DNA from: Aerococcaceae bacterium zg-1292
Lineage (GTDB): Bacteria > Bacillota > Bacilli > Lactobacillales > Aerococcaceae
Direction of reading: 5' to 3'
Length of the DNA stretch: 64,000 nucleotides
NCBI GenBank assembly: GCA_016126655.1
Contig: CP065955.1
Coordinates: 1,409,001-1,473,000, forward strand
Shown here in pieces: positions 1 to 64,000 of the stretch (position 1 is its first letter; each line of letters begins with the position of its first letter). Position numbers and translations under genes: made by a program. The notes beneath the pieces were generated by a model. The model saw nothing but the letters and a program-made list of their open reading frames with translations, was not told where the DNA came from and ran no database searches.

Positions 1-1118
1 GCTAACTTCACTTGATAACGCTGATGCAATTGTCTAATCAGACTAATAGCTTCTTCACTAGTATGTTGTCCTGCATTTAAATAGCTGACTAACTGCTGCT
101 TAACTTGTTCCCAAACCTGTTCATTAATCGCATAAAAATACTGGAACTGCGTTTCTTTTAAATTTAATAATTCATGATAGCTCGCTAAATATTTGACACC
201 ATCTTTATCTTTTAAAAACATTTGTTGCGCTAAATTTGCAACTACATCAACATCAAATGTACTTAACTCTTTAGCATAACTGTATTGTTGCAAGGCTAAT
301 GAATCAATAACAATCTGTTGTTTGCCATATAATGCTTGATCTAATGCTTCTGCTGTCAACCGTCGTTGATAGGATTGGTAAATGCGTTCAAATTCTAGTT
401 TACGATACGCATACGGCACCAACTTTTGTAAATATTGATCTAATTGTGCCAAATACGCGGTTAATGATGGTTCTTCTGCATTTAAAAAGAGTGATTCCAT
501 TGCAAATTGAGGCACAGTATACGGATACAACAAACATTGATTCAATTGTTCACTCTTTTCATGAACGTGTTCACTTTGAGTGGTTTCTTCTTCTAATTGA
601 TAAATAATTTGTTGATATTCCGATTCAATTTGATCACGGCTAGCAATTAATTCATTTTGTTTGTCAATTAATTGCTTCAAATATTGTTGCCACTCGATAT
701 ACACATTATCTTGTTCAATTTTTTCAAGTTGTTGAGTCTCATCCAATTCATTAAACTGTTCGTCCGATTCCATATATTGTTGATATAACTGCTCAATAAC
801 CTTTTCAATTTCTTTTTGCGTGGCGTCAATCGATTCTTCTCCCTCTGACTGAATCGCATGAATTTGTTGATTCAATGATTGGTATTTGGCCTCTAATTCG
901 GATAATTGTTCTTTTAATTGTGCAGATGGTGGAGTGGTCTCCTCTTGTTCCACCTCGTTGGTTTGATTTTGCAATAATAATAAGCAATCATGTTTTTCAA
1001 CCGGCTGCGTGTTGATAGCTGTTGTTAAAATATACGGTTCAACTACTGGCACAGCCTGAACAATGGGGGTTACAATTATTAAACTGGTTAGGCTACTGAT
1101 AATCATTCGTTTCCGCAT
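1..1118 (-). CDS. Secreted glutamine-rich coiled-coil protein (3' end outside window)
   Basis: The reading frame is open from the ATG at 1118 to the left edge, giving 372 codons with no stop, so the C-terminus is missing. An AGGAGG site sits just upstream of the ATG (about 1125-1131). The N-terminus MRKRMIISSLTSLIIV is a positively charged stretch followed by a hydrophobic segment, ending near VQAV, which looks like a Sec signal peptide. Residues about 65-190 are rich in Gln, Glu and Leu in heptad-like spacing and predict a long coiled coil. The remainder is also Gln/Leu/Tyr-rich and has no motif I recognise. A cell-surface or secreted role is inferred from the signal peptide only. Five tandem 120-bp elements lie directly upstream, between it and the flavin oxidoreductase gene. 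The function is unknown. Confidence 0.75.
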   Translation of the reverse strand, partial: MRKRMIISSLTSLIIVTPIVQAVPVVEPYILTTAINTQPVEKHDCLLLLQNQTNEVEQEETTPPSAQLKEQLSELEAKYQSLNQQIHAIQSEGEESIDATQKEIEKVIEQLYQQYMESDEQFNELDETQQLEKIEQDNVYIEWQQYLKQLIDKQNELIASRDQIESEYQQIIYQLEEETTQSEHVHEKSEQLNQCLLYPYTVPQFAMESLFLNAEEPSLTAYLAQLDQYLQKLVPYAYRKLEFERIYQSYQRRLTAEALDQALYGKQQIVIDSLALQQYSYAKELSTFDVDVVANLAQQMFLKDKDGVKYLASYHELLNLKETQFQYFYAINEQVWEQVKQQLVSYLNAGQHTSEEAISLIRQLHQRYQVKL

Positions 1119-1133
1119 AAAAATACCTCCTAT

Positions 1134-1724
1134 TACGGTTCGCTTGGGTTGACTTGTCATCCACTTCGCATAATCCCCGCGTGCGTTTCTCGCACGCTTG
1201 GTATTTTGCTCCAGTGATTCAAGTCAGAACACCCGCGCTCACACCATGTTAATTACGGTTCGCTTGGGTTGACTTGTCATCCACTTCGCATAATCCCCGC
1301 GTGCGTTTCTCGCACGCTTGGTATTTTGCTCCAGTGATTCAAGTCAGAACACCCGCGCTCACACCATGTTAATTACGGTTCGCTTGGGTTGACTTGTCAT
1401 CCACTTCGCATAATCCCCGCGTGCGTTTCTCGCACGCTTGGTATTTTGCTCCAGTGATTCAAGTCAGAACACCCGCGCTCACACCATGTTAATTACGGTT
1501 CGCTTGGGTTGACTTGTCATCCACTTCGCATAATCCCCGCGTGCGCTTCTCGCACGCTTGGTATTTTGCTCCAGTGATTCATGTCAGGACACCCGCGCTC
1601 ACACCATGTTAATTACGGTTCGCTTGGGTTGACTTGTCATCCACTTCGCATAATCCCCGCGTGCGTTTCTCGCACGCTTGGTATTTTGCTCCAGTGATTC
1701 ATGTCAGGACACCCGCGCTCACAC
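1134..1724 (-). repeat. Five tandem copies of the 120-bp palindromic element
   Basis: The same unit recurs with an exact period of 120 bases, beginning near 1134, 1254, 1374, 1494 and 1614. The first three copies look identical. The fourth and fifth share changes (CATGTCAGGAC instead of CAAGTCAGAAC), and the last lacks a few terminal bases. Each unit contains an inner perfect hairpin GCGTGCG-TTTCT-CGCACGC, flanked by imperfect outer arms (GGGTTGACTTG and CAAGTC...ACCC). It belongs to the dispersed family found throughout the window. It lies downstream of the flavin oxidoreductase gene (stop at 1766) and upstream of the coiled-coil gene. Strand is given as the orientation in which the element follows its upstream gene. 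Confidence 0.95.
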
Positions 1725-1765
1725 ACTAGTATAGTAATAACTACACGAATGGGAGGTAAAATACT

Positions 1766-2806
1766 TTATTTATTTTTCACAACATTTGCTAATAACTTAT
1801 ACGAATAATGTTGAGCTGCTTCATCATAAATATAACTATTAATCATCAATTCATCAAAATCCACTCGCTCTTTTAGTGCGTCAATTTGCTCAGAAACTGT
1901 TTGGGGACTACCAATCAACGAAACATAAGTCATATTTTCAATCACAGTGCGTTCACGATTAATTAAATCCTTGCTTTCAAATGCAATCGGGCCAAAATGC
2001 GGCACAACTTTAGCTTTGACATAGTTATGCCATACTTCTTCAATATTAGCAACAGGTGGTTGTAATCCTTTGCTTTCACCGGTAATTAGGCCTAAAAATG
2101 ACTGAACTTGCGTCGTCGCAAGTCGCTCTGCTTCTTCATCTGTATCCGCTACAGCAGCATTGGCGCCTAAAATAACATAAGGTTCACTCAATTTTTCAGA
2201 GGGATTAAATAATCGGCGATACAAAGCAACGGCTTCTTCCATCATCGCTGGTGCAAAATGAGCCGCAAAGGAGTATGGTAAGCCCAAACGCGCCGCCAAA
2301 CGGGCACTTTCTAAACTTGAACCTAAAATATAAAAAGGTATCGATAATCCCGCAGCTGGATACGCTTGGACAGGATTTGTACCATCAAAATAACCTTGTA
2401 ATTCTGCAATTTCATTCGGAAAATTACTTTGCAAATTATTGGTACGACGTATGGCACGGGCTGTCTCATAATCCGTACCTGGTGCACGACCCAATCCTAA
2501 GTCTAAGCGATTAGGATACAATGTTTCAAGGGTGCCATATTGCTCTGCTACTAAATACGGACTATGATTCGGTAACATCACACCACCTGAACCAACACGA
2601 ATCGAATGAGTATTTGCTAAGGTATGTTGAATTAACAATTGAGTCGCTGAGCTCGCTATCGTCGGTGTATTATGATGTTCAGCAATCCAATATCGTTCGT
2701 ATCCATAGGATTCTGCCGCCTGCGCTAAACGCACTAAACTATCAATTGCATCACGAAATGAGTCTCCTTGTCTAAGCGGAGCCAAATTTAAAATTGAAAC
2801 TTTCAT
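1766..2806 (-). CDS. LLM-class flavin-dependent oxidoreductase (luciferase-like)
   Basis: This 346-residue protein matches the bacterial-luciferase-like monooxygenase fold, a TIM barrel using reduced FMN. Family hallmarks are the N-terminal SILNLAPLRQG strand, YERYWIAEHHNTP, IRVGSGGVMLPNHSPYLVAEQYGTLE and LDLGLGRAPGTD. It resembles the MsnO8/YhbW-type subgroup found in many Firmicutes, whose substrates are mostly unknown. The ATG at 2806 is preferred over an in-frame ATG at 2833 because GGAGGG lies 9 bases before it. It stands alone with the tandem repeat array downstream. The substrate cannot be told from sequence. Confidence 0.85.
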   Translation of the reverse strand: MKVSILNLAPLRQGDSFRDAIDSLVRLAQAAESYGYERYWIAEHHNTPTIASSATQLLIQHTLANTHSIRVGSGGVMLPNHSPYLVAEQYGTLETLYPNRLDLGLGRAPGTDYETARAIRRTNNLQSNFPNEIAELQGYFDGTNPVQAYPAAGLSIPFYILGSSLESARLAARLGLPYSFAAHFAPAMMEEAVALYRRLFNPSEKLSEPYVILGANAAVADTDEEAERLATTQVQSFLGLITGESKGLQPPVANIEEVWHNYVKAKVVPHFGPIAFESKDLINRERTVIENMTYVSLIGSPQTVSEQIDALKERVDFDELMINSYIYDEAAQHYSYKLLANVVKNK

Positions 2807-2833
2807 TACTCTTCTCCCTCCGGTCGAACGCAA

Positions 2834-3128
2834 TCATTGTAGCTGTAAATTCTACGACTCACATGAATGACATTATCACTACAAACACACAGCATTCGGC
2901 CTAATATATTGATACTATTATCACATGAATAGTCAAAAATAATCAAATAATTCGCTTTATAAAGTGGTCGCCAACGACTCGCAATAAAACAGATGCTGCT
3001 AGAAGCCTTGAACCACTATCGCACTGTACTTAGAAGCACTGAGGTGTTTCAGAAGATATGTGAATTGGATGATGCGATTACCAGAGTCAGTTAGACAAAA
3101 GAACTGTCAACTTTTCTAGGAATAAGGA
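2834..3128. other. Non-coding stretch between oxidoreductase gene and ackA tail
   Basis: About 300 bases with no convincing gene. It holds a fragment near 3000-3020 resembling the reverse complement of the repeat arm (CCTTGAACCACTATCGC). Near 3107 there is a copy of a second short repeat, GTCAACTTTTCTAGGAAT, which recurs near 39930, 43308 and 59610. Confidence 0.5.
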
Positions 3129-3168
3129 TTCTTTGACATCTTCTCGCCCCCCACAAGATGTCAAAGAA
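3129..3168. repeat. Perfect 14-bp inverted repeat hairpin
   Basis: TTCTTTGACATCTT (3129-3142) is exactly complementary to AAGATGTCAAAGAA (3155-3168), with a C-rich loop. A close relative (TGACCTCTTGTG...CACAAGAGGTCA) occurs near 39960, and a third at 36720. In the first two cases the motif CAACTTTTYCTAGGAA lies about 20 bases before the hairpin, which suggests a small repeat family rather than a plain terminator. Confidence 0.7.
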
Positions 3169-3204
3169 AAAAGCCACCGAAAATGTTCGATGACTCTTTT
3201 TTTA
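3166..3204 (-). terminator. Terminator of ackA
   Basis: Read on the minus strand, AGTCATCGA and TCGGTGGCT form a stem (with G-U pairs) closed by a short loop and followed by a run of T. The stem pairs better on the minus strand than on the plus strand. It lies beyond the repeat element that follows ackA, so that element would be inside the ackA transcript. Confidence 0.7.
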
Positions 3205-3311
3205 GGTTCACTTGAGTTCAACTTGACATCCGCTTCGTATAATCCCTGCGTGCGCTTCTCGCACTTTTTAGAATTTTGCTTCAGTGGTTCAAGTCAAACC
3301 AGCTATGTTCC
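3205..3311 (-). repeat. Dispersed palindromic element, single copy after ackA
   Basis: It shows the family pattern: GTTCACTTGAGTTCAACTTG, then CATCCGCTTCG, an inner GTGCGCTTCTCGCAC hairpin, and CAGTGGTTCAAGT. It lies between the ackA stop (3322) and the ackA terminator (3166-3204), and so is probably transcribed as part of the 3' UTR. Confidence 0.85.
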
Positions 3312-3321
3312 TACAACATTA

Positions 3322-4509
3322 TTATTTTAAACGTTCAACTTCGCGTGCAATTTCTACCTCTTCGTTTGTCGGTACATTTAAAACAACATAACGAGAATCT
3401 TCTGTAGAAATAATTGCCTCTTTACGTGTGCTGTTGCGTTCTGAATCAATGGTTGCTCCAAAGGCAGAGATTCCATTAATCACATCTTCACGTACTACAC
3501 TTGAATTTTCACCAATACCCGCAGTAAAGACAATCGCATCAACACCATTCATTACAGCAATGTATTGACCAATGTATTTTTGAATACGGCTGACAAAAAT
3601 TTCATAAGCTAATTTAGCACGTTCATTGCCAGCATCACGTGCAGCAATAATATCACGCATATCACTAGATACACCCGAAATACCTGCTAAACCAGATTTT
3701 TTGTTGAGAATATTCACCATTTCGCTAACATCTGTGATACCTAATTTTTTCATTAAGAATGGCATCAATGACACATCAATATCACCAGTACGTGTCCCCA
3801 TCGTTACTCCTGCTAATGGTGTAAAGCCCATAGAAGTATCTACTGATTTACCATTTTCAACAGCAGTAATTGACGCACCATTACCTAAATGGCAAGTAAT
3901 AATTTTCATTGAGTGATAATCACGTCCAAGCATTTCAGCCGCGCGACGACTTACATAACTATGACTCGTTCCGTGCGCACCATATTTACGTGCTTTGAAA
4001 TCTTCATAGTATTCATAAGGCAAACTATATAAATAATTTACCGCTGGTAAAGTTGTATGGAATGACGTATCAAAAATCGCAGCCATCGTCGCTTTAGGTA
4101 AACGCTCTTTAAACGCACGCATAACTGCTGCTTCAGCTGGGTTATGTAATGGTGCAAATTCACCTAATTCATCAACTGCCGCAATTACTTCATCCGTAAC
4201 AAGTGCAGACTCTTTGAACAATTCGCCACCAGCTACTACACGGTGTCCTACCCCGGTAATATCATCGAATTGCTCTACTACTTTGTATTCTTCTAAATGA
4301 TGGAATAAAATTTCAACCGCACGATCATGTGTCGGAATGTCTTCTACGACTTTCACTTCTTGGTCATTGCCATACTCTAATTGGAAAATAGAATCGTTTA
4401 AACCGATACGCTCTACTAAACCTTTAGCAATTACCGTTTCTTGTGGCATTTCAAATAATTGAAATTTAAGACTTGAACTTCCTGCATTGACAGCCATTGT
4501 GATTGACAT
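3322..4509 (-). CDS. ackA: Acetate kinase
   Basis: This 395-residue enzyme interconverts acetyl phosphate + ADP and acetate + ATP in the cytoplasm, the ATP-yielding step of mixed-acid fermentation. The phosphate-binding N-terminus AVNAGSSSLKF is intact, as are FDTSFHTTLP, YGAHGTSHSYVS, CHLGNGASI and GIGENSS, all typical of the ASKHA-fold acetate kinases. Length is normal for the family. The ATG at 4509 is preceded by AGAGGA at good spacing. No phosphotransacetylase gene is adjacent. A promoter with a cre-like site lies just upstream. A repeat element and then a terminator follow the gene. Confidence 0.98.
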   Translation of the reverse strand: MSITMAVNAGSSSLKFQLFEMPQETVIAKGLVERIGLNDSIFQLEYGNDQEVKVVEDIPTHDRAVEILFHHLEEYKVVEQFDDITGVGHRVVAGGELFKESALVTDEVIAAVDELGEFAPLHNPAEAAVMRAFKERLPKATMAAIFDTSFHTTLPAVNYLYSLPYEYYEDFKARKYGAHGTSHSYVSRRAAEMLGRDYHSMKIITCHLGNGASITAVENGKSVDTSMGFTPLAGVTMGTRTGDIDVSLMPFLMKKLGITDVSEMVNILNKKSGLAGISGVSSDMRDIIAARDAGNERAKLAYEIFVSRIQKYIGQYIAVMNGVDAIVFTAGIGENSSVVREDVINGISAFGATIDSERNSTRKEAIISTEDSRYVVLNVPTNEEVEIAREVERLK

Positions 4510-4548
4510 TGTATTGTTTCCTCTTTTCTAAAAAATTCATCTAGCATC

Positions 4549-4577
4549 ATTATAACATGTAGAAAGCGGTTTGTTCA
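4549..4577 (-). promoter_or_regulatory. Probable ackA promoter with cre-like site
   Basis: On the minus strand TATAAT (plus 4549-4554) lies 17 bases downstream of TGAACA (4572-4577), a four-of-six -35 match. The spacer contains AGAAAGCGGTTTGTTC (plus 4561 onward), which resembles a CcpA cre site. Carbon-catabolite control of ackA is known in several Firmicutes; here it is inferred. Confidence 0.5.
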
Positions 4578-4714
4578 CTATTTTTACTTACTTTTTTGAT
4601 TTTTCGAACATTTATATTGTGAAATATTTTCTAAATAACACCCTATAGCCGCTCTCGCATTGTCATACTTTATCATTTTATATTCATTAATTTATATCAG
4701 ATTGCTTTACACCG

Positions 4715-4743
4715 TTTACTCTTAGTCAATTTGCGAGTATAAT
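4715..4743 (+). promoter_or_regulatory. Promoter of the YitT-family gene
   Basis: TTTACT (4715-4720) and a perfect TATAAT (4738-4743) are separated by 17 bases, followed about 36 bases later by the ribosome site and start at 4780. Confidence 0.6.
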
Positions 4744-4779
4744 GTGAAGTATATCATTATAATATAAATGGAGCGTATC

Positions 4780-5676
4780 ATGAAAAAGATTAATCAGTAT
4801 TTAAACATGGAAACACCAGCTATTTTATTCTCAATATTTCTCATTACCATTGGCTGCTTACTCTATGCAGTCGGTGTCAATAGTTTTATTATTCCCAACC
4901 GTTTTGGTAATGGCGGGGTTGCCGGAATTGCTATTCTAATTTTCTACGTCTTTAGCATTCCAACTGGGACGACCAATTTGATTATGAATGCGATACTGAT
5001 GGTGATTGGTTGGCGTTTTATTGAAAAACGCACATTGATATTTACGATTTATGCACTGATTATGATGAGTTGGTTTATGAACATTATTCATCCACCGGCC
5101 TTTACTTCTAGTAATGTATTAATCACCTCAATCGCAGCAGGGGTTATTATCGGGATTGGACTGGGATTAGTTGTTCGTGGTAATGGTACGACCGCCGGAA
5201 CAGACTTAATCGCCGTGATGCTAAAAAAATACTTTGGCTTAAACTTTTCAATCAGTGTCTTTTTCATTAATTTAATCATCGTTTTTTCAGGTACTAAGAT
5301 TATTGGTTTAGAAAATGCTATTGTTACCCTTATTATGAAATTCATTGCTAGTTACATGATTGAATTGTTTACCGAAGGATTTAACCGTCGTAAATCCTTA
5401 ATGATTATCTCTGAAAAGCAAGATGAAGTCGCTAAAGAAATTGTCAATAAATTAGGTCGTGGCTTGACCATTTTAAAAGCTTATGGTTATTATACGCACC
5501 GCGAAAAAGATGTGCTCTATGTCATTGTCAGCCGCCACCAAGTTGTTCACATTCAACGCATCATCTCTGAAATTGACCCACTTGCTTTTGTCACTATCTC
5601 AGATGTACAACAAGTTATCGGCCAAGGTTTCACATTCTTTAATCCAACCAATAAAAATAAACACTTTTATAATTAA
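4780..5676 (+). CDS. YitT family membrane protein (DUF161 + DUF2179)
   Basis: This 298-residue integral membrane protein has several hydrophobic segments in its first about 205 residues. They include the family pattern SFIIPNRFGNGGVAGIAI and the glycine-rich GLGLVVRGNGTTAGTDLIA. A soluble C-terminal domain of the DUF2179 type follows (about 210-290, starting near RKSLMIISEKQDEV). Homologues such as B. subtilis YitT are common in Firmicutes and lack an assigned function. The ATG at 4780 is chosen over the in-frame ATG at 4768 because GGAG at 4769-4772 would serve it with a 6-base spacer. It is a single-gene unit with its own promoter and terminator. Confidence 0.9.
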   Translation: MKKINQYLNMETPAILFSIFLITIGCLLYAVGVNSFIIPNRFGNGGVAGIAILIFYVFSIPTGTTNLIMNAILMVIGWRFIEKRTLIFTIYALIMMSWFMNIIHPPAFTSSNVLITSIAAGVIIGIGLGLVVRGNGTTAGTDLIAVMLKKYFGLNFSISVFFINLIIVFSGTKIIGLENAIVTLIMKFIASYMIELFTEGFNRRKSLMIISEKQDEVAKEIVNKLGRGLTILKAYGYYTHREKDVLYVIVSRHQVVHIQRIISEIDPLAFVTISDVQQVIGQGFTFFNPTNKNKHFYN

Positions 5677-5698
5677 TTAATCAATCAAAAGGCGTATT

Positions 5699-5750
5699 AA
5701 AAAGCACCTTCAAAAATTGTTTCTAACAACTTTTTGAAGGTGCTTTAAGC
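5699..5750 (+). terminator. Strong bidirectional hairpin after the YitT-family gene
   Basis: AAAGCACCTTCAAAAA (5701-5716) pairs perfectly with TTTTTGAAGGTGCTTT (5731-5746) around a 14-base loop. The A-rich and T-rich ends allow termination from either side. Confidence 0.85.
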
Positions 5751-5831
5751 AACATAAGTATATAATATTTTAAATATCATGATTAAAACAGCAAATATAT
5801 ATTATCTTTTTCAGTATTTAAATGCATTTAA

Positions 5832-6020
5832 TCATTTTTTATATTTATTAATGAATAACAATACAATGGTTGCAAATAACGGAGGTAGTGAAAAACTTAA
5901 CTCTGTCATTGTAATATTAAATCCTAAAACCGAAATGATTTTAAAGAATACGATATTAATTATAAACATTGAAATAAATAGTTCCATAATTTTAACAACT
6001 CTAAGTCTTTTTGTTTGCAT
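5832..6020 (-). CDS. Possible small two-helix membrane protein
   Basis: A 62-residue frame starts at ATG 6020, with a weak GGCGGA site 6 bases upstream. Two hydrophobic segments (about residues 12-34 and 42-58) are separated by a short polar loop, and the tail INKYKK is basic. The plus strand also holds an 85-residue frame over the same bases, but the minus-strand product has the more protein-like topology and matches the direction of neighbouring genes. No family is recognised. It may be spurious, because AT-rich DNA easily encodes hydrophobic stretches. Confidence 0.3.
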   Translation of the reverse strand: MQTKRLRVVKIMELFISMFIINIVFFKIISVLGFNITMTELSFSLPPLFATIVLLFINKYKK

Positions 6021-6207
6021 GTATTTTCCGCCATAAATATACGATTTAACAACACTTCTACAATAAACTTAACCATAACTAAAACAAATACTTTCTTTTA
6101 AAAAAAACAACTTTCATTCGGAATTTTTAAGAGCTGAATGGCAATATAAAGTAAACCTCCTCGGGATACCTAGAAACCTCAACAGCCTGGTTCTGTAAGG
6201 TGTTATC
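6021..6207. other. Non-coding stretch downstream of glf
   Basis: No gene, clear terminator or repeat element is seen between the small putative membrane frame and the glf stop. Confidence 0.4.
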
Positions 6208-7317
6208 TTATTTTTCGAGTTCATTTTCCACCATTTTCAATGCTACCCCAATCACTTGGTGCATATCGTAATAACGGTATTGCCCAAGTCTGCCGCCAAA
6301 TAATACTTGGTCTTGTGCCTTAGCTAATTGATCGTATTTTGCATACAGGGCATTATTCTGTTCGTTATTAATAGGATAATAAGCATCTTCTTGAGTTGTC
6401 CATGGATGCGGATATTCTCTTGTAATCACTGTCTTTGATTGCGTACCAAACTCAAAATGCTTATGCTCAATAATTCGTGTATAGGGCGTTTCGGCATCCG
6501 TATAATTAACCACCGCATTACCCTGATAATTATCTGTATCCAATACTTCTGTCTCAAAGCGTAAACTACGGTATTCTAATACGCCAAATTGATAATCAAA
6601 AAATTCATCAATCATACCCGTGTAAACAATCCGTGGATAGTTAGCTAAGTATTGGTCTTTATTGGCAAAAAAGTCGGTATTGAGTTCAACCGTAATATTA
6701 TCATGTGCTAACATTTTTTCAATAATCGCAGTATAACCACCGATGGGAATCCCTTGATAGCGGTCATTAAAATAATTATTGTCATACGTAAAACGTACCG
6801 GCAAACGTCGAATAATAAAGGCCGGCAATTCCGTCGCTTTTTTATCCCATTGCTTTTCCGTATATCCTTTGATTAATTTTTGATAAATATCCGGCCCGAC
6901 TAACGAGATAGCCTGCTCTTCCAAATTGGTTGGCCGCTGTATCAAATAATTCGCTTTTTGTTCTTCAATCTTCGCTTTAGCTTCTTGAGGTGTTTTTACT
7001 CCCCACAATTTTGAAAAAGTATTCATATTAAACGGTAAATTATAAATTTCGCCATTGTAGTTAGCAATTGGCGCATTAATATAGTGATTAAATTCCGCAA
7101 ATTGACTGATATAATCCCATATTCTTTTATCACTGGTATGAAAAATATGCGCACCGTACTGATGAACATGAACCCTTTCAATCTCTTTAGTATAAATGTT
7201 TCCTGCAATATGATTCCTTTTTTCAATCACTTTAACTTTCTTTCCAGCTTTAGCCATCTCATGGGCAAATACAGCACCAAATAGACCCGCACCTACTACT
7301 AAATAATCTGCTTTCAT
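6208..7317 (-). CDS. glf: UDP-galactopyranose mutase
   Basis: This 369-residue flavoenzyme interconverts UDP-galactopyranose and UDP-galactofuranose, the precursor for galactofuranose in surface glycans. The N-terminal FAD-binding GAGLFGAVFAHEMAKAG motif is followed by EKRNHIAGN, YGAHIFHTSD, the GYTEKQW segment, RLPVRFTYDNNYFNDRYQ and C-terminal GRLGQYRYYDMHQVI, all diagnostic of bacterial Glf. The ATG at 7317, not the one at 7332, follows an AGGAGGA site. No glycosyltransferase or polysaccharide export gene is nearby, so it serves a glycan pathway encoded elsewhere. Confidence 0.97.
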   Translation of the reverse strand: MKADYLVVGAGLFGAVFAHEMAKAGKKVKVIEKRNHIAGNIYTKEIERVHVHQYGAHIFHTSDKRIWDYISQFAEFNHYINAPIANYNGEIYNLPFNMNTFSKLWGVKTPQEAKAKIEEQKANYLIQRPTNLEEQAISLVGPDIYQKLIKGYTEKQWDKKATELPAFIIRRLPVRFTYDNNYFNDRYQGIPIGGYTAIIEKMLAHDNITVELNTDFFANKDQYLANYPRIVYTGMIDEFFDYQFGVLEYRSLRFETEVLDTDNYQGNAVVNYTDAETPYTRIIEHKHFEFGTQSKTVITREYPHPWTTQEDAYYPINNEQNNALYAKYDQLAKAQDQVLFGGRLGQYRYYDMHQVIGVALKMVENELEK

Positions 7318-7340
7318 AATTCCTCCTATCATTAACTCTG

Positions 7341-7455
7341 GTTCACTCGGATTAACTTGACTTCCAGTTTGCAGAGCTCTTAAAGCGCTTATAGCACTTG
7401 GACAACCTTTGCTCTAATGATTCAAGTCAAGTCACCCGTGCTCACACTATGGTGA
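7341..7455 (-). repeat. Dispersed palindromic element between lepA and glf
   Basis: The copy reads GGTTCACTCGGATTAACTTGA..., with inner arms AAAGCGCTTATAGCACTT, then ATGATTCAAGTCAAGTCACCC and ends CACACTATGGTGA. Its outer helix is GGAT on one side and ACCC on the other, which pairs through G-U on the minus-strand RNA. It lies 24 bases before the glf start and beyond the lepA terminator. Confidence 0.85.
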
Positions 7456-7530
7456 TTTACTTAGTTGGACTTAACTTCCACTTCACATAACACGTACGCG
7501 TGACTTATGTATGGTCATTCATTCGAACGA
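7456..7530 (-). repeat. Truncated copy of the dispersed element
   Basis: TTAGTTGGACTTAACTTCCACTTCACATAA followed by ACGTACGCGTGACTTATGT resembles the left half of the element, with a small ACGTACGCGT palindrome. The right arm is not recognisable. Confidence 0.5.
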
Positions 7531-7627
7531 CTATGAAAATACTATCCTTCCAAATTTTCTGCATACCTTTGCGATTTACATGCTCTGCTTCATAAATCAA
7601 CGATTCAACTTTTGCATTTCAACTATG

Positions 7628-7664
7628 TAAAAATTCGCTGTACCTTATTGATAAAGTACAGCGA
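7628..7664 (-). terminator. Terminator of lepA
   Basis: TCGCTGTAC (7635-7643) and GTACAGCGA (7656-7664) form a perfect 9-bp stem. On the minus strand it is followed by ATTTTTAC, as expected for a Rho-independent terminator about 70 bases after the lepA stop. Confidence 0.8.
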
Positions 7665-7731
7665 CCTAATGACCTATCCTTGTGTTGGAGCACTCGTATC
7701 CATGAATCAATAAAACTCCTGAAACAAATAA

Positions 7732-9558
7732 TTATTCATCATCCATTTGTAAAATCGCCATAAAGGCTTCTTGAGGTACTTCAACGGACCCCACTTGTTT
7801 CATACGTTTTTTACCTTCTTTTTGTTTCTCTAATAATTTTTTACGACGAGAGACATCCCCACCATATAATTTTGCAGTAACGTCTTTACGCAAGGCTTTA
7901 ATATTGGTACGCGCCAAAATCTTTTGACCGACTGCTGCTTGAATCGGCACTTCAAATAATTGGCGTGGAATAATACCACGTAATTTTTCAACCAACTCAC
8001 GCCCACGATTATAAGCAAAATCTTTGTGCACAATCATACTAAAGGCATCAATTAAATCATTGTTTAATAAAATATCTAATTTTACTAAGTTGGATGGTTT
8101 ATAGCCGATAATCTCATAATCTAATGAGGCATAACCTTTTGTATTTGATTTTAATTTATCAAAGAAATCATAAATAATTTCAGCCATCGGTAATTCATAG
8201 ACGACATTGACACGATAATCATCTAAATAATCCATCGTAATAAAATTACCACGTTTGCGCTGACCAATATCCATAACTGCACCGACATATTCATTCGGTA
8301 CCATAATGCTTGCTTTAACATATGGCTCTAAAATTTGATCAACTTCCGTAGCTGGTGGCATCGCTGATGGGTTATCCACAATCACTTCTTCGCCATTGGT
8401 CTTAATAACACGATAAATAACTGAAGGTGCTGTCGTAATTAAATCAATATCAAATTCACGTTCTAAACGCTCTTGAATCACATCCATATGTAACAACCCT
8501 AAAAATCCTGTACGGAATCCAAAACCTAAAGCTTGTGATGTTTCAGCTTCAAATTGTAAGGCCGCATCATTTAACTGTAATTTCTCCAATGCATCACGTA
8601 AATCATTATATTCATTCGATTCAACTGGATATAACCCTGCATATACCATCGGGTTCATTTTACGGTAACCATCTAATGGTTCACTAGCTGGATTATTCGC
8701 AGATGTAATTGTGTCCCCGACGCGTGTATCTTGAATCGTTTTAATGCTTGCTGTTACATAGCCAACATCACCAACCATTAAATAATCACGTTTAATCGGT
8801 TTTGGTGAGAAGACACCAACTTCAACTACTTCAAATTCTTTACCGTTACTCATCAAACGAATTTTATCACCTGGCTTCACCGTTCCGTTCACAATACGGA
8901 TATTTAACACCACGCCACGATAACTATCGTAAGCAGAGTCAAAAATTAATGCTTGCAGTGGTGCTTCTAAATCTCCAGTCGGAGCTGGTACTTTTTCCAC
9001 AATTTGCTCTAAAATTTCGGCGATACCGATACCGGATTTTGCTGAGGCAAAAACGGCTTCACTGGCATCAATACCGATAACATCTTCAATTTCTCCTTGA
9101 ACCCGTTCAGGGTCAGCCGCTGGTAAATCAATTTTATTGATGACTGGTAAAATTTCCAAATCATTATCCAATGCTAAATAGACATTCGCTAAGGTTTGGG
9201 CTTCAATTCCTTGTGCTGCATCGACAACGAGTAATGCCCCCTCACACGCCGCTAATGACCGTGAGACTTCATACGTAAAGTCGACGTGTCCCGGTGTGTC
9301 AATTAAATGGAATATATATTCTTCGCCATCATTAGCTTTATAAGCTAATTCAACGGCATTTAATTTAATAGTAATACCACGTTCGCGCTCTAAATCCATT
9401 GAATCGAGCAATTGTTCTTGCATTTCACGCTCAGAAACAGTTTCCGTTTGTTGTAAAATCCGGTCGGCTAAAGTTGATTTCCCGTGGTCAATATGGGCGA
9501 TAATTGAAAAATTTCGTATTTTTTTTTGTCGTTGTTTCATTTCATCTAATAAAGACAT
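7732..9558 (-). CDS. lepA: Elongation factor 4 (LepA), ribosome back-translocase GTPase
   Basis: This 608-residue translational GTPase acts on stalled ribosomes. The G1 motif [10 protein letters not shown]2 region RERGITIK, G3 DTPGHVDF, G4 NKIDLP and SAK of G5 are all present. EF-G-like domains II, III and V follow, and then the LepA-specific C-terminal domain ([46 protein letters not shown]). Length is normal. The ATG at 9558 follows GAAGGAAG. It stands alone, with its own terminator. Confidence 0.98.
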
Positions 9559-9715
9559 GTGTGTTTCACTTCCTTCTTGCTAGTTCGTATTATCTATCGT
9601 TAACATTATAACTTGTCATTAACTAGCTTTTTACATACAGACTTATATTAACAAATTTTTTTCATAATAGATAGTAATTTATGATGTTTTTGGTGATAGC
9701 TTCAATATTTCTATA

Positions 9716-9786
9716 CAAAAAGACGATGCAACCATCGTGTAAACAAGGCGTCTGCCTCTTGTTAAAGTCGATGATTGTATCGTCTC
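9716..9786 (-). terminator. Branched terminator at the end of the PTS operon
   Basis: GACGATGCAACCATCG and CGATGATTGTATCGTC form an outer stem, inside which AACAAGGCG and its partner (CTCTTGTT) form a second stem. On the minus strand the structure is followed by TTTTTGTAT. It lies about 45 bases after the last small frame of the operon. Confidence 0.65.
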
Positions 9787-9830
9787 ATAAGTTTTGAATG
9801 ATTTCGTCAAAGTAATAATTACTGTATAAA

Positions 9831-9956
9831 TTATTTAACGGTATCAGATAAGTCAAAATTGAAAACTATTTTCAGCAACCAATCTAAGACAAATATGCCG
9901 ATAAGGACCACAATTACTATTAGTATGGTATGGCGTTTTTGAAAATTAATTTCCAT
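9831..9956 (-). CDS. Possible small single-pass membrane peptide
   Basis: A 41-residue frame from ATG 9956 encodes a short polar N-terminus, one strong hydrophobic helix (about residues 9-31, ILIVIVVLIGIFVLDWLL) and a short acidic tail ending DLSDTVK. An upstream in-frame start at 10085 would extend it into the kinase gene with unconvincing sequence. The ribosome site is weak (GGATG about 10 bases upstream). It sits between the kinase stop and the operon terminator, so it may be co-transcribed. No family is recognised. Confidence 0.4.
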   Translation of the reverse strand: MEINFQKRHTILIVIVVLIGIFVLDWLLKIVFNFDLSDTVK

Positions 9957-10074
9957 TATGCTACATCCATCTTCTGGTACACTCGGTAGTTCTGATATCC
10001 ACTTCAATTGAATCTTAAAGCACCTCATAACTTCTGTGATTTCAGTACTTTGAATACTCGTGTTCAGATGATAT

Positions 10075-11448
10075 TTAGTTACCATTTAAACGCAATTGAT
10101 AATTATCTAATGCTTTCACAAAACGCTGAAAATCTTTAGCGAAAATATTAGCGTTATTTGGAATATAGGTCTGAAAATCCAATGTATCTGCAACGTATTC
10201 AATCAACTGCATTGACCCGATTGTTTCAATATTTGGTTGTTGCGCCACTAACAATGGTAGTTGTAAGACATCTGCTAATAGTTGGCACAGTGCTATATTT
10301 TGTGTCAAACCACCCGTCAACGCAATTTGGTCAAAGCTGACAAGGGACTGTAAATTTCGTACATTGACTTTAATATTAAATAATACACCAATAATCATTG
10401 AAAATACTTCTTGTTCTGTCGTCCATTGTTCTACCAACGGTATCAATTGTTCCTGAGCGCCATCCTGCCATATTGGCGCCCGCTCACCATAAACATAAGG
10501 TAAAAATATGAGACTAATACTTGGTCGCTGCTGGATTAATTCCGTGATTGCTGACCAATTCAACTGATATTTTTGTCGAATCCACTCCAAAACATTGCCG
10601 GCATTATTACTTGGTAGTCCAACAATATATTGCGTCTCGTCCACTGAATAAGCAAAATTTTGTATTATCGTATCCAGTTGAACCGCTCGTGTCAATACAC
10701 GTACCGCATGACTCGTCCCTAATGACAAGACAGCTGTATTTTCCAGTACGCTATAAGCACCATTTGAGGATACGCCATCACTAAACCCTGCAAATACATG
10801 ACAATCTTGATACCTTTTGCATGGGAAAGCCTCACGTCCTTGTACAATCGTCGGTAATTGATTTTCGGTCAAACCAATAGTTTGCAACAGCGACGTTTCC
10901 CATGACAAAGTCTGGTAATTCATCAGTCCACTACTAGCGGCACAAGATACATCAATCATCCATTGATTGGTTAAATGATACAACAATAAATCTTTAATGG
11001 AAGCAACTTTACCTTTAAACTGATGACCAAGCAGCGACTGCAACTTATAATAGGGATTCATAATATGTGCCGGCGTGCCGGTTAATAGATAAGTTGCTGC
11101 TTGTTGCTCTTTAGGAATCGCCGCCAAAACATCTGCACCTGTGCGGTCCGCCCATGTATAAATGTCACTCAAAGGCTGTAATTGGGTATCAACCAAAATC
11201 ACACTGTGCATCGCACACGTTAAGATAATATCAAACGACTGTAACTGATAGCGTTCAACAAGTTGTTGAATTAATGAATCAAAGGCTGACAATAATTCTT
11301 GCCAAGACATTTGATAATGCTGACTATCAATCCGGTGATGTACATAAGTGTAATCAACAGTATCGATGACCGTTCTATCGTTCAAATACGTTGCTTTTAA
11401 GTTGGTTGTCCCAATATCGACACTAATGATGGATGGCTTCAGATTCAT
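10075..11448 (-). CDS. gntK: FGGY-family sugar kinase, probably gluconate kinase
   Basis: This 457-residue protein has the FGGY carbohydrate kinase layout. It shows an N-terminal ATPase motif ISVDIGTTNLKATYL, a TWADRTGADVL segment, SSGLMNYQTLSWETSLL, and the C-terminal ALTGGLTQNIALCQLLADVL nucleotide-binding motif. The family phosphorylates gluconate, xylulose, glycerol or similar polyols. The adjacent 6-phosphogluconate dehydrogenase makes D-gluconate the best substrate guess, giving 6-phosphogluconate. The ATG at 11448 follows TTGGAGG and overlaps the dehydrogenase gene by 26 bases, so the two are probably translationally coupled. Xylulokinase is the main alternative. Confidence 0.8.
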   Translation of the reverse strand: MNLKPSIISVDIGTTNLKATYLNDRTVIDTVDYTYVHHRIDSQHYQMSWQELLSAFDSLIQQLVERYQLQSFDIILTCAMHSVILVDTQLQPLSDIYTWADRTGADVLAAIPKEQQAATYLLTGTPAHIMNPYYKLQSLLGHQFKGKVASIKDLLLYHLTNQWMIDVSCAASSGLMNYQTLSWETSLLQTIGLTENQLPTIVQGREAFPCKRYQDCHVFAGFSDGVSSNGAYSVLENTAVLSLGTSHAVRVLTRAVQLDTIIQNFAYSVDETQYIVGLPSNNAGNVLEWIRQKYQLNWSAITELIQQRPSISLIFLPYVYGERAPIWQDGAQEQLIPLVEQWTTEQEVFSMIIGVLFNIKVNVRNLQSLVSFDQIALTGGLTQNIALCQLLADVLQLPLLVAQQPNIETIGSMQLIEYVADTLDFQTYIPNNANIFAKDFQRFVKALDNYQLRLNGN

Positions 11449-12328
11449 TGTGGCCTCCAAAATTATAACGCATAGCTGATAACGCACGATGTCCTAATTT
11501 ATCTTGAATATGTGTAGAATTTCGTTCATTCAAAGCTTGATAAATTACAGGTACCGGAACAGATGAATCAATTGCTTCTTTTACCATCCAATTTGCTTCT
11601 CCGGAAGCATATACTTTTTCACTAAATTCTTTCAAACTAACATCTTTATTTAATTCTTGGAAGATATTATTCATTAATGATGAACTAATTATTGAGCCAT
11701 GAGCCCAATTTTTTGTTACTGTAGCCAAATTATATGAGTAGTTATTTTGTGAGGATAATAGTTGTAACCCTTCTGCTATTGACTGCATCATTCCGTATTC
11801 GATCCCATTATGAACCATCTTTAAATAATGACCACTTCCAACTTTTTCATAGAACTCAAAGCCATCAGTAACACATAATTTTCTAAGTAATTTATGGATT
11901 TTTATATCTTCGTCTGTTGAATTACCTAACATCATACAAGCGCCATTAAGTGCTCCAAACATACCACCAGAAAGACCACAATCCATATACTTAATACCAT
12001 TCTTTTCTAGTACTTTAGCATTTTGTTGAGAGGTTTTAAAATATGAATTTGAAAAATCAATGACAATATCTCCAGCTGCTAAATAATCAACTAACGATGA
12101 AATCATCTGATTTGTCACTGCTCCACTCGGTAATAATAGCATCACTAAATGTTGTTTCTCTGCTTCAAACAAATGTTCCAATTTTTCAACCAAAACGAAA
12201 TTATCATTTGTGTAACCATTAACTCTTTTTAAATCAATATCATACCCATACACATATTCATTATTTCTATTCAAATTTTTGACAAGATTCAATCCCATTT
12301 TGCCTAACCCAATAACTATATTTTTCAT
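11423..12328 (-). CDS. 6-phosphogluconate dehydrogenase, short YqeC/GntZ-type
   Basis: This 301-residue enzyme of the 6-phosphogluconate/beta-hydroxyacid dehydrogenase family oxidatively decarboxylates 6-phosphogluconate to ribulose 5-phosphate. The Rossmann motif GLGKMGLNL opens the protein. The substrate loop CGLSGG and the catalytic HYLKMVHNGIEYG (Lys, His, Asn, Glu, Tyr) are intact. The size is that of the short, typically NAD-linked form rather than the long pentose-phosphate form. One oddity is that the usual DGGNS motif reads DFSNS here. It lies between the phospho-beta-glucosidase and kinase genes in the PTS operon. Confidence 0.9.
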   Translation of the reverse strand: MKNIVIGLGKMGLNLVKNLNRNNEYVYGYDIDLKRVNGYTNDNFVLVEKLEHLFEAEKQHLVMLLLPSGAVTNQMISSLVDYLAAGDIVIDFSNSYFKTSQQNAKVLEKNGIKYMDCGLSGGMFGALNGACMMLGNSTDEDIKIHKLLRKLCVTDGFEFYEKVGSGHYLKMVHNGIEYGMMQSIAEGLQLLSSQNNYSYNLATVTKNWAHGSIISSSLMNNIFQELNKDVSLKEFSEKVYASGEANWMVKEAIDSSVPVPVIYQALNERNSTHIQDKLGHRALSAMRYNFGGHNESEAIHH

Positions 12329-12379
12329 TTTATCCTCCTAAAAAAGTCATCTACAGTATTTCTATATAAACTTTTTTAA

Positions 12380-14127
<1,748 letters not shown>

Positions 14128-14135
14128 CTTGCTAC

Positions 14136-14456
14136 CTACTCAACATTCATTAATGTTTTAGCATAATCTAAAACATTTTTTCCATTCATCGTTCCATAAT
14201 CTTGTGGCTTAATCACACTAATTGGAATATCCAATCCAACTAATTCTTTATTATAAGTAGATTCTAGATATCTAACTTGAGGACCTAATAATATGACATC
14301 CGTTTTGTTTTCTTTCACATAGTTTAATGCTTCTGTTGACCCTATCGCGCGGATGTCATAAGATAGTCCTTCTTTTTGAGCTTCTTCTTTCATTTTTGCT
14401 ACTAACATACTAGTACTCATACCGGCAGAACAAACTAATACGATATTTTTTTCCAT
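14136..14456 (-). CDS. PTS lactose/cellobiose-type IIB component
   Basis: This 106-residue protein has the IIB phosphotyrosine-phosphatase-like fold. The phosphorylated cysteine is Cys9 in IVLVCSAGMSTSMLV, the classical P-loop-like motif. It passes phosphate from IIA to the sugar bound by IIC. Length is normal. It lies 12 bases from the IIC gene. Confidence 0.95.
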   Translation of the reverse strand: MEKNIVLVCSAGMSTSMLVAKMKEEAQKEGLSYDIRAIGSTEALNYVKENKTDVILLGPQVRYLESTYNKELVGLDIPISVIKPQDYGTMNGKNVLDYAKTLMNVE

Positions 14457-14468
14457 AATTTTTCACTC

Positions 14469-15782
14469 CTAAACTTTTTTATCTTGAATAACTGAACGGT
14501 TTGCTAATTGCACAAAAGGCAAATAAATTAATACTGACAAAATAATACAGAACAACTGAGTTATCACAGCACCTAAATTCCCTGCTGTTGCTATATATGC
14601 ATTAATTAACGCTGGAACTGGCCATGGAACCATCACAACTGCTTTTGCTGCGAAACCAAGTGATGTCGCAAAATAACCAATAGTTCCTGTTATTAAAGGT
14701 GTAAGAATAAACGGAATTGCTAATATTGGATTTAACATAATTGGTAAGCCATAAATTAATGGTTCATTGATATTAAAAATACCAGGAACAAAAGATAATT
14801 TTGCAATTTCACGATAATCTTCTCTTTTGGACACTAAGAAAATAGCAATTAATAATCCTAATGTACCACCTGATCCACCATATACCATAAAAATATCCCA
14901 AAATGGCATATTTATAATATTTGGCACTGCATCTCCAGCTTCAAATGCGACTGTATTCACAGCAATAGCTGATAGTAATAATGGCTCACGTATCGGTTTA
15001 ATCATCTGCATTCCGTGGATACCAATCACCCAAAAGATTTGAGCAATTAACATTAATAATAATATACCTGGTAAACCTTGAATTAAACCTTCAAGCGGTT
15101 TTTGAACAAGTGAATAAATGATATCATATGCGTATAAACCAGTTGATGCTTTAATCGTAAATCCGATAACTGCCATTATAAGTACTGTGATAACTGTTGG
15201 AACTAATCTTGAAAAACTATCCGATACAGTCTGAGGGACTGTTCCGGGCAATTTAATTTTTAATTTATCCTGTTCCCCTAACCAAGTAAATAATTCGATG
15301 GAAATCACAGCTGCTAACATCCCTAAGAATAATCCCTTTGGATCAGAATACTGACGAGCTAATACATTTGTAATAGTAAAAGCTTGTTCTTGTCCTTCTG
15401 GTAAATACTCCGTGAACGTTGGATTTAATGTCAAATATGACATTAAGGCAACTACCCCAGGAAAGACGCCATTTATTTTATTTAGTTTTGCAACTTCAAT
15501 ACCTAATAGAAACACAACATAAATCGTCAAGAAATTCATTGTAAAATAGTTAATTGTTTGACTGATAGGCTTAAGTTGCTCTAAAAATGACAATGCAGAA
15601 ATCTGTGCTAAACCATTTGTTGAGTCAAAAACAACCGAAGAAAACAAAGTGGCAAAAGCGCCAGTAATAATTACTGGTAATAGTGCTGCAAATGTATTTT
15701 TAATTGCGATTATGTACTTTTGGTTGTTTATTTTTTCAGCAACTTTATTTAATACACTTACTGATTTATCAAAAAAACTCAT
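14469..15782 (-). CDS. PTS lactose/cellobiose/lichenan-type IIC permease
   Basis: This 437-residue membrane protein has about ten hydrophobic segments and forms the sugar channel. Family features are the N-terminal LPVIITGAFATLF, the conserved central GIHGMQMIKPI motif and FNINEPLIYGLPIMLNP, where the Asn-Glu pair contacts the sugar. Family membership is clear, but which beta-glucoside it carries cannot be read from sequence. It follows the regulator gene by 17 bases. Confidence 0.95.
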   Translation of the reverse strand: MSFFDKSVSVLNKVAEKINNQKYIIAIKNTFAALLPVIITGAFATLFSSVVFDSTNGLAQISALSFLEQLKPISQTINYFTMNFLTIYVVFLLGIEVAKLNKINGVFPGVVALMSYLTLNPTFTEYLPEGQEQAFTITNVLARQYSDPKGLFLGMLAAVISIELFTWLGEQDKLKIKLPGTVPQTVSDSFSRLVPTVITVLIMAVIGFTIKASTGLYAYDIIYSLVQKPLEGLIQGLPGILLLMLIAQIFWVIGIHGMQMIKPIREPLLLSAIAVNTVAFEAGDAVPNIINMPFWDIFMVYGGSGGTLGLLIAIFLVSKREDYREIAKLSFVPGIFNINEPLIYGLPIMLNPILAIPFILTPLITGTIGYFATSLGFAAKAVVMVPWPVPALINAYIATAGNLGAVITQLFCIILSVLIYLPFVQLANRSVIQDKKV

Positions 15783-15799
15783 TTTAATTCTCCTTACTT

Positions 15800-17743
15800 T
15801 TATAAATATTCAAATATCTTTTTCAATTGATATAAACTCGGTTTTGCAGTAAATTGTAAAATCAAATCTTCATTAAGAATAAAATTTGATATTTTATCAA
15901 CAATATTAGAAAAATATTCAGCACTAAATTTTGATGGCGATAACAGAATAATCAACTTTACTCTCTTATTGTCCCAATCTAAACCGTTAGGTAAATATGC
16001 CATTGCGATTTCTGAACTGTTTGCAATTGGGACTGCTGGATGAGGGACTGCACAAATATCACTAAACAGAACACTCCCAATTTTTTCCCTAGAATTAATT
16101 TGGGCTATCATCGTTTGATAAAAAAGTTCATTTGTGGATTCACTTAGACTTTTTACCAGCAATCCGATGACATAATCTTTGGCTAGATTATTTTGCTCGA
16201 GAACAAAAAATCTTCGGTTGTCAAAAAAATAATCAAATTCATTTTCCGCATTGATATTGACTCTCTTGGTATTTTCACCTCGTTTTTCTTTATTTCCGAT
16301 ATTAATGTATTTTCTTATTTGTTCGACATCACTTTCTGATAATAATGGTGAAACAATAAGTACTGGTACATTAAAAAATCTATTGGAAATATCAATGGTA
16401 CTTACTATCAAATCAATGCCTTCTAAATTATTTTCTTTTAACTGATAATAACTTATAACTTCAATGATATTAATATCATTAGATAATTCTTTTTCTAATC
16501 TACTTTTTAGCATTCTTGAACTCCCAATTCCAGTTGAACAGATAACTAGCACATTCATTAATTTAGAATGCGAACTTCGTTCAATTGATGCTAAAATATG
16601 CAATACTATAAAGCCCCATTCATTTTCATCGAGACTTAATGTTTTAAAGTAATCAACTAAATTAAAAGAATCCATAATTACTTGATATTCATAACTGTAT
16701 TTATTTTTAATTTCAGATAATAATGGATTGGGTAAAATGATTCCTTGTTTTACTCGCGCTTCCAGTGGTAATATATGTTGTAGTAAATTATTAACTAAAG
16801 TTGTATCAATTTCAAAATCAATAGTTGTCTTTACTATCATCAAAGCTTCGTAAATAGCATTTCGTATTGATATATTTTCGTTTTCTGATATATCGTTTAT
16901 TATATTCGTTCTGGACTGCAAATAATTGGCAATAAAATAGATTTCACTATTTGGAAAATCTGTATCAATGATATAAGAAATTCTATCGGTAATTCGCTTT
17001 GTTATTTCTAACAGTGAAGAATCTATTTGATTTATCACTAAATCATCACTCAAAATAAATCCATCGATCAATCGCTTAATGGAAAGTTGTATATGATTCG
17101 CTAAGTTTTGGATGACTAAGTCTGAAATTTTAACTTTAGCATCCCTAAATTCTTCAATTAAAATAATTAGTAATGACTCATATGGAATGAATCCACTAAA
17201 ATTTGAAATGATTGACTGATAATAATGCTCAGATGTCATAATACTCTGAATCAGAAAGCGTCTTTTTTCTAGTTCATCTCCATAGATTTTTATATTTGAT
17301 TGACTATCAATTTCAATTTTCAAATCATAATTGTCAATTTTACTTTTTATTGCGTTAATTGAATTAAGAATTGTGCTGCGACTAACATAGAGTTCATTCA
17401 TCAATCTATCCGTAGTCACTTCCTCGTTCTCCAATAAAATTCTACTGATTATATATTGCTCTCGTTCATTTGGAATATTTAAAGAAAAATTTTGCTCTAG
17501 TGAATAGATCATTTGATTAAATTTTATTCGGTCAAAAATTTCTAAAAGATAACCCTCTCCTCTTCTCATAATCAATGTTGCTCCATAATCTTTTATTTTC
17601 CCTTGAATAGTTTTTAAATATTTCCGAATTGTTTTGTCTGACTTTTTAAATAATTGACTGAGTTGGCGACTCGTCACAATTTTTTTCGGATTTTCTGCAA
17701 AATATAAGATTAAGGTTTTCTCCATTTCAGTCATGGAAAACAC
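15800..17743 (-). CDS. LicR/MtlR-type PRD transcriptional activator of the PTS operon
   Basis: This 647-residue regulator has, in order, an N-terminal helix-turn-helix (about 10-60), a second Mga/HTH-type domain (about 85-140) and two PTS regulation domains. The first PRD has ANHIQLSIKR; the second has LLQHILPLEARVKQG and IVLHILASIER. A IIB-like domain with Cys in CSTGIGSSRML and a C-terminal fructose-type IIA domain with CAVPHPAVPIAN follow. Phosphorylation of these histidines and the cysteine by HPr and IIB normally sets activity. The start is a GTG at 17743, served by AGGAGG 9 bases upstream; the next ATG is too far from that site. It is the first gene of the operon, and two cre-like sites lie upstream. 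Confidence 0.92.
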   Translation of the reverse strand: MFSMTEMEKTLILYFAENPKKIVTSRQLSQLFKKSDKTIRKYLKTIQGKIKDYGATLIMRRGEGYLLEIFDRIKFNQMIYSLEQNFSLNIPNEREQYIISRILLENEEVTTDRLMNELYVSRSTILNSINAIKSKIDNYDLKIEIDSQSNIKIYGDELEKRRFLIQSIMTSEHYYQSIISNFSGFIPYESLLIILIEEFRDAKVKISDLVIQNLANHIQLSIKRLIDGFILSDDLVINQIDSSLLEITKRITDRISYIIDTDFPNSEIYFIANYLQSRTNIINDISENENISIRNAIYEALMIVKTTIDFEIDTTLVNNLLQHILPLEARVKQGIILPNPLLSEIKNKYSYEYQVIMDSFNLVDYFKTLSLDENEWGFIVLHILASIERSSHSKLMNVLVICSTGIGSSRMLKSRLEKELSNDINIIEVISYYQLKENNLEGIDLIVSTIDISNRFFNVPVLIVSPLLSESDVEQIRKYINIGNKEKRGENTKRVNINAENEFDYFFDNRRFFVLEQNNLAKDYVIGLLVKSLSESTNELFYQTMIAQINSREKIGSVLFSDICAVPHPAVPIANSSEIAMAYLPNGLDWDNKRVKLIILLSPSKFSAEYFSNIVDKISNFILNEDLILQFTAKPSLYQLKKIFEYL

Positions 17744-17782
17744 GTTATTTTTCCTCCTCCCCTCTTTATTTATTACTATAAT

Positions 17783-17822
17783 AGATAACGTTTTCTCAGT
17801 ATAGATGATTTAGCGTTTTCAT
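17783..17822 (-). promoter_or_regulatory. Two cre-like catabolite sites upstream of the PTS operon
   Basis: On the minus strand, TGAGAAAACGTTATCT (17783-17798) and ATGAAAACGCTAAA (17809-17822) both resemble the CcpA cre consensus around a central CG. They lie 40-80 bases before the activator start. I could not identify a good -35/-10 pair here. Confidence 0.5.
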
Positions 17823-17852
17823 GTTCCGCTAAGCAAAGGAATGTTATTAATT

Positions 17853-17895
17853 CAATCAAAAAAGTCTCTACAGTGCCCAAACACCATAAAGACTT
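17853..17895 (-). terminator. Terminator of mgtE
   Basis: On the minus strand AAAAGTCTTTATGGTG pairs imperfectly with CACTGTAGAGACTTTT and is followed by TTTTTTG. It lies just past the mgtE stop. Confidence 0.7.
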
Positions 17896-17910
17896 TTCTC
17901 AATTTAACTG

Positions 17911-19272
17911 TTAAAACCCAATAATTGTCCGAGCTAACATAAAGTAAACCACTAGACTAATCGCATCAGCAATCGTTGTAATCAGTGGTGATGCCATAAT
18001 TGCAGGGTCAAGTTTTAATTTATGTGCTAACATCGGCAGTGCCCCACCGGCTAGCTTAGCACTCATCACTGAAAAAATTAATGTAATGCTGACGGTTAAT
18101 GCGATATTGGCAGGAATACGGTCAATATATATAATCTTGAAATAATTAACAATCGCTAGTGCTATCCCACACAATAATGCCACACGAAATTCTTTCCATA
18201 ATACTCGAAGCCAATCCGCGGTGGTCACATCGCTAGTGGCTAGACTACGAATAACTAAAGTGGAGCTTTGTGCACCCGAGTTCCCCCCGGTATCCATCAA
18301 CATCGGAATAAAACCTGATAGAAAAGCAATATTACTTAATAATGATTCATAACTATTAATAATTTTTTGAGTAACTGTCGCTGAAATCATTAAAATTAAC
18401 AACCAAAAAATACGGTCTTTTGCTAATTCAAAGACACTAGTACTCATGTACGGCTTTTCGTTTGGCGTAGTTGCTGCCATAATTTGGAAATCTTCCGTTG
18501 TTTCTTCTTCTAACACATCGAGCACATCATCAACGGTAATAATTCCGACAATTCTTTTTTCATTATCGACAATCGGCAAGACAGTCAAATCATATTTAGC
18601 AAATTGCTTAGCTACATCTTCTCGGTCATCCAATGTATGAGCAAATATCACATCTTCACTCATTAACGCTTTGATTTTGGTATCAACATCTGCAACAATT
18701 AATTCTCTTAAACTCAATGTGCCTTCTAAAATCCGTTTATCATCGGTCACATATAAGGTATAGATGGTTTCCTTATCAATGCCTTCACGCTTAATTTTAT
18801 CAAGCGCTTCGCGTACCGTCATTTCTTTTTTGAGCGACACATACTCAATCGTCATCATTGAGCCAGCAGATGAATCGGGGTACATCAAAAATTGATTGAT
18901 TAATTGACGTTCCGCAGCTGTCGTATGTTTTAAAATATCATTAACGACATTTGACGGCATTTCTTCTAATAAATCGACCATATCATCAAAGTACAACTCA
19001 TTTAAAATATGTTCGACCTCTTGGTCCGTTGATGCATTAATAATCGCTGTTTGTTGCTCCGTATCGAAGTTGGCGAATACAAGTGTTGCGATATCTTTCG
19101 GTAATAATCGATATAAAATCACCCCAGTTGTCGGATCCAATTCGTCAATCAAATGTGCGATATCGACTTCATTCAGATCCTTTATCAACTCAAACGCTGC
19201 TTTCATTTGTTTTTCGTTAATCAAGCCTGTGAACTGGTCACGAATTTCTTCAATTTGGTTGATTGTTTCCAT
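17911..19272 (-). CDS. mgtE: Magnesium transporter MgtE
   Basis: This 453-residue Mg2+ channel has an N-terminal superhelical domain (about 1-125, ending near MPSNVVNDIL), two CBS domains (about 130-255) and five transmembrane helices. The pore signature FIPMLMDTGGNSGAQSST is present, and the C-terminal helix region carries LDPAIMASPLITTIADA. The cytosolic domains sense Mg2+ and close the pore. The ATG at 19272 is chosen over 19287 because GGAGG lies 8 bases upstream, overlapping the earlier ATG. It is a single-gene unit with a promoter near 19392-19420. Confidence 0.97.
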   Translation of the reverse strand: METINQIEEIRDQFTGLINEKQMKAAFELIKDLNEVDIAHLIDELDPTTGVILYRLLPKDIATLVFANFDTEQQTAIINASTDQEVEHILNELYFDDMVDLLEEMPSNVVNDILKHTTAAERQLINQFLMYPDSSAGSMMTIEYVSLKKEMTVREALDKIKREGIDKETIYTLYVTDDKRILEGTLSLRELIVADVDTKIKALMSEDVIFAHTLDDREDVAKQFAKYDLTVLPIVDNEKRIVGIITVDDVLDVLEEETTEDFQIMAATTPNEKPYMSTSVFELAKDRIFWLLILMISATVTQKIINSYESLLSNIAFLSGFIPMLMDTGGNSGAQSSTLVIRSLATSDVTTADWLRVLWKEFRVALLCGIALAIVNYFKIIYIDRIPANIALTVSITLIFSVMSAKLAGGALPMLAHKLKLDPAIMASPLITTIADAISLVVYFMLARTIIGF

Positions 19273-19391
19273 CTCTATTACCTCCAATCGTTTTTTGACA
19301 TGTTTTTTATATACATCATGAAGCTAAACCATAGATAATTGAGTACATCAACGATTCAATTCTCATCATGTATAAAAAATACATATATTAT

Positions 19392-19420
19392 ATTATAACA
19401 GTTCCACGTAGGAAGCGCAA
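19392..19420 (-). promoter_or_regulatory. Promoter of mgtE
   Basis: TATAAT (plus 19392-19397) and TTGCGC (plus 19415-19420) are 17 bases apart on the minus strand. The leader of about 115 bases contains an inverted repeat (TTTTTTATACATGATGA with TCATGATGTATATAAAAAA). I do not recognise it as a known Mg2+ riboswitch. Confidence 0.6.
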
Positions 19421-19465
19421 ACAATTTTGCATCAATTAATTGATATTATTCTCACTCAACTTGTG

Positions 19466-19512
19466 AAAAAACAAAAACAAGTAAAACCTGAACGAACAGA
19501 TTTTACTTGTTA
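19466..19512 (-). terminator. Terminator of the malEFG operon
   Basis: AACAAGTAAAACCTG and CAGATTTTACTTGTT form a stem with a 5-base loop. On the minus strand it is followed by TTTTGTTTTTT. Confidence 0.85.
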
Positions 19513-19561
19513 AACAATGAATTCTAACCCCTTGTAGATCCGTCATAGTGCCGATTAACAA

Positions 19562-20428
19562 TTAACCTTTAACCGCACCGGATACGCCTTCTACATAGAA
19601 TTTTTGCATATAGATAAACAATGCGGCAATCGGTAAGGATACAACGACTGCTCCAGCAGCAAATGCTGTATACCATTGATGAATATATTCTTTTTGTAAC
19701 ATATTCCACAAACCAATTGCTACAGTAAATTGGTCACTATTAGCACGGATTAAAACTTTTGCAAAGATAAAGTCAACCCAAGGACCCATAAAGCTTGTCA
19801 ATACTGTATAAATAATAATCGGTTTACTCAATGGAATCGTAATTTTTGTGAAAATTTGCCATTGATTTGCACCATCAATAGTAGCTGCTTCATCAATTGA
19901 ACGTGGCACAGTATCAAAGTATCCCTTAGCAATTTGAAAACCTAACCCAGCACCGGCACTATACACCATAATTAGCGCAATACGTACCATTTGCCCTTCT
20001 GTCAAACCTAATGTTTTCAAGATATAGTATTGTGCAATCATCGCCATAAATCCTGGGAATAATCCTAAAATCATAGCAAGGTTCATGTACGGTTTACGGA
20101 AATTAAAACGTAAACGAGACAATGAATAGGACACACTCAACACAAAAAATGTTGATACAATACATGTAAAAATCGCAATGATTAATGTGTTAGTAAACAT
20201 TTTCGGGAAGTTCAATACACTATGATCCGTAAACAACTTAGTATAGTTAGCTAAGGTATAGGTTTTCGGGAAGAAACTATTCACATAAGAACCAGGTTCG
20301 CCACGAAAACTCGTCAATACAATCCATACAATCGGCAATATCCAAATAAATGAAAGCACCGCCAATAATAAATGAATCAGCCAATTTGTAATTTTTCTAC
20401 GCATTCTTGCACTATTCGTTATTTTCAT
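19562..20428 (-). CDS. malG: Maltodextrin ABC transporter permease MalG-like
   Basis: This 288-residue inner-membrane permease has six hydrophobic segments. The EAA loop motif that docks the ATPase is seen at about 185-205 (SIDEAATIDGANQWQIFTKI, then PLSKP). The C-terminus YMQKFYVEGVSGAVKG is typical of MalG/MdxG proteins. It imports maltose and maltodextrins with MalF and the binding protein. Its start codon overlaps the malF stop by one base. No ATPase gene is in the operon, so a shared MsmK/MalK-type ATPase elsewhere must energise it. Confidence 0.94.
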   Translation of the reverse strand: MKITNSARMRRKITNWLIHLLLAVLSFIWILPIVWIVLTSFRGEPGSYVNSFFPKTYTLANYTKLFTDHSVLNFPKMFTNTLIIAIFTCIVSTFFVLSVSYSLSRLRFNFRKPYMNLAMILGLFPGFMAMIAQYYILKTLGLTEGQMVRIALIMVYSAGAGLGFQIAKGYFDTVPRSIDEAATIDGANQWQIFTKITIPLSKPIIIYTVLTSFMGPWVDFIFAKVLIRANSDQFTVAIGLWNMLQKEYIHQWYTAFAAGAVVVSLPIAALFIYMQKFYVEGVSGAVKG

Positions 20429-21771
20429 TACATAAACGCCTCCTCATTTTTGTATGATTTACTATTACGATATGTTACTAATGTAATTACAGTTAAGATA
20501 ACAAATGTTAAGATACCGATAACAGCACCTAAGTTGTAGTATTGTTGATCGACTGTTAATTTGTATAACCATGTAACTAATAAGTCTGTTTGACCAGCAG
20601 TATCACCAACATAAGTTGGGCCACCACCTGATAATAAGTAAATAACGTTAAAGTTGTTAATATTTCCTACAAACGTTGTGATTAAGTAAGGGGTTGTCAC
20701 GAACAACATATATGGTAACGTTATTTTAAAGAAGATTTTTACAGGTCCAGCACCATCCATACGCGCTGCTTCGTATAATTCTTCTGGAATATTTTTCAAA
20801 ATACCTGTTACTTGTAACATTGTATACGGAATACCAATCCAAATATTGATTACAATGATAGTAATACGTGCCCACATGGCATTAGTTAAAAATGGTAATG
20901 GTCCGTTAATAAGTCCTGCATTTTGTAAAAGAACATTAATCGCGCCTTGTGGTTGTAACATTGTTCTCATAATTAATAAAGATACGAATTGAGGTACGGC
21001 AATTGATAATACAAAACAAAAACGCCATAATCCTTTTACTTTGGTATCTTTACGGTTGATAACCATTGCGAGCATCATACCAAGGAAGTAGTTGATAAAG
21101 GTTGCAAAAAATGCCCAAATGATGGTCCATTGTAATACGCCCCAGAATTGCTTACCAATATTTCCTTTTAAGTTTAATACACGGAAAAAGTTTGTTAACC
21201 CATTCCAGTCAAATAATATGAGTTGATTACCTTCTTTAGAATACGTCGTAAATGCCATTGAAATCATAAAAATAAGTGGCACAACGTTGAATGCTAAAAT
21301 ACCAAGCATCGGTAATGACATTAATGTCACGTGTAATTTTTCATTAAACAATGAATTAATATCTTCACGCAAGTTATTAATTGGTTTACCTGCTTGTTGA
21401 CGTAGTTGTAAACGATACGCATGTTTTAACTGCGCAATCCATAACCCAATAATTGCTACAATAATAAATAAGGTAACGACACCCATTAATAAAATAATTA
21501 ATGAATTATCTCCTGCTTGATATTCATAGATTTGCTTAGCTTCATTCCAAACTTTGACTTGTTCGGATTCACCTAATGCTGGTAGCGCGCGTAAATTATT
21601 TATACCTGTCGTCAACATAAAATAGATAAATGTCAGTTGCAAGAATAGTATTCCAATCCCTTTTGCAACTTGATGACGTTTAATATGACCGATACCCATT
21701 ATCAGTGCCGACAAACGTGTCCAACCATCTCCATTAGCTAAAACGCGAATCAATGATGTTTTGTTCGACAT
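20428..21771 (-). CDS. malF: Maltodextrin ABC transporter permease MalF-like
   Basis: This 447-residue permease is longer than simple sugar permeases. Its N-terminal extension has two extra hydrophobic segments (about 36-58 and 88-112) and a linker, as in streptococcal MalC and Bacillus MdxF. The EAA loop ELYEAARMDGAGPVKIFFKI and the following ITLPYM identify the ATPase contact. It pairs with the downstream MalG-like permease. The ATG at 21771 follows AAAGGAG. Confidence 0.94.
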   Translation of the reverse strand: MSNKTSLIRVLANGDGWTRLSALIMGIGHIKRHQVAKGIGILFLQLTFIYFMLTTGINNLRALPALGESEQVKVWNEAKQIYEYQAGDNSLIILLMGVVTLFIIVAIIGLWIAQLKHAYRLQLRQQAGKPINNLREDINSLFNEKLHVTLMSLPMLGILAFNVVPLIFMISMAFTTYSKEGNQLILFDWNGLTNFFRVLNLKGNIGKQFWGVLQWTIIWAFFATFINYFLGMMLAMVINRKDTKVKGLWRFCFVLSIAVPQFVSLLIMRTMLQPQGAINVLLQNAGLINGPLPFLTNAMWARITIIVINIWIGIPYTMLQVTGILKNIPEELYEAARMDGAGPVKIFFKITLPYMLFVTTPYLITTFVGNINNFNVIYLLSGGGPTYVGDTAGQTDLLVTWLYKLTVDQQYYNLGAVIGILTFVILTVITLVTYRNSKSYKNEEAFM

Positions 21772-21852
21772 TTTGGTTGCTCCTTTCTTGTAAATCTACG
21801 TAAAGGGAGAGAGCATTTGCTCACTCCCTTTTGTTTGCAGATTTAATGATTA

Positions 21853-23070
21853 TTATTCAACTGCGCTTGAATTCATTGCTTTATTTGTTGATTCTGTTAC
21901 TTCTGCTGCATTTTCATGTGTCACTTCACCAGCAACAATACGTTCACCTAATGTTTGAGCTGGAGTCCAGTAGTTAGACATTGCTGGTACTAATGGTTGT
22001 ACCACTGAAGCAAATTCCATTGCATCTGCTTGTGCTTTAGCTAATGGGTTTTCACTTACATCAATGTTTGTATCTGTTGGAATGATATTACGTGAATCAT
22101 AGTGTGCTTGTTGAGCTTCTTTACTTCCTAAAAATGCAGCGAATGCAACAGCTACATCAGGGTTTTTAGAGTTAGGGTTAACACCAATCGCTTTTGAACC
22201 AGCGAATGCTTTTAATTGTTTTTCTTCACCATTTAATGTGTAAGAAGGAGCAGCAGCAATACCGACATTATCTTTACCTAATGCTTTTACAACGTTGTCA
22301 TAGTCCCAAGTACCTGAGAACATTGCATTAATTGAACCATCTGCTAAACCAGCGATACCTGCACCATCCACGTCGTTGCGGAAGTTTTTGTTTTTCACTA
22401 AATCTACTAAATATTTAGTAACATCTGTACCTTTGTCACCTGACCAGTCAATACCAGCAGATTCGTCAGTACCATCACCAAATATTTTATTTCCGTTTGC
22501 TGCGTAGAATGAAGCAATATACCATGAGTTAGATAATGGGAATGATACAACCCCTTTTTCTAACATTTTATCTAAGCTCTTCACATCTTCTTCAGAGAAT
22601 ACACGTTTGTCATAGTACATGAACCAAGTGTTAGCTGTGAACGGTACACCGTAAACACCGTCTTTATAAGTAACTGTTTTAACTGTTGTTTCAGAGTTGT
22701 TTGCTTTAATTTCTTCAACTGTTTTACCACCTAATTCAGCAATCGCATTAGCCGTTAATAAATCAGGTAATTGGTCGTTAGCATACATATATACATCTGC
22801 ACCAGCAGCTGCGTCAGTCGCTAAGTTTGTTTTAGCATCTGCTTCTGGCACAACCCCATATTCAAACTTAATGTTCCATTCTGGGTGCATTTCATTGAAT
22901 TTTTCACCCATTTTTTGTAACCATTTTTCACCAGTTTGATCTTCTTGCGGCCCCCAAACAGTCAATGTAACATCTTTAGTTTCTGCAGCTTTCGCTACTG
23001 CTCCACCAAATGGTACCAATGTGCTCGCTGCTACTAAAACAGCTAAACTTTTTAACATCAATTTCTTCAT
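21853..23070 (-). CDS. malE: Maltodextrin-binding protein without a lipobox
   Basis: This 405-residue extracellular solute-binding protein of family 1 has the MalE/MdxE-like segments LTVWGPQEDQTGEKWLQKM, YGVPFTANTWFMYYDKRVF and MFSGTWDYDN. The N-terminus MKKLMLKSLAVLVAASTLVP is a Sec signal ending near AKAAET, which looks like a signal peptidase I site. Binding proteins of Gram-positive ABC importers are normally lipoproteins, yet I find no cysteine anywhere in this protein. It is either released or held by an uncleaved signal. The ATG at 23070 follows TTGGAGG and is better than the in-frame start at 23112. It is the first gene of malEFG. Confidence 0.92.
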   Translation of the reverse strand: MKKLMLKSLAVLVAASTLVPFGGAVAKAAETKDVTLTVWGPQEDQTGEKWLQKMGEKFNEMHPEWNIKFEYGVVPEADAKTNLATDAAAGADVYMYANDQLPDLLTANAIAELGGKTVEEIKANNSETTVKTVTYKDGVYGVPFTANTWFMYYDKRVFSEEDVKSLDKMLEKGVVSFPLSNSWYIASFYAANGNKIFGDGTDESAGIDWSGDKGTDVTKYLVDLVKNKNFRNDVDGAGIAGLADGSINAMFSGTWDYDNVVKALGKDNVGIAAAPSYTLNGEEKQLKAFAGSKAIGVNPNSKNPDVAVAFAAFLGSKEAQQAHYDSRNIIPTDTNIDVSENPLAKAQADAMEFASVVQPLVPAMSNYWTPAQTLGERIVAGEVTHENAAEVTESTNKAMNSSAVE

Positions 23071-23108
23071 GTTAATACCTCCAAAAAATTTTTTATTCAA
23101 AATCATTT

Positions 23109-23176
23109 GCAAACTTTTCGCATCTCCTTACGCTTTTTACGCAATTTATTTTGAAAGTTACGCAAACGATTTCTTA
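23109..23176 (-). promoter_or_regulatory. Possible MalR-type operators in the malE leader
   Basis: Two similar plus-strand motifs, GCAAACTTTTCGC (near 23109) and GCAAACGATTTC (near 23161), resemble the GCAAACGTTTGC-type operators of LacI-family maltose repressors. They lie between the malE promoter and its start. No malR gene is present in the window. Confidence 0.4.
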
Positions 23177-23185
23177 ACCACTTAA

Positions 23186-23214
23186 ATTATATCGAAAGCG
23201 TTTCCGATTGTCAA
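23186..23214 (-). promoter_or_regulatory. Consensus malE promoter containing a cre site
   Basis: On the minus strand a perfect TTGACA (plus 23209-23214) and a perfect TATAAT (plus 23186-23191) are exactly 17 bases apart. The spacer reads ATCGGAAACGCTTTCGA, a close match to a CcpA cre site. CcpA bound there would block RNA polymerase, giving glucose repression of malEFG. Confidence 0.8.
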
Positions 23215-23239
23215 TATCTTTTTCACGTTTTTTTCGAAT

Positions 23240-23776
23240 TTTTACACTATAGATTCAAGTTTTTTATGCTTTTAGAAAAATTTTATGAAACTCACGATTA
23301 TCATCGTGAAAAATAATGTTTAACTCATTGAATTACGTATGATATTGATTGGTTCGAACATCAAGCAATTTAATATGGTACTAATCACCAACATCGCACT
23401 ATTAATTTTGATTCTAGTAAAGCCAAAACGATACAGACACGCTTGTTTTTATATGTTTGTTACATTGAATGACACATCCCTTGTTTGTACTAATATCAAT
23501 GGCATTAACAATAGTATTATTTTCAGAATATATATTGCAGTACCATTTAAACCACAGCATGATTGAATCCAGTAAAATAACTAAAAAATCATATCGTACA
23601 AAAAAACAATGCGCTTTAAGTCTTTCATCTTGCAACACCAAAATATACATAGAAAAGAGAGCACATCTACCACTATAACATAAGTAAATCCTAATAATCT
23701 TACTGCTAATTTTCTTATCTATATTGTAGCATATTCCGTTTGTGAATTAAATAACAAAAAATAAATTTTCTACACT
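23240..23776. other. AT-rich non-coding stretch
   Basis: Short frames exist on both strands (for example 23339-23566 and 23414-23650), but they overlap each other, lack ribosome sites and have no family-like sequence. I see no RNA gene or repeat element. Confidence 0.5.
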
Positions 23777-23811
23777 AAAAAAGCACCTGAATTTTCATTC
23801 AAGTGCTTTTT
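23777..23811 (-). terminator. Terminator of the fumarate-reductase-like gene
   Basis: AAAAAGCACCTGAAT and ATTCAAGTGCTTTTT form a stem with a 4-base loop and one mismatch. On the minus strand it is followed by TTTTTTAGTG. Confidence 0.85.
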
Positions 23812-23858
23812 ACATCGCTTCTCTTTAACTGTCCAGCAATGATTGCATCATTCAATTA

Positions 23859-25349
23859 TTATTCAGCTGCAAAGGCTGCTGATTGCGCACCAGCTTGGCG
23901 ACCGAAGATAATGATATCCGCTACGGCATTACCGCCGATACGGTTTTGACCGTGAATACCACCAGTCACTTCACCTGCTGCATATAAACCAACAATCGGT
24001 TCACCAGCTTCATTTAATACTTGTGCTTTAGTGTTAATTTTTAAACCACCCATTGTATGGTGAACACCTGGTGCTACTTTAATCGCGTAGAATGGACCTT
24101 CTGTTAAGCCATTTTCCATCCCTGTTGTACGACCAAACTCCGTATCTTCACCAGCTTCAACTGATTTATTCCATGTATCTAATGTTGCTTTTAATGTTTC
24201 AGCATCAGCACCAATCTCAGCTGCTAAATCTTCAATGGTTTCTCCAGATTTGACTAAGCCATTTTCTTCGTATTTAGCGATTGCTTTCACACGACCTTTT
24301 AACGCTTCATCAAAGACAACATAAGCAAATTGCTCTTCTAAACCATTAATTGCTGCAGACACATTGTCACGAGTTTCTAATTCATTGTAGAAACGTGAAC
24401 CTTGTTGATTAACTAAAATCGCACCTTCACCACGAACCGCTTCTGTAATTAAATAAGAAGTACTTTGTTCAACAGATGGATGAATTTGAATTTGATCTAA
24501 ATCAACCACAGCAGCACCTAAGGCTTTAGCCATTTCGATACCATCACCAGTAGAACCTTCTTGGTTAGTTGTTACATAACCTTTTAATTCAGGTTTTAAT
24601 TCTGAAACCATATCTAAATTCGCACCAAAACCACCTGTAGTGACAATAACTGCTTTCGCTTTAATTTCTTTCGTTTCGCCACCGATTTCAGCTTTAACAC
24701 CGGTTGCTTTGCCATCTTCTTGTAAGATTTCTACAACATTAGCATTAACGAACAATGGGATTTTACGCTCTGTAACATTCGCAAATAATCCATCTACTAA
24801 ATAACCACCCACGGCTGAACCATCTGCTGGACGGTGTGTACGTTTAACGCTCATACCGCCTGTCGTTGTTAAGTTACTTAAGGTAATACCCATAGAATCT
24901 AACCAATCAATTGCTTCTGCTGAGTGGTCCACAAAGTAACGTAATAATTCTTGGTCATTGGTTTCTTTACCACCAGCTAAGGTTTCTTCGAAGAATTTAT
25001 CGTTAGTATCTTCGATACCTTCTGCTTCTTGGAATTTTGTTTGTGAAGCGTTCATCCCTGCTGAAGACTTACTAGTGTTACCACCAGCTACTGGCATTTT
25101 TTCTAAAATCGCAACTTTTGCACCTGCATCATGGGCAGAAATTGCTGCGGCCATACCGGCACCACCGGCACCAACAATGACAACATCATATTCCTCTTCT
25201 AATGTCGAAGGGTCAGTGTACTCTTTTTCAGATGCACCGGATGTTGTATCTTCCTTCTCTTCTGATGACGCTTGTAAGCGTGGATATGCTGTGAAAACAC
25301 TAAGTGCCAAAACTAAGGCAACAAAGATATATGACAATTTCTTTTTCAT
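23859..25349 (-). CDS. Exported fumarate-reductase-like FAD flavoprotein
   Basis: This 496-residue protein is related to the flavin subunit of soluble fumarate/urocanate reductases. Residues 1-27 form a signal peptide (MKKKLSYIFVALVLALSVF..., probable cut after LQA), and a Ser/Glu-rich linker follows. The FAD motif VVIVGAGGAGMAAAISAHDAG starts near residue 56. Active-site motifs of the family are present: QIHPS, AVRGEGAILV, HHTMGGL and GQNRIGGNAVAD. Known exported homologues in Gram-positives usually carry an FMN-binding domain that feeds electrons in; it is absent here. There is no lipobox. It is a single-gene unit. Another 2-enoate acceptor is possible. Confidence 0.88.
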   Translation of the reverse strand: MKKKLSYIFVALVLALSVFTAYPRLQASSEEKEDTTSGASEKEYTDPSTLEEEYDVVIVGAGGAGMAAAISAHDAGAKVAILEKMPVAGGNTSKSSAGMNASQTKFQEAEGIEDTNDKFFEETLAGGKETNDQELLRYFVDHSAEAIDWLDSMGITLSNLTTTGGMSVKRTHRPADGSAVGGYLVDGLFANVTERKIPLFVNANVVEILQEDGKATGVKAEIGGETKEIKAKAVIVTTGGFGANLDMVSELKPELKGYVTTNQEGSTGDGIEMAKALGAAVVDLDQIQIHPSVEQSTSYLITEAVRGEGAILVNQQGSRFYNELETRDNVSAAINGLEEQFAYVVFDEALKGRVKAIAKYEENGLVKSGETIEDLAAEIGADAETLKATLDTWNKSVEAGEDTEFGRTTGMENGLTEGPFYAIKVAPGVHHTMGGLKINTKAQVLNEAGEPIVGLYAAGEVTGGIHGQNRIGGNAVADIIIFGRQAGAQSAAFAAE

Positions 25350-25386
25350 GTCTCTTCCTCCAAAAATATTTTTTTCACAATGGGTA

Positions 25387-25414
25387 TTATATAATAAAAT
25401 AAATTAATAATCAA
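25387..25414 (-). promoter_or_regulatory. Promoter of the fumarate-reductase-like gene
   Basis: TATAAT (plus 25387-25392) and TTGATT (plus 25409-25414) are 16 bases apart on the minus strand. A cre-like ATGAAAACGCTATAAA lies about 20 bases upstream (near 25435). Confidence 0.5.
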
Positions 25415-25439
25415 CTCATCTAATGAAAAAATATATGAA

Positions 25440-25991
25440 AACGCTATAAAATAATACTTGCAGTTTTGTCCTTTTCGTTGGATGATACTGACATTCATTC
25501 GATATCTCACAAATTGTGGCGCTCTTCACGAATAAAGATTCTGTTATTCACAACACATATAAATACCAGAAAATCACGCTTTAATGCTCTTTACACTAAG
25601 AAATCCATCAAATATTAGCTATTTACTAATGGCTACATTCGCTAATCTAACGTTTTTGCTATTAAACGGATCAATGCTATTGGATTCAAACAAATCAATT
25701 AATAACTATTTTATAATATATTTATGTATCTTCAATAAAGATACAGCTTGTACATTTTTTCTATCAATATTATTTCAATAGTAAGTGTCTAATTGATATA
25801 TGTACTGCAAATACAAGCATACATTCGACAGCAGGCAAACACGTATAACAGTGACTTTGAACCATTTATCCCATTAGGTATTAAGATTGTACGCATCATT
25901 TTCTACAATAATACAGCCATCAAAACACTATTATATTAGCGTTTTAATGGCCATTTCCACGTTATAAGTGTCAAACACTTTATTTGTTAAA
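25440..25991. other. Non-coding stretch downstream of pip
   Basis: About 550 AT-rich bases. A 65-residue plus-strand frame (25584-25781) lacks a ribosome site and recognisable sequence. I see no clear terminator for pip and no copy of the repeat element. Confidence 0.45.
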
Positions 25992-26930
25992 TTAATTTTC
26001 ATGTTTCAATTGTTCCATTACTTGACATAGCGCTTTAAACATCGCATCTTCAAACGGTGTGTGTCCTCCCAATGCAATCAACTGTAAATTCGCTTGCGGG
26101 CATGCCTTTTTCAATTCATAGGCTCCCAACGGACGACAATCAATGTCATAACGGCCATGAACAATATCCATAGGAATACTTTGTAACTTGTCTGCTCGAT
26201 TTAATAGATAGTTATCCTCATTCCAAAACATTTTATTGGCAAAATAATGTGCTTCAAGTAATCCAATTGACCGGTCCCCATTACTAATGGATATCGGGAT
26301 TGATGCTTCATCGGGAACTAAGCGAACAATGGCTGATTCCCACTGACTCCATTTCAAATACGCTTTTTCTCGCACAGCTTCATCATCACTCGTCATCCGG
26401 CAGTAATAGGCTTGAACCAAATCTGATTGCTCGTTTTCTGGAATCCATTGCTTAAACTGCTCAAACGCTTCAGGATAAAAATACCCTGCTCCTTCTTGAA
26501 ACAGCCAATCCACATCACTTTGACGACCAAGGAAAATCCCGCGTAAAATAAGGTGTTGAACTCGTTCAGGATGATGAATTGCATAAGCCAATGCCAATGT
26601 TGAACCATAACTACCGCCAAATATATACCAGGCTTTAATATCTAAATATTCACGAATCACTTCCATATCCGCAACACTATCTAGCACAGTATTATTTTCC
26701 AAACACAAAAACGGTGTACTCTGACCTGTACCACGCTGGTCAAATAATATAATGCGATAATATTGAGGGTCGAAAAAACGACGTGAATTTTCACTAATAG
26801 CACCACCAGGTCCTCCATGTAAAAACACCACCGGCTGTCCATCTGGATTACCACATTCTTCAACATATAGCATATGCGTCTCATCAACAGCAATTCGATA
26901 CGTTTGATTAACAGGTGTATCTTTATACAT
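25992..26930 (-). CDS. pip: Proline iminopeptidase (alpha/beta hydrolase)
   Basis: This 312-residue cytoplasmic peptidase releases N-terminal proline from peptides. The oxyanion motif HGGPGGAISEN, DQRGTGQS, the nucleophile elbow GGSYGSTLALAYA, the acid near HGRYDIDCRP and the final His in LGGHTPFED form the S33 family catalytic set. Two adjacent ATGs are possible. The second, at 26930, gives a TGATG stop-start overlap with the upstream gene and better spacing from AAGGAGG. It is the last gene of the thyA-to-pip gene run. Confidence 0.95.
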   Translation of the reverse strand: MYKDTPVNQTYRIAVDETHMLYVEECGNPDGQPVVFLHGGPGGAISENSRRFFDPQYYRIILFDQRGTGQSTPFLCLENNTVLDSVADMEVIREYLDIKAWYIFGGSYGSTLALAYAIHHPERVQHLILRGIFLGRQSDVDWLFQEGAGYFYPEAFEQFKQWIPENEQSDLVQAYYCRMTSDDEAVREKAYLKWSQWESAIVRLVPDEASIPISISNGDRSIGLLEAHYFANKMFWNEDNYLLNRADKLQSIPMDIVHGRYDIDCRPLGAYELKKACPQANLQLIALGGHTPFEDAMFKALCQVMEQLKHEN

Positions 26931-27871
26931 CATTGTACCTCCTTCACTAATGGCATAAAATGTTCACTCAAATCACCAAATGTAAAACCTCGATTCGTCG
27001 TATTCGTCGTTAAGACAACAAATACAACTGGGAAACCTTCTGATTTTTCCCATAAAAGCGCATCATGTAAGCTAACTCCATCAAGTTGCTCACTTAAAGC
27101 ACCGTATAAGGTGGCTGATGCATCGAGAGTCGCAGCAATCCCTACAGGACCATGTTGCGATAACAATTTTAGCGCTGCTTCGTTATAAGGCTTTTTAAAC
27201 AACACATCTTGATACAATACCAATAATAAATTAGCCACATCAGAAGCAGAAGTTTTATTGTCGGCAATCGCTGCTCCGCTACCCATCTGTGCTGCCAAAT
27301 GTGTTTGAACAAATCCAAGTTCTTTAATCAGCTCATTAACTTTTTCAACACCACCCATTGCTTTAATCAACACATTGGTCGCTGTTAAATCACGTGATTG
27401 GAGCATTAATTGGAGTAAGGTTGAATAATCATACGACTCATCCAATGGCAAATTCTTTAAGGCACCTGCTCCTTCAACAATATCTTCTTTTGTCACTTGA
27501 ACTTTATCCGATGTCTTTATCACACCCGATTCAACTTGACGATAATACGCCGCTAAGATAAAAAGATTAATCAGACTATCCGCGGGTAATACTTGCGTAC
27601 TCTGTTGTTCGCTCGTCAAAATATCTTTACCTACTTGTAAATAGATAGATGATTGATCATTGTTCGACTGAATTATCTTGATTAATGCGTCTAGATTATG
27701 GTTATCGTTAGTAGCTGTTTGACCTTGAATATCACTACCGGAAATCTCCGGCCATTGTACTGTCTCTTCCGTTACATTTCGCCCTTGTTGTGTCGTTTCT
27801 TGCGCATTAATCGATACACTCAATAAAACAGCCACTAACAGCACACTACTAATACTGATTATTTTCTTCAT
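26930..27871 (-). CDS. Exported beta-lactamase-fold protein with lost catalytic motifs
   Basis: This 313-residue protein has a signal peptide (MKKIISISSVLLVAVLLSVS, probable cut near INAQ) and an overall pattern like class A serine beta-lactamase-related proteins. The segment PADSLINLFILAAYYRQVESG aligns with the SxxK helix, but Lys is replaced by Asn. SRDLTATNVLI matches the SDN loop, but SDN reads RDL. The region before VVFVVLT, where KTG should lie, reads YGALS. All three catalytic motifs therefore look degraded, and hydrolase activity is unlikely. A binding or structural role outside the cell is inferred. It is coupled to pip by a TGATG overlap and lies 9 bases after dfrA. Confidence 0.75.
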   Translation of the reverse strand: MKKIISISSVLLVAVLLSVSINAQETTQQGRNVTEETVQWPEISGSDIQGQTATNDNHNLDALIKIIQSNNDQSSIYLQVGKDILTSEQQSTQVLPADSLINLFILAAYYRQVESGVIKTSDKVQVTKEDIVEGAGALKNLPLDESYDYSTLLQLMLQSRDLTATNVLIKAMGGVEKVNELIKELGFVQTHLAAQMGSGAAIADNKTSASDVANLLLVLYQDVLFKKPYNEAALKLLSQHGPVGIAATLDASATLYGALSEQLDGVSLHDALLWEKSEGFPVVFVVLTTNTTNRGFTFGDLSEHFMPLVKEVQ

Positions 27872-27880
27872 CGTCTCACC

Positions 27881-28372
27881 TCACTGACACTTATTCCACC
27901 ACTCAAATTGATGAGGAATCTGATTTTTCTCATCTAATACTCCTGGTTCAATCTTTTTGCACTCCCAAAGCGTATCATCTAACTCCGGCATAAAGACATC
28001 GCAGTCAAATACCGCGTCTATTTGCGTTCGAATCACGCAATCAACATACGGCCATAAAGCATTGAATAATTGGGCACCGCCTATAATCATTAACGTCTCA
28101 TGTTCACTCAGACTGACTATTTCATCAACCGAGGTCAGTACAGTTAAATCATCCAAATCTTGTTTATAAGAGGCATCACGGGTAACAACTACTGATTTGC
28201 GTCCAGGTAACAAGCGACATCCCATCGCTTCAAATGTTTTTCGTCCCATCACAATTGTTTTGCCCATCGTTTGCGTTTTAAAAAATTTTAAATCATTCGG
28301 TAAATGCCATGGCAATTGATTTTTATAACCAATCCCGCGATTATTATCTTGTGCGTAGATAAACGTAATCAT
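27881..28372 (-). CDS. folA: Dihydrofolate reductase
   Basis: This 163-residue enzyme reduces dihydrofolate to tetrahydrofolate with NADPH. The diagnostic segments are FIYAQDNNRGIGYKNQLPWH, LKFFKTQTMGKTIVMGRKTF, LPGRKSVVVT and MIIGGAQLFNAL. Length is standard. It is in the same gene run as thyA, whose reaction generates the dihydrofolate it recycles. It lies 15 bases after the preceding gene. Confidence 0.97.
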   Translation of the reverse strand: MITFIYAQDNNRGIGYKNQLPWHLPNDLKFFKTQTMGKTIVMGRKTFEAMGCRLLPGRKSVVVTRDASYKQDLDDLTVLTSVDEIVSLSEHETLMIIGGAQLFNALWPYVDCVIRTQIDAVFDCDVFMPELDDTLWECKKIEPGVLDEKNQIPHQFEWWNKCQ

Positions 28373-28387
28373 TTTCCATCCCTACTT

Positions 28388-29128
28388 TCATTCATCACTT
28401 AACAAATTAACTTTTAATTCATTCAACCGCTTGTCTTTCGTCGGCTGCGTTTTAGCGCTATACAAATGTCGTAACCACTGACGTTGTCTACCTGGTGTTA
28501 ATTGCTTAAAGCGAGTGTACTCATCCAATGTCAAACGCTGCATTAAGTCCGACTCATACTGAACATAATCGGATACGCGTCCACTCGGTCGATTATCCGA
28601 TTGACGCATCAAACGTTGTTGTTCCTTAAACGATAGATGTTTAATGCCAATAATCGTCCAAATAGTATTGAAATTCACCATCCGATTAAACTTATAAGCC
28701 GTACCCGGCAAAAAACCAAGCGCATCATCCACTCCAAGCGCTGGAAATATATGGTCACGATGAATCCCAGGATAAATACTATTATTTAACTTAGGATACA
28801 ATAAATAACACAAGCCACCTTCCCGTAATGTTTGGTGTTCATGCAATCGATACAACTGCTCTTTCATCTCATCTATTGAAAACACATGAATTAATACACA
28901 ATCATATTGCTGCTGCCAACAAAAGTCACGTTGCACATCCAAAGCAAGTAACTCCGTACTATATTCATTTTCATTGACCAAAACTACGTCGTGATAATGA
29001 TGTAATGCTAATTTTTTTCGATTTTTGCTCGCTTCGATTTCATTATCGACCACTTTAACTGTCTCCCTTAAGCATTTTGCAAACTCCAGTACTGCTCCAT
29101 TGGTACTAGTCAGAACCTGCTTGCTCAT
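28388..29128 (-). CDS. Uncharacterised protein with YdeI-like C-terminus
   Basis: This 246-residue protein has a C-terminal segment (about 200-240, YTRFKQLTPGRQRQWLRHLY then SAK...R) resembling the YdeI/OmpD-associated bacteriocin-protection domain. The N-terminal about 150 residues (VLEFAKCLRETV, YDCVLIHVFS, LREGGLCYLLYPKLN) resemble DUF3052-type or degenerate methyltransferase-fold proteins, a weak match. The middle (IYPGIHRDHIFPALGVDDALG) is unfamiliar. It starts at ATG 29128 and lies between the DUF1801 and DHFR genes. The function is unknown; the YdeI link is inference from one motif. Confidence 0.7.
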   Translation of the reverse strand: MSKQVLTSTNGAVLEFAKCLRETVKVVDNEIEASKNRKKLALHHYHDVVLVNENEYSTELLALDVQRDFCWQQQYDCVLIHVFSIDEMKEQLYRLHEHQTLREGGLCYLLYPKLNNSIYPGIHRDHIFPALGVDDALGFLPGTAYKFNRMVNFNTIWTIIGIKHLSFKEQQRLMRQSDNRPSGRVSDYVQYESDLMQRLTLDEYTRFKQLTPGRQRQWLRHLYSAKTQPTKDKRLNELKVNLLSDE

Positions 29129-29161
29129 ATCAAGATTTAATGTCTTGTAATGAATTTCTAT

Positions 29162-29521
29162 TTAGCGCCAAAATTTTTGATAATCTTTCTTTTCTTCAAT
29201 ATTAAAAGCAATCATCCGTTTGATTAATTCTAAATCAACCTTGTCCTTTACACCGATTTTTAAAAAGTTTTTTGTCGTTGCATATTGCTTTTCCTTAATC
29301 TCTGTGGAAAAATGTTCCATCGTAGCAATTTCTGGCGCAACATTGACAAAATGTTTTGAAACACTAAAACCGATAATATAAGTACCATGATCAAGAAACA
29401 TTGGTTGATTCCATTTTACGGCATACTCAAGCTGTGGAAATTCAGCTTGAATCATTTCATAAATTTGTTGTAATTGTTGAGCTTGAACTGAATTTTCAAG
29501 TTCACTAATAAATGTTTGCAT
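29162..29521 (-). CDS. DUF1801 / YdhG-like protein
   Basis: This 119-residue protein matches the YdhG/DUF1801 alpha/beta family through LEYAVKWNQPMFLDHGTYIIGFSVSKHFVNVAPE and C-terminal KDYQKFWR. B. subtilis YdhG (Fra) has been described as a frataxin-like iron chaperone, but assignment across the family is uncertain. The ATG at 29521 follows AAGGAG. An upstream extension to 29611 would run through repeat-element sequence and is rejected. Three repeat copies separate it from thyA. Confidence 0.85.
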   Translation of the reverse strand: MQTFISELENSVQAQQLQQIYEMIQAEFPQLEYAVKWNQPMFLDHGTYIIGFSVSKHFVNVAPEIATMEHFSTEIKEKQYATTKNFLKIGVKDKVDLELIKRMIAFNIEEKKDYQKFWR

Positions 29522-29548
29522 TTTTTGTCTCCTTAAGATTCTTCTTGC

Positions 29549-29880
29549 GGTTACTTCGCGAAACAGGTCGAGTTCTATCGAACTTCCGCGCTTTTTACTC
29601 CAGTGGTTCAATTCAGAGCACCCGCGCTCTCACTATGGTTTATTCCGGTTCGCTCGGGCAACCTCGACGTCCACTTCGCATAGCTCTTGAAGCGCCGTAG
29701 CGTTTCCGCGACCTTTGCTCCAGTGGTTCGAGGCTGAACGCCCGTGCTCTCACTATGGTTTATTCCGGTTCGCTTGGGTTGACTTGACATCCACTTCGCG
29801 AAACGCTTTGAGTTCTATCGAACTCCGGTGCATTTCGCTCCAGTGGTTCAAGTCTGAGCACCCGCGCTCTCACTATGGTT
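29549..29880 (-). repeat. Three tandem copies of the palindromic element after thyA
   Basis: A truncated copy (to 29640) and two full copies (29641-29760, 29761-29880) share a 120-base period. The middle copy uses CCTCGA/TCGAGG and CGGGC/GCCCG helices, and the third uses GACTTGA/TCAAGTC and GGGT with ACCC. The inner hairpin is GAGTTC-TATC-GAACTC in the third and AGCGCCGTAGCGTTT-like in the second. The last bases of the third copy (GGTTA) supply the thyA stop codon. Confidence 0.95.
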
Positions 29881-30820
29881 ATACTGCGATGGGGGCTTTG
29901 ATTGTTGGATGCGGTTTGTAGTTGTCTAATCGTATCGCTGCTGCGTCTATGGTATCCATCGCTGCATCGCTTTCGATTATTAATGTCGGTAAAGAAAGCG
30001 GTTGGCGACTGAGTAATAATTTTGCTTGTTCCACATGATTCGCATACAAATGTGCATCACCAATTGTATGAATAAACTCACCTACTTGTAACCCTGTCTC
30101 ACGCGCAATCAAATGCGTCAATAAGGCATAACTTGCAATATTAAATGGTACACCTAAAAAAACATCCGCACTGCGTTGATATAATTGACAACTCAATACA
30201 CCTTCATGGACATAAAATTGAAACAGTGAATGACATGGTGGCAATGCCATATTTGGTACATCCTCTGGATTCCATGCGGATACAATTAACCGTCTCGAAT
30301 CAGGATTATTTTTTATCTGTTCAATCACTTGTGCAATTTGATCCAATGTTTCACCATTACGTAATTGCCATGCACGCCATTGCTTCCCGTACACATCACC
30401 TAATTCACCGTATTGAGCTGCAAAGGCATCATCTGTTAAAATACGTTGTTGAAATGCAGTCATTTCCTTTTCATAGACCGCACGAAAGTCCTCGTCTTCT
30501 AAGACTCGTATACCAAAATGTTCCATATCCGGTCCGTGATAATCACTACTTTTCACATAGCGTTCAAATGCCCACTCGTCCCAAATATGATTATTATGTT
30601 CTAATAAATAACGAATATTCGTGTCACCACGTAAAAACCATAATAGTTCACTCTTAATCAAACCGAAAGGAACCCGTTTGGTCGTCACTATCGGAAATCC
30701 CTCCGCTAAGTTAAAACGCATTTGATAGCCGAACAAACTATATGTGCCGACTCCTGTACGGTCACTTTTATAATGACCTTTTGTTAAAATATCTGATACG
30801 AGTTGTTGATATACTTGCAT
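29879..30820 (-). CDS. thyA: Thymidylate synthase
   Basis: This 313-residue enzyme methylates dUMP to dTMP using methylene-tetrahydrofolate. It has [37 protein letters not shown], the active-site [31 protein letters not shown] and C-terminal IKAPIAV, all standard. Its length is like the longer lactobacillus-type enzyme, which carries an insertion in the small domain (about 85-135, [13 protein letters not shown] region). It starts at ATG 30820. The stop codon coincides with the edge of a repeat element, and DHFR lies in the same gene run. Confidence 0.98.
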
Positions 30821-30835
30821 TGTTTTCTCCTTTAT

Positions 30836-31028
30836 TTAGCTCCAAGTCGCTGAAATGACATTGATTTCAGAAGTTGCCTCTGTCAGTTGTGCACACATTA
30901 ATGCTTTCCTAATCCCGTTTGCTTGGGTTAACTCGATTTCCACTTCAAAAGTTACTTTTTTATGATTTACACCCGTCAGCAACTTCTTCCGGCGGTTCAA
31001 ACACAGAGCATCCGTTCCCACACTATGT
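30836..31028 (-). repeat. Diverged element copy with an adjacent inner fragment
   Basis: The copy at about 30911-31028 reads GTTTGCTTGGGTTAACTCGA..., then CGGCGGTTCAAACACAGAGC and CACACTATGTG. Its arms are more diverged than in other copies. A preceding stretch (30836-30900, TTTCAGAAGTTGCCTCTGTCAG) resembles the centre of the copy at 54114-54236, so it may be a remnant. Confidence 0.7.
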
Positions 31029-31072
31029 GTACCTGTGATTCATTCTATTACGTTCCTTGTCGCATTATTTTA

Positions 31073-31311
31073 TATTGGTTCGTTTAAGCTGCCTCGACAT
31101 CCACTTCGCATTGCTCTTGAAGCGCCGCTGCACTTCTGGGACCTTTGCTCCAGTGGTTCAAGTCAGAGCACCCGCGCTCGCACTATGGTTATTCCGGCTC
31201 GCTTGGGTTGACTTGACATCCACTTCGCATTGCTCTTGAAGCGCCGCTGCGCTTCTGCGACCTTTGCTCCAGTGGTTCAAGTCAGAGCACCCGCGCTCGC
31301 ACTATGGTTTA
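31073..31311 (-). repeat. Two tandem copies of the palindromic element after the ABC-F gene
   Basis: Copies at 31073-31190 and 31191-31311 both contain CTCCAGTGGTTCAAGTCAG. The second has the perfect inner hairpin GAAGCGC-CGCT-GCGCTTC. In the first, CTCGA on one side faces TCAAG on the other, which pairs through G-U only on the minus-strand RNA. The TTA at 31309-31311 is both the end of the element and the stop of the ABC-F gene. Confidence 0.95.
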
Positions 31312-33201
31312 CGCTCGTGTTGCGAGTTCTTCTTGTCGCTCATACAAAGTCATTAGGGCTTCTTCTTTTTCTTCCAATTCACGTTGTAAATCCATTAATT
31401 TCCCGGCATCACTGCTCGGTTTATTCATTTCAATTTGAATCGCTTCTAAGCGTTCTTCTAATTTTTCAATTTTCTCCGGTAAGGCTTCCCACTCTTTTTT
31501 CTCATGGTAGCTTAATTTTTTCACTGGTGTTGCTGCTTTTTCAGGCAGCGCCACTTTTTCACCAACCGGTTTTTCCTTTGCAATCAATGATTTATCAACT
31601 CGTTCGATATAGTCAGAATAATTGCCCCATGAAATGGTATACGCACCCTGCCCTTTAATATCGAGTAATTGGTCAACGGTTTTATCTAAGAAATATCGGT
31701 CATGCGACACAACAATCACTACGCCTTCAAACGTTAATAAATAATCTTCCAACACAGTTAATGTGTCAATATCTAAGTCATTCGTTGGCTCATCCAATAA
31801 CAGGACATTCGGTTGTTGGATTAATAATGATAATAAATATAAGCGCCGCCGTTCTCCACCTGACAATGTTCGGATTTCACTCCCATGCGTATTGCGCGGA
31901 AAGTTAAATTGCTCGAGTAATTGTGACGCACTGACTAGCGTACCATCTTCACGCTTAAAGTTATCTGCAATCTTTGTTAAATAGGCTAACACACGAACGT
32001 CATCTGGTAAGTCTTGATTTAACTGACGATAGTAGGCTAAACGAACCGTTTGCCCCATCTCATACGTACCACTGTCAATCGGATGCATACCGGCGATAGT
32101 ATTGAGAAATGTTGTTTTCCCGACACCATTTTCACCGATAATTCCAATACGCTCGCCTTTAACAAAATTCTTCGTAAAATCACAGATAACGGATTGATTA
32201 TTAATTGAGACTGATACATTTTCCATCTCGATAATACGATTACCGATACGCTGTTGTTGGAAGTTAAACTCAATACCATCAACTTCTTGATTACGTGAAG
32301 CGATGTTTGATTTTAAATCATTAAATCGCTCGATACGAGCTTGTTGCTTCGTTGTCCGCGCCTTCGCGCCTTTACGCATCCAAGCCAATTCTTGTTGAAA
32401 TAATTTATCTTGCTTTTCTTGTGTGCGCTGTTGAATTTCTGCTTGTTCAGCTCGTTTGATGAGATAGGCTTCATAATTACCCTCGTACGCGGTCAATTTT
32501 CCAAAACGTAATTCGACAATATGATTGACCGAACGCTCTAAGAAATATCGGTCATGAGTCACAAGTAAAAGCGCCCCTTGATAATTTGCTAAATATTTTT
32601 CCAACCATTGCACACTTTTAACATCCAAATGGTTCGTTGGCTCATCCAAAATTAATAAATCCGGCTGTTCAATTAAGACTTGAGCAATTCCAATACGTTT
32701 TTGCTCACCACCAGAACACGAACCGACTATCCGAGTTAAATCAACCAAACCCAGTTGAGACAAAATAGATTTTGCCCGCACTTCCACATCCCATACATTG
32801 TGCAAGGTCATCTCATCACTCATTTTTGTGAATCGAGCGAGTAAAGCATCATTAGTTGGATTTGCTTCTAGTTGTGTACGTAACTGTTCATATTGGAGCA
32901 ATAATTGAATATCTTTTGCCTGGCTATCATAAACTGTCTCTAAAATCGTTTTATTGGAATCTAGTTGAGGATGCTGATCAAGATAGGCAATTGTATAATC
33001 GTTCGGTTTAGTTATTTCACCTGTATCATAATTATCAATGCCAGCTAATACTTTTAAAAAGGAGCTTTTCCCCGTTCCATTTGGTCCGATTAAACCAACA
33101 CGTTGACCAGTGCGTATCGCCCAATCAATCTTATCCAACAAAATTTTGGTTCCATAAGTCTTAGAGAGTTGTGTAATTTTTAATTCTTTCAACTGCGTCA
33201 C
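31309..33201 (-). CDS. ABC-F family ATPase (Uup/YfmR-like)
   Basis: This 630-residue soluble protein has two ABC ATPase domains (about 4-255 and 320-535) and no membrane segment. Walker A motifs are GPNGTGKSSFLK and GENGVGKTTFLN; signature motifs are SGGEQKRIG and SGGERRRLY; Walker B motifs are LLILDEPTNHLD and VLLLDEPTNDLD. The linker between the domains is charged. A C-terminal coiled coil (about 565-630, rich in Lys and Glu) resembles Uup/YfmR. Family members act on ribosomes in the E site. There is no evidence that it confers antibiotic resistance. Confidence 0.95.
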   Translation of the reverse strand: MTQLKELKITQLSKTYGTKILLDKIDWAIRTGQRVGLIGPNGTGKSSFLKVLAGIDNYDTGEITKPNDYTIAYLDQHPQLDSNKTILETVYDSQAKDIQLLLQYEQLRTQLEANPTNDALLARFTKMSDEMTLHNVWDVEVRAKSILSQLGLVDLTRIVGSCSGGEQKRIGIAQVLIEQPDLLILDEPTNHLDVKSVQWLEKYLANYQGALLLVTHDRYFLERSVNHIVELRFGKLTAYEGNYEAYLIKRAEQAEIQQRTQEKQDKLFQQELAWMRKGAKARTTKQQARIERFNDLKSNIASRNQEVDGIEFNFQQQRIGNRIIEMENVSVSINNQSVICDFTKNFVKGERIGIIGENGVGKTTFLNTIAGMHPIDSGTYEMGQTVRLAYYRQLNQDLPDDVRVLAYLTKIADNFKREDGTLVSASQLLEQFNFPRNTHGSEIRTLSGGERRRLYLLSLLIQQPNVLLLDEPTNDLDIDTLTVLEDYLLTFEGVVIVVSHDRYFLDKTVDQLLDIKGQGAYTISWGNYSDYIERVDKSLIAKEKPVGEKVALPEKAATPVKKLSYHEKKEWEALPEKIEKLEERLEAIQIEMNKPSSDAGKLMDLQRELEEKEEALMTLYERQEELATRA

Positions 33202-33407
33202 CCTTTCATCAAAGTGGCGTCATTTACAAAAACAAATGAATAGATACACTATCAACGACGCGCATTTCTTCAACAGTATACCATATTTCATGGTATCATT
33301 GCTGAAAATTTACAATAAGGGTGTTGGAAATTTTTTCACCTAATAAACGACAGATTCTACAATCTGTGATAAACTTAACCATTATCATGTTAAACGGAGG
33401 GATACAT

Positions 33408-34940
33408 TTGGAAGACTTATTTCCTTACAAACCACTAAACTTATATCAGAATTACCAGGAGGCAGCGCTTCACGCTCCAGATGTAATGATTGCTACAGAT
33501 ACAAAATTACCAGCATTTCCTGAACTATCCACAGAAACGACATATCATTACAGTCATCAAATCATTGTCAAACGCGCACATCAATTGGCTACTTTTGGTA
33601 TTCGACATGGCGATAAAGTCATGATTTTTAAATCACCTGCACTAGATACCTATTTACTAGCCGTTGCTGTTACCTATCTTGGTGCCGTCCCTGTTATGGT
33701 GTCCTATCATTTACCGCCTACTACTATTGAAACGTTTATTGAACGCTTAGAGCAGCCCTTCGTTTTATACGACGACGAAACGAAGCTAACCCTTGATGCT
33801 GTTTTCAACTTAAACGAAAATAGACAGCTGAATATTACTGAGTTGCTGACACTAGAACCTACTATTATCAAACATCAACCTTTACCAGAAGATGAGATTT
33901 GCTATATGACCCATACTTCTGGTACCACCGGAATTCCTAAACTTATTTGCCACTCCGCACAATCGATGGGCTGGCGTACCAAATGGCAAAAAATTGTATT
34001 TAATCGCATTGAATCAAAACGACCCTTAGCTTTTCATATTTCACCGGTTCATTCTCGCTATAATATCGGCATCAGTTCAGCGATGTCACTTGGTTTCCCA
34101 CTAGTGGCTCTTTCAAACGCAGACTTTTCTACTTTAGAACGCATATTAAAAATGCATCAACCTGTCGCTTTAGAGACCCATCCTAATAACTTTGTTCGTT
34201 GGGCTGAGTTGGCTCAGTCAAAGCCAGAGCTATTTCAAAAGACGAGATATTATCACTCAACTTTTGACGCTATTAATTTTGGGACGATGTCTGCCTTTTT
34301 AACTGCATCAAAAACACAAGCGCCAATCTTTTTACAAGTTTACGGACAAAGTGAGTGTGGCCCAATGATTTTACGTTCGCACCACTTAGAAACACTCAAT
34401 GAACGAGATGCCCGCGATATGGGAATCGGACTCTTAGATTTGACCCAGGCACGAATTGCTGACAAAGATGGAAATATCTTGCCGCCAAATACTGATGGTC
34501 ATATCCATCTCTATTCAAAAGGTCGCGCCTTAACCTACTATAAAGAATCCGAACGCTTTCAAAAAACTGTCTATGGCGAATGGTGGGACAGTGGCGATTA
34601 CGGCTGTATTAATGAAGAGGGACATTTAATACTTAAAGATAGACAGGTTGATGTGATTGAAGCGATTAGTAGTAACCTAGCAATAGAAGACTTCTTACTC
34701 GATAATCTGACATTTTTAAACGAAGTTGTTATTGTCAAAGGAAAAGAAAATCGTGCACAACCTGTGATTACTATCAAAGATAACCAAAGAATGGATTGGG
34801 ACGCATGGTGGCAACAAGTTAGCGATTTACCACATCTCTACAAACCAATAATTATGGCATGGGATAACCTTCCGCGAACTGCAACTATGAAAGTACAACG
34901 TCGTCAATTAGAAACGATGATTTCAGAACAAATGAATTAA
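33408..34940 (+). CDS. AMP-forming acyl-CoA synthetase-like ligase (ANL superfamily)
   Basis: This 510-residue adenylating enzyme has the P-loop-like TSGTTGIPK, the A5 motif YGQSECGP, GEWWDSGDYG, LKDRQVDVIE and a C-terminal TMKVQRRQL carrying the catalytic lysine. It should activate a carboxylic acid to an acyl-adenylate and pass it to CoA or another acceptor. The start is a TTG at 33408 with GGAGGG 7 bases upstream; earlier ATGs in frame lack a ribosome site. It lies alone on the plus strand, divergent from the ABC-F gene, with no carrier or partner gene. The substrate is unknown. Confidence 0.88.
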   Translation: MEDLFPYKPLNLYQNYQEAALHAPDVMIATDTKLPAFPELSTETTYHYSHQIIVKRAHQLATFGIRHGDKVMIFKSPALDTYLLAVAVTYLGAVPVMVSYHLPPTTIETFIERLEQPFVLYDDETKLTLDAVFNLNENRQLNITELLTLEPTIIKHQPLPEDEICYMTHTSGTTGIPKLICHSAQSMGWRTKWQKIVFNRIESKRPLAFHISPVHSRYNIGISSAMSLGFPLVALSNADFSTLERILKMHQPVALETHPNNFVRWAELAQSKPELFQKTRYYHSTFDAINFGTMSAFLTASKTQAPIFLQVYGQSECGPMILRSHHLETLNERDARDMGIGLLDLTQARIADKDGNILPPNTDGHIHLYSKGRALTYYKESERFQKTVYGEWWDSGDYGCINEEGHLILKDRQVDVIEAISSNLAIEDFLLDNLTFLNEVVIVKGKENRAQPVITIKDNQRMDWDAWWQQVSDLPHLYKPIIMAWDNLPRTATMKVQRRQLETMISEQMN

Positions 34941-35055
34941 TAAAGCCATCGTTTTACTATTTAGTAAGTGGTAAAAATATCCTACTCCAGCTGAACTTGT
35001 GGTACAATAAAGTAACAATCCGTACGACAATACTCAAATATATATGGAGGTTATT

Positions 35056-35763
35056 ATGAAAAAATACGCAAATATCATTATGTTTCTAGCATTTTTCGTC
35101 TTTATGGTCATTAGTGGTAGCCTAGTCCCTGTGCTCGGTGAAACGAATGCTATTTTACTCAACAGTACTCTATCTTTCATCTTAGGCGTTTATTTATTCC
35201 ATAACCGCTTGAAGGAAGAATACCAACGAATTCGTCATCGCATTTCGATACCGAAATTGCTTTTACTTTGTGTTGGATTATTTTTCCTTAGTGGACTAAT
35301 TCGCATGTTATTAGTTTTTGGTTTATCAGAATTTATTAACTTTGATACGTTAGGTCAGAATCAAGAAGAGTTAGCGAAAATTCAACAAAACATGCCATTT
35401 GCCTTCTTCTTCTTTTTAACTGTCATTTCTGCACCCATCGTAGAAGAATTAGTCTTTCGTGAGTCGCTGAATGGTTGGGTTAATCCGGATAACAAATTAT
35501 TAAGAATCATTATGTATGTCGTATCTACTTTCCTTTTTGCGGCAGCTCATGTCTTTTCACTGCAAGATTTTATTATTTACTTGCCATTATCAATCATCCT
35601 GATTTGGATTTATGCTCATTTTGGTAATAATGTCATCGCATCCTTAGCTTTTCACTTTACAAATAATGCGATTGCGACCCTTGTCATGCTCTTATCCAGT
35701 TTACTGCCTCGGGAATTATTGGGCGAACCAGTCAGTATCATTCTAAACTTATTTGCAAGATAA
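35056..35763 (+). CDS. CPBP (CAAX-like) intramembrane protease
   Basis: This 235-residue membrane protein has about six hydrophobic segments. The metal-binding motifs of the family are present: EELVFRESL (EExxxR), FAAAHVFS (FxxxH) and HFTNN (HxxxN). Homologues include Abi proteins tied to bacteriocin self-immunity, but no bacteriocin gene is visible here. The ATG at 35056 has GGAGG 6 bases upstream and is chosen over the in-frame ATG at 35044, which overlaps that site. Confidence 0.9.
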   Translation: MKKYANIIMFLAFFVFMVISGSLVPVLGETNAILLNSTLSFILGVYLFHNRLKEEYQRIRHRISIPKLLLLCVGLFFLSGLIRMLLVFGLSEFINFDTLGQNQEELAKIQQNMPFAFFFFLTVISAPIVEELVFRESLNGWVNPDNKLLRIIMYVVSTFLFAAAHVFSLQDFIIYLPLSIILIWIYAHFGNNVIASLAFHFTNNAIATLVMLLSSLLPRELLGEPVSIILNLFAR

Positions 35764-35767
35764 TATA

Positions 35768-35812
35768 AAACCTCACGTTGATTCATTCATAAATCAGCGT
35801 GAGGTTGTTTAA
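35768..35812. terminator. Bidirectional terminator between convergent genes
   Basis: AACCTCACGTTGATT pairs with AATCAGCGTGAGGTT around a short loop, with A and T tracts outside. It lies between the CPBP gene (plus) and the HAD gene (minus) and can serve both. Confidence 0.85.
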
Positions 35813-35827
35813 ATTATTTAAGATTAT

Positions 35828-36469
35828 TTACATCAACTTAAGTAAATCCTGTGGGACATCAACAATATGAGTCGCACCCGCTTGAATCAATTCGTCACGG
35901 TCACCGTAACCATATAAAACACCGATTGCTTCGATATGATGTTGTCGCGCCCCTTCCATGTCATGATGTCGGTCTCCAATCATAACAGCCGTTTTAGGGT
36001 CAATATTTGGATTGCTAGACAAAGCCAGTTCAATCACTTGTTCTTTTGTTGCGACAACTCCATCAAAGGTTGCACCTACAATATCGTCAAAATATCGGTC
36101 TAATTGATAATGTGCCAATATACGCCGAGCTAATGGCTCCGGTTTAGCTGTCGCAATATATAATCTTTTACCAGCAACTTTCAGCTGCTGGAGGATAGAT
36201 TCAATACCATCATACAAAGTCGATTCATATAAACCTATCGTATTATATCGTTCACGGTAAATTTTAGTTGCTAATTGAGCGGTCTCGTCGTCCAATTGCG
36301 CATAAGTTTTAAATGAATACGTTAGTGGCGGACCAATGAATAAATTTAATGTTGATTCATCCAATGCTGGCAACTGTAAAGTGTCCATCGCATGACGAAT
36401 TGAAGCAATAATACCTGGTGCCGATTCTGTGATGGTGCCATCTAAGTCAAAAAGTATTGTTTGATACAT
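35828..36469 (-). CDS. HAD-superfamily phosphatase, phosphoglycolate phosphatase-like
   Basis: This 213-residue cytoplasmic hydrolase has HAD motif I FDLDGTITES, motif II IATAKPEPLARR and motif III/IV MIGDRHHDMEGARQH. The helical cap domain (about 15-85) is of the Gph/PpaX type. The substrate could be phosphoglycolate, pyrophosphate or another small phosphate ester. The ATG at 36469 is favoured over 36478 because it is properly spaced from GGGGGA. Confidence 0.88.
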   Translation of the reverse strand: MYQTILFDLDGTITESAPGIIASIRHAMDTLQLPALDESTLNLFIGPPLTYSFKTYAQLDDETAQLATKIYRERYNTIGLYESTLYDGIESILQQLKVAGKRLYIATAKPEPLARRILAHYQLDRYFDDIVGATFDGVVATKEQVIELALSSNPNIDPKTAVMIGDRHHDMEGARQHHIEAIGVLYGYGDRDELIQAGATHIVDVPQDLLKLM

Positions 36470-36478
36470 TGTGTGCAT

Positions 36479-36718
36479 TCCCCCATTTCTACTATACTTA
36501 GTGTATCATAATTGGGCGAAGTATAGGATAATAAACAGACTCGTTATTCTAAAAATATCGATTATAATACAATGGTTATCACTTTTTTGCACTGGGTTCA
36601 TGTCAAACTTCATTGGTTACACCAATCCTTGTCACAACACTTCGTGCAATCCAGTAAAAGCTATCATACTTACACATACGATAGCTTAACAGTTATTTTT
36701 TATCTCCAAATATTCATT
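36479..36718. other. Non-coding stretch with a small inverted repeat
   Basis: No gene is seen. AAGCTATCATAC and ATACGATAGCTT (about 36657-36688) form a short hairpin that may be a plus-strand terminator-like structure. The stretch lies upstream of the HAD gene and past the adhE terminators. Confidence 0.45.
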
Positions 36719-36764
36719 GGGCTCTGCGACATCTTGTAGGCCCACACAAAATGTCGCAGAGCCA
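36719..36764. repeat. Long inverted repeat, relative of the TGACATCTTGT hairpins
   Basis: GGCTCTGCGACATCTTGT and ACAAAATGTCGCAGAGCC form an 18-base stem with one mismatch. The core GACATCTTGT is shared with hairpins at 3129 and 39957. It lies just past the adhE terminator and may be a backup terminator. Confidence 0.7.
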
Positions 36765-36806
36765 AAAATAACGGCAACACCGAAAGATATTGCCGTCATT
36801 TTTCAA
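36763..36806 (-). terminator. Terminator of adhE
   Basis: On the minus strand ATGACGGCAATATC and GGTGTTGCCGTTAT form a stem, followed by ATTTTTGGC. It lies just past the adhE stop at 36818. Confidence 0.75.
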
Positions 36807-36817
36807 AATTTATCTAA

Positions 36818-39460
36818 TTATTTAATACGACCTGGACGTTCTTTATATCCAAAGTATGCATCTTCAATGATTTCTTTCATATCACTAACTAATGCTAAAC
36901 GAGGGTTTACTGGTGTACATTGATCTTCATACGCTAAGTATGCAATTTCTTCTGCACGAGCCATGTATTCTGCTTCGTCAACACCTTGTGCTTTAATGCT
37001 CATTTGGATACCAACACGTTCTCCTAAGTCATAAACTGCTTGAGCTAAGTTTGCAACACCTTCTTCTGGTGTATCTGCTTTTAAGCCTAACATTCTTGCG
37101 ATTTCTTGGTATCTTACATCTGCTTTATAGTAGTTGTATTTTGGCCAAGTTGTTTGTTTAGCTGGTTTTGTACCATTGTAACGGATAACGTATGGTAATA
37201 AAATCGCATTTGTACGACCATGAACTGTATGGAAGAATCCACCAATCTTATGAGCCATTGAGTGAGAAATTCCTAAGAACGCATTCGCAAATGCCATACC
37301 AGCCATAGTTGAAGCATTATGCATTTTCTCGCGTGATTCAAAGTCTGCTTCTTTTACTGAGCGTTCTAAGTATTCAAACGTTAATTTAATCGCTTGTAAT
37401 GCTAAACCATCAGTATAATCGTTAGCCATGATTGATACATATGCTTCAATCGCATGTGTTAATACGTCCATACCTGTATCTGCAGTAACAAAATCAGGAA
37501 CTGTTAATACTAATGCTGGGTCAATAATCGCAATTGTTGGTGTTAATGAGTAGTCCGCTAATGGATACTTCATATTATTTTTCTTATCAGAGATAACCGC
37601 AAATGGTGTCACTTCTGAACCTGTACCTGAGGTTGTAGGAATACCAACATATTTTGCTTTTGTACCTAATTCAGGGAATTTGAAGGCACGTTTACGAATA
37701 TCCATGAATTTTTGAACTAAGTCACGGAAATCGATTTGAGGTTGTTCGTAGAACATCCACATTACTTTAGCCGCATCCATTACAGAGCCCCCACCTAAAG
37801 CAATAATTGTATCTGGCTCAAAGCTATTCATTGCTTCTGCACCACGTTCAACAGTTGTAATATCTGGATCTGGTTCAACATCACTAAATACTTGATAAAC
37901 AACTTTATTACGACGTAAATGTAATTGCTCGATAACACGTTGTAAGAAGCCTAATTTTACCATTGACCCATCTGTTACGATAAATACTTTTTCTACATCA
38001 CGCATTTTTTGTAAATATTGAATTGAGTCACGTTCGAAATAGATTTTTGAAGGAACTTTAAACCATTGCATATTATTTCTACGTCTCCCCACTTTTTTAA
38101 TGTTTAATAAGTTAACCGCACTTACGTTATCCCCAACAGAGTTTGCACCGTATGAACCACAGCCTAATGTTAAGGATGGAATAAACGCATTATAAACGTC
38201 TCCGATACCACCAAATGTTGAAGGTGCATTACAAATGATACGGATTGCTTTAATTTGGCGACCAAATTCTTTCACTAAATCTTTGTCGTTAGTATGAATC
38301 GCAGCTGAGTGTCCTAAACCATGGAATTCAACCATTTGACAAGCTTTTTTCACGCCATCTTCTTGGCTTTCAGATTTAACTACGGCAATAACTGGTGATA
38401 ATTTTTCACGTGTTAATGGCTCGTTTACACCAACTTCTTTCACTTCTGCCGCTAAAATATTAGTGCCTTCTGGTACACTGAAACCTGCTTGTTCAGCAAT
38501 CCATGTAGCTGGTTTACCAACGATATCAGCATTTAATTTTGCACCCGCACAGTTTTTACTGTTAGCTTTGACACCGAAGCAGAATTCTTCTAATTTCGCT
38601 TTTTCTGCTTTATTTACAAAATAAGTATGATAAGACTTCATTTCTTCAACAAACTCATCGTAAATTTCTTTATCGACAATAGCAGCTTGTTCAGACGCAC
38701 ATACCATCCCATTATCAAATGATTTAGACATAACAATGTCATAGGCTGCTTGCTTAACATTTGCTGATTTTTCAACATAGGCAGGTACGTTACCAGCACC
38801 AACCCCTAATGCAGGTTTTCCACAAGAGTAAGCCGCTTTAACCATCGCATTACCACCTGTTGCTAAAATTGTAGCAACACTTGGGTGATTCATTAATTCT
38901 GATGTTGCTTCCATAGATGGTTTTGAAATCCATTGTACACAGTTTTCAGGCGCACCTGCTGCTACGGCTGCTTCGTATACGATACGTGCGGCATGTGCAG
39001 ATGATTCTTGAGCTGATGGGTGGAAAGCAAATACGATTGGGTTACGTGTTTTTAATGAAATTAATGCTTTGAAAATAGCAGTTGATGTTGGGTTTGTTGT
39101 TGGAGTAATCCCACAAATAACACCGACAGGTTCAGCTACTAATGTTAATCCTGTGACGTCATCTTCTTGAATAATACCAACTGTTTTAGTATGACGCATA
39201 TTGTTAATAACGTGTTCACATGCAAATAAGTTTTTAGTTGCTTTATCTTCGAATACACCACGTCCAGTTTCTTCTACTGCGTGTTTTGCTAAAACACCGT
39301 GTTGATCCAATGCAGCAACTGATGCTTTAGCTACAATGTAGTCTACTTGTTCTTGATCTAATAAACGAAATTCTTCTAACGCAACACTTGCCTTTTTAAC
39401 TAATTCATCGACATGCTCAAAGGCTAATTGTTGCTTTGTTTTTTCTACTACTTCCGTCAT
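36818..39460 (-). CDS. adhE: Bifunctional acetaldehyde-CoA / alcohol dehydrogenase
   Basis: This 880-residue fermentation enzyme forms ethanol from acetyl-CoA with two NADH. The N-terminal aldehyde dehydrogenase half has PTTNPTSTAIFKALISLKTRN and catalytic Cys in SFDNGMVCASEQ. The C-terminal iron alcohol dehydrogenase half (from about 460) has GGGSVMDAAKVMW, TTSGTGSEVTPF, the iron-binding DVLTHAIEAYVS and HSMAHKIGGFFHTVHG. Length matches intact AdhE. The ATG at 39460 follows TAGGAGG. Upstream DNA carries a Rex-like operator and several cre-like sites, fitting NADH and carbon control. Confidence 0.98.
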   Translation of the reverse strand: MTEVVEKTKQQLAFEHVDELVKKASVALEEFRLLDQEQVDYIVAKASVAALDQHGVLAKHAVEETGRGVFEDKATKNLFACEHVINNMRHTKTVGIIQEDDVTGLTLVAEPVGVICGITPTTNPTSTAIFKALISLKTRNPIVFAFHPSAQESSAHAARIVYEAAVAAGAPENCVQWISKPSMEATSELMNHPSVATILATGGNAMVKAAYSCGKPALGVGAGNVPAYVEKSANVKQAAYDIVMSKSFDNGMVCASEQAAIVDKEIYDEFVEEMKSYHTYFVNKAEKAKLEEFCFGVKANSKNCAGAKLNADIVGKPATWIAEQAGFSVPEGTNILAAEVKEVGVNEPLTREKLSPVIAVVKSESQEDGVKKACQMVEFHGLGHSAAIHTNDKDLVKEFGRQIKAIRIICNAPSTFGGIGDVYNAFIPSLTLGCGSYGANSVGDNVSAVNLLNIKKVGRRRNNMQWFKVPSKIYFERDSIQYLQKMRDVEKVFIVTDGSMVKLGFLQRVIEQLHLRRNKVVYQVFSDVEPDPDITTVERGAEAMNSFEPDTIIALGGGSVMDAAKVMWMFYEQPQIDFRDLVQKFMDIRKRAFKFPELGTKAKYVGIPTTSGTGSEVTPFAVISDKKNNMKYPLADYSLTPTIAIIDPALVLTVPDFVTADTGMDVLTHAIEAYVSIMANDYTDGLALQAIKLTFEYLERSVKEADFESREKMHNASTMAGMAFANAFLGISHSMAHKIGGFFHTVHGRTNAILLPYVIRYNGTKPAKQTTWPKYNYYKADVRYQEIARMLGLKADTPEEGVANLAQAVYDLGERVGIQMSIKAQGVDEAEYMARAEEIAYLAYEDQCTPVNPRLALVSDMKEIIEDAYFGYKERPGRIK

Positions 39461-39502
39461 TTCGAAATCCTCCTAAAATGTGGTGTTTTTGTTTACAACC
39501 CT

Positions 39503-39531
39503 ATATTACATTCTTCACAAAGTGATGTCAA
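39503..39531 (-). promoter_or_regulatory. Promoter of adhE
   Basis: A perfect TTGACA (plus 39526-39531) and TAATAT (plus 39503-39508) are 17 bases apart on the minus strand. The spacer holds TCACTTTGTGAA, which is itself a partial Rex-type palindrome. Confidence 0.7.
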
Positions 39532-39536
39532 GCTTT

Positions 39537-39554
39537 TTGTGTAAAAAATCACAA
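39537..39554 (-). promoter_or_regulatory. Rex-like operator upstream of adhE
   Basis: TTGTGATTTTTTACACAA matches the TTGTGA-N6-TCACAA-type palindrome bound by the redox repressor Rex, with one mismatch. It abuts the -35 hexamer of adhE. Rex control of adhE is established in several Firmicutes; here it is inferred. Confidence 0.65.
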
Positions 39555-39592
39555 AAAATTTCCGTTGAAAATGCGTTTGCGTCAACCTTTTA

Positions 39593-39673
39593 ATGAAAAC
39601 GCTATTCTTTTTAATATAGGAAACGTTTACTTTGTGAATGAATCGTTATTCTTTTTGTTAACCGTTTTCACAA
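39593..39673 (-). promoter_or_regulatory. Cluster of cre-like sites upstream of adhE
   Basis: ATGAAAACGCTATTC (near 39593), GGAAACGTTTACTT (near 39620) and, on the minus strand, TGTGAAAACGGTTAAC (near 39660) each have a central CG with cre-like flanks. The number of sites suggests strong CcpA input. Confidence 0.45.
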
Positions 39674-40045
39674 TGCGAAGGATATGAATACTCTGGACAT
39701 CGTATCCTAATATCGTAGTGTGAATACAGTGCTCGAAGTATCAAATTCAAATTACGTCCATTAATCCTACATCTATTAATGAGATGCCATCTTGTGCACT
39801 GTCTCTCAATATGGATTAACAAAACATTGTGAGGAATTAATCAATTTATCGTTAATCTACACCTTTACGCACTAACAAAACCTAACAGCTTACTTGTGAG
39901 TAACAGATGCGTTTGAGTATTAATAGAATTCCAACTTTTCCTAGGAACTATTGAATGCTCTGACCTCTTGTGAGTTTCCACAAGAGGTCAAAAAACCATT
40001 TTAATCAATCGTTTATTTATTGTTTCATCGCCAGAAAGATAAAAT
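39674..40045. other. Non-coding stretch with second-family repeat
   Basis: No gene is seen. At about 39928-39990 the motif CCAACTTTTCCTAGGAA is followed by a hairpin, TGACCTCTTGTG with CACAAGAGGTCA. The same arrangement occurs at 3107-3168. Confidence 0.55.
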
Positions 40046-40087
40046 AGAAACGTCAATGGGAGCACTCTACCCCACACTGACGTTTCT
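40046..40087 (-). terminator. Terminator of the ABC-2 exporter operon
   Basis: AGAAACGTCA (40046-40055) pairs perfectly with TGACGTTTCT (40078-40087), and inner bases can extend the stem. On the minus strand ATTTTATC follows. It lies about 45 bases past the last permease gene. Confidence 0.7.
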
Positions 40088-40131
40088 ATAACTTCATGTT
40101 ATCTTATCATTCTAATATCATCATTAATGAA

Positions 40132-40905
40132 TCAATTGGCAGACACATACTGTTTCAATCCCTTCATCCAGACGAAACGGACAAGTATGGTTCCTAACAG
40201 ATTAACAATCATTAAATATATTAAGTTCAACTGATAGGCCTCTTTGCGGATAATTAATACCGGTAAATTAATCCCAATTAGTAATGGGATGCACCACGTA
40301 AAAATAAATCGAATGGCACCAGGATATACCACTAAAGGTCGTGAAGAAAATTCCATCAAATATTCAGGCAAGCCAAAAATACTATTCGCATTGTCTTTCC
40401 AAAAGGAAACTGAAACAGCCAATTGATTTAAAATAAATAAAAAATACGCAGCTAAAATAATAGCTAGAACAAACAAGACTATCTGAGTAACAGATAATGT
40501 ATAATCACTCAATAAATAAACCAATACACCTGTTGTCACCAAAAGATTGAGCGCACTCGAAAAATCAACTCGGTATAAAGCATAATACCAAAACGAATCA
40601 ACGGGTCGAATAATCGAGTGATCTAACTCACCTTCAATAATGACTTCCGTTAAGTTCTCATGCGATATCGCGAATAGTGTCTGATACAAAAACGAAATCG
40701 TTGATGCGGTCGTCACCAACAAAAGATAATCTTGCCGGCTCCACCCCAATAAGCTGTCTGTATGGTCAAAAAAGACAATCCCCGCTACTACTTCCAATAA
40801 ATAAAAGATTATACCAAGAATAAATGTGATAATAGCTGTTTGACGATTGATGAGTAACTCTTGGATACTATGATTAATTAAGGTTTTGAATAATTTAGCC
40901 GTCAT
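40132..40905 (-). CDS. ABC-2 family permease (ABC2_membrane_6 type), second subunit
   Basis: This 257-residue membrane protein has about six hydrophobic segments and the pattern EVIIEGELDHSIIRPVDSFWYY, typical of DUF990/ABC2_membrane_6 permeases. It probably pairs with the permease encoded just upstream and the ATPase before it to form an exporter. The ATG at 40905 lies 1 base past the previous stop and follows GGGATGGGGG. The substrate is unknown. Confidence 0.85.
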   Translation of the reverse strand: MTAKLFKTLINHSIQELLINRQTAIITFILGIIFYLLEVVAGIVFFDHTDSLLGWSRQDYLLLVTTASTISFLYQTLFAISHENLTEVIIEGELDHSIIRPVDSFWYYALYRVDFSSALNLLVTTGVLVYLLSDYTLSVTQIVLFVLAIILAAYFLFILNQLAVSVSFWKDNANSIFGLPEYLMEFSSRPLVVYPGAIRFIFTWCIPLLIGINLPVLIIRKEAYQLNLIYLMIVNLLGTILVRFVWMKGLKQYVSAN

Positions 40906-40906
40906 T

Positions 40907-41686
40907 TTATGCCCCCATCCCTTCATAACGCAACAATCCTTTTTTAAAGCTTAGTTTATATGCTACATAACAAATAACCGCCCATGCAATACTATATAAA
41001 ATATTGACTTGGATTTGTGCAATCGTTAATTGATTTTGCAGCGCTAATGTATATTGATAAGCGACTAATGCAAATGGATTCCGTTGTAACAGTAAGTACA
41101 ATGATTCAGGCAATAAATTTAGTGGAAATAATAATCCACCTAATATCATGTAAACTGCATTCATCACGGCACGAAGTGGCCACATTTGTATTAACCAAAA
41201 GCCTAAGGTTCCAATCAAGCTCATTAAGGTAAAGTACATCACCGCATTACAGACGAGAAATACCAATACATGAAGTAGATAGCACGGACTATATCCCATA
41301 CCCAAACTGACAATTAATACTGACAAATACAGTACCAGATATATAAATCGGTCTCCGAGATACTCAGCAAATGACTGCAATAATATCGAATAGGGTCGCA
41401 ATAAATGTGTCGTTAATTTACCCATACGCACCTGAGCACCGAGTTGCACCACTGTGCCGGTTGAAAATAACACCGTACTAAAATTGACAATCACAATATA
41501 AAATAACATTTGTGACAAGGTAAACCCACCAATAACCTCACTTGCTGAACTTTTAAAAATTGCAATCCAGGTGAATGCGGCAACCAATACCCCTAATAGG
41601 TTATTGAATAAATTGGTTAAAAAATTAAACTTGTAACTAAGTTGTACTGACACACGATTTAAAAACATCACTATATATTTTTTCAT
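40907..41686 (-). CDS. ABC-2 family permease, first subunit
   Basis: This 259-residue membrane protein has about six hydrophobic segments. The pattern LGAQVRMGKLTTHLLRPYSILLQ parallels the GELDHSIIRP segment of its partner, so the two are related and probably form a heterodimer. The ATG at 41686 follows AGGTGATGTC and lies 4 bases past the ATPase stop. An upstream in-frame start at 41752 would overlap the ATPase gene deeply and is rejected. Confidence 0.85.
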   Translation of the reverse strand: MKKYIVMFLNRVSVQLSYKFNFLTNLFNNLLGVLVAAFTWIAIFKSSASEVIGGFTLSQMLFYIVIVNFSTVLFSTGTVVQLGAQVRMGKLTTHLLRPYSILLQSFAEYLGDRFIYLVLYLSVLIVSLGMGYSPCYLLHVLVFLVCNAVMYFTLMSLIGTLGFWLIQMWPLRAVMNAVYMILGGLLFPLNLLPESLYLLLQRNPFALVAYQYTLALQNQLTIAQIQVNILYSIAWAVICYVAYKLSFKKGLLRYEGMGA

Positions 41687-41690
41687 GACA

Positions 41691-42638
41691 TCACCTATTT
41701 TCACTGAACAGACGGAAAATAATATCTTCCAAACTACTTTCTTCTTGCCCAATTGATTGGATATCCATTACATTAATCTGAGATGCTACCTGTGGATAGT
41801 CTTCTTCAGGTATCGATACAACAGAACCCTCTAATTGATAAGACTGTAAAAAGTGGGGCACTTCTGTTTTAAACGTCAAAATTATATCACGTTTCACTGT
41901 GTATTTTTGCTTAATAGCCTCAATGGATAAATCATCAAGTACACGACCTTTAGATAGCACAATCACACGCTGACACATTTCTTCAATATCTTGCATATAA
42001 TGCGATGTTAAAATAACCGTCACATTTTCCTGTTGATTTATCGCTGTTAAAAATTGGCGAATAGACTTTTGACTTGTAATGTCTAATCCAATCGTAGGCT
42101 CATCTAAAAACAGTAATTTCGGCGAGTGAATCAGGGCACAAATAATCTCAAACTTAATACGTTCTCCCAACGACAATTTACGGACCGGTACTTGTAATTT
42201 ATGCGATACATTTAGTAATTCACACAACTCGTTAACCCGCTTATCATACGTCGTTTGTTCGATGTCATACACCACTTTGAGCATCTCTAATGTTTCTTTT
42301 GCTGGCAAATCCCAAATCAATTGACTTTTTTGACCTAAAACAACTCCGATATTTTTTAAATATTGAGGCTGTCGCAAATAAGGGTTAAAACCATTACATA
42401 CCATATCACCGGATGTCGGTGATAAAATACCCGTCATTAACTTAATCAATGTCGTCTTGCCCGCACCATTGGCACCAAGCAATCCGACAAATTCACCCTC
42501 ATTAATGGTAAAGTTCAAGTCGTCTAATGCAACAACCGCTTGATATTCTCGCTTCATAAAATCTTTTACCGATCCTAAAAAACCTGCTGATTTCTCAAAG
42601 GTTTGATAGGTGTAGTTAATATTTTTTACTTCAATCAT
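41691..42638 (-). CDS. ABC transporter ATP-binding protein of the ABC-2 exporter
   Basis: This 315-residue ATPase has Walker A GLLGANGAGKTTLIKLMTG, signature KLSLGERIKFEI, Walker B LLFLDEPTIGLD and switch TSHYMQDIEEM. The N-terminus and the FGSVKDFMKREYQ-like insert near residue 20 match daunorubicin/NatA-type exporters paired with DUF990 permeases. It is the first gene of a three-gene operon. The transported substrate cannot be inferred. Confidence 0.93.
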   Translation of the reverse strand: MIEVKNINYTYQTFEKSAGFLGSVKDFMKREYQAVVALDDLNFTINEGEFVGLLGANGAGKTTLIKLMTGILSPTSGDMVCNGFNPYLRQPQYLKNIGVVLGQKSQLIWDLPAKETLEMLKVVYDIEQTTYDKRVNELCELLNVSHKLQVPVRKLSLGERIKFEIICALIHSPKLLFLDEPTIGLDITSQKSIRQFLTAINQQENVTVILTSHYMQDIEEMCQRVIVLSKGRVLDDLSIEAIKQKYTVKRDIILTFKTEVPHFLQSYQLEGSVVSIPEEDYPQVASQINVMDIQSIGQEESSLEDIIFRLFSENR

Positions 42639-43199
42639 CTCATCACTCCATTCACTATCTTTAAAAGTTCATCAAAACCTAACGCATATATTGATTCAGA
42701 GATATTTACATTTTAATGGATTTATCTTATATAAATATCCTCACTGTGTACCCTAATACGTTCGACAAACTCCTTGATTCAATTTATTTTTTCAATGACT
42801 TCACATGGTTCCTATTTGCTTGCAATGAAATATTTATTCTTTAAATTACCATTTTTCTGTCATCAATAAAATGTTTTTGGATAAGTGAGTTTTTTTTACT
42901 CAAAAGTTTCCAAAAAGATATTTTAATTATCTTATCACATAAAATTCGCATAGTCAATATCTCGATATTTAGATATGCGCTTCTAATAACTATTTTTACT
43001 AATATTTACAGACATTGCTCTATTATGAAACAAACATTAATATCTATTTCATTAGGGATGAAGTAATAATTAAAAGTCCACGCAACTTTAGCAGCATTTG
43101 ACATGGTTAGCAGCCGTGTTTTAACATTTAGAAATAACATTAGGCGATTGAACAGTGTTAGCTGAAGAACAATTTACAGTGCGATAAAAAAGGTATCAC
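42639..43199. other. Long AT-rich non-coding stretch
   Basis: About 560 bases upstream of the ABC-2 operon. I find no frame with a ribosome site, no RNA gene and no clear repeat element. It presumably contains the operon promoter, which I could not place with confidence. Confidence 0.45.
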
Positions 43200-43238
43200 A
43201 TCGTAAAAAAGCAGCAATCACCATTTGATTGCTGCTCA
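43200..43238 (-). terminator. Terminator of frr
   Basis: AGCAGCAATCA and TGATTGCTGCT form a perfect 11-bp stem with a short loop. On the minus strand it is followed by TTTTTTACG. The repeat element after frr lies between the stop codon and this terminator, so it is probably transcribed. Confidence 0.85.
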
Positions 43239-43295
43239 TATTCTATCGGGTATGCCGCAACACCCCAGAAATTCGTGGCTAAACACGCTCACTCA

Positions 43296-43328
43296 CATTA
43301 TGTAGAATGCCAACTTTTTCTGGGGAAT
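43296..43328 (-). repeat. Short second-family repeat
   Basis: GTAGAATGCCAACTTTTTCTGGGGAA is nearly identical to a copy near 59604-59633. Shorter relatives occur near 3107 and 39928. It directly precedes the palindromic element here. Confidence 0.65.
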
Positions 43329-43337
43329 TATGCGTTT

Positions 43338-43457
43338 GCCGGTTCGCTCGCGCAACCTCGACTTCCACTTCGCATAGCTCTTGATGCGTCATTTGCGCTT
43401 CGCCGACCTTTGCTCCAATGGTTCGAGGACGAACGCCCTCGCTCTCACCATGGTTTA
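43338..43457 (-). repeat. Palindromic element abutting the frr stop codon
   Basis: A full copy using the CCTCGA/TCGAGG helix variant, with the inner arm TGCGTCATTTGCGC. Its terminal ATGGTTTA contains the TTA that is the frr stop codon (43455-43457). Confidence 0.95.
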
Positions 43458-44012
43458 GTTTTCTAAGATTTCTGCTTCTTTTGCTGCGGTAACTTTTTCT
43501 AATTCTTTGATGGCGTCGTCGATGATAGTTTGGATGTCTTTTTCGTAATCTTTTACATCATCTTCGGTTAGCTCATTATTTTTTTGCATTTTTTTCGCAC
43601 TATCAATTGCATCACGGCGAATGTTACGTAATGAAACTTTTGCGTTTTCTTGTTCTTTTCCAACTAATTTTACTAACTCTTGACGGCGTTCTTGCGTCAA
43701 GGCTGGAATTACTAAACGGATAACTGAGCCATCATTTGATGGTGTAATTCCAATATCAGATTGTAAAATAGCTTTTTCAATATCTGTTAAACTCGACTTG
43801 TCATATGGCGAAATCATTAACATACGCGCTTCAGGTATTGTAATCCCTGCTAACTGATTTAAAGGTGTTGGCACGCCATAATATAACACACTAACACGGT
43901 CCAAAATACTAGCATTCGCACGTCCAGCACGAATAGAAGCCAGTTCACGTTGGTATGCTTCGATTGATTTAGCCATTCTTGCTTTTGTATCTTTTAATAA
44001 ATCTGTTGACAT
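43455..44012 (-). CDS. frr: Ribosome recycling factor
   Basis: This 185-residue protein splits post-termination ribosomes together with EF-G. The N-terminal [46 protein letters not shown] and the C-terminal [10 protein letters not shown] helical segment are classical. Length is standard. The ATG follows CAAGGAGG. The usual upstream partners (rpsB, tsf, pyrH) are absent, so the gene has moved away from its normal cluster. A repeat element starts at the stop codon. Confidence 0.98.
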
Positions 44013-44094
44013 TATTCATTTCCTCCTTGAAAATTCCAATTCATTTCCCTTAAATTATACCATAATCTGACATAAATTGCTTAATAATTTTTTA

Positions 44095-45327
44095 TTATCG
44101 CAATATTTCAACGACATTTTTTCGTGCAGCTGAACGTGCTGGAAAGACACTGAATACAATTCCAATAAATACTGAAATCGCTACACTCAAGACAGCAGTT
44201 GGAACGTCAATTGCAGCTTTAAATGGTAAAAAGTTGCCAGCGACTGTCGCGATTAAAATCCCTAGATTATATCCGATAATCCCACCGATTGTCGTAATCA
44301 TAATCCCTTCTAATAAAAATTGCCACTGAATACTTTGTTGCGTTGCACCAAGCGAGCGTCGGATACCGATTTCTTTCGTCCGTTCTGACACCGAAATATA
44401 CATCATATTCATAACACCGACACCGGCAATAAATAAGGAAATACCTGCAATGGCACTAATGAAGTAGGTGACGATTTGAAGCTGCTCACCAACTTTTTTC
44501 ATCATTTCAGAAGTATCATAATACGTATAGTTGCCGTTTTCTTTTTCTGGACCATTCTCTTTAAGAAATTCAGAAACAGCATAATTCATCGCTTTAATAT
44601 CAACATCAGGTTTATAAAAAACTGTTATTGAGTAATTGATATTTTCATAAGGACGAAATTCTTCATATGTCCCTTTTGGAATAATAAGTTGGGCTGCATT
44701 CGTCGTACTGTATCCATGCGTTTTAAGCGATTCAATCGCTTCAGGTGTTAATTCTGTTGAATAGACACCGACAACAAGGTAATTGGTTTCATCAATATTA
44801 ATTGTTTTGTGCAGCGCTGCTTCAACCGATTCAAATAAGTTCGTCGCTACAATATTATCAATTATCACATAGCGCCGATAGGCACTCGAATCCATCGAAT
44901 TCAAATTACGCCCTGCGAGCATCTGATAGTCAGTTGATTCTAAAAAGCCAACCTCATAGGAGGCTTCTTCTTTATTGGCATATTTTATTCTTGAACGAGT
45001 GGTCGGATTACTCACTTCATCTTGTGTTTTTACTTCATCAACACCTGGAATTTCTTCAATTTCTTTTATAAATTTATCAGTAAATGGTTTGATTTTTTCG
45101 TAATCGAGTTCGTAATTAGTAACATTAAAATGAAAATCTTGACTCGGACGACCTTTGTCATCTTTTGCTAACTCTTCCGTCATTTGTTTGCGGTATCCAT
45201 TTCCTAGACTTAAAATCGTAATAACGGCTGCAATACCAATAATAATACCTATCATGGTTAAAAATGTCCGTCGACCATTCATTCTCAGTGTAGCTAGTGA
45301 AGATTTAATAATTTCACTCATCCGCAT
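44095..45327 (-). CDS. MacB-type ABC transporter permease (FtsX fold)
   Basis: This 410-residue permease has one N-terminal helix, an extracytoplasmic domain (about 40-285, MacB periplasmic-core type) and three C-terminal helices. The MacB/FtsX motifs RTFLTMIGIIIGIAAVITI, SVSERTKEIGIRRSLGAT and the final VFPARSAARKNVVEILR are present. The ATG at 45327 overlaps the ATPase gene end and has GAGGTG 7 bases upstream. With the ATPase and the adaptor encoded upstream it forms a tripartite-like exporter for peptides or drugs. The substrate is unknown. Confidence 0.92.
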   Translation of the reverse strand: MRMSEIIKSSLATLRMNGRRTFLTMIGIIIGIAAVITILSLGNGYRKQMTEELAKDDKGRPSQDFHFNVTNYELDYEKIKPFTDKFIKEIEEIPGVDEVKTQDEVSNPTTRSRIKYANKEEASYEVGFLESTDYQMLAGRNLNSMDSSAYRRYVIIDNIVATNLFESVEAALHKTINIDETNYLVVGVYSTELTPEAIESLKTHGYSTTNAAQLIIPKGTYEEFRPYENINYSITVFYKPDVDIKAMNYAVSEFLKENGPEKENGNYTYYDTSEMMKKVGEQLQIVTYFISAIAGISLFIAGVGVMNMMYISVSERTKEIGIRRSLGATQQSIQWQFLLEGIMITTIGGIIGYNLGILIATVAGNFLPFKAAIDVPTAVLSVAISVFIGIVFSVFPARSAARKNVVEILR

Positions 45328-46084
45328 GATTCATCACCTCATCGAATAATAATGGTTTAGCTGGTATGTCATAGGTCGGAACACTGACTTCATTGGATTG
45401 AATCTTACCATCGACAATCGTTATCCGGCGCGTTGCATATTTTTGCAAATCTGGTTCGTGTGTAACCATTACAATGGTTACACCTTTTTCACGGTTGAGC
45501 CGCGCCAAAATATCCATGATGACACTCGAAGTTTTGGTATCTAATGCCCCAGTCGGTTCGTCTGCAATAATAAATTTAGGATTATTAATCAAAGCTCTGG
45601 CAATTGCTACGCGTTGCTTTTGTCCACCAGATAATTCACTCGGTTTATGATGATATTTATCAGCAAGCCCCACACTTTCTAGTGCGTCTTTGACAATTTG
45701 AGTTGTCTTTCGAGCAGTTAGTCCAGTATACAATAAAGGCAAGCGAATATTTTCGCCGACCGACATCGATGGAATCAGATTAAAATCTTGAAAAACAAAG
45801 CCAACCATTTTATTGCGTAAGGAAGAAATTTGTTTATCTGTCCGTTGTTCAACCGACTCACCTGCAAAGTGATATTCTCCATCAAACTTATTATCTAAAA
45901 AGCCCATCACATTAATAAATGTTGATTTACCTGAACCAGATGGTCCCATAATCGTGACAAATTCTTTTTCATAGATAGTAATACTGACATCTTTTAATAT
46001 ATGTAAAGACAGTTCACCCATTTGATAATATTTGTTAATGTTTACCATCTCAATAAGGGGTTGTTCCTTGATTTCATGTGTCAT
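45314..46084 (-). CDS. MacB/LolD-type ABC ATPase
   Basis: This 256-residue ATPase has Walker A GPSGSGKSTFINVMG, the Q-loop segment FVFQDFNLIPSMSV, signature ELSGGQKQRVAIARAL, Walker B FIIADEPTGALD and VMVTHEPD. These place it in the MacB/LolD exporter subfamily. The ATG at 46084 is preferred; a GTG at 46093 overlaps the adaptor stop codon and lacks spacing from a ribosome site. It lies between the adaptor and permease genes. Confidence 0.94.
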   Translation of the reverse strand: MTHEIKEQPLIEMVNINKYYQMGELSLHILKDVSITIYEKEFVTIMGPSGSGKSTFINVMGFLDNKFDGEYHFAGESVEQRTDKQISSLRNKMVGFVFQDFNLIPSMSVGENIRLPLLYTGLTARKTTQIVKDALESVGLADKYHHKPSELSGGQKQRVAIARALINNPKFIIADEPTGALDTKTSSVIMDILARLNREKGVTIVMVTHEPDLQKYATRRITIVDGKIQSNEVSVPTYDIPAKPLLFDEVMNHADE

Positions 46085-46089
46085 TATCC

Positions 46090-47457
46090 TCACCCACCTT
46101 TAGCTGGGTTTTCCATTTGAGATTCATCAAATTGCTTGTGCTCTTGTATTTTTATTTTTTGACCATCTTGTAAACCATCTGGGAACATCACCAAACGGTC
46201 TCCTTCGTTTAATCCTTTTAACACAACTTTTTGTAATCCTTGTTGCATTAAATCAATCGGTGTTTTCTTCACGCGTCCATCTTTATAAACAAAGACAAAG
46301 AATTTATTATTTTCTTCTACTACTGCATCATTTGGAATCACAAAACCAGGTAAAGTAATATTCACTTTCGCCGAAAATCCTGGTTGGATGTGCTCATCTG
46401 GTTTCACAACAAAATTAAATTGCGCGGAATTATTATTACCGCCGCCACCTGAATTAGGGACAGGATTGGTATTAGTTTGATTATCAGTACTATTATTAGC
46501 TCCGCCAGTATAAGCAGGAACTTTATCATAATTAATAATTTTTCCTTGGATGGTGCGATTTTCAGCTGGTATAAAGATAGATACTGGGCGATCTTCGGCT
46601 AATGCATAGAAATCATATTCATTCACGCTACCGACAACGGAAATATCTTCTGAAACAATACGTACCAATGGCACACTACTATTATCTTTACCTTTTTCAT
46701 CTAGCATAACAACCCCATCAGCACTAGCAACCACACGATTATTTTGTTTTTCTTTTTGACGAATTAATTTAATTTCAAGCTCTTCAATCTGTTGATTCAC
46801 CTGACGAATTTGCTCTTTAATACCTGAAGCATCACTTGCAGCACCACCCATATCTGGCGTCGCGCCAGCAGCAGCGCCGTCTTGTTGGTCGCTATTATTA
46901 TTTGACGTTGATGGAGTCGTTGATTCCCCGATTGCTTCGACAACATAATATTGTTGTTTACCATTATTACCCCAATAATAGGCAATTTGGTCCCCTTTGT
47001 AGTTATAAACATTGCCAGTTGCTTCACTTAACTGGTCAATTAACTTTTCACGTTGATTATATAATTTCGTTTGCTCTCTTAGTAAATCTTCTAAAGCATA
47101 CTGTTGTTCTTTATCCGTTGAAACATAAGTAAATAATAGCGCGCCTTTTTTTACTTTTTGTCCATTTTTGACGAGCACTGAATCAATTTTCCCTTTTTGT
47201 GGATCGTAAAAATAGGCTGAGTCGGTACTCAGTTTGACGCTAGCATCAACGGTGACTGGTTCTTGTTTATAGACATCAAATGTTGAATAACGTATCTCAC
47301 CGTCATCTGGTGTACCATCAGGATTCATCTTACCCATCTCTGCGTTATTTCCATTTGGATTCGCTGGAAATAAGAAACTTTTAATCGCAAAGCCCATCCC
47401 TGCTAATGCCACCAGTCCAATTGCAATTCCAATCATTAATTTTCGTTTTAAATTCAT
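46090..47457 (-). CDS. MacA/HlyD-like membrane-fusion adaptor
   Basis: This 455-residue protein has an N-terminal membrane anchor (about 5-25), a split biotinyl-lipoyl-like barrel (first half KGKIDSVLVKNGQKVKKGALL, second half VVASADGVVMLDEKG) around a coiled-coil hairpin, and beta-barrel domains. Two low-complexity inserts stand out: about 180-215 (Ser/Asn/Asp/Gly-rich) near the hairpin tip, and about 330-350 (TGGANNSTDNQTNTNP, then GGGGNNNS). The ATG at 47457 follows GGAGG, with an N-terminus MNLKRKLMIGIAIG. It is the first gene of the exporter operon. Confidence 0.9.
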   Translation of the reverse strand: MNLKRKLMIGIAIGLVALAGMGFAIKSFLFPANPNGNNAEMGKMNPDGTPDDGEIRYSTFDVYKQEPVTVDASVKLSTDSAYFYDPQKGKIDSVLVKNGQKVKKGALLFTYVSTDKEQQYALEDLLREQTKLYNQREKLIDQLSEATGNVYNYKGDQIAYYWGNNGKQQYYVVEAIGESTTPSTSNNNSDQQDGAAAGATPDMGGAASDASGIKEQIRQVNQQIEELEIKLIRQKEKQNNRVVASADGVVMLDEKGKDNSSVPLVRIVSEDISVVGSVNEYDFYALAEDRPVSIFIPAENRTIQGKIINYDKVPAYTGGANNSTDNQTNTNPVPNSGGGGNNNSAQFNFVVKPDEHIQPGFSAKVNITLPGFVIPNDAVVEENNKFFVFVYKDGRVKKTPIDLMQQGLQKVVLKGLNEGDRLVMFPDGLQDGQKIKIQEHKQFDESQMENPAKGG

Positions 47458-47593
47458 ATTAAATAGACCTCCATATCCGGAATGAATACTTCTATTATAC
47501 GTTACTTTTATCAAAAATAAAACGTTTTACTGTAAATTTTATTTGACTTCATGAAAAATGTTCATGATTTTAACAGTTTTAGCTTCTTTGCAC

Positions 47594-47643
47594 GTCAAAA
47601 AAAGTGTTGGTGAGCGCATAGAAATATTTCGCCACCAACACTT
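47594..47643 (-). terminator. Terminator after the Cof-phosphatase gene
   Basis: AAGTGTTGGTG (47602-47612) pairs perfectly with CACCAACACTT (47633-47643), extended by GCG/CGC. On the minus strand TTTTTTTGACG follows. Confidence 0.88.
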
Positions 47644-47648
47644 ATTAT

Positions 47649-48458
47649 TCATTTTTTTGCAAAATATTTATCCATTACCACAACGAGCCCATCTTCATCA
47701 TTAGACTTCGTGACTTCGTCAGCTAATGATTTTAAATATTCAGTAGCATTAGCCATCGCCACACCGACACCTGCTACTTCAATCATGGAGGCATCATTAT
47801 TGCCATCACCACACGCAACGACTTGTTCGACTGTATAACCAAGGTGAGCAACTAATTTTTTAATTGCATCCCCTTTAGAGACATCACGGTGCATAAATTC
47901 CATAAAATAGGGTTTTGATGTCGTCGCATAGGTCGACTGTCCAAATTTACCGTTTAAATCTTGATCAACTGTTTGAACAATCGCTGGGTCACCAACACCA
48001 ATAAACTTCAATTGCGGTGTATCAATAGATGCAATATGCTCCGGACTATAACGATATGGAATGCCCGTTAACTCCCCTTCAATATGTGAATACTCATTCT
48101 CAGCATCAATAATTATTTCATCTTCTGTATAAGAAATTACCGACAAAGGTTGTGCTTGCAGATAGTCAATAATTGCTCGCTGTTCAGTTACGTCTAAACG
48201 CTGGCTGTATAATTCAGTTTCATCGTCCATTTTTGTAATGACAGCACCATTAAAAGAAATAATATACGAATGATATTTATCTAAGTTGAGCTCCTTTGCT
48301 GTTTCAAGCATAGATTTTGTTGGGCGACCACTCGCTAGCACTACATAATAGCCATCTTCTTGTAATTGCATCAAACGTTCACGTGTTTTTGGTGTAATTT
48401 CTCGCTGACTATTCAATAGGGTATCGTCAATATCTAATATTAATAATTTATAGTTCAA
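47649..48458 (-). CDS. Cof-type HAD phosphatase
   Basis: This 269-residue hydrolase has motif I LLILDIDDTLLNS, motif II VLASGRPTKSM, and motif III/IV KGDAIKKLV with ACGDGNNDASMIEVAGVGVAM. This identifies the Cof/YidA subfamily, which has a C2 cap and acts on sugar phosphates or flavin nucleotides. The best start is TTG at 48458, spaced 7 bases from GAGG; a TTG at 48464 is too close to that site. It lies 17 bases after the DUF554 gene in the same direction. Confidence 0.92.
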   Translation of the reverse strand: MNYKLLILDIDDTLLNSQREITPKTRERLMQLQEDGYYVVLASGRPTKSMLETAKELNLDKYHSYIISFNGAVITKMDDETELYSQRLDVTEQRAIIDYLQAQPLSVISYTEDEIIIDAENEYSHIEGELTGIPYRYSPEHIASIDTPQLKFIGVGDPAIVQTVDQDLNGKFGQSTYATTSKPYFMEFMHRDVSKGDAIKKLVAHLGYTVEQVVACGDGNNDASMIEVAGVGVAMANATEYLKSLADEVTKSNDEDGLVVVMDKYFAKK

Positions 48459-48475
48459 AATCAAACCTCACTTTG

Positions 48476-49204
48476 TTAAAATAATGGCAAAATAAATTGT
48501 TGCCAGAACCAACTAAATGGAATAATTAAAACCATCGCTGGAATCATTTCAGCAGTTGGTGTTTGTTTTAAGTCAAGCATGCGAAAGGCAATCGCTAATA
48601 TAAGGATACCTCCACAAGCTTTAAAATCATTGACCATTACTGGGTTCATCAATGGAGCAATCCAATGAGACAGCATAAAAATTGATAGAAAAATTATCGT
48701 TTGCGGAATCGCAATCATACTGACCACTAGTCCTAAATTACAAGCAAATATTGCGGCTGTAAAAAAATCCAAAATGGATTTAGTTATAAGCAAGCTATGA
48801 TCGCCCTCAATGCCAGCAATAAGTGTCCCATATAATCCTGTTCCACTGGCGCAAAACAGCACTAGAATGGTCAACAATTCATTATCAAATGCTTCAGCTT
48901 CTAACACATGGTCTTGCGTGGGCATTACTTTTTGAATAATTCCATTCATCCATCGCCCCATCTTAACAAACAATTCATCTAACTTCAGTCCAACACCAAT
49001 AATCGTACCAAAAATTACCGCAAAAATAACGGCAGATAAATTTTCCATTAAGACAATTGACGGAATAGCCATTGCAAACGAACACACACCAAATACAATT
49101 ATTAATTGACGCTTCATCTGTTCGCTCAAATGATGACCAAATAATCCTCCAAATAAACCTCCTGCAATAATGGATATAGAATTAATTACCACACCAATCG
49201 GCAT
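48476..49204 (-). CDS. DUF554 family membrane protein
   Basis: This 242-residue membrane protein has about seven hydrophobic segments and the DUF554 (YdfK/YqgA) pattern GVVINSISIIAGGLFGGLFG, IFGTIIGVGLKLDE and ASGTGLYGTLIAGIEGDHS. The family has no firm function. The ATG at 49204 follows AGGGAGGAG. It lies between the GH13 gene (with repeats between) and the Cof gene. Confidence 0.92.
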   Translation of the reverse strand: MPIGVVINSISIIAGGLFGGLFGHHLSEQMKRQLIIVFGVCSFAMAIPSIVLMENLSAVIFAVIFGTIIGVGLKLDELFVKMGRWMNGIIQKVMPTQDHVLEAEAFDNELLTILVLFCASGTGLYGTLIAGIEGDHSLLITKSILDFFTAAIFACNLGLVVSMIAIPQTIIFLSIFMLSHWIAPLMNPVMVNDFKACGGILILAIAFRMLDLKQTPTAEMIPAMVLIIPFSWFWQQFILPLF

Positions 49205-49224
49205 GTACTCTCTCCTCCCTTCTA

Positions 49225-49455
49225 ATCCAGTTCGCTTAGGTGCCTTAACCCCACTTCGTTAATCCCTTCTGTGCGTTTTATGCACAACAGTGATTTACAT
49301 TTTGGTTCGTTCGGATTGCCTCGACGTCCACTCACATGACTCTTGAAGTGTTTAGACACTGCTATGACCTCCGCTTCAGTGGTTCGAGTCAAATCATCCG
49401 TACTCACACTTTGTCCTCCAATGGTTCAAGTCAAGTCTCTCACACTTACATTATG
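49225..49455 (-). repeat. One full and two partial palindromic elements after the GH13 gene
   Basis: The full copy (49302-49412) uses GGAT/ATCC and CTCGA/TCGAG helices and an inner hairpin AGTGT-TTAG-ACACT. A left-end partial copy (49225-49301) has GTGC...GCAC. A right-end fragment (49413-49455) ends at the TTA that is the GH13 stop codon (49451-49453). Confidence 0.9.
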
Positions 49456-51190
49456 TTTTTCTTAAATAGATTAAACAACCTTGGGGCATGACTGTTGTTT
49501 CTGATACCACTTGATGGCTTATTAAAGTCTGTGCTGCATCTTTGATTTCAAGCGATTGATTGTCACTGCGATTCCAAACAGCTACCAATTGATGATTATT
49601 TTCATCAACCTTATCAAAACGAACAACTAATTGTGTATCATCCCAATCAATGTGCGGTGCTTGATACGTAATCGTTGATTGATAGTCTTTTCTCAATTGA
49701 ATCAAAGCAACAAACCATTGGTACAGCTCACCTTTTTGAACCACGCGGTCCCACAACATCACTCGCCGACAATCCGGGTCATGAGCACCTTCTAGACCAA
49801 TTTCTGTGCCATAATAAATACACGGAGAACCTGTCATTAAAAATAAAAAGGCAAACGCAGACTGGACAGCTGCAATATTTCCCTGTGCGGCAGTCATTAC
49901 TCGTTGTGTATCGTGAGAATCTAATAAATTAAACATCACTTCAACCGTTTGACGACGATACAACATTTCGTAATCAGCAAGTCGCTCCACCAATTCAGTC
50001 GTCGAAATCGATTGATCAATAAAATACTCCTTAATGTGATCAGTATAGGCGTAATTCATTACACTATCGAGTTCATCTCCATGCAACCAACTTTGGGAAT
50101 TGTGCCAGATTTCTCCTAAAATAAACACATCCGATTTGACAGCTAATACTTCACGTCTAAATCTCTTCCAAAATGCATGATCAATTTCGTTAGCTACATC
50201 TAAGCGCCAGCCATCAATGTCAAACTGCTCAACCCAATATTTTGCTATATCAATTAAATAATCAGCAACTTCTGGATTGGCGGTATTTAATTTTGGCATC
50301 CGCTCAACGAAAGCAAATGTATGGTAAGCTGGATCATCGAGATTAAATACCGCATCCATCGGCCAGCGTTGAATATGGAACCAATCATAATATTGCGATT
50401 CTGGTCCATTTTTCAACACATCTTGCCATTGTGGCGAATGCAATCCTATATGATTAAACACCGCATCCAGCATAATTCGAATGCCACGTTTGTGAGCTGC
50501 GTCTACGAGTTCAGCAAATGTTTCTTTAGTCCCAAAATGTGGATCTATTTCATAATAATTAATGGTGTCATACTTATGGTTACTTGGAGACTCAAAAATC
50601 GGACATAGGTAAATTCCATTGATACCTAAGGCGCTCAAATCATCGAGATGGTCGATTAACCCACGTAAGTCGCCACCATAAAAATTGTTAGTCGATAATA
50701 CCGGCCCGTCTTCCCACGCTAAACTATCTTTAGGACTAATTGACGAGTCGCCATTAGCAAAACGTTCCGGGAAAATTTGATACCAAATCGTCTCTTTCAC
50801 CCATTCCGGTGCATCAACTCGGTCAATTTCATGCAAATAAGGTAAACGGAAATAATCTGACGGATTTACAAACATTTCTTTTGTAAAAAAACCTCTTTCG
50901 CCATAATAATAAGTTGATTCTTCGTCTTCTAACTCAAAATAATACATCAAGCGCTGAAATGGCATTATTAAACTGACTTGCCAATAATCATGACACACAC
51001 CTTTGGCGATGCGCTGCATTTCTAGGATTTGAAACGCGTCAGGCTGATGAAATAAATAGGGATCAACAGCATGTACACGCACAGCTGCGACATCATTTTT
51101 TGCGGTTCGAATTCTGAGGTGAACTTGCTGCTGTTGATACAAATAGGCAAATTCCGACTCAGGACGATGGTAGACACCCGCTAAATTCAT
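49451..51190 (-). CDS. Cyclomaltodextrinase / neopullulanase-type alpha-amylase (GH13)
   Basis: This 579-residue enzyme has no signal peptide and so should act in the cytoplasm on maltodextrins or cyclodextrins. An N-terminal CBM34-like domain (about 1-120) precedes the GH13 barrel, as in neopullulanases. Conserved regions are DAVFNH, GWRLDVANE (nucleophile Asp), ILGEIWH (acid/base Glu) and LLDSHDTQRV. WYQIFPERFANGD is typical of the GH13_20 subfamily. It could process dextrins imported by the malEFG products. The ATG at 51190 follows AAGGAG. Confidence 0.94.
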   Translation of the reverse strand: MNLAGVYHRPESEFAYLYQQQQVHLRIRTAKNDVAAVRVHAVDPYLFHQPDAFQILEMQRIAKGVCHDYWQVSLIMPFQRLMYYFELEDEESTYYYGERGFFTKEMFVNPSDYFRLPYLHEIDRVDAPEWVKETIWYQIFPERFANGDSSISPKDSLAWEDGPVLSTNNFYGGDLRGLIDHLDDLSALGINGIYLCPIFESPSNHKYDTINYYEIDPHFGTKETFAELVDAAHKRGIRIMLDAVFNHIGLHSPQWQDVLKNGPESQYYDWFHIQRWPMDAVFNLDDPAYHTFAFVERMPKLNTANPEVADYLIDIAKYWVEQFDIDGWRLDVANEIDHAFWKRFRREVLAVKSDVFILGEIWHNSQSWLHGDELDSVMNYAYTDHIKEYFIDQSISTTELVERLADYEMLYRRQTVEVMFNLLDSHDTQRVMTAAQGNIAAVQSAFAFLFLMTGSPCIYYGTEIGLEGAHDPDCRRVMLWDRVVQKGELYQWFVALIQLRKDYQSTITYQAPHIDWDDTQLVVRFDKVDENNHQLVAVWNRSDNQSLEIKDAAQTLISHQVVSETTVMPQGCLIYLRKT

Positions 51191-51210
51191 TGACTCACTC
51201 CTTGGTTTTT

Positions 51211-51328
51211 TCGGCTCGCTTGGATTGACTTGACTTCACTTCACATAGCTCTTGGTGCGCTTGTTGCGCTCCTTCGCCCTCTGCTCCAGTGGTTCAAGTC
51301 AGATAATCCGCGCTCGCACGGTAGTTTA
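51211..51328 (-). repeat. Palindromic element between rel and the GH13 gene
   Basis: A full copy with GGAT/ATCC and GACTTGA/TCAAGTC helices and an inner arm GCGC-TTGT-TGCGC. It lies beyond the rel terminator and upstream of the GH13 gene. Confidence 0.93.
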
Positions 51329-51340
51329 GACAAAACAAAA

Positions 51341-51413
51341 TTTGGGCATAAAGTATCACAATTACTTGATTCGCTTCATGCGATTAACAAGCGATTTGGA
51401 CACTTATGCCCAT
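51341..51413 (-). terminator. Probable terminator of rel
   Basis: GGGCATAAAGTATC and its partner GGACACTTATGCCC form a long stem, with a second hairpin-like region inside. On the minus strand AAATTTTGTTTTG follows. The long loop makes it less typical. Confidence 0.6.
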
Positions 51414-51469
51414 CTTAATTAATAGTTAGCAAGAATACAATACCGCTTGGCAGCCAACTTTCGTTTCAT

Positions 51470-53677
51470 TTAACTATTGGATACACGATTAACCTCATAT
51501 ACATCAGGTATATTTCGTAATTTATTCATTAAATCTTTTAATTGTGTTGTATTGGAAATAGCGATTTTAACCGTTACAGTCGCTGTACTATTACTATCGA
51601 CTTTACCATTAACACTACGTAAATTTTTCACCGTATGGTTGACGACGTGTAATACATCATTAATAAGTCCCGAACGATCAAAACCGGTAACTTTTATTTC
51701 GGTTTCGTAATCGGAAGCTAAATCTGCTTGTTGTTCCCATTCTACGTCAATCGTACGATTCATTAACTCTGGTTCATTGAGTAAATTTGGACAATTCTTT
51801 TGATGAATTGACACGCCGCGTCCACGTGTAATGTATCCGACAATTTCATCACCAGGGACTGGATTACAACAACGGCTTAAACGCACCATCAAGTTTTCAA
51901 CACCATTGACAATAACACCACTTTCATGCACTGTCCGTGGTACTTTGTGTGCTGGCGCTTCTTTTTTCACTGACTGAACTTTATTTTTTGAATCACTCGT
52001 TTCGTCTAACGGACGCAAACCTAAGTGATTAATAATCGTTTGCGGAGAAATTTCATTGAGCCCTACTGCGGCGTACAAATCCTCTATCGTACTAAAATTA
52101 AAACGTTCAAGTAATTCTTTTTCACGATTTTTCTTCGTTAATAATTTAACGGAAGAACCCACAGTTTTTAATTCACGATCCAGCAATTGTTGTCCTTGTT
52201 CACTGTAACGGTCACGGTCAAGTAATTTAAAGTAACGTTTAATACGGTTTCTTGCTTTACTCGTATGGGTCATTTTTAACCAATCTCGGCTCGGTCCATT
52301 TGAGTTTGGATTGGTTAATATTTCAATAATATCACCATTTTTTAACGTGTAATTAAGCGGCACAATATTCCCATTAATTTTAGCGCCAATAATTTTATTA
52401 CCGACTTCCGTATGGATATGATAAGCAAAATCAATAGGACCTGAGCCAGCCGGAAGTTCAAACACATCTCCTTTTGGTGAGAAAATATAGACTTGGTCTT
52501 TAAAGATATCTTCTTTGACAAAGTCCATAAATTCACTGGCATTTTGTGCATCGTCCTGCAACTCAACTAGGTCTTTAAACCATTTCATCTGACGGTCAAT
52601 CGTATCTTCTACTTGAACTTTTTCAGTCTTACCTTCTTTGTACGCCCAATGTGCGGCCACTCCGTATTCTGCCACTTCATGCATTTGATGGGTCCGTATT
52701 TGAATTTCAACCGGTTTGCCATACGGTCCAATAATAGTCGTATGAATAGATTGGTACATATTGGCTTTTGGCATTGCGATATAATCTTTAAAACGTCCTG
52801 GCATGGGTTTCCATTTCGTATGAATAATCCCTAAAACAGTATAACAATCTTTAATGGTATCCACTAAGACACGAATCGCTAATAAATCATAAATATGATC
52901 AAAATCTTTATTTTGATCGACCATTTTACGATAAATTGAATAAATATGTTTTGGACGGCCATAGACATCTGCTTTAATATTCATTTCATCCACGGCAATA
53001 TTAATTTCATTGATGGCTTCTTGAATATATTTTTCGCGCTCATTACGTTTCGAGTCCATTAAACGCACAATGCGATAATACTCTGCTTGATTAATATAAC
53101 GTAAGGCAATGTCTTCTAACTCCCACTTAATCAAGTTCATCCCGATACGATCAGCTAGTGGCGCGTAAATATCTATCGCTTCTTGTGATTTTTCAACTTG
53201 TTTTTCTGGCTTTTGAAACTTCAATGTCCGCATATTATGCAAACGGTCAGCTAATTTAACCATCACAATACGCATGTCCTTAGCCATCGCCAATAACATT
53301 TTACGATGGTTTTCTGCTAGTGCTTCTTCTTTACTTTGAAATTTTACTTTACCTAGCTTAGTTACGCCATCCACTAAAAAAGCAACAGCACTACCAAATT
53401 CTTGTTCGATATCTTCGAGAGTATACTCAGTATCTTCGACAACATCATGTAAAAAGCCTGTCGCAACTGTCGCTGGATCCGATTGTAATTGCGCTAATAT
53501 TCCTGCTACTTGAATTGGATGCACGATATAAGCTTCACCAGATAACCGCACTTGATTTCGGTGGGCATGCGTCGCATAATCCAATGCTTTTTTGACAAAA
53601 GCGACATTTTTTTCGTTCATATATGTTGCACAGATATCAATAACTTCTTGTGCTGTTAAATCTTGTGTTCTTGCCAT
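51470..53677 (-). CDS. relA: Bifunctional (p)ppGpp synthetase/hydrolase Rel
   Basis: This 735-residue stringent-response enzyme has an HD hydrolase domain (HPIQVAGILA, His77-Asp78 in GFLHDVVEDT), a synthetase domain (GRPKHIYSIYRKM, YHSIHT-like QSIHTTIIGP), a TGS domain (about 385-450, VYIFSPKGDVFELPAGSGPIDFAYHIHT), a zinc-finger/RIS region (RLSRCCNPVPGDEIVGYITRG) and a C-terminal ACT domain (about 660-735). Both catalytic halves look intact, so it should make and degrade (p)ppGpp. The ATG at 53677 follows GAGGAG. D-Tyr-tRNA deacylase, often its neighbour, is absent. Confidence 0.98.
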   Translation of the reverse strand: MARTQDLTAQEVIDICATYMNEKNVAFVKKALDYATHAHRNQVRLSGEAYIVHPIQVAGILAQLQSDPATVATGFLHDVVEDTEYTLEDIEQEFGSAVAFLVDGVTKLGKVKFQSKEEALAENHRKMLLAMAKDMRIVMVKLADRLHNMRTLKFQKPEKQVEKSQEAIDIYAPLADRIGMNLIKWELEDIALRYINQAEYYRIVRLMDSKRNEREKYIQEAINEINIAVDEMNIKADVYGRPKHIYSIYRKMVDQNKDFDHIYDLLAIRVLVDTIKDCYTVLGIIHTKWKPMPGRFKDYIAMPKANMYQSIHTTIIGPYGKPVEIQIRTHQMHEVAEYGVAAHWAYKEGKTEKVQVEDTIDRQMKWFKDLVELQDDAQNASEFMDFVKEDIFKDQVYIFSPKGDVFELPAGSGPIDFAYHIHTEVGNKIIGAKINGNIVPLNYTLKNGDIIEILTNPNSNGPSRDWLKMTHTSKARNRIKRYFKLLDRDRYSEQGQQLLDRELKTVGSSVKLLTKKNREKELLERFNFSTIEDLYAAVGLNEISPQTIINHLGLRPLDETSDSKNKVQSVKKEAPAHKVPRTVHESGVIVNGVENLMVRLSRCCNPVPGDEIVGYITRGRGVSIHQKNCPNLLNEPELMNRTIDVEWEQQADLASDYETEIKVTGFDRSGLINDVLHVVNHTVKNLRSVNGKVDSNSTATVTVKIAISNTTQLKDLMNKLRNIPDVYEVNRVSNS

Positions 53678-53822
53678 CTCCTCACCCCATTCACTTTTAT
53701 TATGTATCCTAAATTATACGATAAAATATATTATTCTACAATGTTTTAATCGCTCAGTCTTGCTAAATATAGCACTAGATAGCGATAACATTCTGCAATC
53801 AACTACCGAATGTAGTAACACA

Positions 53823-53848
53823 AAAGGAGCCTGTATGTCGGCTCCTTT
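53823..53848 (-). terminator. Probable terminator of deoC
   Basis: AAAGGAGCC (53823-53831) pairs perfectly with GGCTCCTTT (53840-53848). On the minus strand TTTTGTGTT follows. Two repeat elements lie between it and the deoC stop at 54274. Confidence 0.75.
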
Positions 53849-53887
53849 GGCATTAATGATATATATACGTTTATTATTGTGCGACTC

Positions 53888-54272
53888 TTTGGTAGCGATT
53901 CGTATTCACTTCCCATCGTTCGTGAAATGTAGCAAACTGCTACGTTGTATTCCTAAGGGGTTCGAGGCTAAACGACTACTCTCACACCATGTTTTCTTAT
54001 GGTCCAAGCCAAACCGTCCACTTTCGCACACTGTTAATTAAGGCTTTAATACGCTAAAATGTCTCCATTCACAGAACTCTTTTATGCCCTTATGCGCACG
54101 CAGTCACCTTTCTAATCCGGTTCGCTCAGATTGACTTGACGTCCACTTCAGAAGTCACCTCTGTGCGATACTCATTCCCCGGCAACTTCCTCTAGTGATT
54201 CAAGCCAGAACATCTTCAGTCACACTATTTTATCCGGTGGTCCACTTCAAAACGCATGTTGTCGCACAATAT
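53888..54272 (-). repeat. Degenerate and intact palindromic elements after deoC
   Basis: The copy at 54114-54236 is recognisable and uses the outer helix AGAT/ATCT in place of GGGT/ACCC. Another at 53888-53997 is degenerate, but keeps an inner GTAGCAAACTGCTAC hairpin and GGTTCGAGGC. Short fragments lie near 54000-54040 and 54237-54272. All lie between the deoC stop and its terminator. Confidence 0.8.
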
Positions 54273-54273
54273 T

Positions 54274-54948
54274 TTAATAGCTGCTTGAATCTGTTGGTGT
54301 TTCATTGCTTACGATGGCGATGCCTTTGGATGCGCCAATACGGGTTGCACCGGCTTCAATCATTGCTTCTGCTTCAGCGGTTGTTGATACACCACCGCTA
54401 GCTTTGACACCTAAATCTGGTCCAACTGTTTCACGCATTAAGCGAATGTCTTCAACAGTCGCTCCACCTGTTGAAAATCCAGTTGATGTTTTGACAAAAT
54501 CTGCACCTGCTTCGACTGCTGCTTGACAAGCTTTTACTTTTTCTTTATCAGTCAATAGACACGTTTCAATAATTACTTTAACTGTCACTTCAGATGGCAC
54601 TGCATCAACGACTGCTTTAATATCTTCTTGCACCAATGACCAGTTGCCAGCTTTGGCAGCACCGATATTAATAACCATATCGACTTCGTCTGCACCTAAT
54701 TCAACTGCTTCTTTTGCTTCAAAGGCTTTTAATGTGGATGTATTAGCACCTAAAGGGAATCCAATTACCGTACATACTTTAACCTCTGTGTCTTTTAATG
54801 CTTCTGCTGCTGTCTTCACCCATGTTGGATTCACACAGACTGACATAAAATCATATTGTGCTGCTTCACTACATAATACAGCAATTTGTGCAGCGGTTGC
54901 GTCTGCTTTTAATAATGTATGATCGATATATTTTGATAATGTTGTCAT
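54274..54948 (-). CDS. deoC: Deoxyribose-phosphate aldolase
   Basis: This 224-residue aldolase cleaves 2-deoxyribose 5-phosphate to acetaldehyde and glyceraldehyde 3-phosphate. It has [46 protein letters not shown], the Schiff-base Lys in [12 protein letters not shown] with [14 protein letters not shown], and [10 protein letters not shown]. Length is standard. The ATG at 54948 follows TTGGAGG. It is isolated from other nucleoside-catabolism genes. Its 3' side carries repeat elements, then a terminator. Confidence 0.98.
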
Positions 54949-54966
54949 TTTAATACCTCCAAAAAT

Positions 54967-55713
54967 TTATAATTCTAATTGATAACTAAGTGCACTGAGA
55001 AAATAAATCGGTGCCGTCTCCGCTCGTAAAATACGCGGCCCCAAGCTACAAGTGATAAACCCCACATGGGTTAATATGTCAACTTCTTCTGGTGCCAAAC
55101 CACCTTCTGAGCCAAACACCATAATTACGGAATCCGTCGGTTTTATAGCTGTTAGCTGCGCTTTTAACTGCTGATGTTGCCCCAATTTTGCTGTTTCTTC
55201 ATAGGCAATGAGTTTAACAGTATAATCCTTTGTCTGTCTAATAAAAGCTGCTAAATCCTGTTGCGACTCAATCACAGGTACTAAGACACGGTGACTCTGT
55301 TCGGCCGCCTCTTTAGCAATTTTAGCTAATCGTTCCACTCTTTTAGCCGCTTTATTACCTTGCCATTTCATCACATCGCGTTTGAGCGCCAGTGGGTAAA
55401 AATGTTGAACGCCACACTCCGTTGCTTTTTGCACAATCCATTCTAATTTATCATTTTTAGATAAGCCGCAGGCAATCGCAATATGTGGCGTCATCTCAAC
55501 GTGTGTTTCCAGTTTATCTAACACCAATAACTGAGTTGAATCAGATGTGTCATCTATTAATGTCGCTAAAAATAATTGATTATTAGCATCCACTATGTAG
55601 ACATTTGTCCCGACTTTCGCCCGCATAACACGTAGTAAATGATGACTATCTTCTACTGATAGTTGTACTTTTTCATCAACTGTTAATGTCTCTGCTACAA
55701 AATACCGTTGCAT
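54967..55713 (-). CDS. rsmE: 16S rRNA (uracil-1498-N3)-methyltransferase
   Basis: This 248-residue SPOUT methyltransferase modifies 16S rRNA U1498. The N-terminal PUA-like domain (HHLLRVMRAKVG) and C-terminal knot motifs VMVFGSEGGLAPEEVD and SLGPRILRAETAPIYFLSAL are diagnostic, as is KLEWIVQKATECGVQHF. It overlaps prmA by one base, the usual pairing in Firmicutes. Confidence 0.97.
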   Translation of the reverse strand: MQRYFVAETLTVDEKVQLSVEDSHHLLRVMRAKVGTNVYIVDANNQLFLATLIDDTSDSTQLLVLDKLETHVEMTPHIAIACGLSKNDKLEWIVQKATECGVQHFYPLALKRDVMKWQGNKAAKRVERLAKIAKEAAEQSHRVLVPVIESQQDLAAFIRQTKDYTVKLIAYEETAKLGQHQQLKAQLTAIKPTDSVIMVFGSEGGLAPEEVDILTHVGFITCSLGPRILRAETAPIYFLSALSYQLEL

Positions 55714-56654
55714 TATTTAGCCTCCGCTACTTGTACCATTAACGAAACCCACTCATGCATGACCGTTTTTTGCTTAAGCTGCCAACCACGATCAGCTAAC
55801 GCTGATTCTAATTCCTGACTTTTTTCTTCAAGAATACCTCCAAGTATAAGCCAGCCACCTGGTTTGAGTAACATTTTAGCGTCATCTAACATATTTACTA
55901 GGATGTGCGGCAAAATATTAGCCACAATCACATCTGCTTGATGGGTAACCCCGACTAATAAATCATTGACCGCAAACTCAATATTCGTTTGATCTGGTTG
56001 GAGTAATAAATTTTGCTTGGCACTATCGATTGCTTGCGGATCTAAGTCATAGCCATAAATGTGTTGGGCATCCAATTTTTTTGCCACAAAGGCTAAAATA
56101 CCTGACCCTGTTCCAACATCTAAGACTGTTTCACCGCCACGCAAAACCATTTCTAATGCTTGAGCACCTAATTGTGTCGTGGGATGATTACCGGTCCCAA
56201 AAGCGACACCAGGATCTAAATAGACGACCCGTTCATCACTTCGTGCTGGGTAATTATCATACCACTGCGGCACAATCGTTAAAAAACGACTGATTGATTG
56301 CGGTTGATAATGTGCCATCCAATTCGTTTGCCACTGCTCATCCGCTTGCTGAGTTAGCTCTAGTTCAAATGGTAAGTCGCCCAAAATATTTGATAGTTCC
56401 GCCTCCATAAACGCCAAATCCACTGCTTCTTCAAAAAAAGCAATAATTTCAGTGTCATGTTCTAAACGACTGATTGGAAGCTCCTCGGGCAATTCACCAA
56501 ACAAATTCGGATGATTTTCTAAGTAACCTTGTGCATAATCCACTTCTACACCGATTGACCCAATTTCAAAAAAGAAATGGCTCGCTAAATCGATTAAATA
56601 AGTCTCAAGTGTATCAACGGTTAAAACCACTTTATTCCATAATTTTAGTTCCAT
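55713..56654 (-). CDS. prmA: Ribosomal protein L11 methyltransferase
   Basis: This 313-residue class I methyltransferase trimethylates ribosomal protein L11. The SAM motif VLDVGTGSGILAFVAKKL is preceded by DPGVAFGTGNHPTTQL and followed by VIVANILPHILVNM, all PrmA hallmarks. The N-terminal substrate-recognition domain is complete. It lies between the DUF3013 gene and rsmE. Confidence 0.97.
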   Translation of the reverse strand: MELKLWNKVVLTVDTLETYLIDLASHFFFEIGSIGVEVDYAQGYLENHPNLFGELPEELPISRLEHDTEIIAFFEEAVDLAFMEAELSNILGDLPFELELTQQADEQWQTNWMAHYQPQSISRFLTIVPQWYDNYPARSDERVVYLDPGVAFGTGNHPTTQLGAQALEMVLRGGETVLDVGTGSGILAFVAKKLDAQHIYGYDLDPQAIDSAKQNLLLQPDQTNIEFAVNDLLVGVTHQADVIVANILPHILVNMLDDAKMLLKPGGWLILGGILEEKSQELESALADRGWQLKQKTVMHEWVSLMVQVAEAK

Positions 56655-56667
56655 AATCGCCTACTTT

Positions 56668-57099
56668 CTATTCCACTTCTGGAAATAATAATCGCTGTTC
56701 ATTGTAGCGATGAGATGCAATCAAACTTTGTCGAAATTGTTTAAAAGCCAGTTCATCCCATTCTAAATGAAATTCAGATGACACAGATTCTAAAAATTTC
56801 ACTCTTGCACCTGCTAACAATTGACGTAAAAAAAGAATTACCGCATTCACTTCACCCACAGCAATCCCCTCATGATGATCCACTGCTGCAGCATATAGAT
56901 AGTCGCCGGCGACAATTTTTACGCGCTCCAAATCATAAAATAACACCGTAATGGGTTGAATCTGTTGATTAGGTAATACTAGTTGAAATTTTAATTCAAT
57001 ATACGGCCAATCCTCTTCCCAAGTCAATTGCCATTCATAATGAAAATATGTTGCATCCAACATTCTTTTTAATTGCTCTAATAAATCTTGTCGCTTCAT
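56668..57099 (-). CDS. DUF3013 family protein
   Basis: This 143-residue protein of unknown function matches DUF3013, a family largely limited to Lactobacillales and commonly encoded just upstream of prmA. Features are DATYFHYEWQLTWEEDWPYI, ITVLFYDLERVKIVAGDYLY and C-terminal SHRYNEQRLLFPEVE. It starts at ATG 57099 and lies 13 bases upstream of prmA, so it is co-transcribed with it. No catalytic motif is seen. Confidence 0.85.
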   Translation of the reverse strand: MKRQDLLEQLKRMLDATYFHYEWQLTWEEDWPYIELKFQLVLPNQQIQPITVLFYDLERVKIVAGDYLYAAAVDHHEGIAVGEVNAVILFLRQLLAGARVKFLESVSSEFHLEWDELAFKQFRQSLIASHRYNEQRLLFPEVE

Positions 57100-57339
57100 C
57101 TCATCACCTTCTTATATCTATTATTATGCGTTATCATTATTGGAAATTCAACCAAAAACAAAAAAATGTGAAAAGATTTTGCATTTTTAATGAAACTTCA
57201 CTAGATATTTCTCGGGTATCATGTCATAATATATGATATATGATTTTTTGTTGAAGAAACAACTTGTATCATTCAAATCTCATATAATGTATAGTATAAT
57301 TTGGTATATAGTAGGAATTCAAAATAATGAGGTGATAAT

Positions 57340-57693
57340 GTGGCAGATAAAAATTTAACCGCCAAAGATATTCTACAAAAAGAATTTACACGTGGTATGC
57401 GTGGCTACAGCATAGCTGAAGTTGATGAATATTTAGATTCAATCATTCGTGATTATGATGCTTTTCAAAAAGAAGTTGCTTATTTAAAAAATGAAAACGA
57501 ACGTTTAGTTAGTAAAATTGATGAATTAAATAAACAATTAGCACTAAACAAAAAAACAGCACCCACAACGCCAGGTAGTGGGGTAACAAACTTTGATATT
57601 TTAAAACGTCTTTCTAATTTAGAAAAACACGTTTTTGGTTCAAAGATTAATAATCATGACAATACCATTGATTATTCGAATATAACGAAATAA
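57340..57693 (+). CDS. gpsB: Cell-division regulator GpsB
   Basis: This 117-residue DivIVA-like protein steers penicillin-binding proteins between septal and side-wall growth. The N-terminal membrane-binding domain (LTAKDILQKEFTRGMRGYSI, then EVDEYLDSIIRDYDAF) is followed by a coiled coil (about 40-68), a Thr/Pro linker and the C-terminal trimerisation segment FDILKRLSNLEKHVFG. The start is a GTG at 57340 with GAGGTG 5 bases upstream. It heads the conserved gpsB-rnpB-rlmL group, divergent from the prmA group. Confidence 0.97.
   Translation: MADKNLTAKDILQKEFTRGMRGYSIAEVDEYLDSIIRDYDAFQKEVAYLKNENERLVSKIDELNKQLALNKKTAPTTPGSGVTNFDILKRLSNLEKHVFGSKINNHDNTIDYSNITK
57656..57686 (+). promoter_or_regulatory. 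Possible rnpB promoter inside the end of gpsB
   Basis: ATGACA (57656-57661) and TATAAC (57681-57686) lie within the last gpsB codons, separated by a slightly long 19 bases. The RNase P RNA begins about 13 bases later, so some promoter or processing site must be here or upstream. Confidence 0.35.
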
Positions 57694-57698
57694 TCATC

Positions 57699-58087
57699 CG
57701 TGCAAGTTTTAGGTAATCGCGGCTAATTAATTTTAGGTGAGGAAAGTCCATGCTCGCACACGCTGAGATGCGTGTAGTGTTCGTGCTTAGCGAAACAATA
57801 AGCTAAGGCAATTTATATTGACGGCAGTGGAACATGCTACAGCCCTAACGGGCCATGTATAAGTACACTTGAAAGTGCCACAGTGACGAAGCATTATCGG
57901 AAACGGTAATGGTGGAACGCGGTAAACCCCTCGAGCGAGCAACCCAAACTTTGGTAGGGGCACTTTTTCTAACGCGGAAATGAACGTATGAAAGAGGCAC
58001 AGTTTATGTGTAGATAGATGGTTACCCATTGATAGAGATACCTATGCTTTATCAATCGACAGAACATGGCTTATCGAAACTTGCATC
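57699..58087 (+). ncRNA. rnpB: RNase P RNA, Bacillus (class B) type
   Basis: The catalytic RNA of RNase P, which trims tRNA 5' ends. Conserved blocks are GAGGAAAGTCCATGCTCGCAC near the 5' side, ACAGTGACGAAG, GGTGGAACGCGGTAAACCCC, and ACAGAACATGGCTTATCG near the 3' end. The terminal helix P1 is formed by TGCAAGTTT (57701 onward) and AAACTTGCA (ending 58085), which sets the ends. Length, about 389 bases, fits class B. It begins a few bases after the gpsB stop. Confidence 0.97.
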
Positions 58088-58097
58088 TATAGGTTTT

Positions 58098-58127
58098 TTA
58101 GCAGGACATTGTCTTGCTTATTTTTTT
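58098..58127 (+). terminator. Terminator of rnpB
   Basis: AGCAGGAC (58100-58107) and GTCTTGCT (58111-58118) form a stem (one G-U pair) followed by TATTTTTTT. Confidence 0.88.
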
Positions 58128-58129
58128 AG

Positions 58130-58275
58130 ATTGAGTACGACGTAGAAGTGTCCAAACACTTCAAGCGTACCGCGAAGTGGATGTCGAGGCAATCCGAACA
58201 AACTCAGTATAAAAATTAGCGACGTGCGTTAAACGCACAGAGGGATTTCGACAGATTACCCGATTCACTCCGCAT
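58130..58275 (+). repeat. Plus-oriented partial palindromic elements after rnpB
   Basis: The only copy in the opposite strand orientation, GAAGTGTCCAAACACTTC then GCGAAGTGGATGTCGAGGCA, matches the 3' half of the element as read in transcripts. A second fragment at about 58220-58275 has GTGCGTTAAACGCACAGAGG. The orientation follows the plus-strand gene upstream, as at the other sites. Confidence 0.85.
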
Positions 58276-58345
58276 GAAACATTACGCTAGCATCAGCATT
58301 TTCCCTTGACGCTACAAGCATTAGAAACAACGGAAGGAACAATCA

Positions 58346-59485
58346 ATGAAAACATACTCACTTATTGCAACCGCTGCAGCAGGCATTGAAAGCTTAGTGA
58401 ATCAAGAATTAAAACAACATGGATTTCAAACCCAAACCGAAAATGGTCGCGTACGCTTTTCAGGCACTGCACGCGATATTGCTTTTACCAATTTATGGCT
58501 GCGAACCGCCGATCGGATTAAAATTGTATTCGGTGAATTTAAAGCGATGAGTTTTGAACAATTATTTGATCAAACATATGCCCTACCTTGGGAAGATATA
58601 TTACCTTTAGACGCGGAATTTCCTGTCAGCGGCAAGTCACAAAAATCAAAATTACATAGTGTTCCAAACTGCCAACGCATTGTCAAAAAAGCAATTGCTA
58701 AACGGTTAATGGATTACTATCATCGACGGACACCATTGCAAGAAACAGGTGCCAACTATCCGATTGAAGTGGCAATTAACAAAGATATCGTCCTATTGAC
58801 ACTTGATACAAGTGGTTCTAGCCTCTTTAAACGAGGTTACCGAGTCGATAAAGGTGGTGCCCCGCTAAAAGAAAACATGGCTGCCGCCCTTATCCAATTA
58901 ACAACCTGGCACCCTGATCGTCCCTTATATGATCCAACTTGTGGTTCAGGAACGATACTGATTGAAGCAGCATTAATCGGTCACAATATTGCTCCAGGTT
59001 TTAATCGCTCATTTGCCGCGGAAGAATGGACAATGTTAAATCCTGAGGTATGGCAAGAGGTCCGAGACGAAGCAGAATCACTCGCCAATTATGATATTGA
59101 ATTAGATTTACTTGGAACAGATATTGATCACCGAATGATTGACATCGCAAAACAAAATGCTCTTGAAGCCGGAGTAGCTGACAGCATTACTTTTAAGCAA
59201 ATGCAATTGAGTGATTATGTGCCGGATAAGGAATACGGTATTTTAATTTCGAATCCACCCTATGGCGATCGTTTATTAGACGAAGAAAAAGTACACGAAC
59301 TTTATCGTCAAATGGGTGAAGTATATCGCAACATGCCGACATGGAGTAAATATATCTTAACCAGTGACGAAGCATTTGAAACCTATTATGGTGAAAAAGC
59401 AACCAAAAAACGTAAACTATATAATGGCGCATTAAAAGTGGATTATTATCAATATTGGTCCAAAGTGAAGCGCTCTGCTAAATAA
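58346..59485 (+). CDS. rlmL: 23S rRNA methyltransferase, RlmL N-terminal-like (YpsC)
   Basis: This 379-residue enzyme has an N-terminal THUMP domain (about 45-160, KAMSFEQLFDQTYALPWEDI) and a C-terminal class I methyltransferase with DPTCGSGTILIEAALIG, the catalytic SNPPYGDRL and LGTDIDHRMIDIAKQNA. It matches the single-domain YpsC family of Firmicutes, which methylates 23S rRNA guanine N2. The ATG at 58346 follows GGAAGGA. It is the last gene of the gpsB-rnpB-rlmL group. Confidence 0.95.
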   Translation: MKTYSLIATAAAGIESLVNQELKQHGFQTQTENGRVRFSGTARDIAFTNLWLRTADRIKIVFGEFKAMSFEQLFDQTYALPWEDILPLDAEFPVSGKSQKSKLHSVPNCQRIVKKAIAKRLMDYYHRRTPLQETGANYPIEVAINKDIVLLTLDTSGSSLFKRGYRVDKGGAPLKENMAAALIQLTTWHPDRPLYDPTCGSGTILIEAALIGHNIAPGFNRSFAAEEWTMLNPEVWQEVRDEAESLANYDIELDLLGTDIDHRMIDIAKQNALEAGVADSITFKQMQLSDYVPDKEYGILISNPPYGDRLLDEEKVHELYRQMGEVYRNMPTWSKYILTSDEAFETYYGEKATKKRKLYNGALKVDYYQYWSKVKRSAK

Positions 59486-59660
59486 ATAGCAGTTACTAAT
59501 AACGGAGTTTATTTTACTTAATAAAGAGTAAATTTTTACAATACAGTGCAAAGAAAAATATGAATCGTAATTATCCCTGTATTTATATCACTCAACAACC
59601 ATGAAAAAGTAGAATACCAACTTTTTCTGGGGAACAAGGAGCGCACCTCTAATATTTACC
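59486..59660. other. Non-coding stretch with second-family repeat
   Basis: No gene is seen. GTAGAATACCAACTTTTTCTGGGGAA (about 59604-59633) is the fourth copy of the short second repeat, almost identical to that at 43296-43328. Confidence 0.55.
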
Positions 59661-59697
59661 GTAGCAAGCACCTTCCTGGCTGTTTGCTACATTTTTT
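59661..59697 (+). terminator. Terminator of rlmL
   Basis: GTAGCAA (59661-59667) and TTGCTAC (59684-59690) close a hairpin with further partial pairing inside, followed by ATTTTTTATG. Confidence 0.7.
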
Positions 59698-59949
59698 ATG
59701 TTTCAGCCCAAACAAAAAGAGCCCTTACGGACTCCAGATGTAGTGATAGAACAATATATTTAGGAGAGAGAGAGTTATCATACTTGTTTTGGGCATCTTT
59801 TTATGTCAAGTTTTGTAGTCTAATTATTTGATGCTTTTACAGTGTATTATTTTTTCCTATCACTTTATACTGTTATATTAATCTCTCAAACTAAAATGAA
59901 GCTAAAAATTATGTGTTTCAGCAAATATTTTTCTTATTTTTTCATCACA
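59698..59949. other. Non-coding stretch downstream of pxpA
   Basis: AT-rich, with no gene, RNA or repeat element seen, and no clear terminator for the pxp operon. Confidence 0.4.
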
Positions 59950-60726
59950 TTAGTCATTTACCACTACAGAATCTAATGCTACAATTTCAATACCTTCATC
60001 ATGACATGCAGCTCGAATGGCTGCCACAAATGCTAGTGCTTTTTCACCATCTCCATGCACACAAATCGAATCTGCTTGAATGGCTACCTCTTTACCATTT
60101 ACACTCGTAACTGTTCCTGATTTTACCATTTTAATTACACGCGCAATCGCTTCAGCCTCATCTTCAATCATTGCCCCTGGTAAATGCCGCGGAACTAAAG
60201 TTCCATCATCATTATAACCACGATCAGCAAACACTTCACTCGCTACAGTTAAACCACAATCTTCGGCTGCACGAATCATTTCACTACCCGATAAACCAAG
60301 AAAAATCAAATTGCCATCAAACTCAGCTGCTGCTTGGGCGAGCGCCAACGCCAAGTCATAATTAGTCGCTGCCATATTGTACAACGCTCCATGGGGTTTT
60401 ACATGTTGTAAATGTGTACCATTTGCCTTAGCGATAGCAGCCAATGCACCTAATTGGTATAACATATAGGCTTTTGCTTCTTTTGGGGTAATTGCCATTT
60501 GACGGCGCCCAAATCCTTGTATATCGGGCAATCCTGGGTGTGCACCTAATGCAACTGATGCTTCTTTGAGCACTCCCACAGTATCAGACATCACTAATGG
60601 GTCCCCTGCATGAAAGCCACATGCTATATTGGCAGATGAGATAAGTGGCGCTAACTTTTCATCTTGCCCAATTGTATACGCACCAAAACTTTCACCTAAA
60701 TCAGCGTTTAAATCAACTTTCCACAT
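59950..60726 (-). CDS. pxpA: 5-oxoprolinase subunit A (LamB/YcsF family)
   Basis: This 258-residue protein has the LamB/YcsF hallmarks [63 protein letters not shown] and [17 protein letters not shown]. PxpA works with PxpB and PxpC in the ATP-driven opening of 5-oxoproline to glutamate. It is the last gene of the cluster pxpB-pxpC-accB-accC-pxpA, after a 250-base gap. The ATG at 60726 follows TAGGAGG. Confidence 0.95.
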
Positions 60727-60976
60727 AATTATTGCCTCCTAATTTATCCAACTCTCTTGTCGACTCCTACATAGACTTACGCCGTACGCTTTACGCACAA
60801 CGTCTATCACTTACTATTCTGATTCACTTAACTTGCCCTTTTAAGCGTTACACACCCGCCGTTTATTTTCTCCATTGGTACCTGTTACGATAGGTTCCGA
60901 TATTTCGTAGCAAAACAACCTCTCTTACAGCGTAAGTTCCAGCAGTTTAAAGCAGCTCGTCTACGCATTCACAAAC
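60727..60976. other. Gap in the pxp cluster with a degenerate repeat
   Basis: No gene is seen. TACGCTTTACGCACAACGTC, then CTGATTCACTTAACTTGCCC and CTCCATTGGTACCTG, weakly resemble parts of the palindromic element, so this may be decayed copies. There is no convincing promoter. Confidence 0.35.
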
Positions 60977-62317
60977 TTAACTCATCATCCGTTCTATAAA
61001 TCCTGTATCTGCACGCCCTTCAACAAATAGTGGATGGCGTAATAATTGATATTGAAAATCCAAATTCGTCTCCACACCGATAATCACCATTTCATCTAAG
61101 GCTGAACGCATTTTTAAAATCGCGGCTTCTCTCGTCGGTGCATGTACAAGAATTTTGGCAATCATTGAATCATAATCTGCTGGAATTCGGTATCCCGCAT
61201 ACAATGCCGAATCAACACGTACACCATTGCCAGCTGGAAAATGAATATGTTCTACTAACCCAGGATTAGGCATAAAGTTTTTTTCTGGTATTTCCGCATT
61301 AATACGACACTCAATCGCATGTCCACGCCATTGAATATCTTTTTGCTGAAAACTAAGTGGTTCTCCATTTGCCACACGAATTTGTTCAATAATTAAATCA
61401 ACACCGGTCACTAATTCGGTCACTCCATGCTCAACTTGAATCCGCGTATTCATTTCCATGAAGTAAAATTCGCCTGACGCATCCAAAATAAATTCAATTG
61501 TTCCTGCATTCGTATAGCCGACTGTTTGAGCAGCAATAACTGCCGCTTCATTCATCGCTTGGCGCGTGGCATCATTAATAGCTGGTGATGGCGATTCTTC
61601 AATTAATTTCTGATGATTACGTTGTACTGAACAATCCCGTTCACCAAGTGCAGTAATATTACCATGTTCATCTGCCAAAATCTGAATTTCAACATGCTTT
61701 GGATTGACGATATAACGTTCTAGATACATAGCATCATCACCAAAGGCATTAATTGACTCACGCTGAGCAATATTAAACAACTGCTCAAACTCATTCTCAT
61801 TATGAGCAACCCGCATCCCCTTGCCGCCACCACCGGCACTAGCCTTAATCATGACTGGATAACCAATTTGCTTCACTGCCTCTACGGCATTTTCAACATC
61901 ATGCAATCTCCCATCCGTACCTGGTACAATCGGTACACCGGCTGCTTTCATCGTTTGACGCGCACGAGATTTATCCCCCATCCGCTCCATTACCTCTGCC
62001 TGCGGTCCAATAAACTTAATGCCATGTTCTTGACACAAGCGTGCAAAATCAGGATTTTCAGATAAGAAGCCAAACCCTGGATGAATCGCATCCGCACCAA
62101 TATTTATTGCTGCCGTTACAATACTCTCCTTGTTCAAGTAGCTATTGCGTATTGGACCTTCACCAATACAAATACGTTGGTCTGCTAATTTGACATGTAA
62201 ACTCTCTTGATCTTCTACTGAATAGATTGCGACACTACGAATTCCCATATTACGACACGCACGAATAATCCGGACTGCTATTTCACCACGATTAGCAATC
62301 AAAACTTTTTTAATCAT
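60977..62317 (-). CDS. accC: Biotin carboxylase subunit (AccC-like) in the 5-oxoprolinase cluster
   Basis: This 446-residue ATP-grasp enzyme carboxylates a biotin carrier using bicarbonate. It has KVLIANRGEIAVRIIRACR, IHPGFGFLSENPDFA, the glycine-rich ASAGGGGKGMRVAHN, ERDCSVQRNHQKLIEE and EMNTRIQVEHGVTE. Length is normal. It lies beside a biotin carrier and PxpC, the context seen for many Firmicute pxp clusters, rather than beside fatty-acid synthesis genes. It may be a second copy dedicated to this cluster. Confidence 0.95.
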   Translation of the reverse strand: MIKKVLIANRGEIAVRIIRACRNMGIRSVAIYSVEDQESLHVKLADQRICIGEGPIRNSYLNKESIVTAAINIGADAIHPGFGFLSENPDFARLCQEHGIKFIGPQAEVMERMGDKSRARQTMKAAGVPIVPGTDGRLHDVENAVEAVKQIGYPVMIKASAGGGGKGMRVAHNENEFEQLFNIAQRESINAFGDDAMYLERYIVNPKHVEIQILADEHGNITALGERDCSVQRNHQKLIEESPSPAINDATRQAMNEAAVIAAQTVGYTNAGTIEFILDASGEFYFMEMNTRIQVEHGVTELVTGVDLIIEQIRVANGEPLSFQQKDIQWRGHAIECRINAEIPEKNFMPNPGLVEHIHFPAGNGVRVDSALYAGYRIPADYDSMIAKILVHAPTREAAILKMRSALDEMVIIGVETNLDFQYQLLRHPLFVEGRADTGFIERMMS

Positions 62318-62350
62318 ACACTATTCCTTCCTTATTCACCGACCAATTAC

Positions 62351-62779
62351 TCATCGTTTTTTCACTCGAAATAGCGGTTGACCATACTCAACCTTTTGCT
62401 CATTACTCACCAAAACAGCTTCAATTTCACAGTCATAGGGGCATTGTAATTCATTCATTAATTTCATCGCTTCAATAATACAAACGGTCTCGCCTTTTTT
62501 TACTGCATCACCGGCGCGCACGTAAGCAGGAATATCTGGTCCAGAAGCCGAATAAAATGTACCCACAATGGGCGAAGTAATGTATAATTCATCATCGATA
62601 TCTTCCACTTCAAAATCATCCATTACCGTAGCATCACTCTCCTTCGTGAATCCTACTGGTGCCCCTGCTTCTCCTTTACGGCTCATCGCGATTTTTACAT
62701 CTCCATCTTCCATTGAAAATTCTAATAAAGACGAGGCTTCCACGATTTCTATTAATGCTTTAATTTTTTCTAAATCCAT
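62351..62779 (-). CDS. accB: Biotin carboxyl carrier protein (AccB-like)
   Basis: This 142-residue carrier has a C-terminal biotinyl domain with the modified lysine in CIIEAMKLMNELQ and the preceding TSPIVGTFYSASGPD. The N-terminal about 60 residues, including LEFSMEDGDVKIAMSRKG, are typical of BCCP, with an acidic linker. It lies upstream of accC and downstream of pxpC with short gaps. The ATG at 62779 follows GAAGGAGA. Confidence 0.95.
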   Translation of the reverse strand: MDLEKIKALIEIVEASSLLEFSMEDGDVKIAMSRKGEAGAPVGFTKESDATVMDDFEVEDIDDELYITSPIVGTFYSASGPDIPAYVRAGDAVKKGETVCIIEAMKLMNELQCPYDCEIEAVLVSNEQKVEYGQPLFRVKKR

Positions 62780-62818
62780 CTTTCGTCTCCTTCTTATAAT
62801 TCGACTCGATTGAGTTTC

Positions 62819-63835
62819 CTATTTTACTTGCGGATTAAATAATGTCGCAACACGTTTGGCTACTTGACGCACATCTAACACTTCTTTACTCGGCTGATGA
62901 ATGCGTTCACGCATACGATTAAATTCTTTTTGCTCATCAAGTAAAAGTTTTTGCGCTTGCTCAATCGTAATGGCCACAAAGCGTACTTTATGATCTGTTT
63001 TACGTTGAACTAATTTTGGAATATCCACCGATGCAATGGTCGCAATTTTTGTATAGCCTCCCGTCGTTTGCCGGTCGGCTAACAATACAATCGGTTTGCC
63101 ATGCGCTGGTACTTGAATCGCACCAAAGGCAATGCCTTCCGATATAATATCTGCCGTTTCTTTGTGCGCGATATAGGGTCCTTCGAGCCGGAAGCCCATG
63201 CGGTCAGCATCACTTGTAACTATATATTCTTCTGATAGAAAAGTTTGACGACCTTCTCTTGTAAAATAGTTGTCTTGGGGGCCCATGACAACGCGAATCA
63301 CTGCTTCTTCTTGGTTAAACTCATCCATATCCAATGTCCGTGATAAGAAATACGGCAAATAACGACGCTTAATACGAAAACCAATAAAATCGTCTTCTTT
63401 TAGACGCCGCCCCTTAAAGCCGCCAATTTCACATTTTGTATTGGTCGAACGACTGCCCATCACTACTGGAATACTTAAATAACTTGAAAAGGCAATATAA
63501 CCGCGTGTACCAGTTCGTGCTCCTTGAAAAGACAATACGTCCCCTTTATGCATATAGATGGCCGTGTACATCGCAGCTGGCTCATCATTTATTAAAGGTT
63601 GGAAATCACCACCAGTAATCGCAATAATCGTCTCAGCGGTAAATTCCAACGTTGGGCCTGTTAAGGTAAATTCTAATACTGCTTCATTTTCAGGATTATC
63701 AATCAATAAATTTGCAATTTTAAACGAGCGAACATCCATGACACCTGATACACCAAAACCTTGACTTTGATAACCGACACGTCCTAAATCTTGTACAGTT
63801 GTATACAATCCAGGCTTTAAAATTCGAATACCCAT
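62819..63835 (-). CDS. pxpC: 5-oxoprolinase subunit C (KipA/PxpC family)
   Basis: This 338-residue protein of the biotin-dependent carboxyltransferase-like KipA family has ILKPGLYTTVQDLGRVGYQS, FGVSGVMDVRSFKIAN, ITGGDFQP, ADRMGFRLEGP and VQVPAHGKPIVLLADRQTTGGY (IQVPAHG here). It partners PxpB. The ATG at 63835 lies 2 bases past the pxpB stop, and GAGGAGG in the pxpB end serves as its ribosome site. Confidence 0.95.
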   Translation of the reverse strand: MGIRILKPGLYTTVQDLGRVGYQSQGFGVSGVMDVRSFKIANLLIDNPENEAVLEFTLTGPTLEFTAETIIAITGGDFQPLINDEPAAMYTAIYMHKGDVLSFQGARTGTRGYIAFSSYLSIPVVMGSRSTNTKCEIGGFKGRRLKEDDFIGFRIKRRYLPYFLSRTLDMDEFNQEEAVIRVVMGPQDNYFTREGRQTFLSEEYIVTSDADRMGFRLEGPYIAHKETADIISEGIAFGAIQVPAHGKPIVLLADRQTTGGYTKIATIASVDIPKLVQRKTDHKVRFVAITIEQAQKLLLDEQKEFNRMRERIHQPSKEVLDVRQVAKRVATLFNPQVK

Positions 63836-63837
63836 CT

Positions 63838-64000
63838 TTAAGCCTCCTCTTCAATCACTTGATATTCATACATCCCATCAGCAACTGCTTGTTCAATCCG
63901 CACAAACTCCTCTTTTGAAATCGGTACGAATCGAATATAATTTCCAGCCTCAAATAAAATGGGCACTCTTTGTGTCGAATCATACGTTTTAATGGGAGTT
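63838..64000 (-). CDS. pxpB: 5-oxoprolinase subunit B (KipI/PxpB), 3' end only
   Basis: The last 53 residues of a protein whose gene continues beyond the right edge. The stretch PILFEAGNYIRFVPISKEEF matches the C-terminus of KipI/PxpB proteins (pattern GDRIRFVPI...EEF), which form the other half of the PxpBC complex. The stop codon is at 63838-63840, 2 bases before the pxpC start. Confidence 0.88.
   Translation of the reverse strand, partial: TPIKTYDSTQRVPILFEAGNYIRFVPISKEEFVRIEQAVADGMYEYQVIEEEA

Follow-up and report, generated by a model that had tools for sequence, protein, structure and literature searches.

A lactose/cellobiose-type PTS operon with a predicted gluconokinase and a short 6-phosphogluconate dehydrogenase: a candidate route for glucosyl-gluconate in an Aerococcaceae bacterium

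INTRODUCTION

Fungal LPMOs and cellobiose dehydrogenase give rise to oxidized disaccharides (PMC4537572; PMC10003442), and maltobionic and lactobionic acids have been studied as prebiotics (PMC11922316). In the genome of Aerococcaceae bacterium zg-1292, a phosphotransferase system (PTS) and a GH1 glycosidase are encoded together with an FGGY-family kinase and a short 6-phosphogluconate dehydrogenase (PGDH). Which substrate would require all four? The original prediction was a glucosyl-gluconate, such as cellobionate, imported by the PTS and hydrolyzed by GH1, with conversion of the gluconate into ribulose 5-phosphate. We analyzed the locus within a window of 64,000 nucleotides (the whole stretch, positions 1,409,001 to 1,473,000 of contig CP065955.1), to which all coordinates below refer.

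RESULTS AND DISCUSSION

Organization of the operon

Positions 10075–17743 contain seven intact, tightly spaced ORFs on the minus strand, in the order regulator, IIC, IIB, IIA, GH1, PGDH, and kinase. The gaps are 17 bp (regulator–IIC), 12 bp (IIC–IIB), 8 bp (IIB–IIA), 20 bp (IIA–GH1), and 51 bp (GH1–PGDH); the PGDH and kinase genes overlap by 26 bp with the ATG at 11448 taken as the start of the kinase (the ORF as listed begins at a GTG, 11487). All seven proteins pass the Pfam cut-off of their main domain. The gene set and the tight spacing of the original prediction are confirmed, with the families assigned by profile cut-offs; its interval takes in the regulator, which its text leaves unnamed. 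The same gene order is present in two further Aerococcaceae genomes (L039 and L047), so that the arrangement is more than chance. Scans for promoters and terminators gave no clear excess over shuffled sequences (41 vs. 47.8 and 5 vs. 3.2), and near the operon there is no cre match for CcpA with one mismatch or fewer. Two cre-like stretches, at about 17786–17825, were spotted by eye only.

The regulator and the PTS components

The first gene encodes a PRD-type transcriptional regulator (15800–17743, minus strand) with two PRD domains and Mga, HTH_11, PTS_IIB (EIIB-like), and PTS_EIIA_2 (EIIA-2-like) domains (Pfam). Regulators 33%–36% identical to it occupy the same position at four other loci (L039, L047, L052, and L207).

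The EIIC (14469–15782, minus strand) scores well above the lacE cut-off (TIGR00410, 351.1 vs. 236 bits). EIIB (14136–14456, minus strand; PF02302, 71 bits) has a phosphorylatable Cys in VCSAGMS and EIIA (13816–14127, minus strand; PF02255, 120 bits) a phosphorylatable His in VVHSQDH, both by reading of the sequence. With these residues and scores, the three components are of the lactose/cellobiose type, IIA and IIB falling below the narrower TIGR00823 and TIGR00853 cut-offs. Across 395 genomes, the window IIC has 46 matches with at least 62% identity and the next best among the matches listed is at 42%; by this gap in sequence identity, it is a distinct subfamily. Three other genomes of Globicatella (genus inferred) contain nothing that matches at the level of that subfamily or of the short PGDH, which speaks against the proposed pathway. 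A GH1 gene is near the IIC in 41 of the 44 tabulated loci of the subfamily: 36 of a set of 39 (35 with the distant lineage GH1b and one with a GH1 of the window type), plus the window, L039, L047, L052/L085, and L151.

The GH1 enzyme and Lys185

The GH1 protein (12380–13795, minus strand) passes two 6-phospho-β-glucosidase cut-offs (NF007158, 675.6 vs. 639; NF007356, 632.7 vs. 623). By matching of spacing to the sites given in PMC3605045, the acid/base is E178, the nucleophile E369, and the phosphate site S426/K432/Y434; at the place where a Trp recognizes galacto configurations, there is A425. With those scores and site residues, the enzyme is a predicted 6-phospho-β-glucosidase, and the phosphate-binding residues that had been claimed for it are present. 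Among PDB entries, 6wgd matches its structure model (pLDDT 88.4) best, with a Z of 57.2 and an rmsd of 1.9 over 456 aligned residues.

Lys185 (codon 13241–13243, minus strand) lies seven residues after the acid/base Glu, in the β4–α4 region, on a loop that contributes to the +1 subsite. The position is Lys in 5/5 operon GH1s, whereas all 22 related GH1s have Ala (18) or Leu (4). In GH1b, which shares only 28% identity with the window-type lineage and accompanies the same IIC subfamily, the aligned residue is Arg (40/40). That two GH1 lineages so distant from each other, both accompanying this IIC subfamily, have a basic residue at one position of the +1 loop counts in favor of an acidic disaccharide such as glucosyl-gluconate. 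Against it, in E. coli AscB, an enzyme needed for growth on cellobionate, the aligned residue is Ser. At L207, a window-type PTS and GH1 (including Lys185) occur, yet no kinase or dehydrogenase adjoins them; therefore, Lys185 does not strictly track the kinase–dehydrogenase pair. K137, considered as a second operon-specific lysine, was dropped, as Lys is found there also in four non-operon GH1s.

The kinase and the dehydrogenase

The best NCBIfam model of the FGGY-family kinase, a predicted gluconokinase (10075–11448, minus strand; 457 amino acids from the ATG at 11448), is gntK_FGGY (TIGR01314), with a score of 184, far below the equivalog cut-off of 648.55; thus, it is not filed as a member of that family, only as working like one. 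The five specificity positions of FGGY kinases (taken from PMC3245297, where the GntK signatures begin Met-His) read M-H-M-D-A, as in all 24 kinases tested from the window clade and related loci (the window included) and in 8/8 sequences of the GntK equivalog. Six FGGY kinases of the genome pass the Pfam cut-off and M-H-M-D-A occurs only in the two operon kinases (that of the window and that of a sister locus, below): XylB has M-H-G-D-V, AraB M-H-I-D-F, RhaB A-V-F-D-L, and GlpK R-E-Y-D-F (AraB named by its position beside araA and araD, the others by the equivalog cut-offs they pass). In the tree, a 35-row clade of operon-type kinases and GntK excludes these four with a support of 93/99, just under the starred level and with long branches among the excluded rows. 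Signature and tree together rule out that the kinase is XylB, AraB, RhaB, or GlpK. The proposal of a gluconate kinase is supported by both, but not by the equivalog score. Some observations on the kinase speak against the reading as a glucosyl-gluconate operon. It also occurs solo (L040, L042, L045, and L048, among others), and the signature is shared by kinases in unrelated contexts (L056 and L057), which add no context evidence because their neighbors are purine and oxaloacetate-decarboxylase genes.

The dehydrogenase (11423–12328, minus strand) passes the cut-off for the short form (NF007161, 311.8 vs. 271 bits) and is under that of the NAD-dependent equivalog (TIGR00872, 267.5 vs. 297.2). 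Its SGG, KMVHNGIEY, and C-terminal FGGH align with the long Gnd of the genome; SGG, K-xx-HN-xx-EY, and the C-terminal H are what we take to be the catalytic and substrate residues of 6PGDH. Since zwf and the long Gnd are encoded elsewhere, the operon pair is not the only 6PGDH route of the genome.

A sister locus with a GH4 enzyme

The same genome contains a second locus (L038) with, in order, an RpiR regulator, a PTS IICB of the glucose/α-glucoside family, a GH4 6-phospho-α-glucosidase, PGDH, and kinase. The series IICB–GH4–PGDH–kinase occurs in five more Aerococcaceae genomes and in five genomes of other families (L118, L125, L137, L140, and L149), the kinases of the latter falling outside the window kinase clade; the GH4s of these loci form two separate clades. 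PGDH adjoins GH1 or GH4 in 6/38 of the fetched loci; among their remaining ORFs, not counting those for PTS components, hydrolases, and kinases, 1/567 does so. The IICBs fit the models for α-glucoside and glucose PTS to about the same degree and pass the cut-off of neither, so that the label "α" rests mainly on GH4. We claim no counterpart of Lys185 in GH4: position 247 is basic in 14/14 GH4s linked to the kinase, but one of the six controls shares this feature. The sister cluster appears to handle an α-linked version of a gluconate-ended disaccharide.

Alternative substrates

The operon could be an ordinary one for cellobiose or plant β-glucosides, with a kinase and a dehydrogenase that are merely co-transcribed and salvage free gluconate entering by another route. 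Named members of the GH1 and IIC families act on neutral β-glucosides, a GntP-type permease is encoded elsewhere in the genome, and most of the 44 tabulated loci of the window IIC subfamily have no nearby kinase (33) or no nearby PGDH (35). Further, the GntR-type regulators at loci of this subfamily have a UTRA and not an FCD domain in 27/38 (Pfam), which also speaks against a glucosyl-gluconate; these statistics, like those on adjacency, ignore shared ancestry. With most loci lacking the kinase and many regulators of the UTRA type, specificity of the whole subfamily for aldobionates is not borne out. However, the kinase–dehydrogenase pair recurs behind a different PTS with GH4, both at the sister locus and outside the Aerococcaceae, and no gene of the genome's two operons matches a gluconate permease. 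The GntP gene belongs to a separate sugar-acid cluster, with genes for KDPG aldolase and a KDG-type kinase next to it, and Lys185 is absent from the non-operon GH1 relatives examined. A neutral β-glucoside as the substrate is, on balance, unlikely.

The acid unit might be other than gluconate. The kinase could, for example, phosphorylate mannonate, with epimerization to 6-phosphogluconate as the next step; or oxidized glucomannan could supply disaccharides ending in gluconate mixed with others ending in mannonate. In L151, the gene directly upstream of IIC–GH1b–PGDH–kinase is for a UxuA-type mannonate dehydratase (Pfam), and such dehydratases are found likewise at L208, L218, and L220 (BLAST), whereas the window operon, with its seven genes, has neither an epimerase nor UxuA. 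The kinase signature is that of GntK, but it may not separate gluconate from mannonate, its C2 epimer. We hold mannonate to be improbable, more so than a neutral glucoside. Import of free gluconate by the PTS, with an unrelated role for GH1, would suit the look of the kinase and dehydrogenase, but is hardly credible: such import would phosphorylate gluconate and make the kinase redundant, and the IIC is of the disaccharide lactose/cellobiose type with GH1 nearby in 41/44 loci.

A proposed pathway for β-glucosyl-gluconate

From gene content and order, family membership, specificity residues, and recurrence, we infer that the operon probably imports a β-glucosyl-gluconate, splits the product, and passes the two parts on to central metabolism. 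The PTS would take up an aldobionate, for example cellobionate or gentiobionate, and phosphorylate the nonreducing glucose at C6; GH1 would cleave the phosphorylated acid into glucose 6-phosphate and gluconate, and Lys185 may contribute to binding of the carboxylate in the +1 subsite. Gluconate would be converted into 6-phosphogluconate by the FGGY enzyme, and the short dehydrogenase would decarboxylate the latter to ribulose 5-phosphate for use in the pentose-phosphate or phosphoketolase pathway. Through its EIIA- and EIIB-like domains, the PRD regulator probably activates the operon once the substrate draws phosphate off the PTS. This core of the original prediction is supported by the kinase specificity residues, by the conserved 6PGDH residues, and by the occurrence of the pair beside a different PTS with an α-type hydrolase; by these lines, the linkage may be that of cellobionate, gentiobionate, or another disaccharide, and the acid unit gluconate or, less probably, its epimer mannonate.

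Comparison with known systems

In E. coli, growth on cellobionic acid needs the GH1 6-phospho-β-glucosidase AscB (Desai et al. 2015, PMC4403981). The scheme proposed in that paper has import with phosphorylation to CBA-P and then formation of glucose 6-phosphate and gluconate, as we propose here, with the transporter reported as unidentified in 2015. The earlier remark that a PTS route for such acids is undescribed was, therefore, too strong. The window GH1 and AscB share 51% identity (AscB having Ser in place of Lys185), and the asc genes have a β-glucoside-type IIBC (ascF) with no adjoining kinase or dehydrogenase of the window kind. Neurospora crassa likewise takes up cellobionate whole (transporter CBT-1 and cellobionic acid phosphorylase; PMC4537572); it differs by a non-PTS transporter and by phosphorolysis to glucose 1-phosphate, where a PTS and hydrolysis are proposed for the window. 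When that pathway was moved to yeast, gluconokinase was required (PMC4537572).

Operons for PTS and GH1 of the lactose/cellobiose family (e.g., L199) share IIA, IIB, IIC, GH1, and a PRD regulator with the window operon, which has in addition 6PGDH and FGGY kinase and its own IIC subfamily. The gnd–gntK–gntP operons of lactic acid bacteria (e.g., L146, with its gluconokinase split into two ORFs) also pair a short 6PGDH with an FGGY gluconokinase, but there gluconate comes via a GntP-like permease, and in the window, as proposed, via hydrolysis of the PTS substrate. Loci with an α-glucoside PTS and a GH4 6-phospho-α-glucosidase, presumably of the AglA/AglB type, have the transporter and hydrolase types of the sister locus (one such record annotates aglB).

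The 6PGDH–kinase pair is not listed in the stretches of six plasmid-borne relatives (Enterobacter, Cetobacterium, Photobacterium, Rahnella, Vagococcus, and Klebsiella), for which the gene table is incomplete. Among the matches listed for literature on cellobionate, maltobionate, lactobionate, and phospho-glucosidase/gluconokinase, a scope with few subscription journals, no title or abstract describes a dedicated aldobionate PTS operon; PTS terms have no match in PMC10239384 and PMC11922316.

Significance

We lean slightly toward a general class of aldobionate loci, repeatedly assembled in lactic-acid-type bacteria. A gluconokinase–6PGDH module would be joined to a β-type PTS and GH1 (for cellobionate- or gentiobionate-like substrates), to an α-type PTS and GH4 (maltobionate-like), and perhaps to an ABC transporter and GH42 (lactobionate-like, L129), two distant GH1 lineages of one IIC subfamily having independently gained a basic residue at one and the same position of the +1 subsite for the carboxylate. 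The locus offers a concrete set of transporter, hydrolase, kinase, and dehydrogenase for the import of oxidized disaccharides by bacteria. Where it adjoins genes for a PTS and a phospho-glycosidase, the pair of 6PGDH and FGGY kinase may serve as a genomic marker, and Lys185 is a single residue open to mutation.

Organization of the operon

The zg-1292 genome is one contig of 2.42 Mb. The window operon consists of seven intact, co-directional genes, all on the minus strand: a PRD regulator (15800-17743), PTS IIC (14469-15782), IIB (14136-14456) and IIA (13816-14127), a GH1 glycosidase (12380-13795), a short 6-phosphogluconate dehydrogenase (11423-12328) and an FGGY kinase (10075-11448, counted from ATG). 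Family searches bear out all seven names, and the anatomy given in the original prediction stands; its main inference, a PTS operon for a glucosyl-gluconate, is well supported by comparisons that were beyond its reach. One gene off the operon, at 19562-23112, occur two ORFs resembling sugar ABC permeases by eye, with a 419-aa ORF past them. The intergenic stretches of L080 and L082 repeatedly contain short ORFs, probably spurious, whose peptides resemble each other; this suggests a dispersed repeat in the zg-1292 genome.

Kinase and dehydrogenase

For the window kinase, gluconokinase is the top family model, with a score well under the equivalog cut-off; in the zg-1292 genome, no gene lies over the cut-off of either gluconokinase model. 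The nearest solved structure by sequence is 3gbt, a "gluconate kinase" (151.2 bits), followed by a glycerol kinase (56.8). The five FGGY specificity positions (PMC3245297), transferred via the zg-1292 glycerol kinase, read M-H-M-D-A. In the text of that source, the GntK signature is given by its Met-His start and GlpK by all five residues. The combination M-H-M-D-A is present in all 15 rows of the window-kinase clade (window counted), in nine related-locus kinases outside it and in 8/8 sequences of the gluconokinase equivalog GntK. The kinases of L056 and L057 occur in unrelated gene contexts, yet have M-H-M-D-A too. The signatures of the xylulo-, ribulo-, rhamnulo- and glycerol kinases of zg-1292 are unlike it (three of these names rest on equivalog cut-offs, and the ribulokinase is named from its position beside araA and araD). 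Phylogenetically, the window kinase groups with its relatives from Aerococcaceae at a support of 100/100, and this group joins the related-locus kinases and GntK in a clade (93/99), with the four other kinases outside on long branches. A kinase activity with high mannonate affinity, reported for Lactobacillus suebicus extracts (PMC6978723), is a caveat to the gluconokinase reading.

The window dehydrogenase aligns with the long Gnd of zg-1292 at SGG, KMVHNGIEY and the C-terminal FGGH, and its closest solved relatives by sequence are short 6PGDHs, such as 8ihe. Since zwf and the long Gnd are located elsewhere in the genome, the short enzyme is unlikely to be a housekeeping one.

The GH1 enzyme and its +1 subsite

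The nearest solved relative of the window GH1 by sequence is 6wgd, to which the predicted model (pLDDT 88.4) superposes with Z 57.2 and an rmsd of 1.9 over 456 residues. According to PMC3605045, the beta4-alpha4 region helps to build the +1 (aglycon) subsite. Within that region, seven residues past the acid/base Glu178, occurs Lys185. All 5 operon GH1s have Lys at this position, where 18 of 22 others have Ala and 4 have Leu; neither Lys nor Arg is found in ten non-operon rows of a second set, whose genes partly overlap the first. Lys is present also in L207, a window-type operon that lacks the dehydrogenase and kinase genes. In GH1b, a second and distant GH1 lineage that serves the same IIC subfamily, Arg aligns to Lys185 in 40/40 sequences, Klebsiella and Pantoea among them; in its solved relatives 5nav and 4b3k, a count by hand along the alignments puts Gly at this place. 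A role of Lys185 in the +1 subsite is predicted. Because E. coli AscB, needed for growth on cellobionate, has Ser at that place, a basic residue is dispensable for the activity.

Related beta-type loci

The complete gene order is found also in L039 and L047. L052/L085 has an extra IIC, IIB and a second GH1, a GH1b that shares 28% identity with the GH1 of the window; L051/L084 resembles it without the dehydrogenase. Against 395 genomes of the order, the window IIC gives 46 listed matches of at least 62% identity, the next in the list being at 42%. Three other Globicatella genomes contain no match at the level of the IIC subfamily or of the short dehydrogenase. Among 44 tabulated IIC-subfamily loci (39 plus the window, L039, L047, L052/L085 and L151), the same gene run contains a kinase in 11 (33 without) and a dehydrogenase in nine. 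The 38 GntR-family regulators near subfamily IIC genes carry an FCD (11) or UTRA (27) domain. FCD regulators often bind carboxylic acids, and a kinase is nearby in 5/10 FCD-regulator loci versus 1/27 UTRA-regulator loci (Fisher 0.003).

In L151, L208, L218 and L220, a UxuA-type mannonate dehydratase lies directly upstream of IIC-GH1b-PGDH-kinase, which hints at mannonate-ended substrates besides gluconate-ended ones. In Pantoea (L158:7521-11951) and Klebsiella (L159:8001-11614), GH1b occurs with an FCD/GntR regulator and an IIC 56% identical to that of the window; these loci are enterobacterial relatives.

The dehydrogenase-kinase pair beside other hydrolases

A second dehydrogenase-kinase pair is present in zg-1292 at C1:1981.5-1983.9 kb, within an alpha sister locus (L038:11529-17645, C1 about 1981.5-1987.6 kb). 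Upstream of the pair are an RpiR regulator, a glucose/alpha-glucoside-family PTS IICB and a GH4 with the CDMP motif. This GH4 shares 71% identity with a protein of Enterococcus gallinarum that is annotated as 6-phospho-alpha-glucosidase; for the locus, a maltobionate-like substrate is predicted. Five other Aerococcaceae loci (L043, L044, L046, L053, L054) have the same gene order, with GH4s 80-81% identical to that of L038 and IICBs of 537-552 aa. Outside Aerococcaceae, IICB-GH4-PGDH-kinase is found in L118, L125, L137, L140 and L149. As their kinases are not in the window clade and the L137 GH4 is placed in the other GH4 clade, the combination probably has more than one origin. The dehydrogenase is missing from the IICB-GH4-kinase loci of L055 and of L160, a plasmid of E. 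gallinarum. In L129 (L129:5795-14310), an FCD/GntR regulator, dehydrogenase and kinase occur with a GH42 beta-galactosidase and parts of an ABC sugar transporter, possibly a lactobionate version without PTS.

GH1 or GH4 is the immediate same-strand neighbor in 6/38 fetched dehydrogenase loci, a non-independent set selected for similarity to the window enzyme, versus 1/567 other ORFs of the same stretches with PTS, hydrolase and kinase ORFs excluded (Fisher 2.8e-7). In Ruoffia tabacinasalis (L049:9772-11366), a kinase beside an 84-aa dehydrogenase remnant looks like a decaying copy. At L079:9051-15607 in the zg-1292 genome, a GntP permease gene is grouped with those for a KDPG aldolase and a KDG-type kinase, and with two that by eye encode a dehydratase and a short-chain dehydrogenase; this is a sugar-acid cluster separate from the operon.

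Discussion

The original statement that no PTS route had been described for such acids was too strong. In Desai et al. 2015 (PMC4403981), growth of E. coli on cellobionic acid requires ascB, and phosphorylated cellobionate is drawn as an intermediate, the mechanism by which the acid enters being given there as unknown. The fungal route of Li et al. 2015 (PMC4537572) consists of a transporter and a phosphorylase, with gluconokinase added in yeast. Among the matches listed from open-licence papers, no title or abstract describes a PTS operon for such acids that carries a gluconate kinase and a dehydrogenase of its own, or an alpha counterpart.

The physiological substrate of the window operon is probably a glucosyl-gluconate; cellobionate in particular is somewhat less likely than not. 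Judging each step from families and residues, EIIA and EIIB would relay phosphate to the incoming disaccharide, which EIIC would move across the membrane with its glucose unit becoming the 6-phosphate. Cleavage by GH1 would give glucose 6-phosphate and gluconate, and gluconate would be converted by the kinase and dehydrogenase to ribulose 5-phosphate. Next to the alpha locus lies a phosphoketolase gene (C-terminal part in the fetched stretch, L038:17921-18967), whose enzyme would suit that product.
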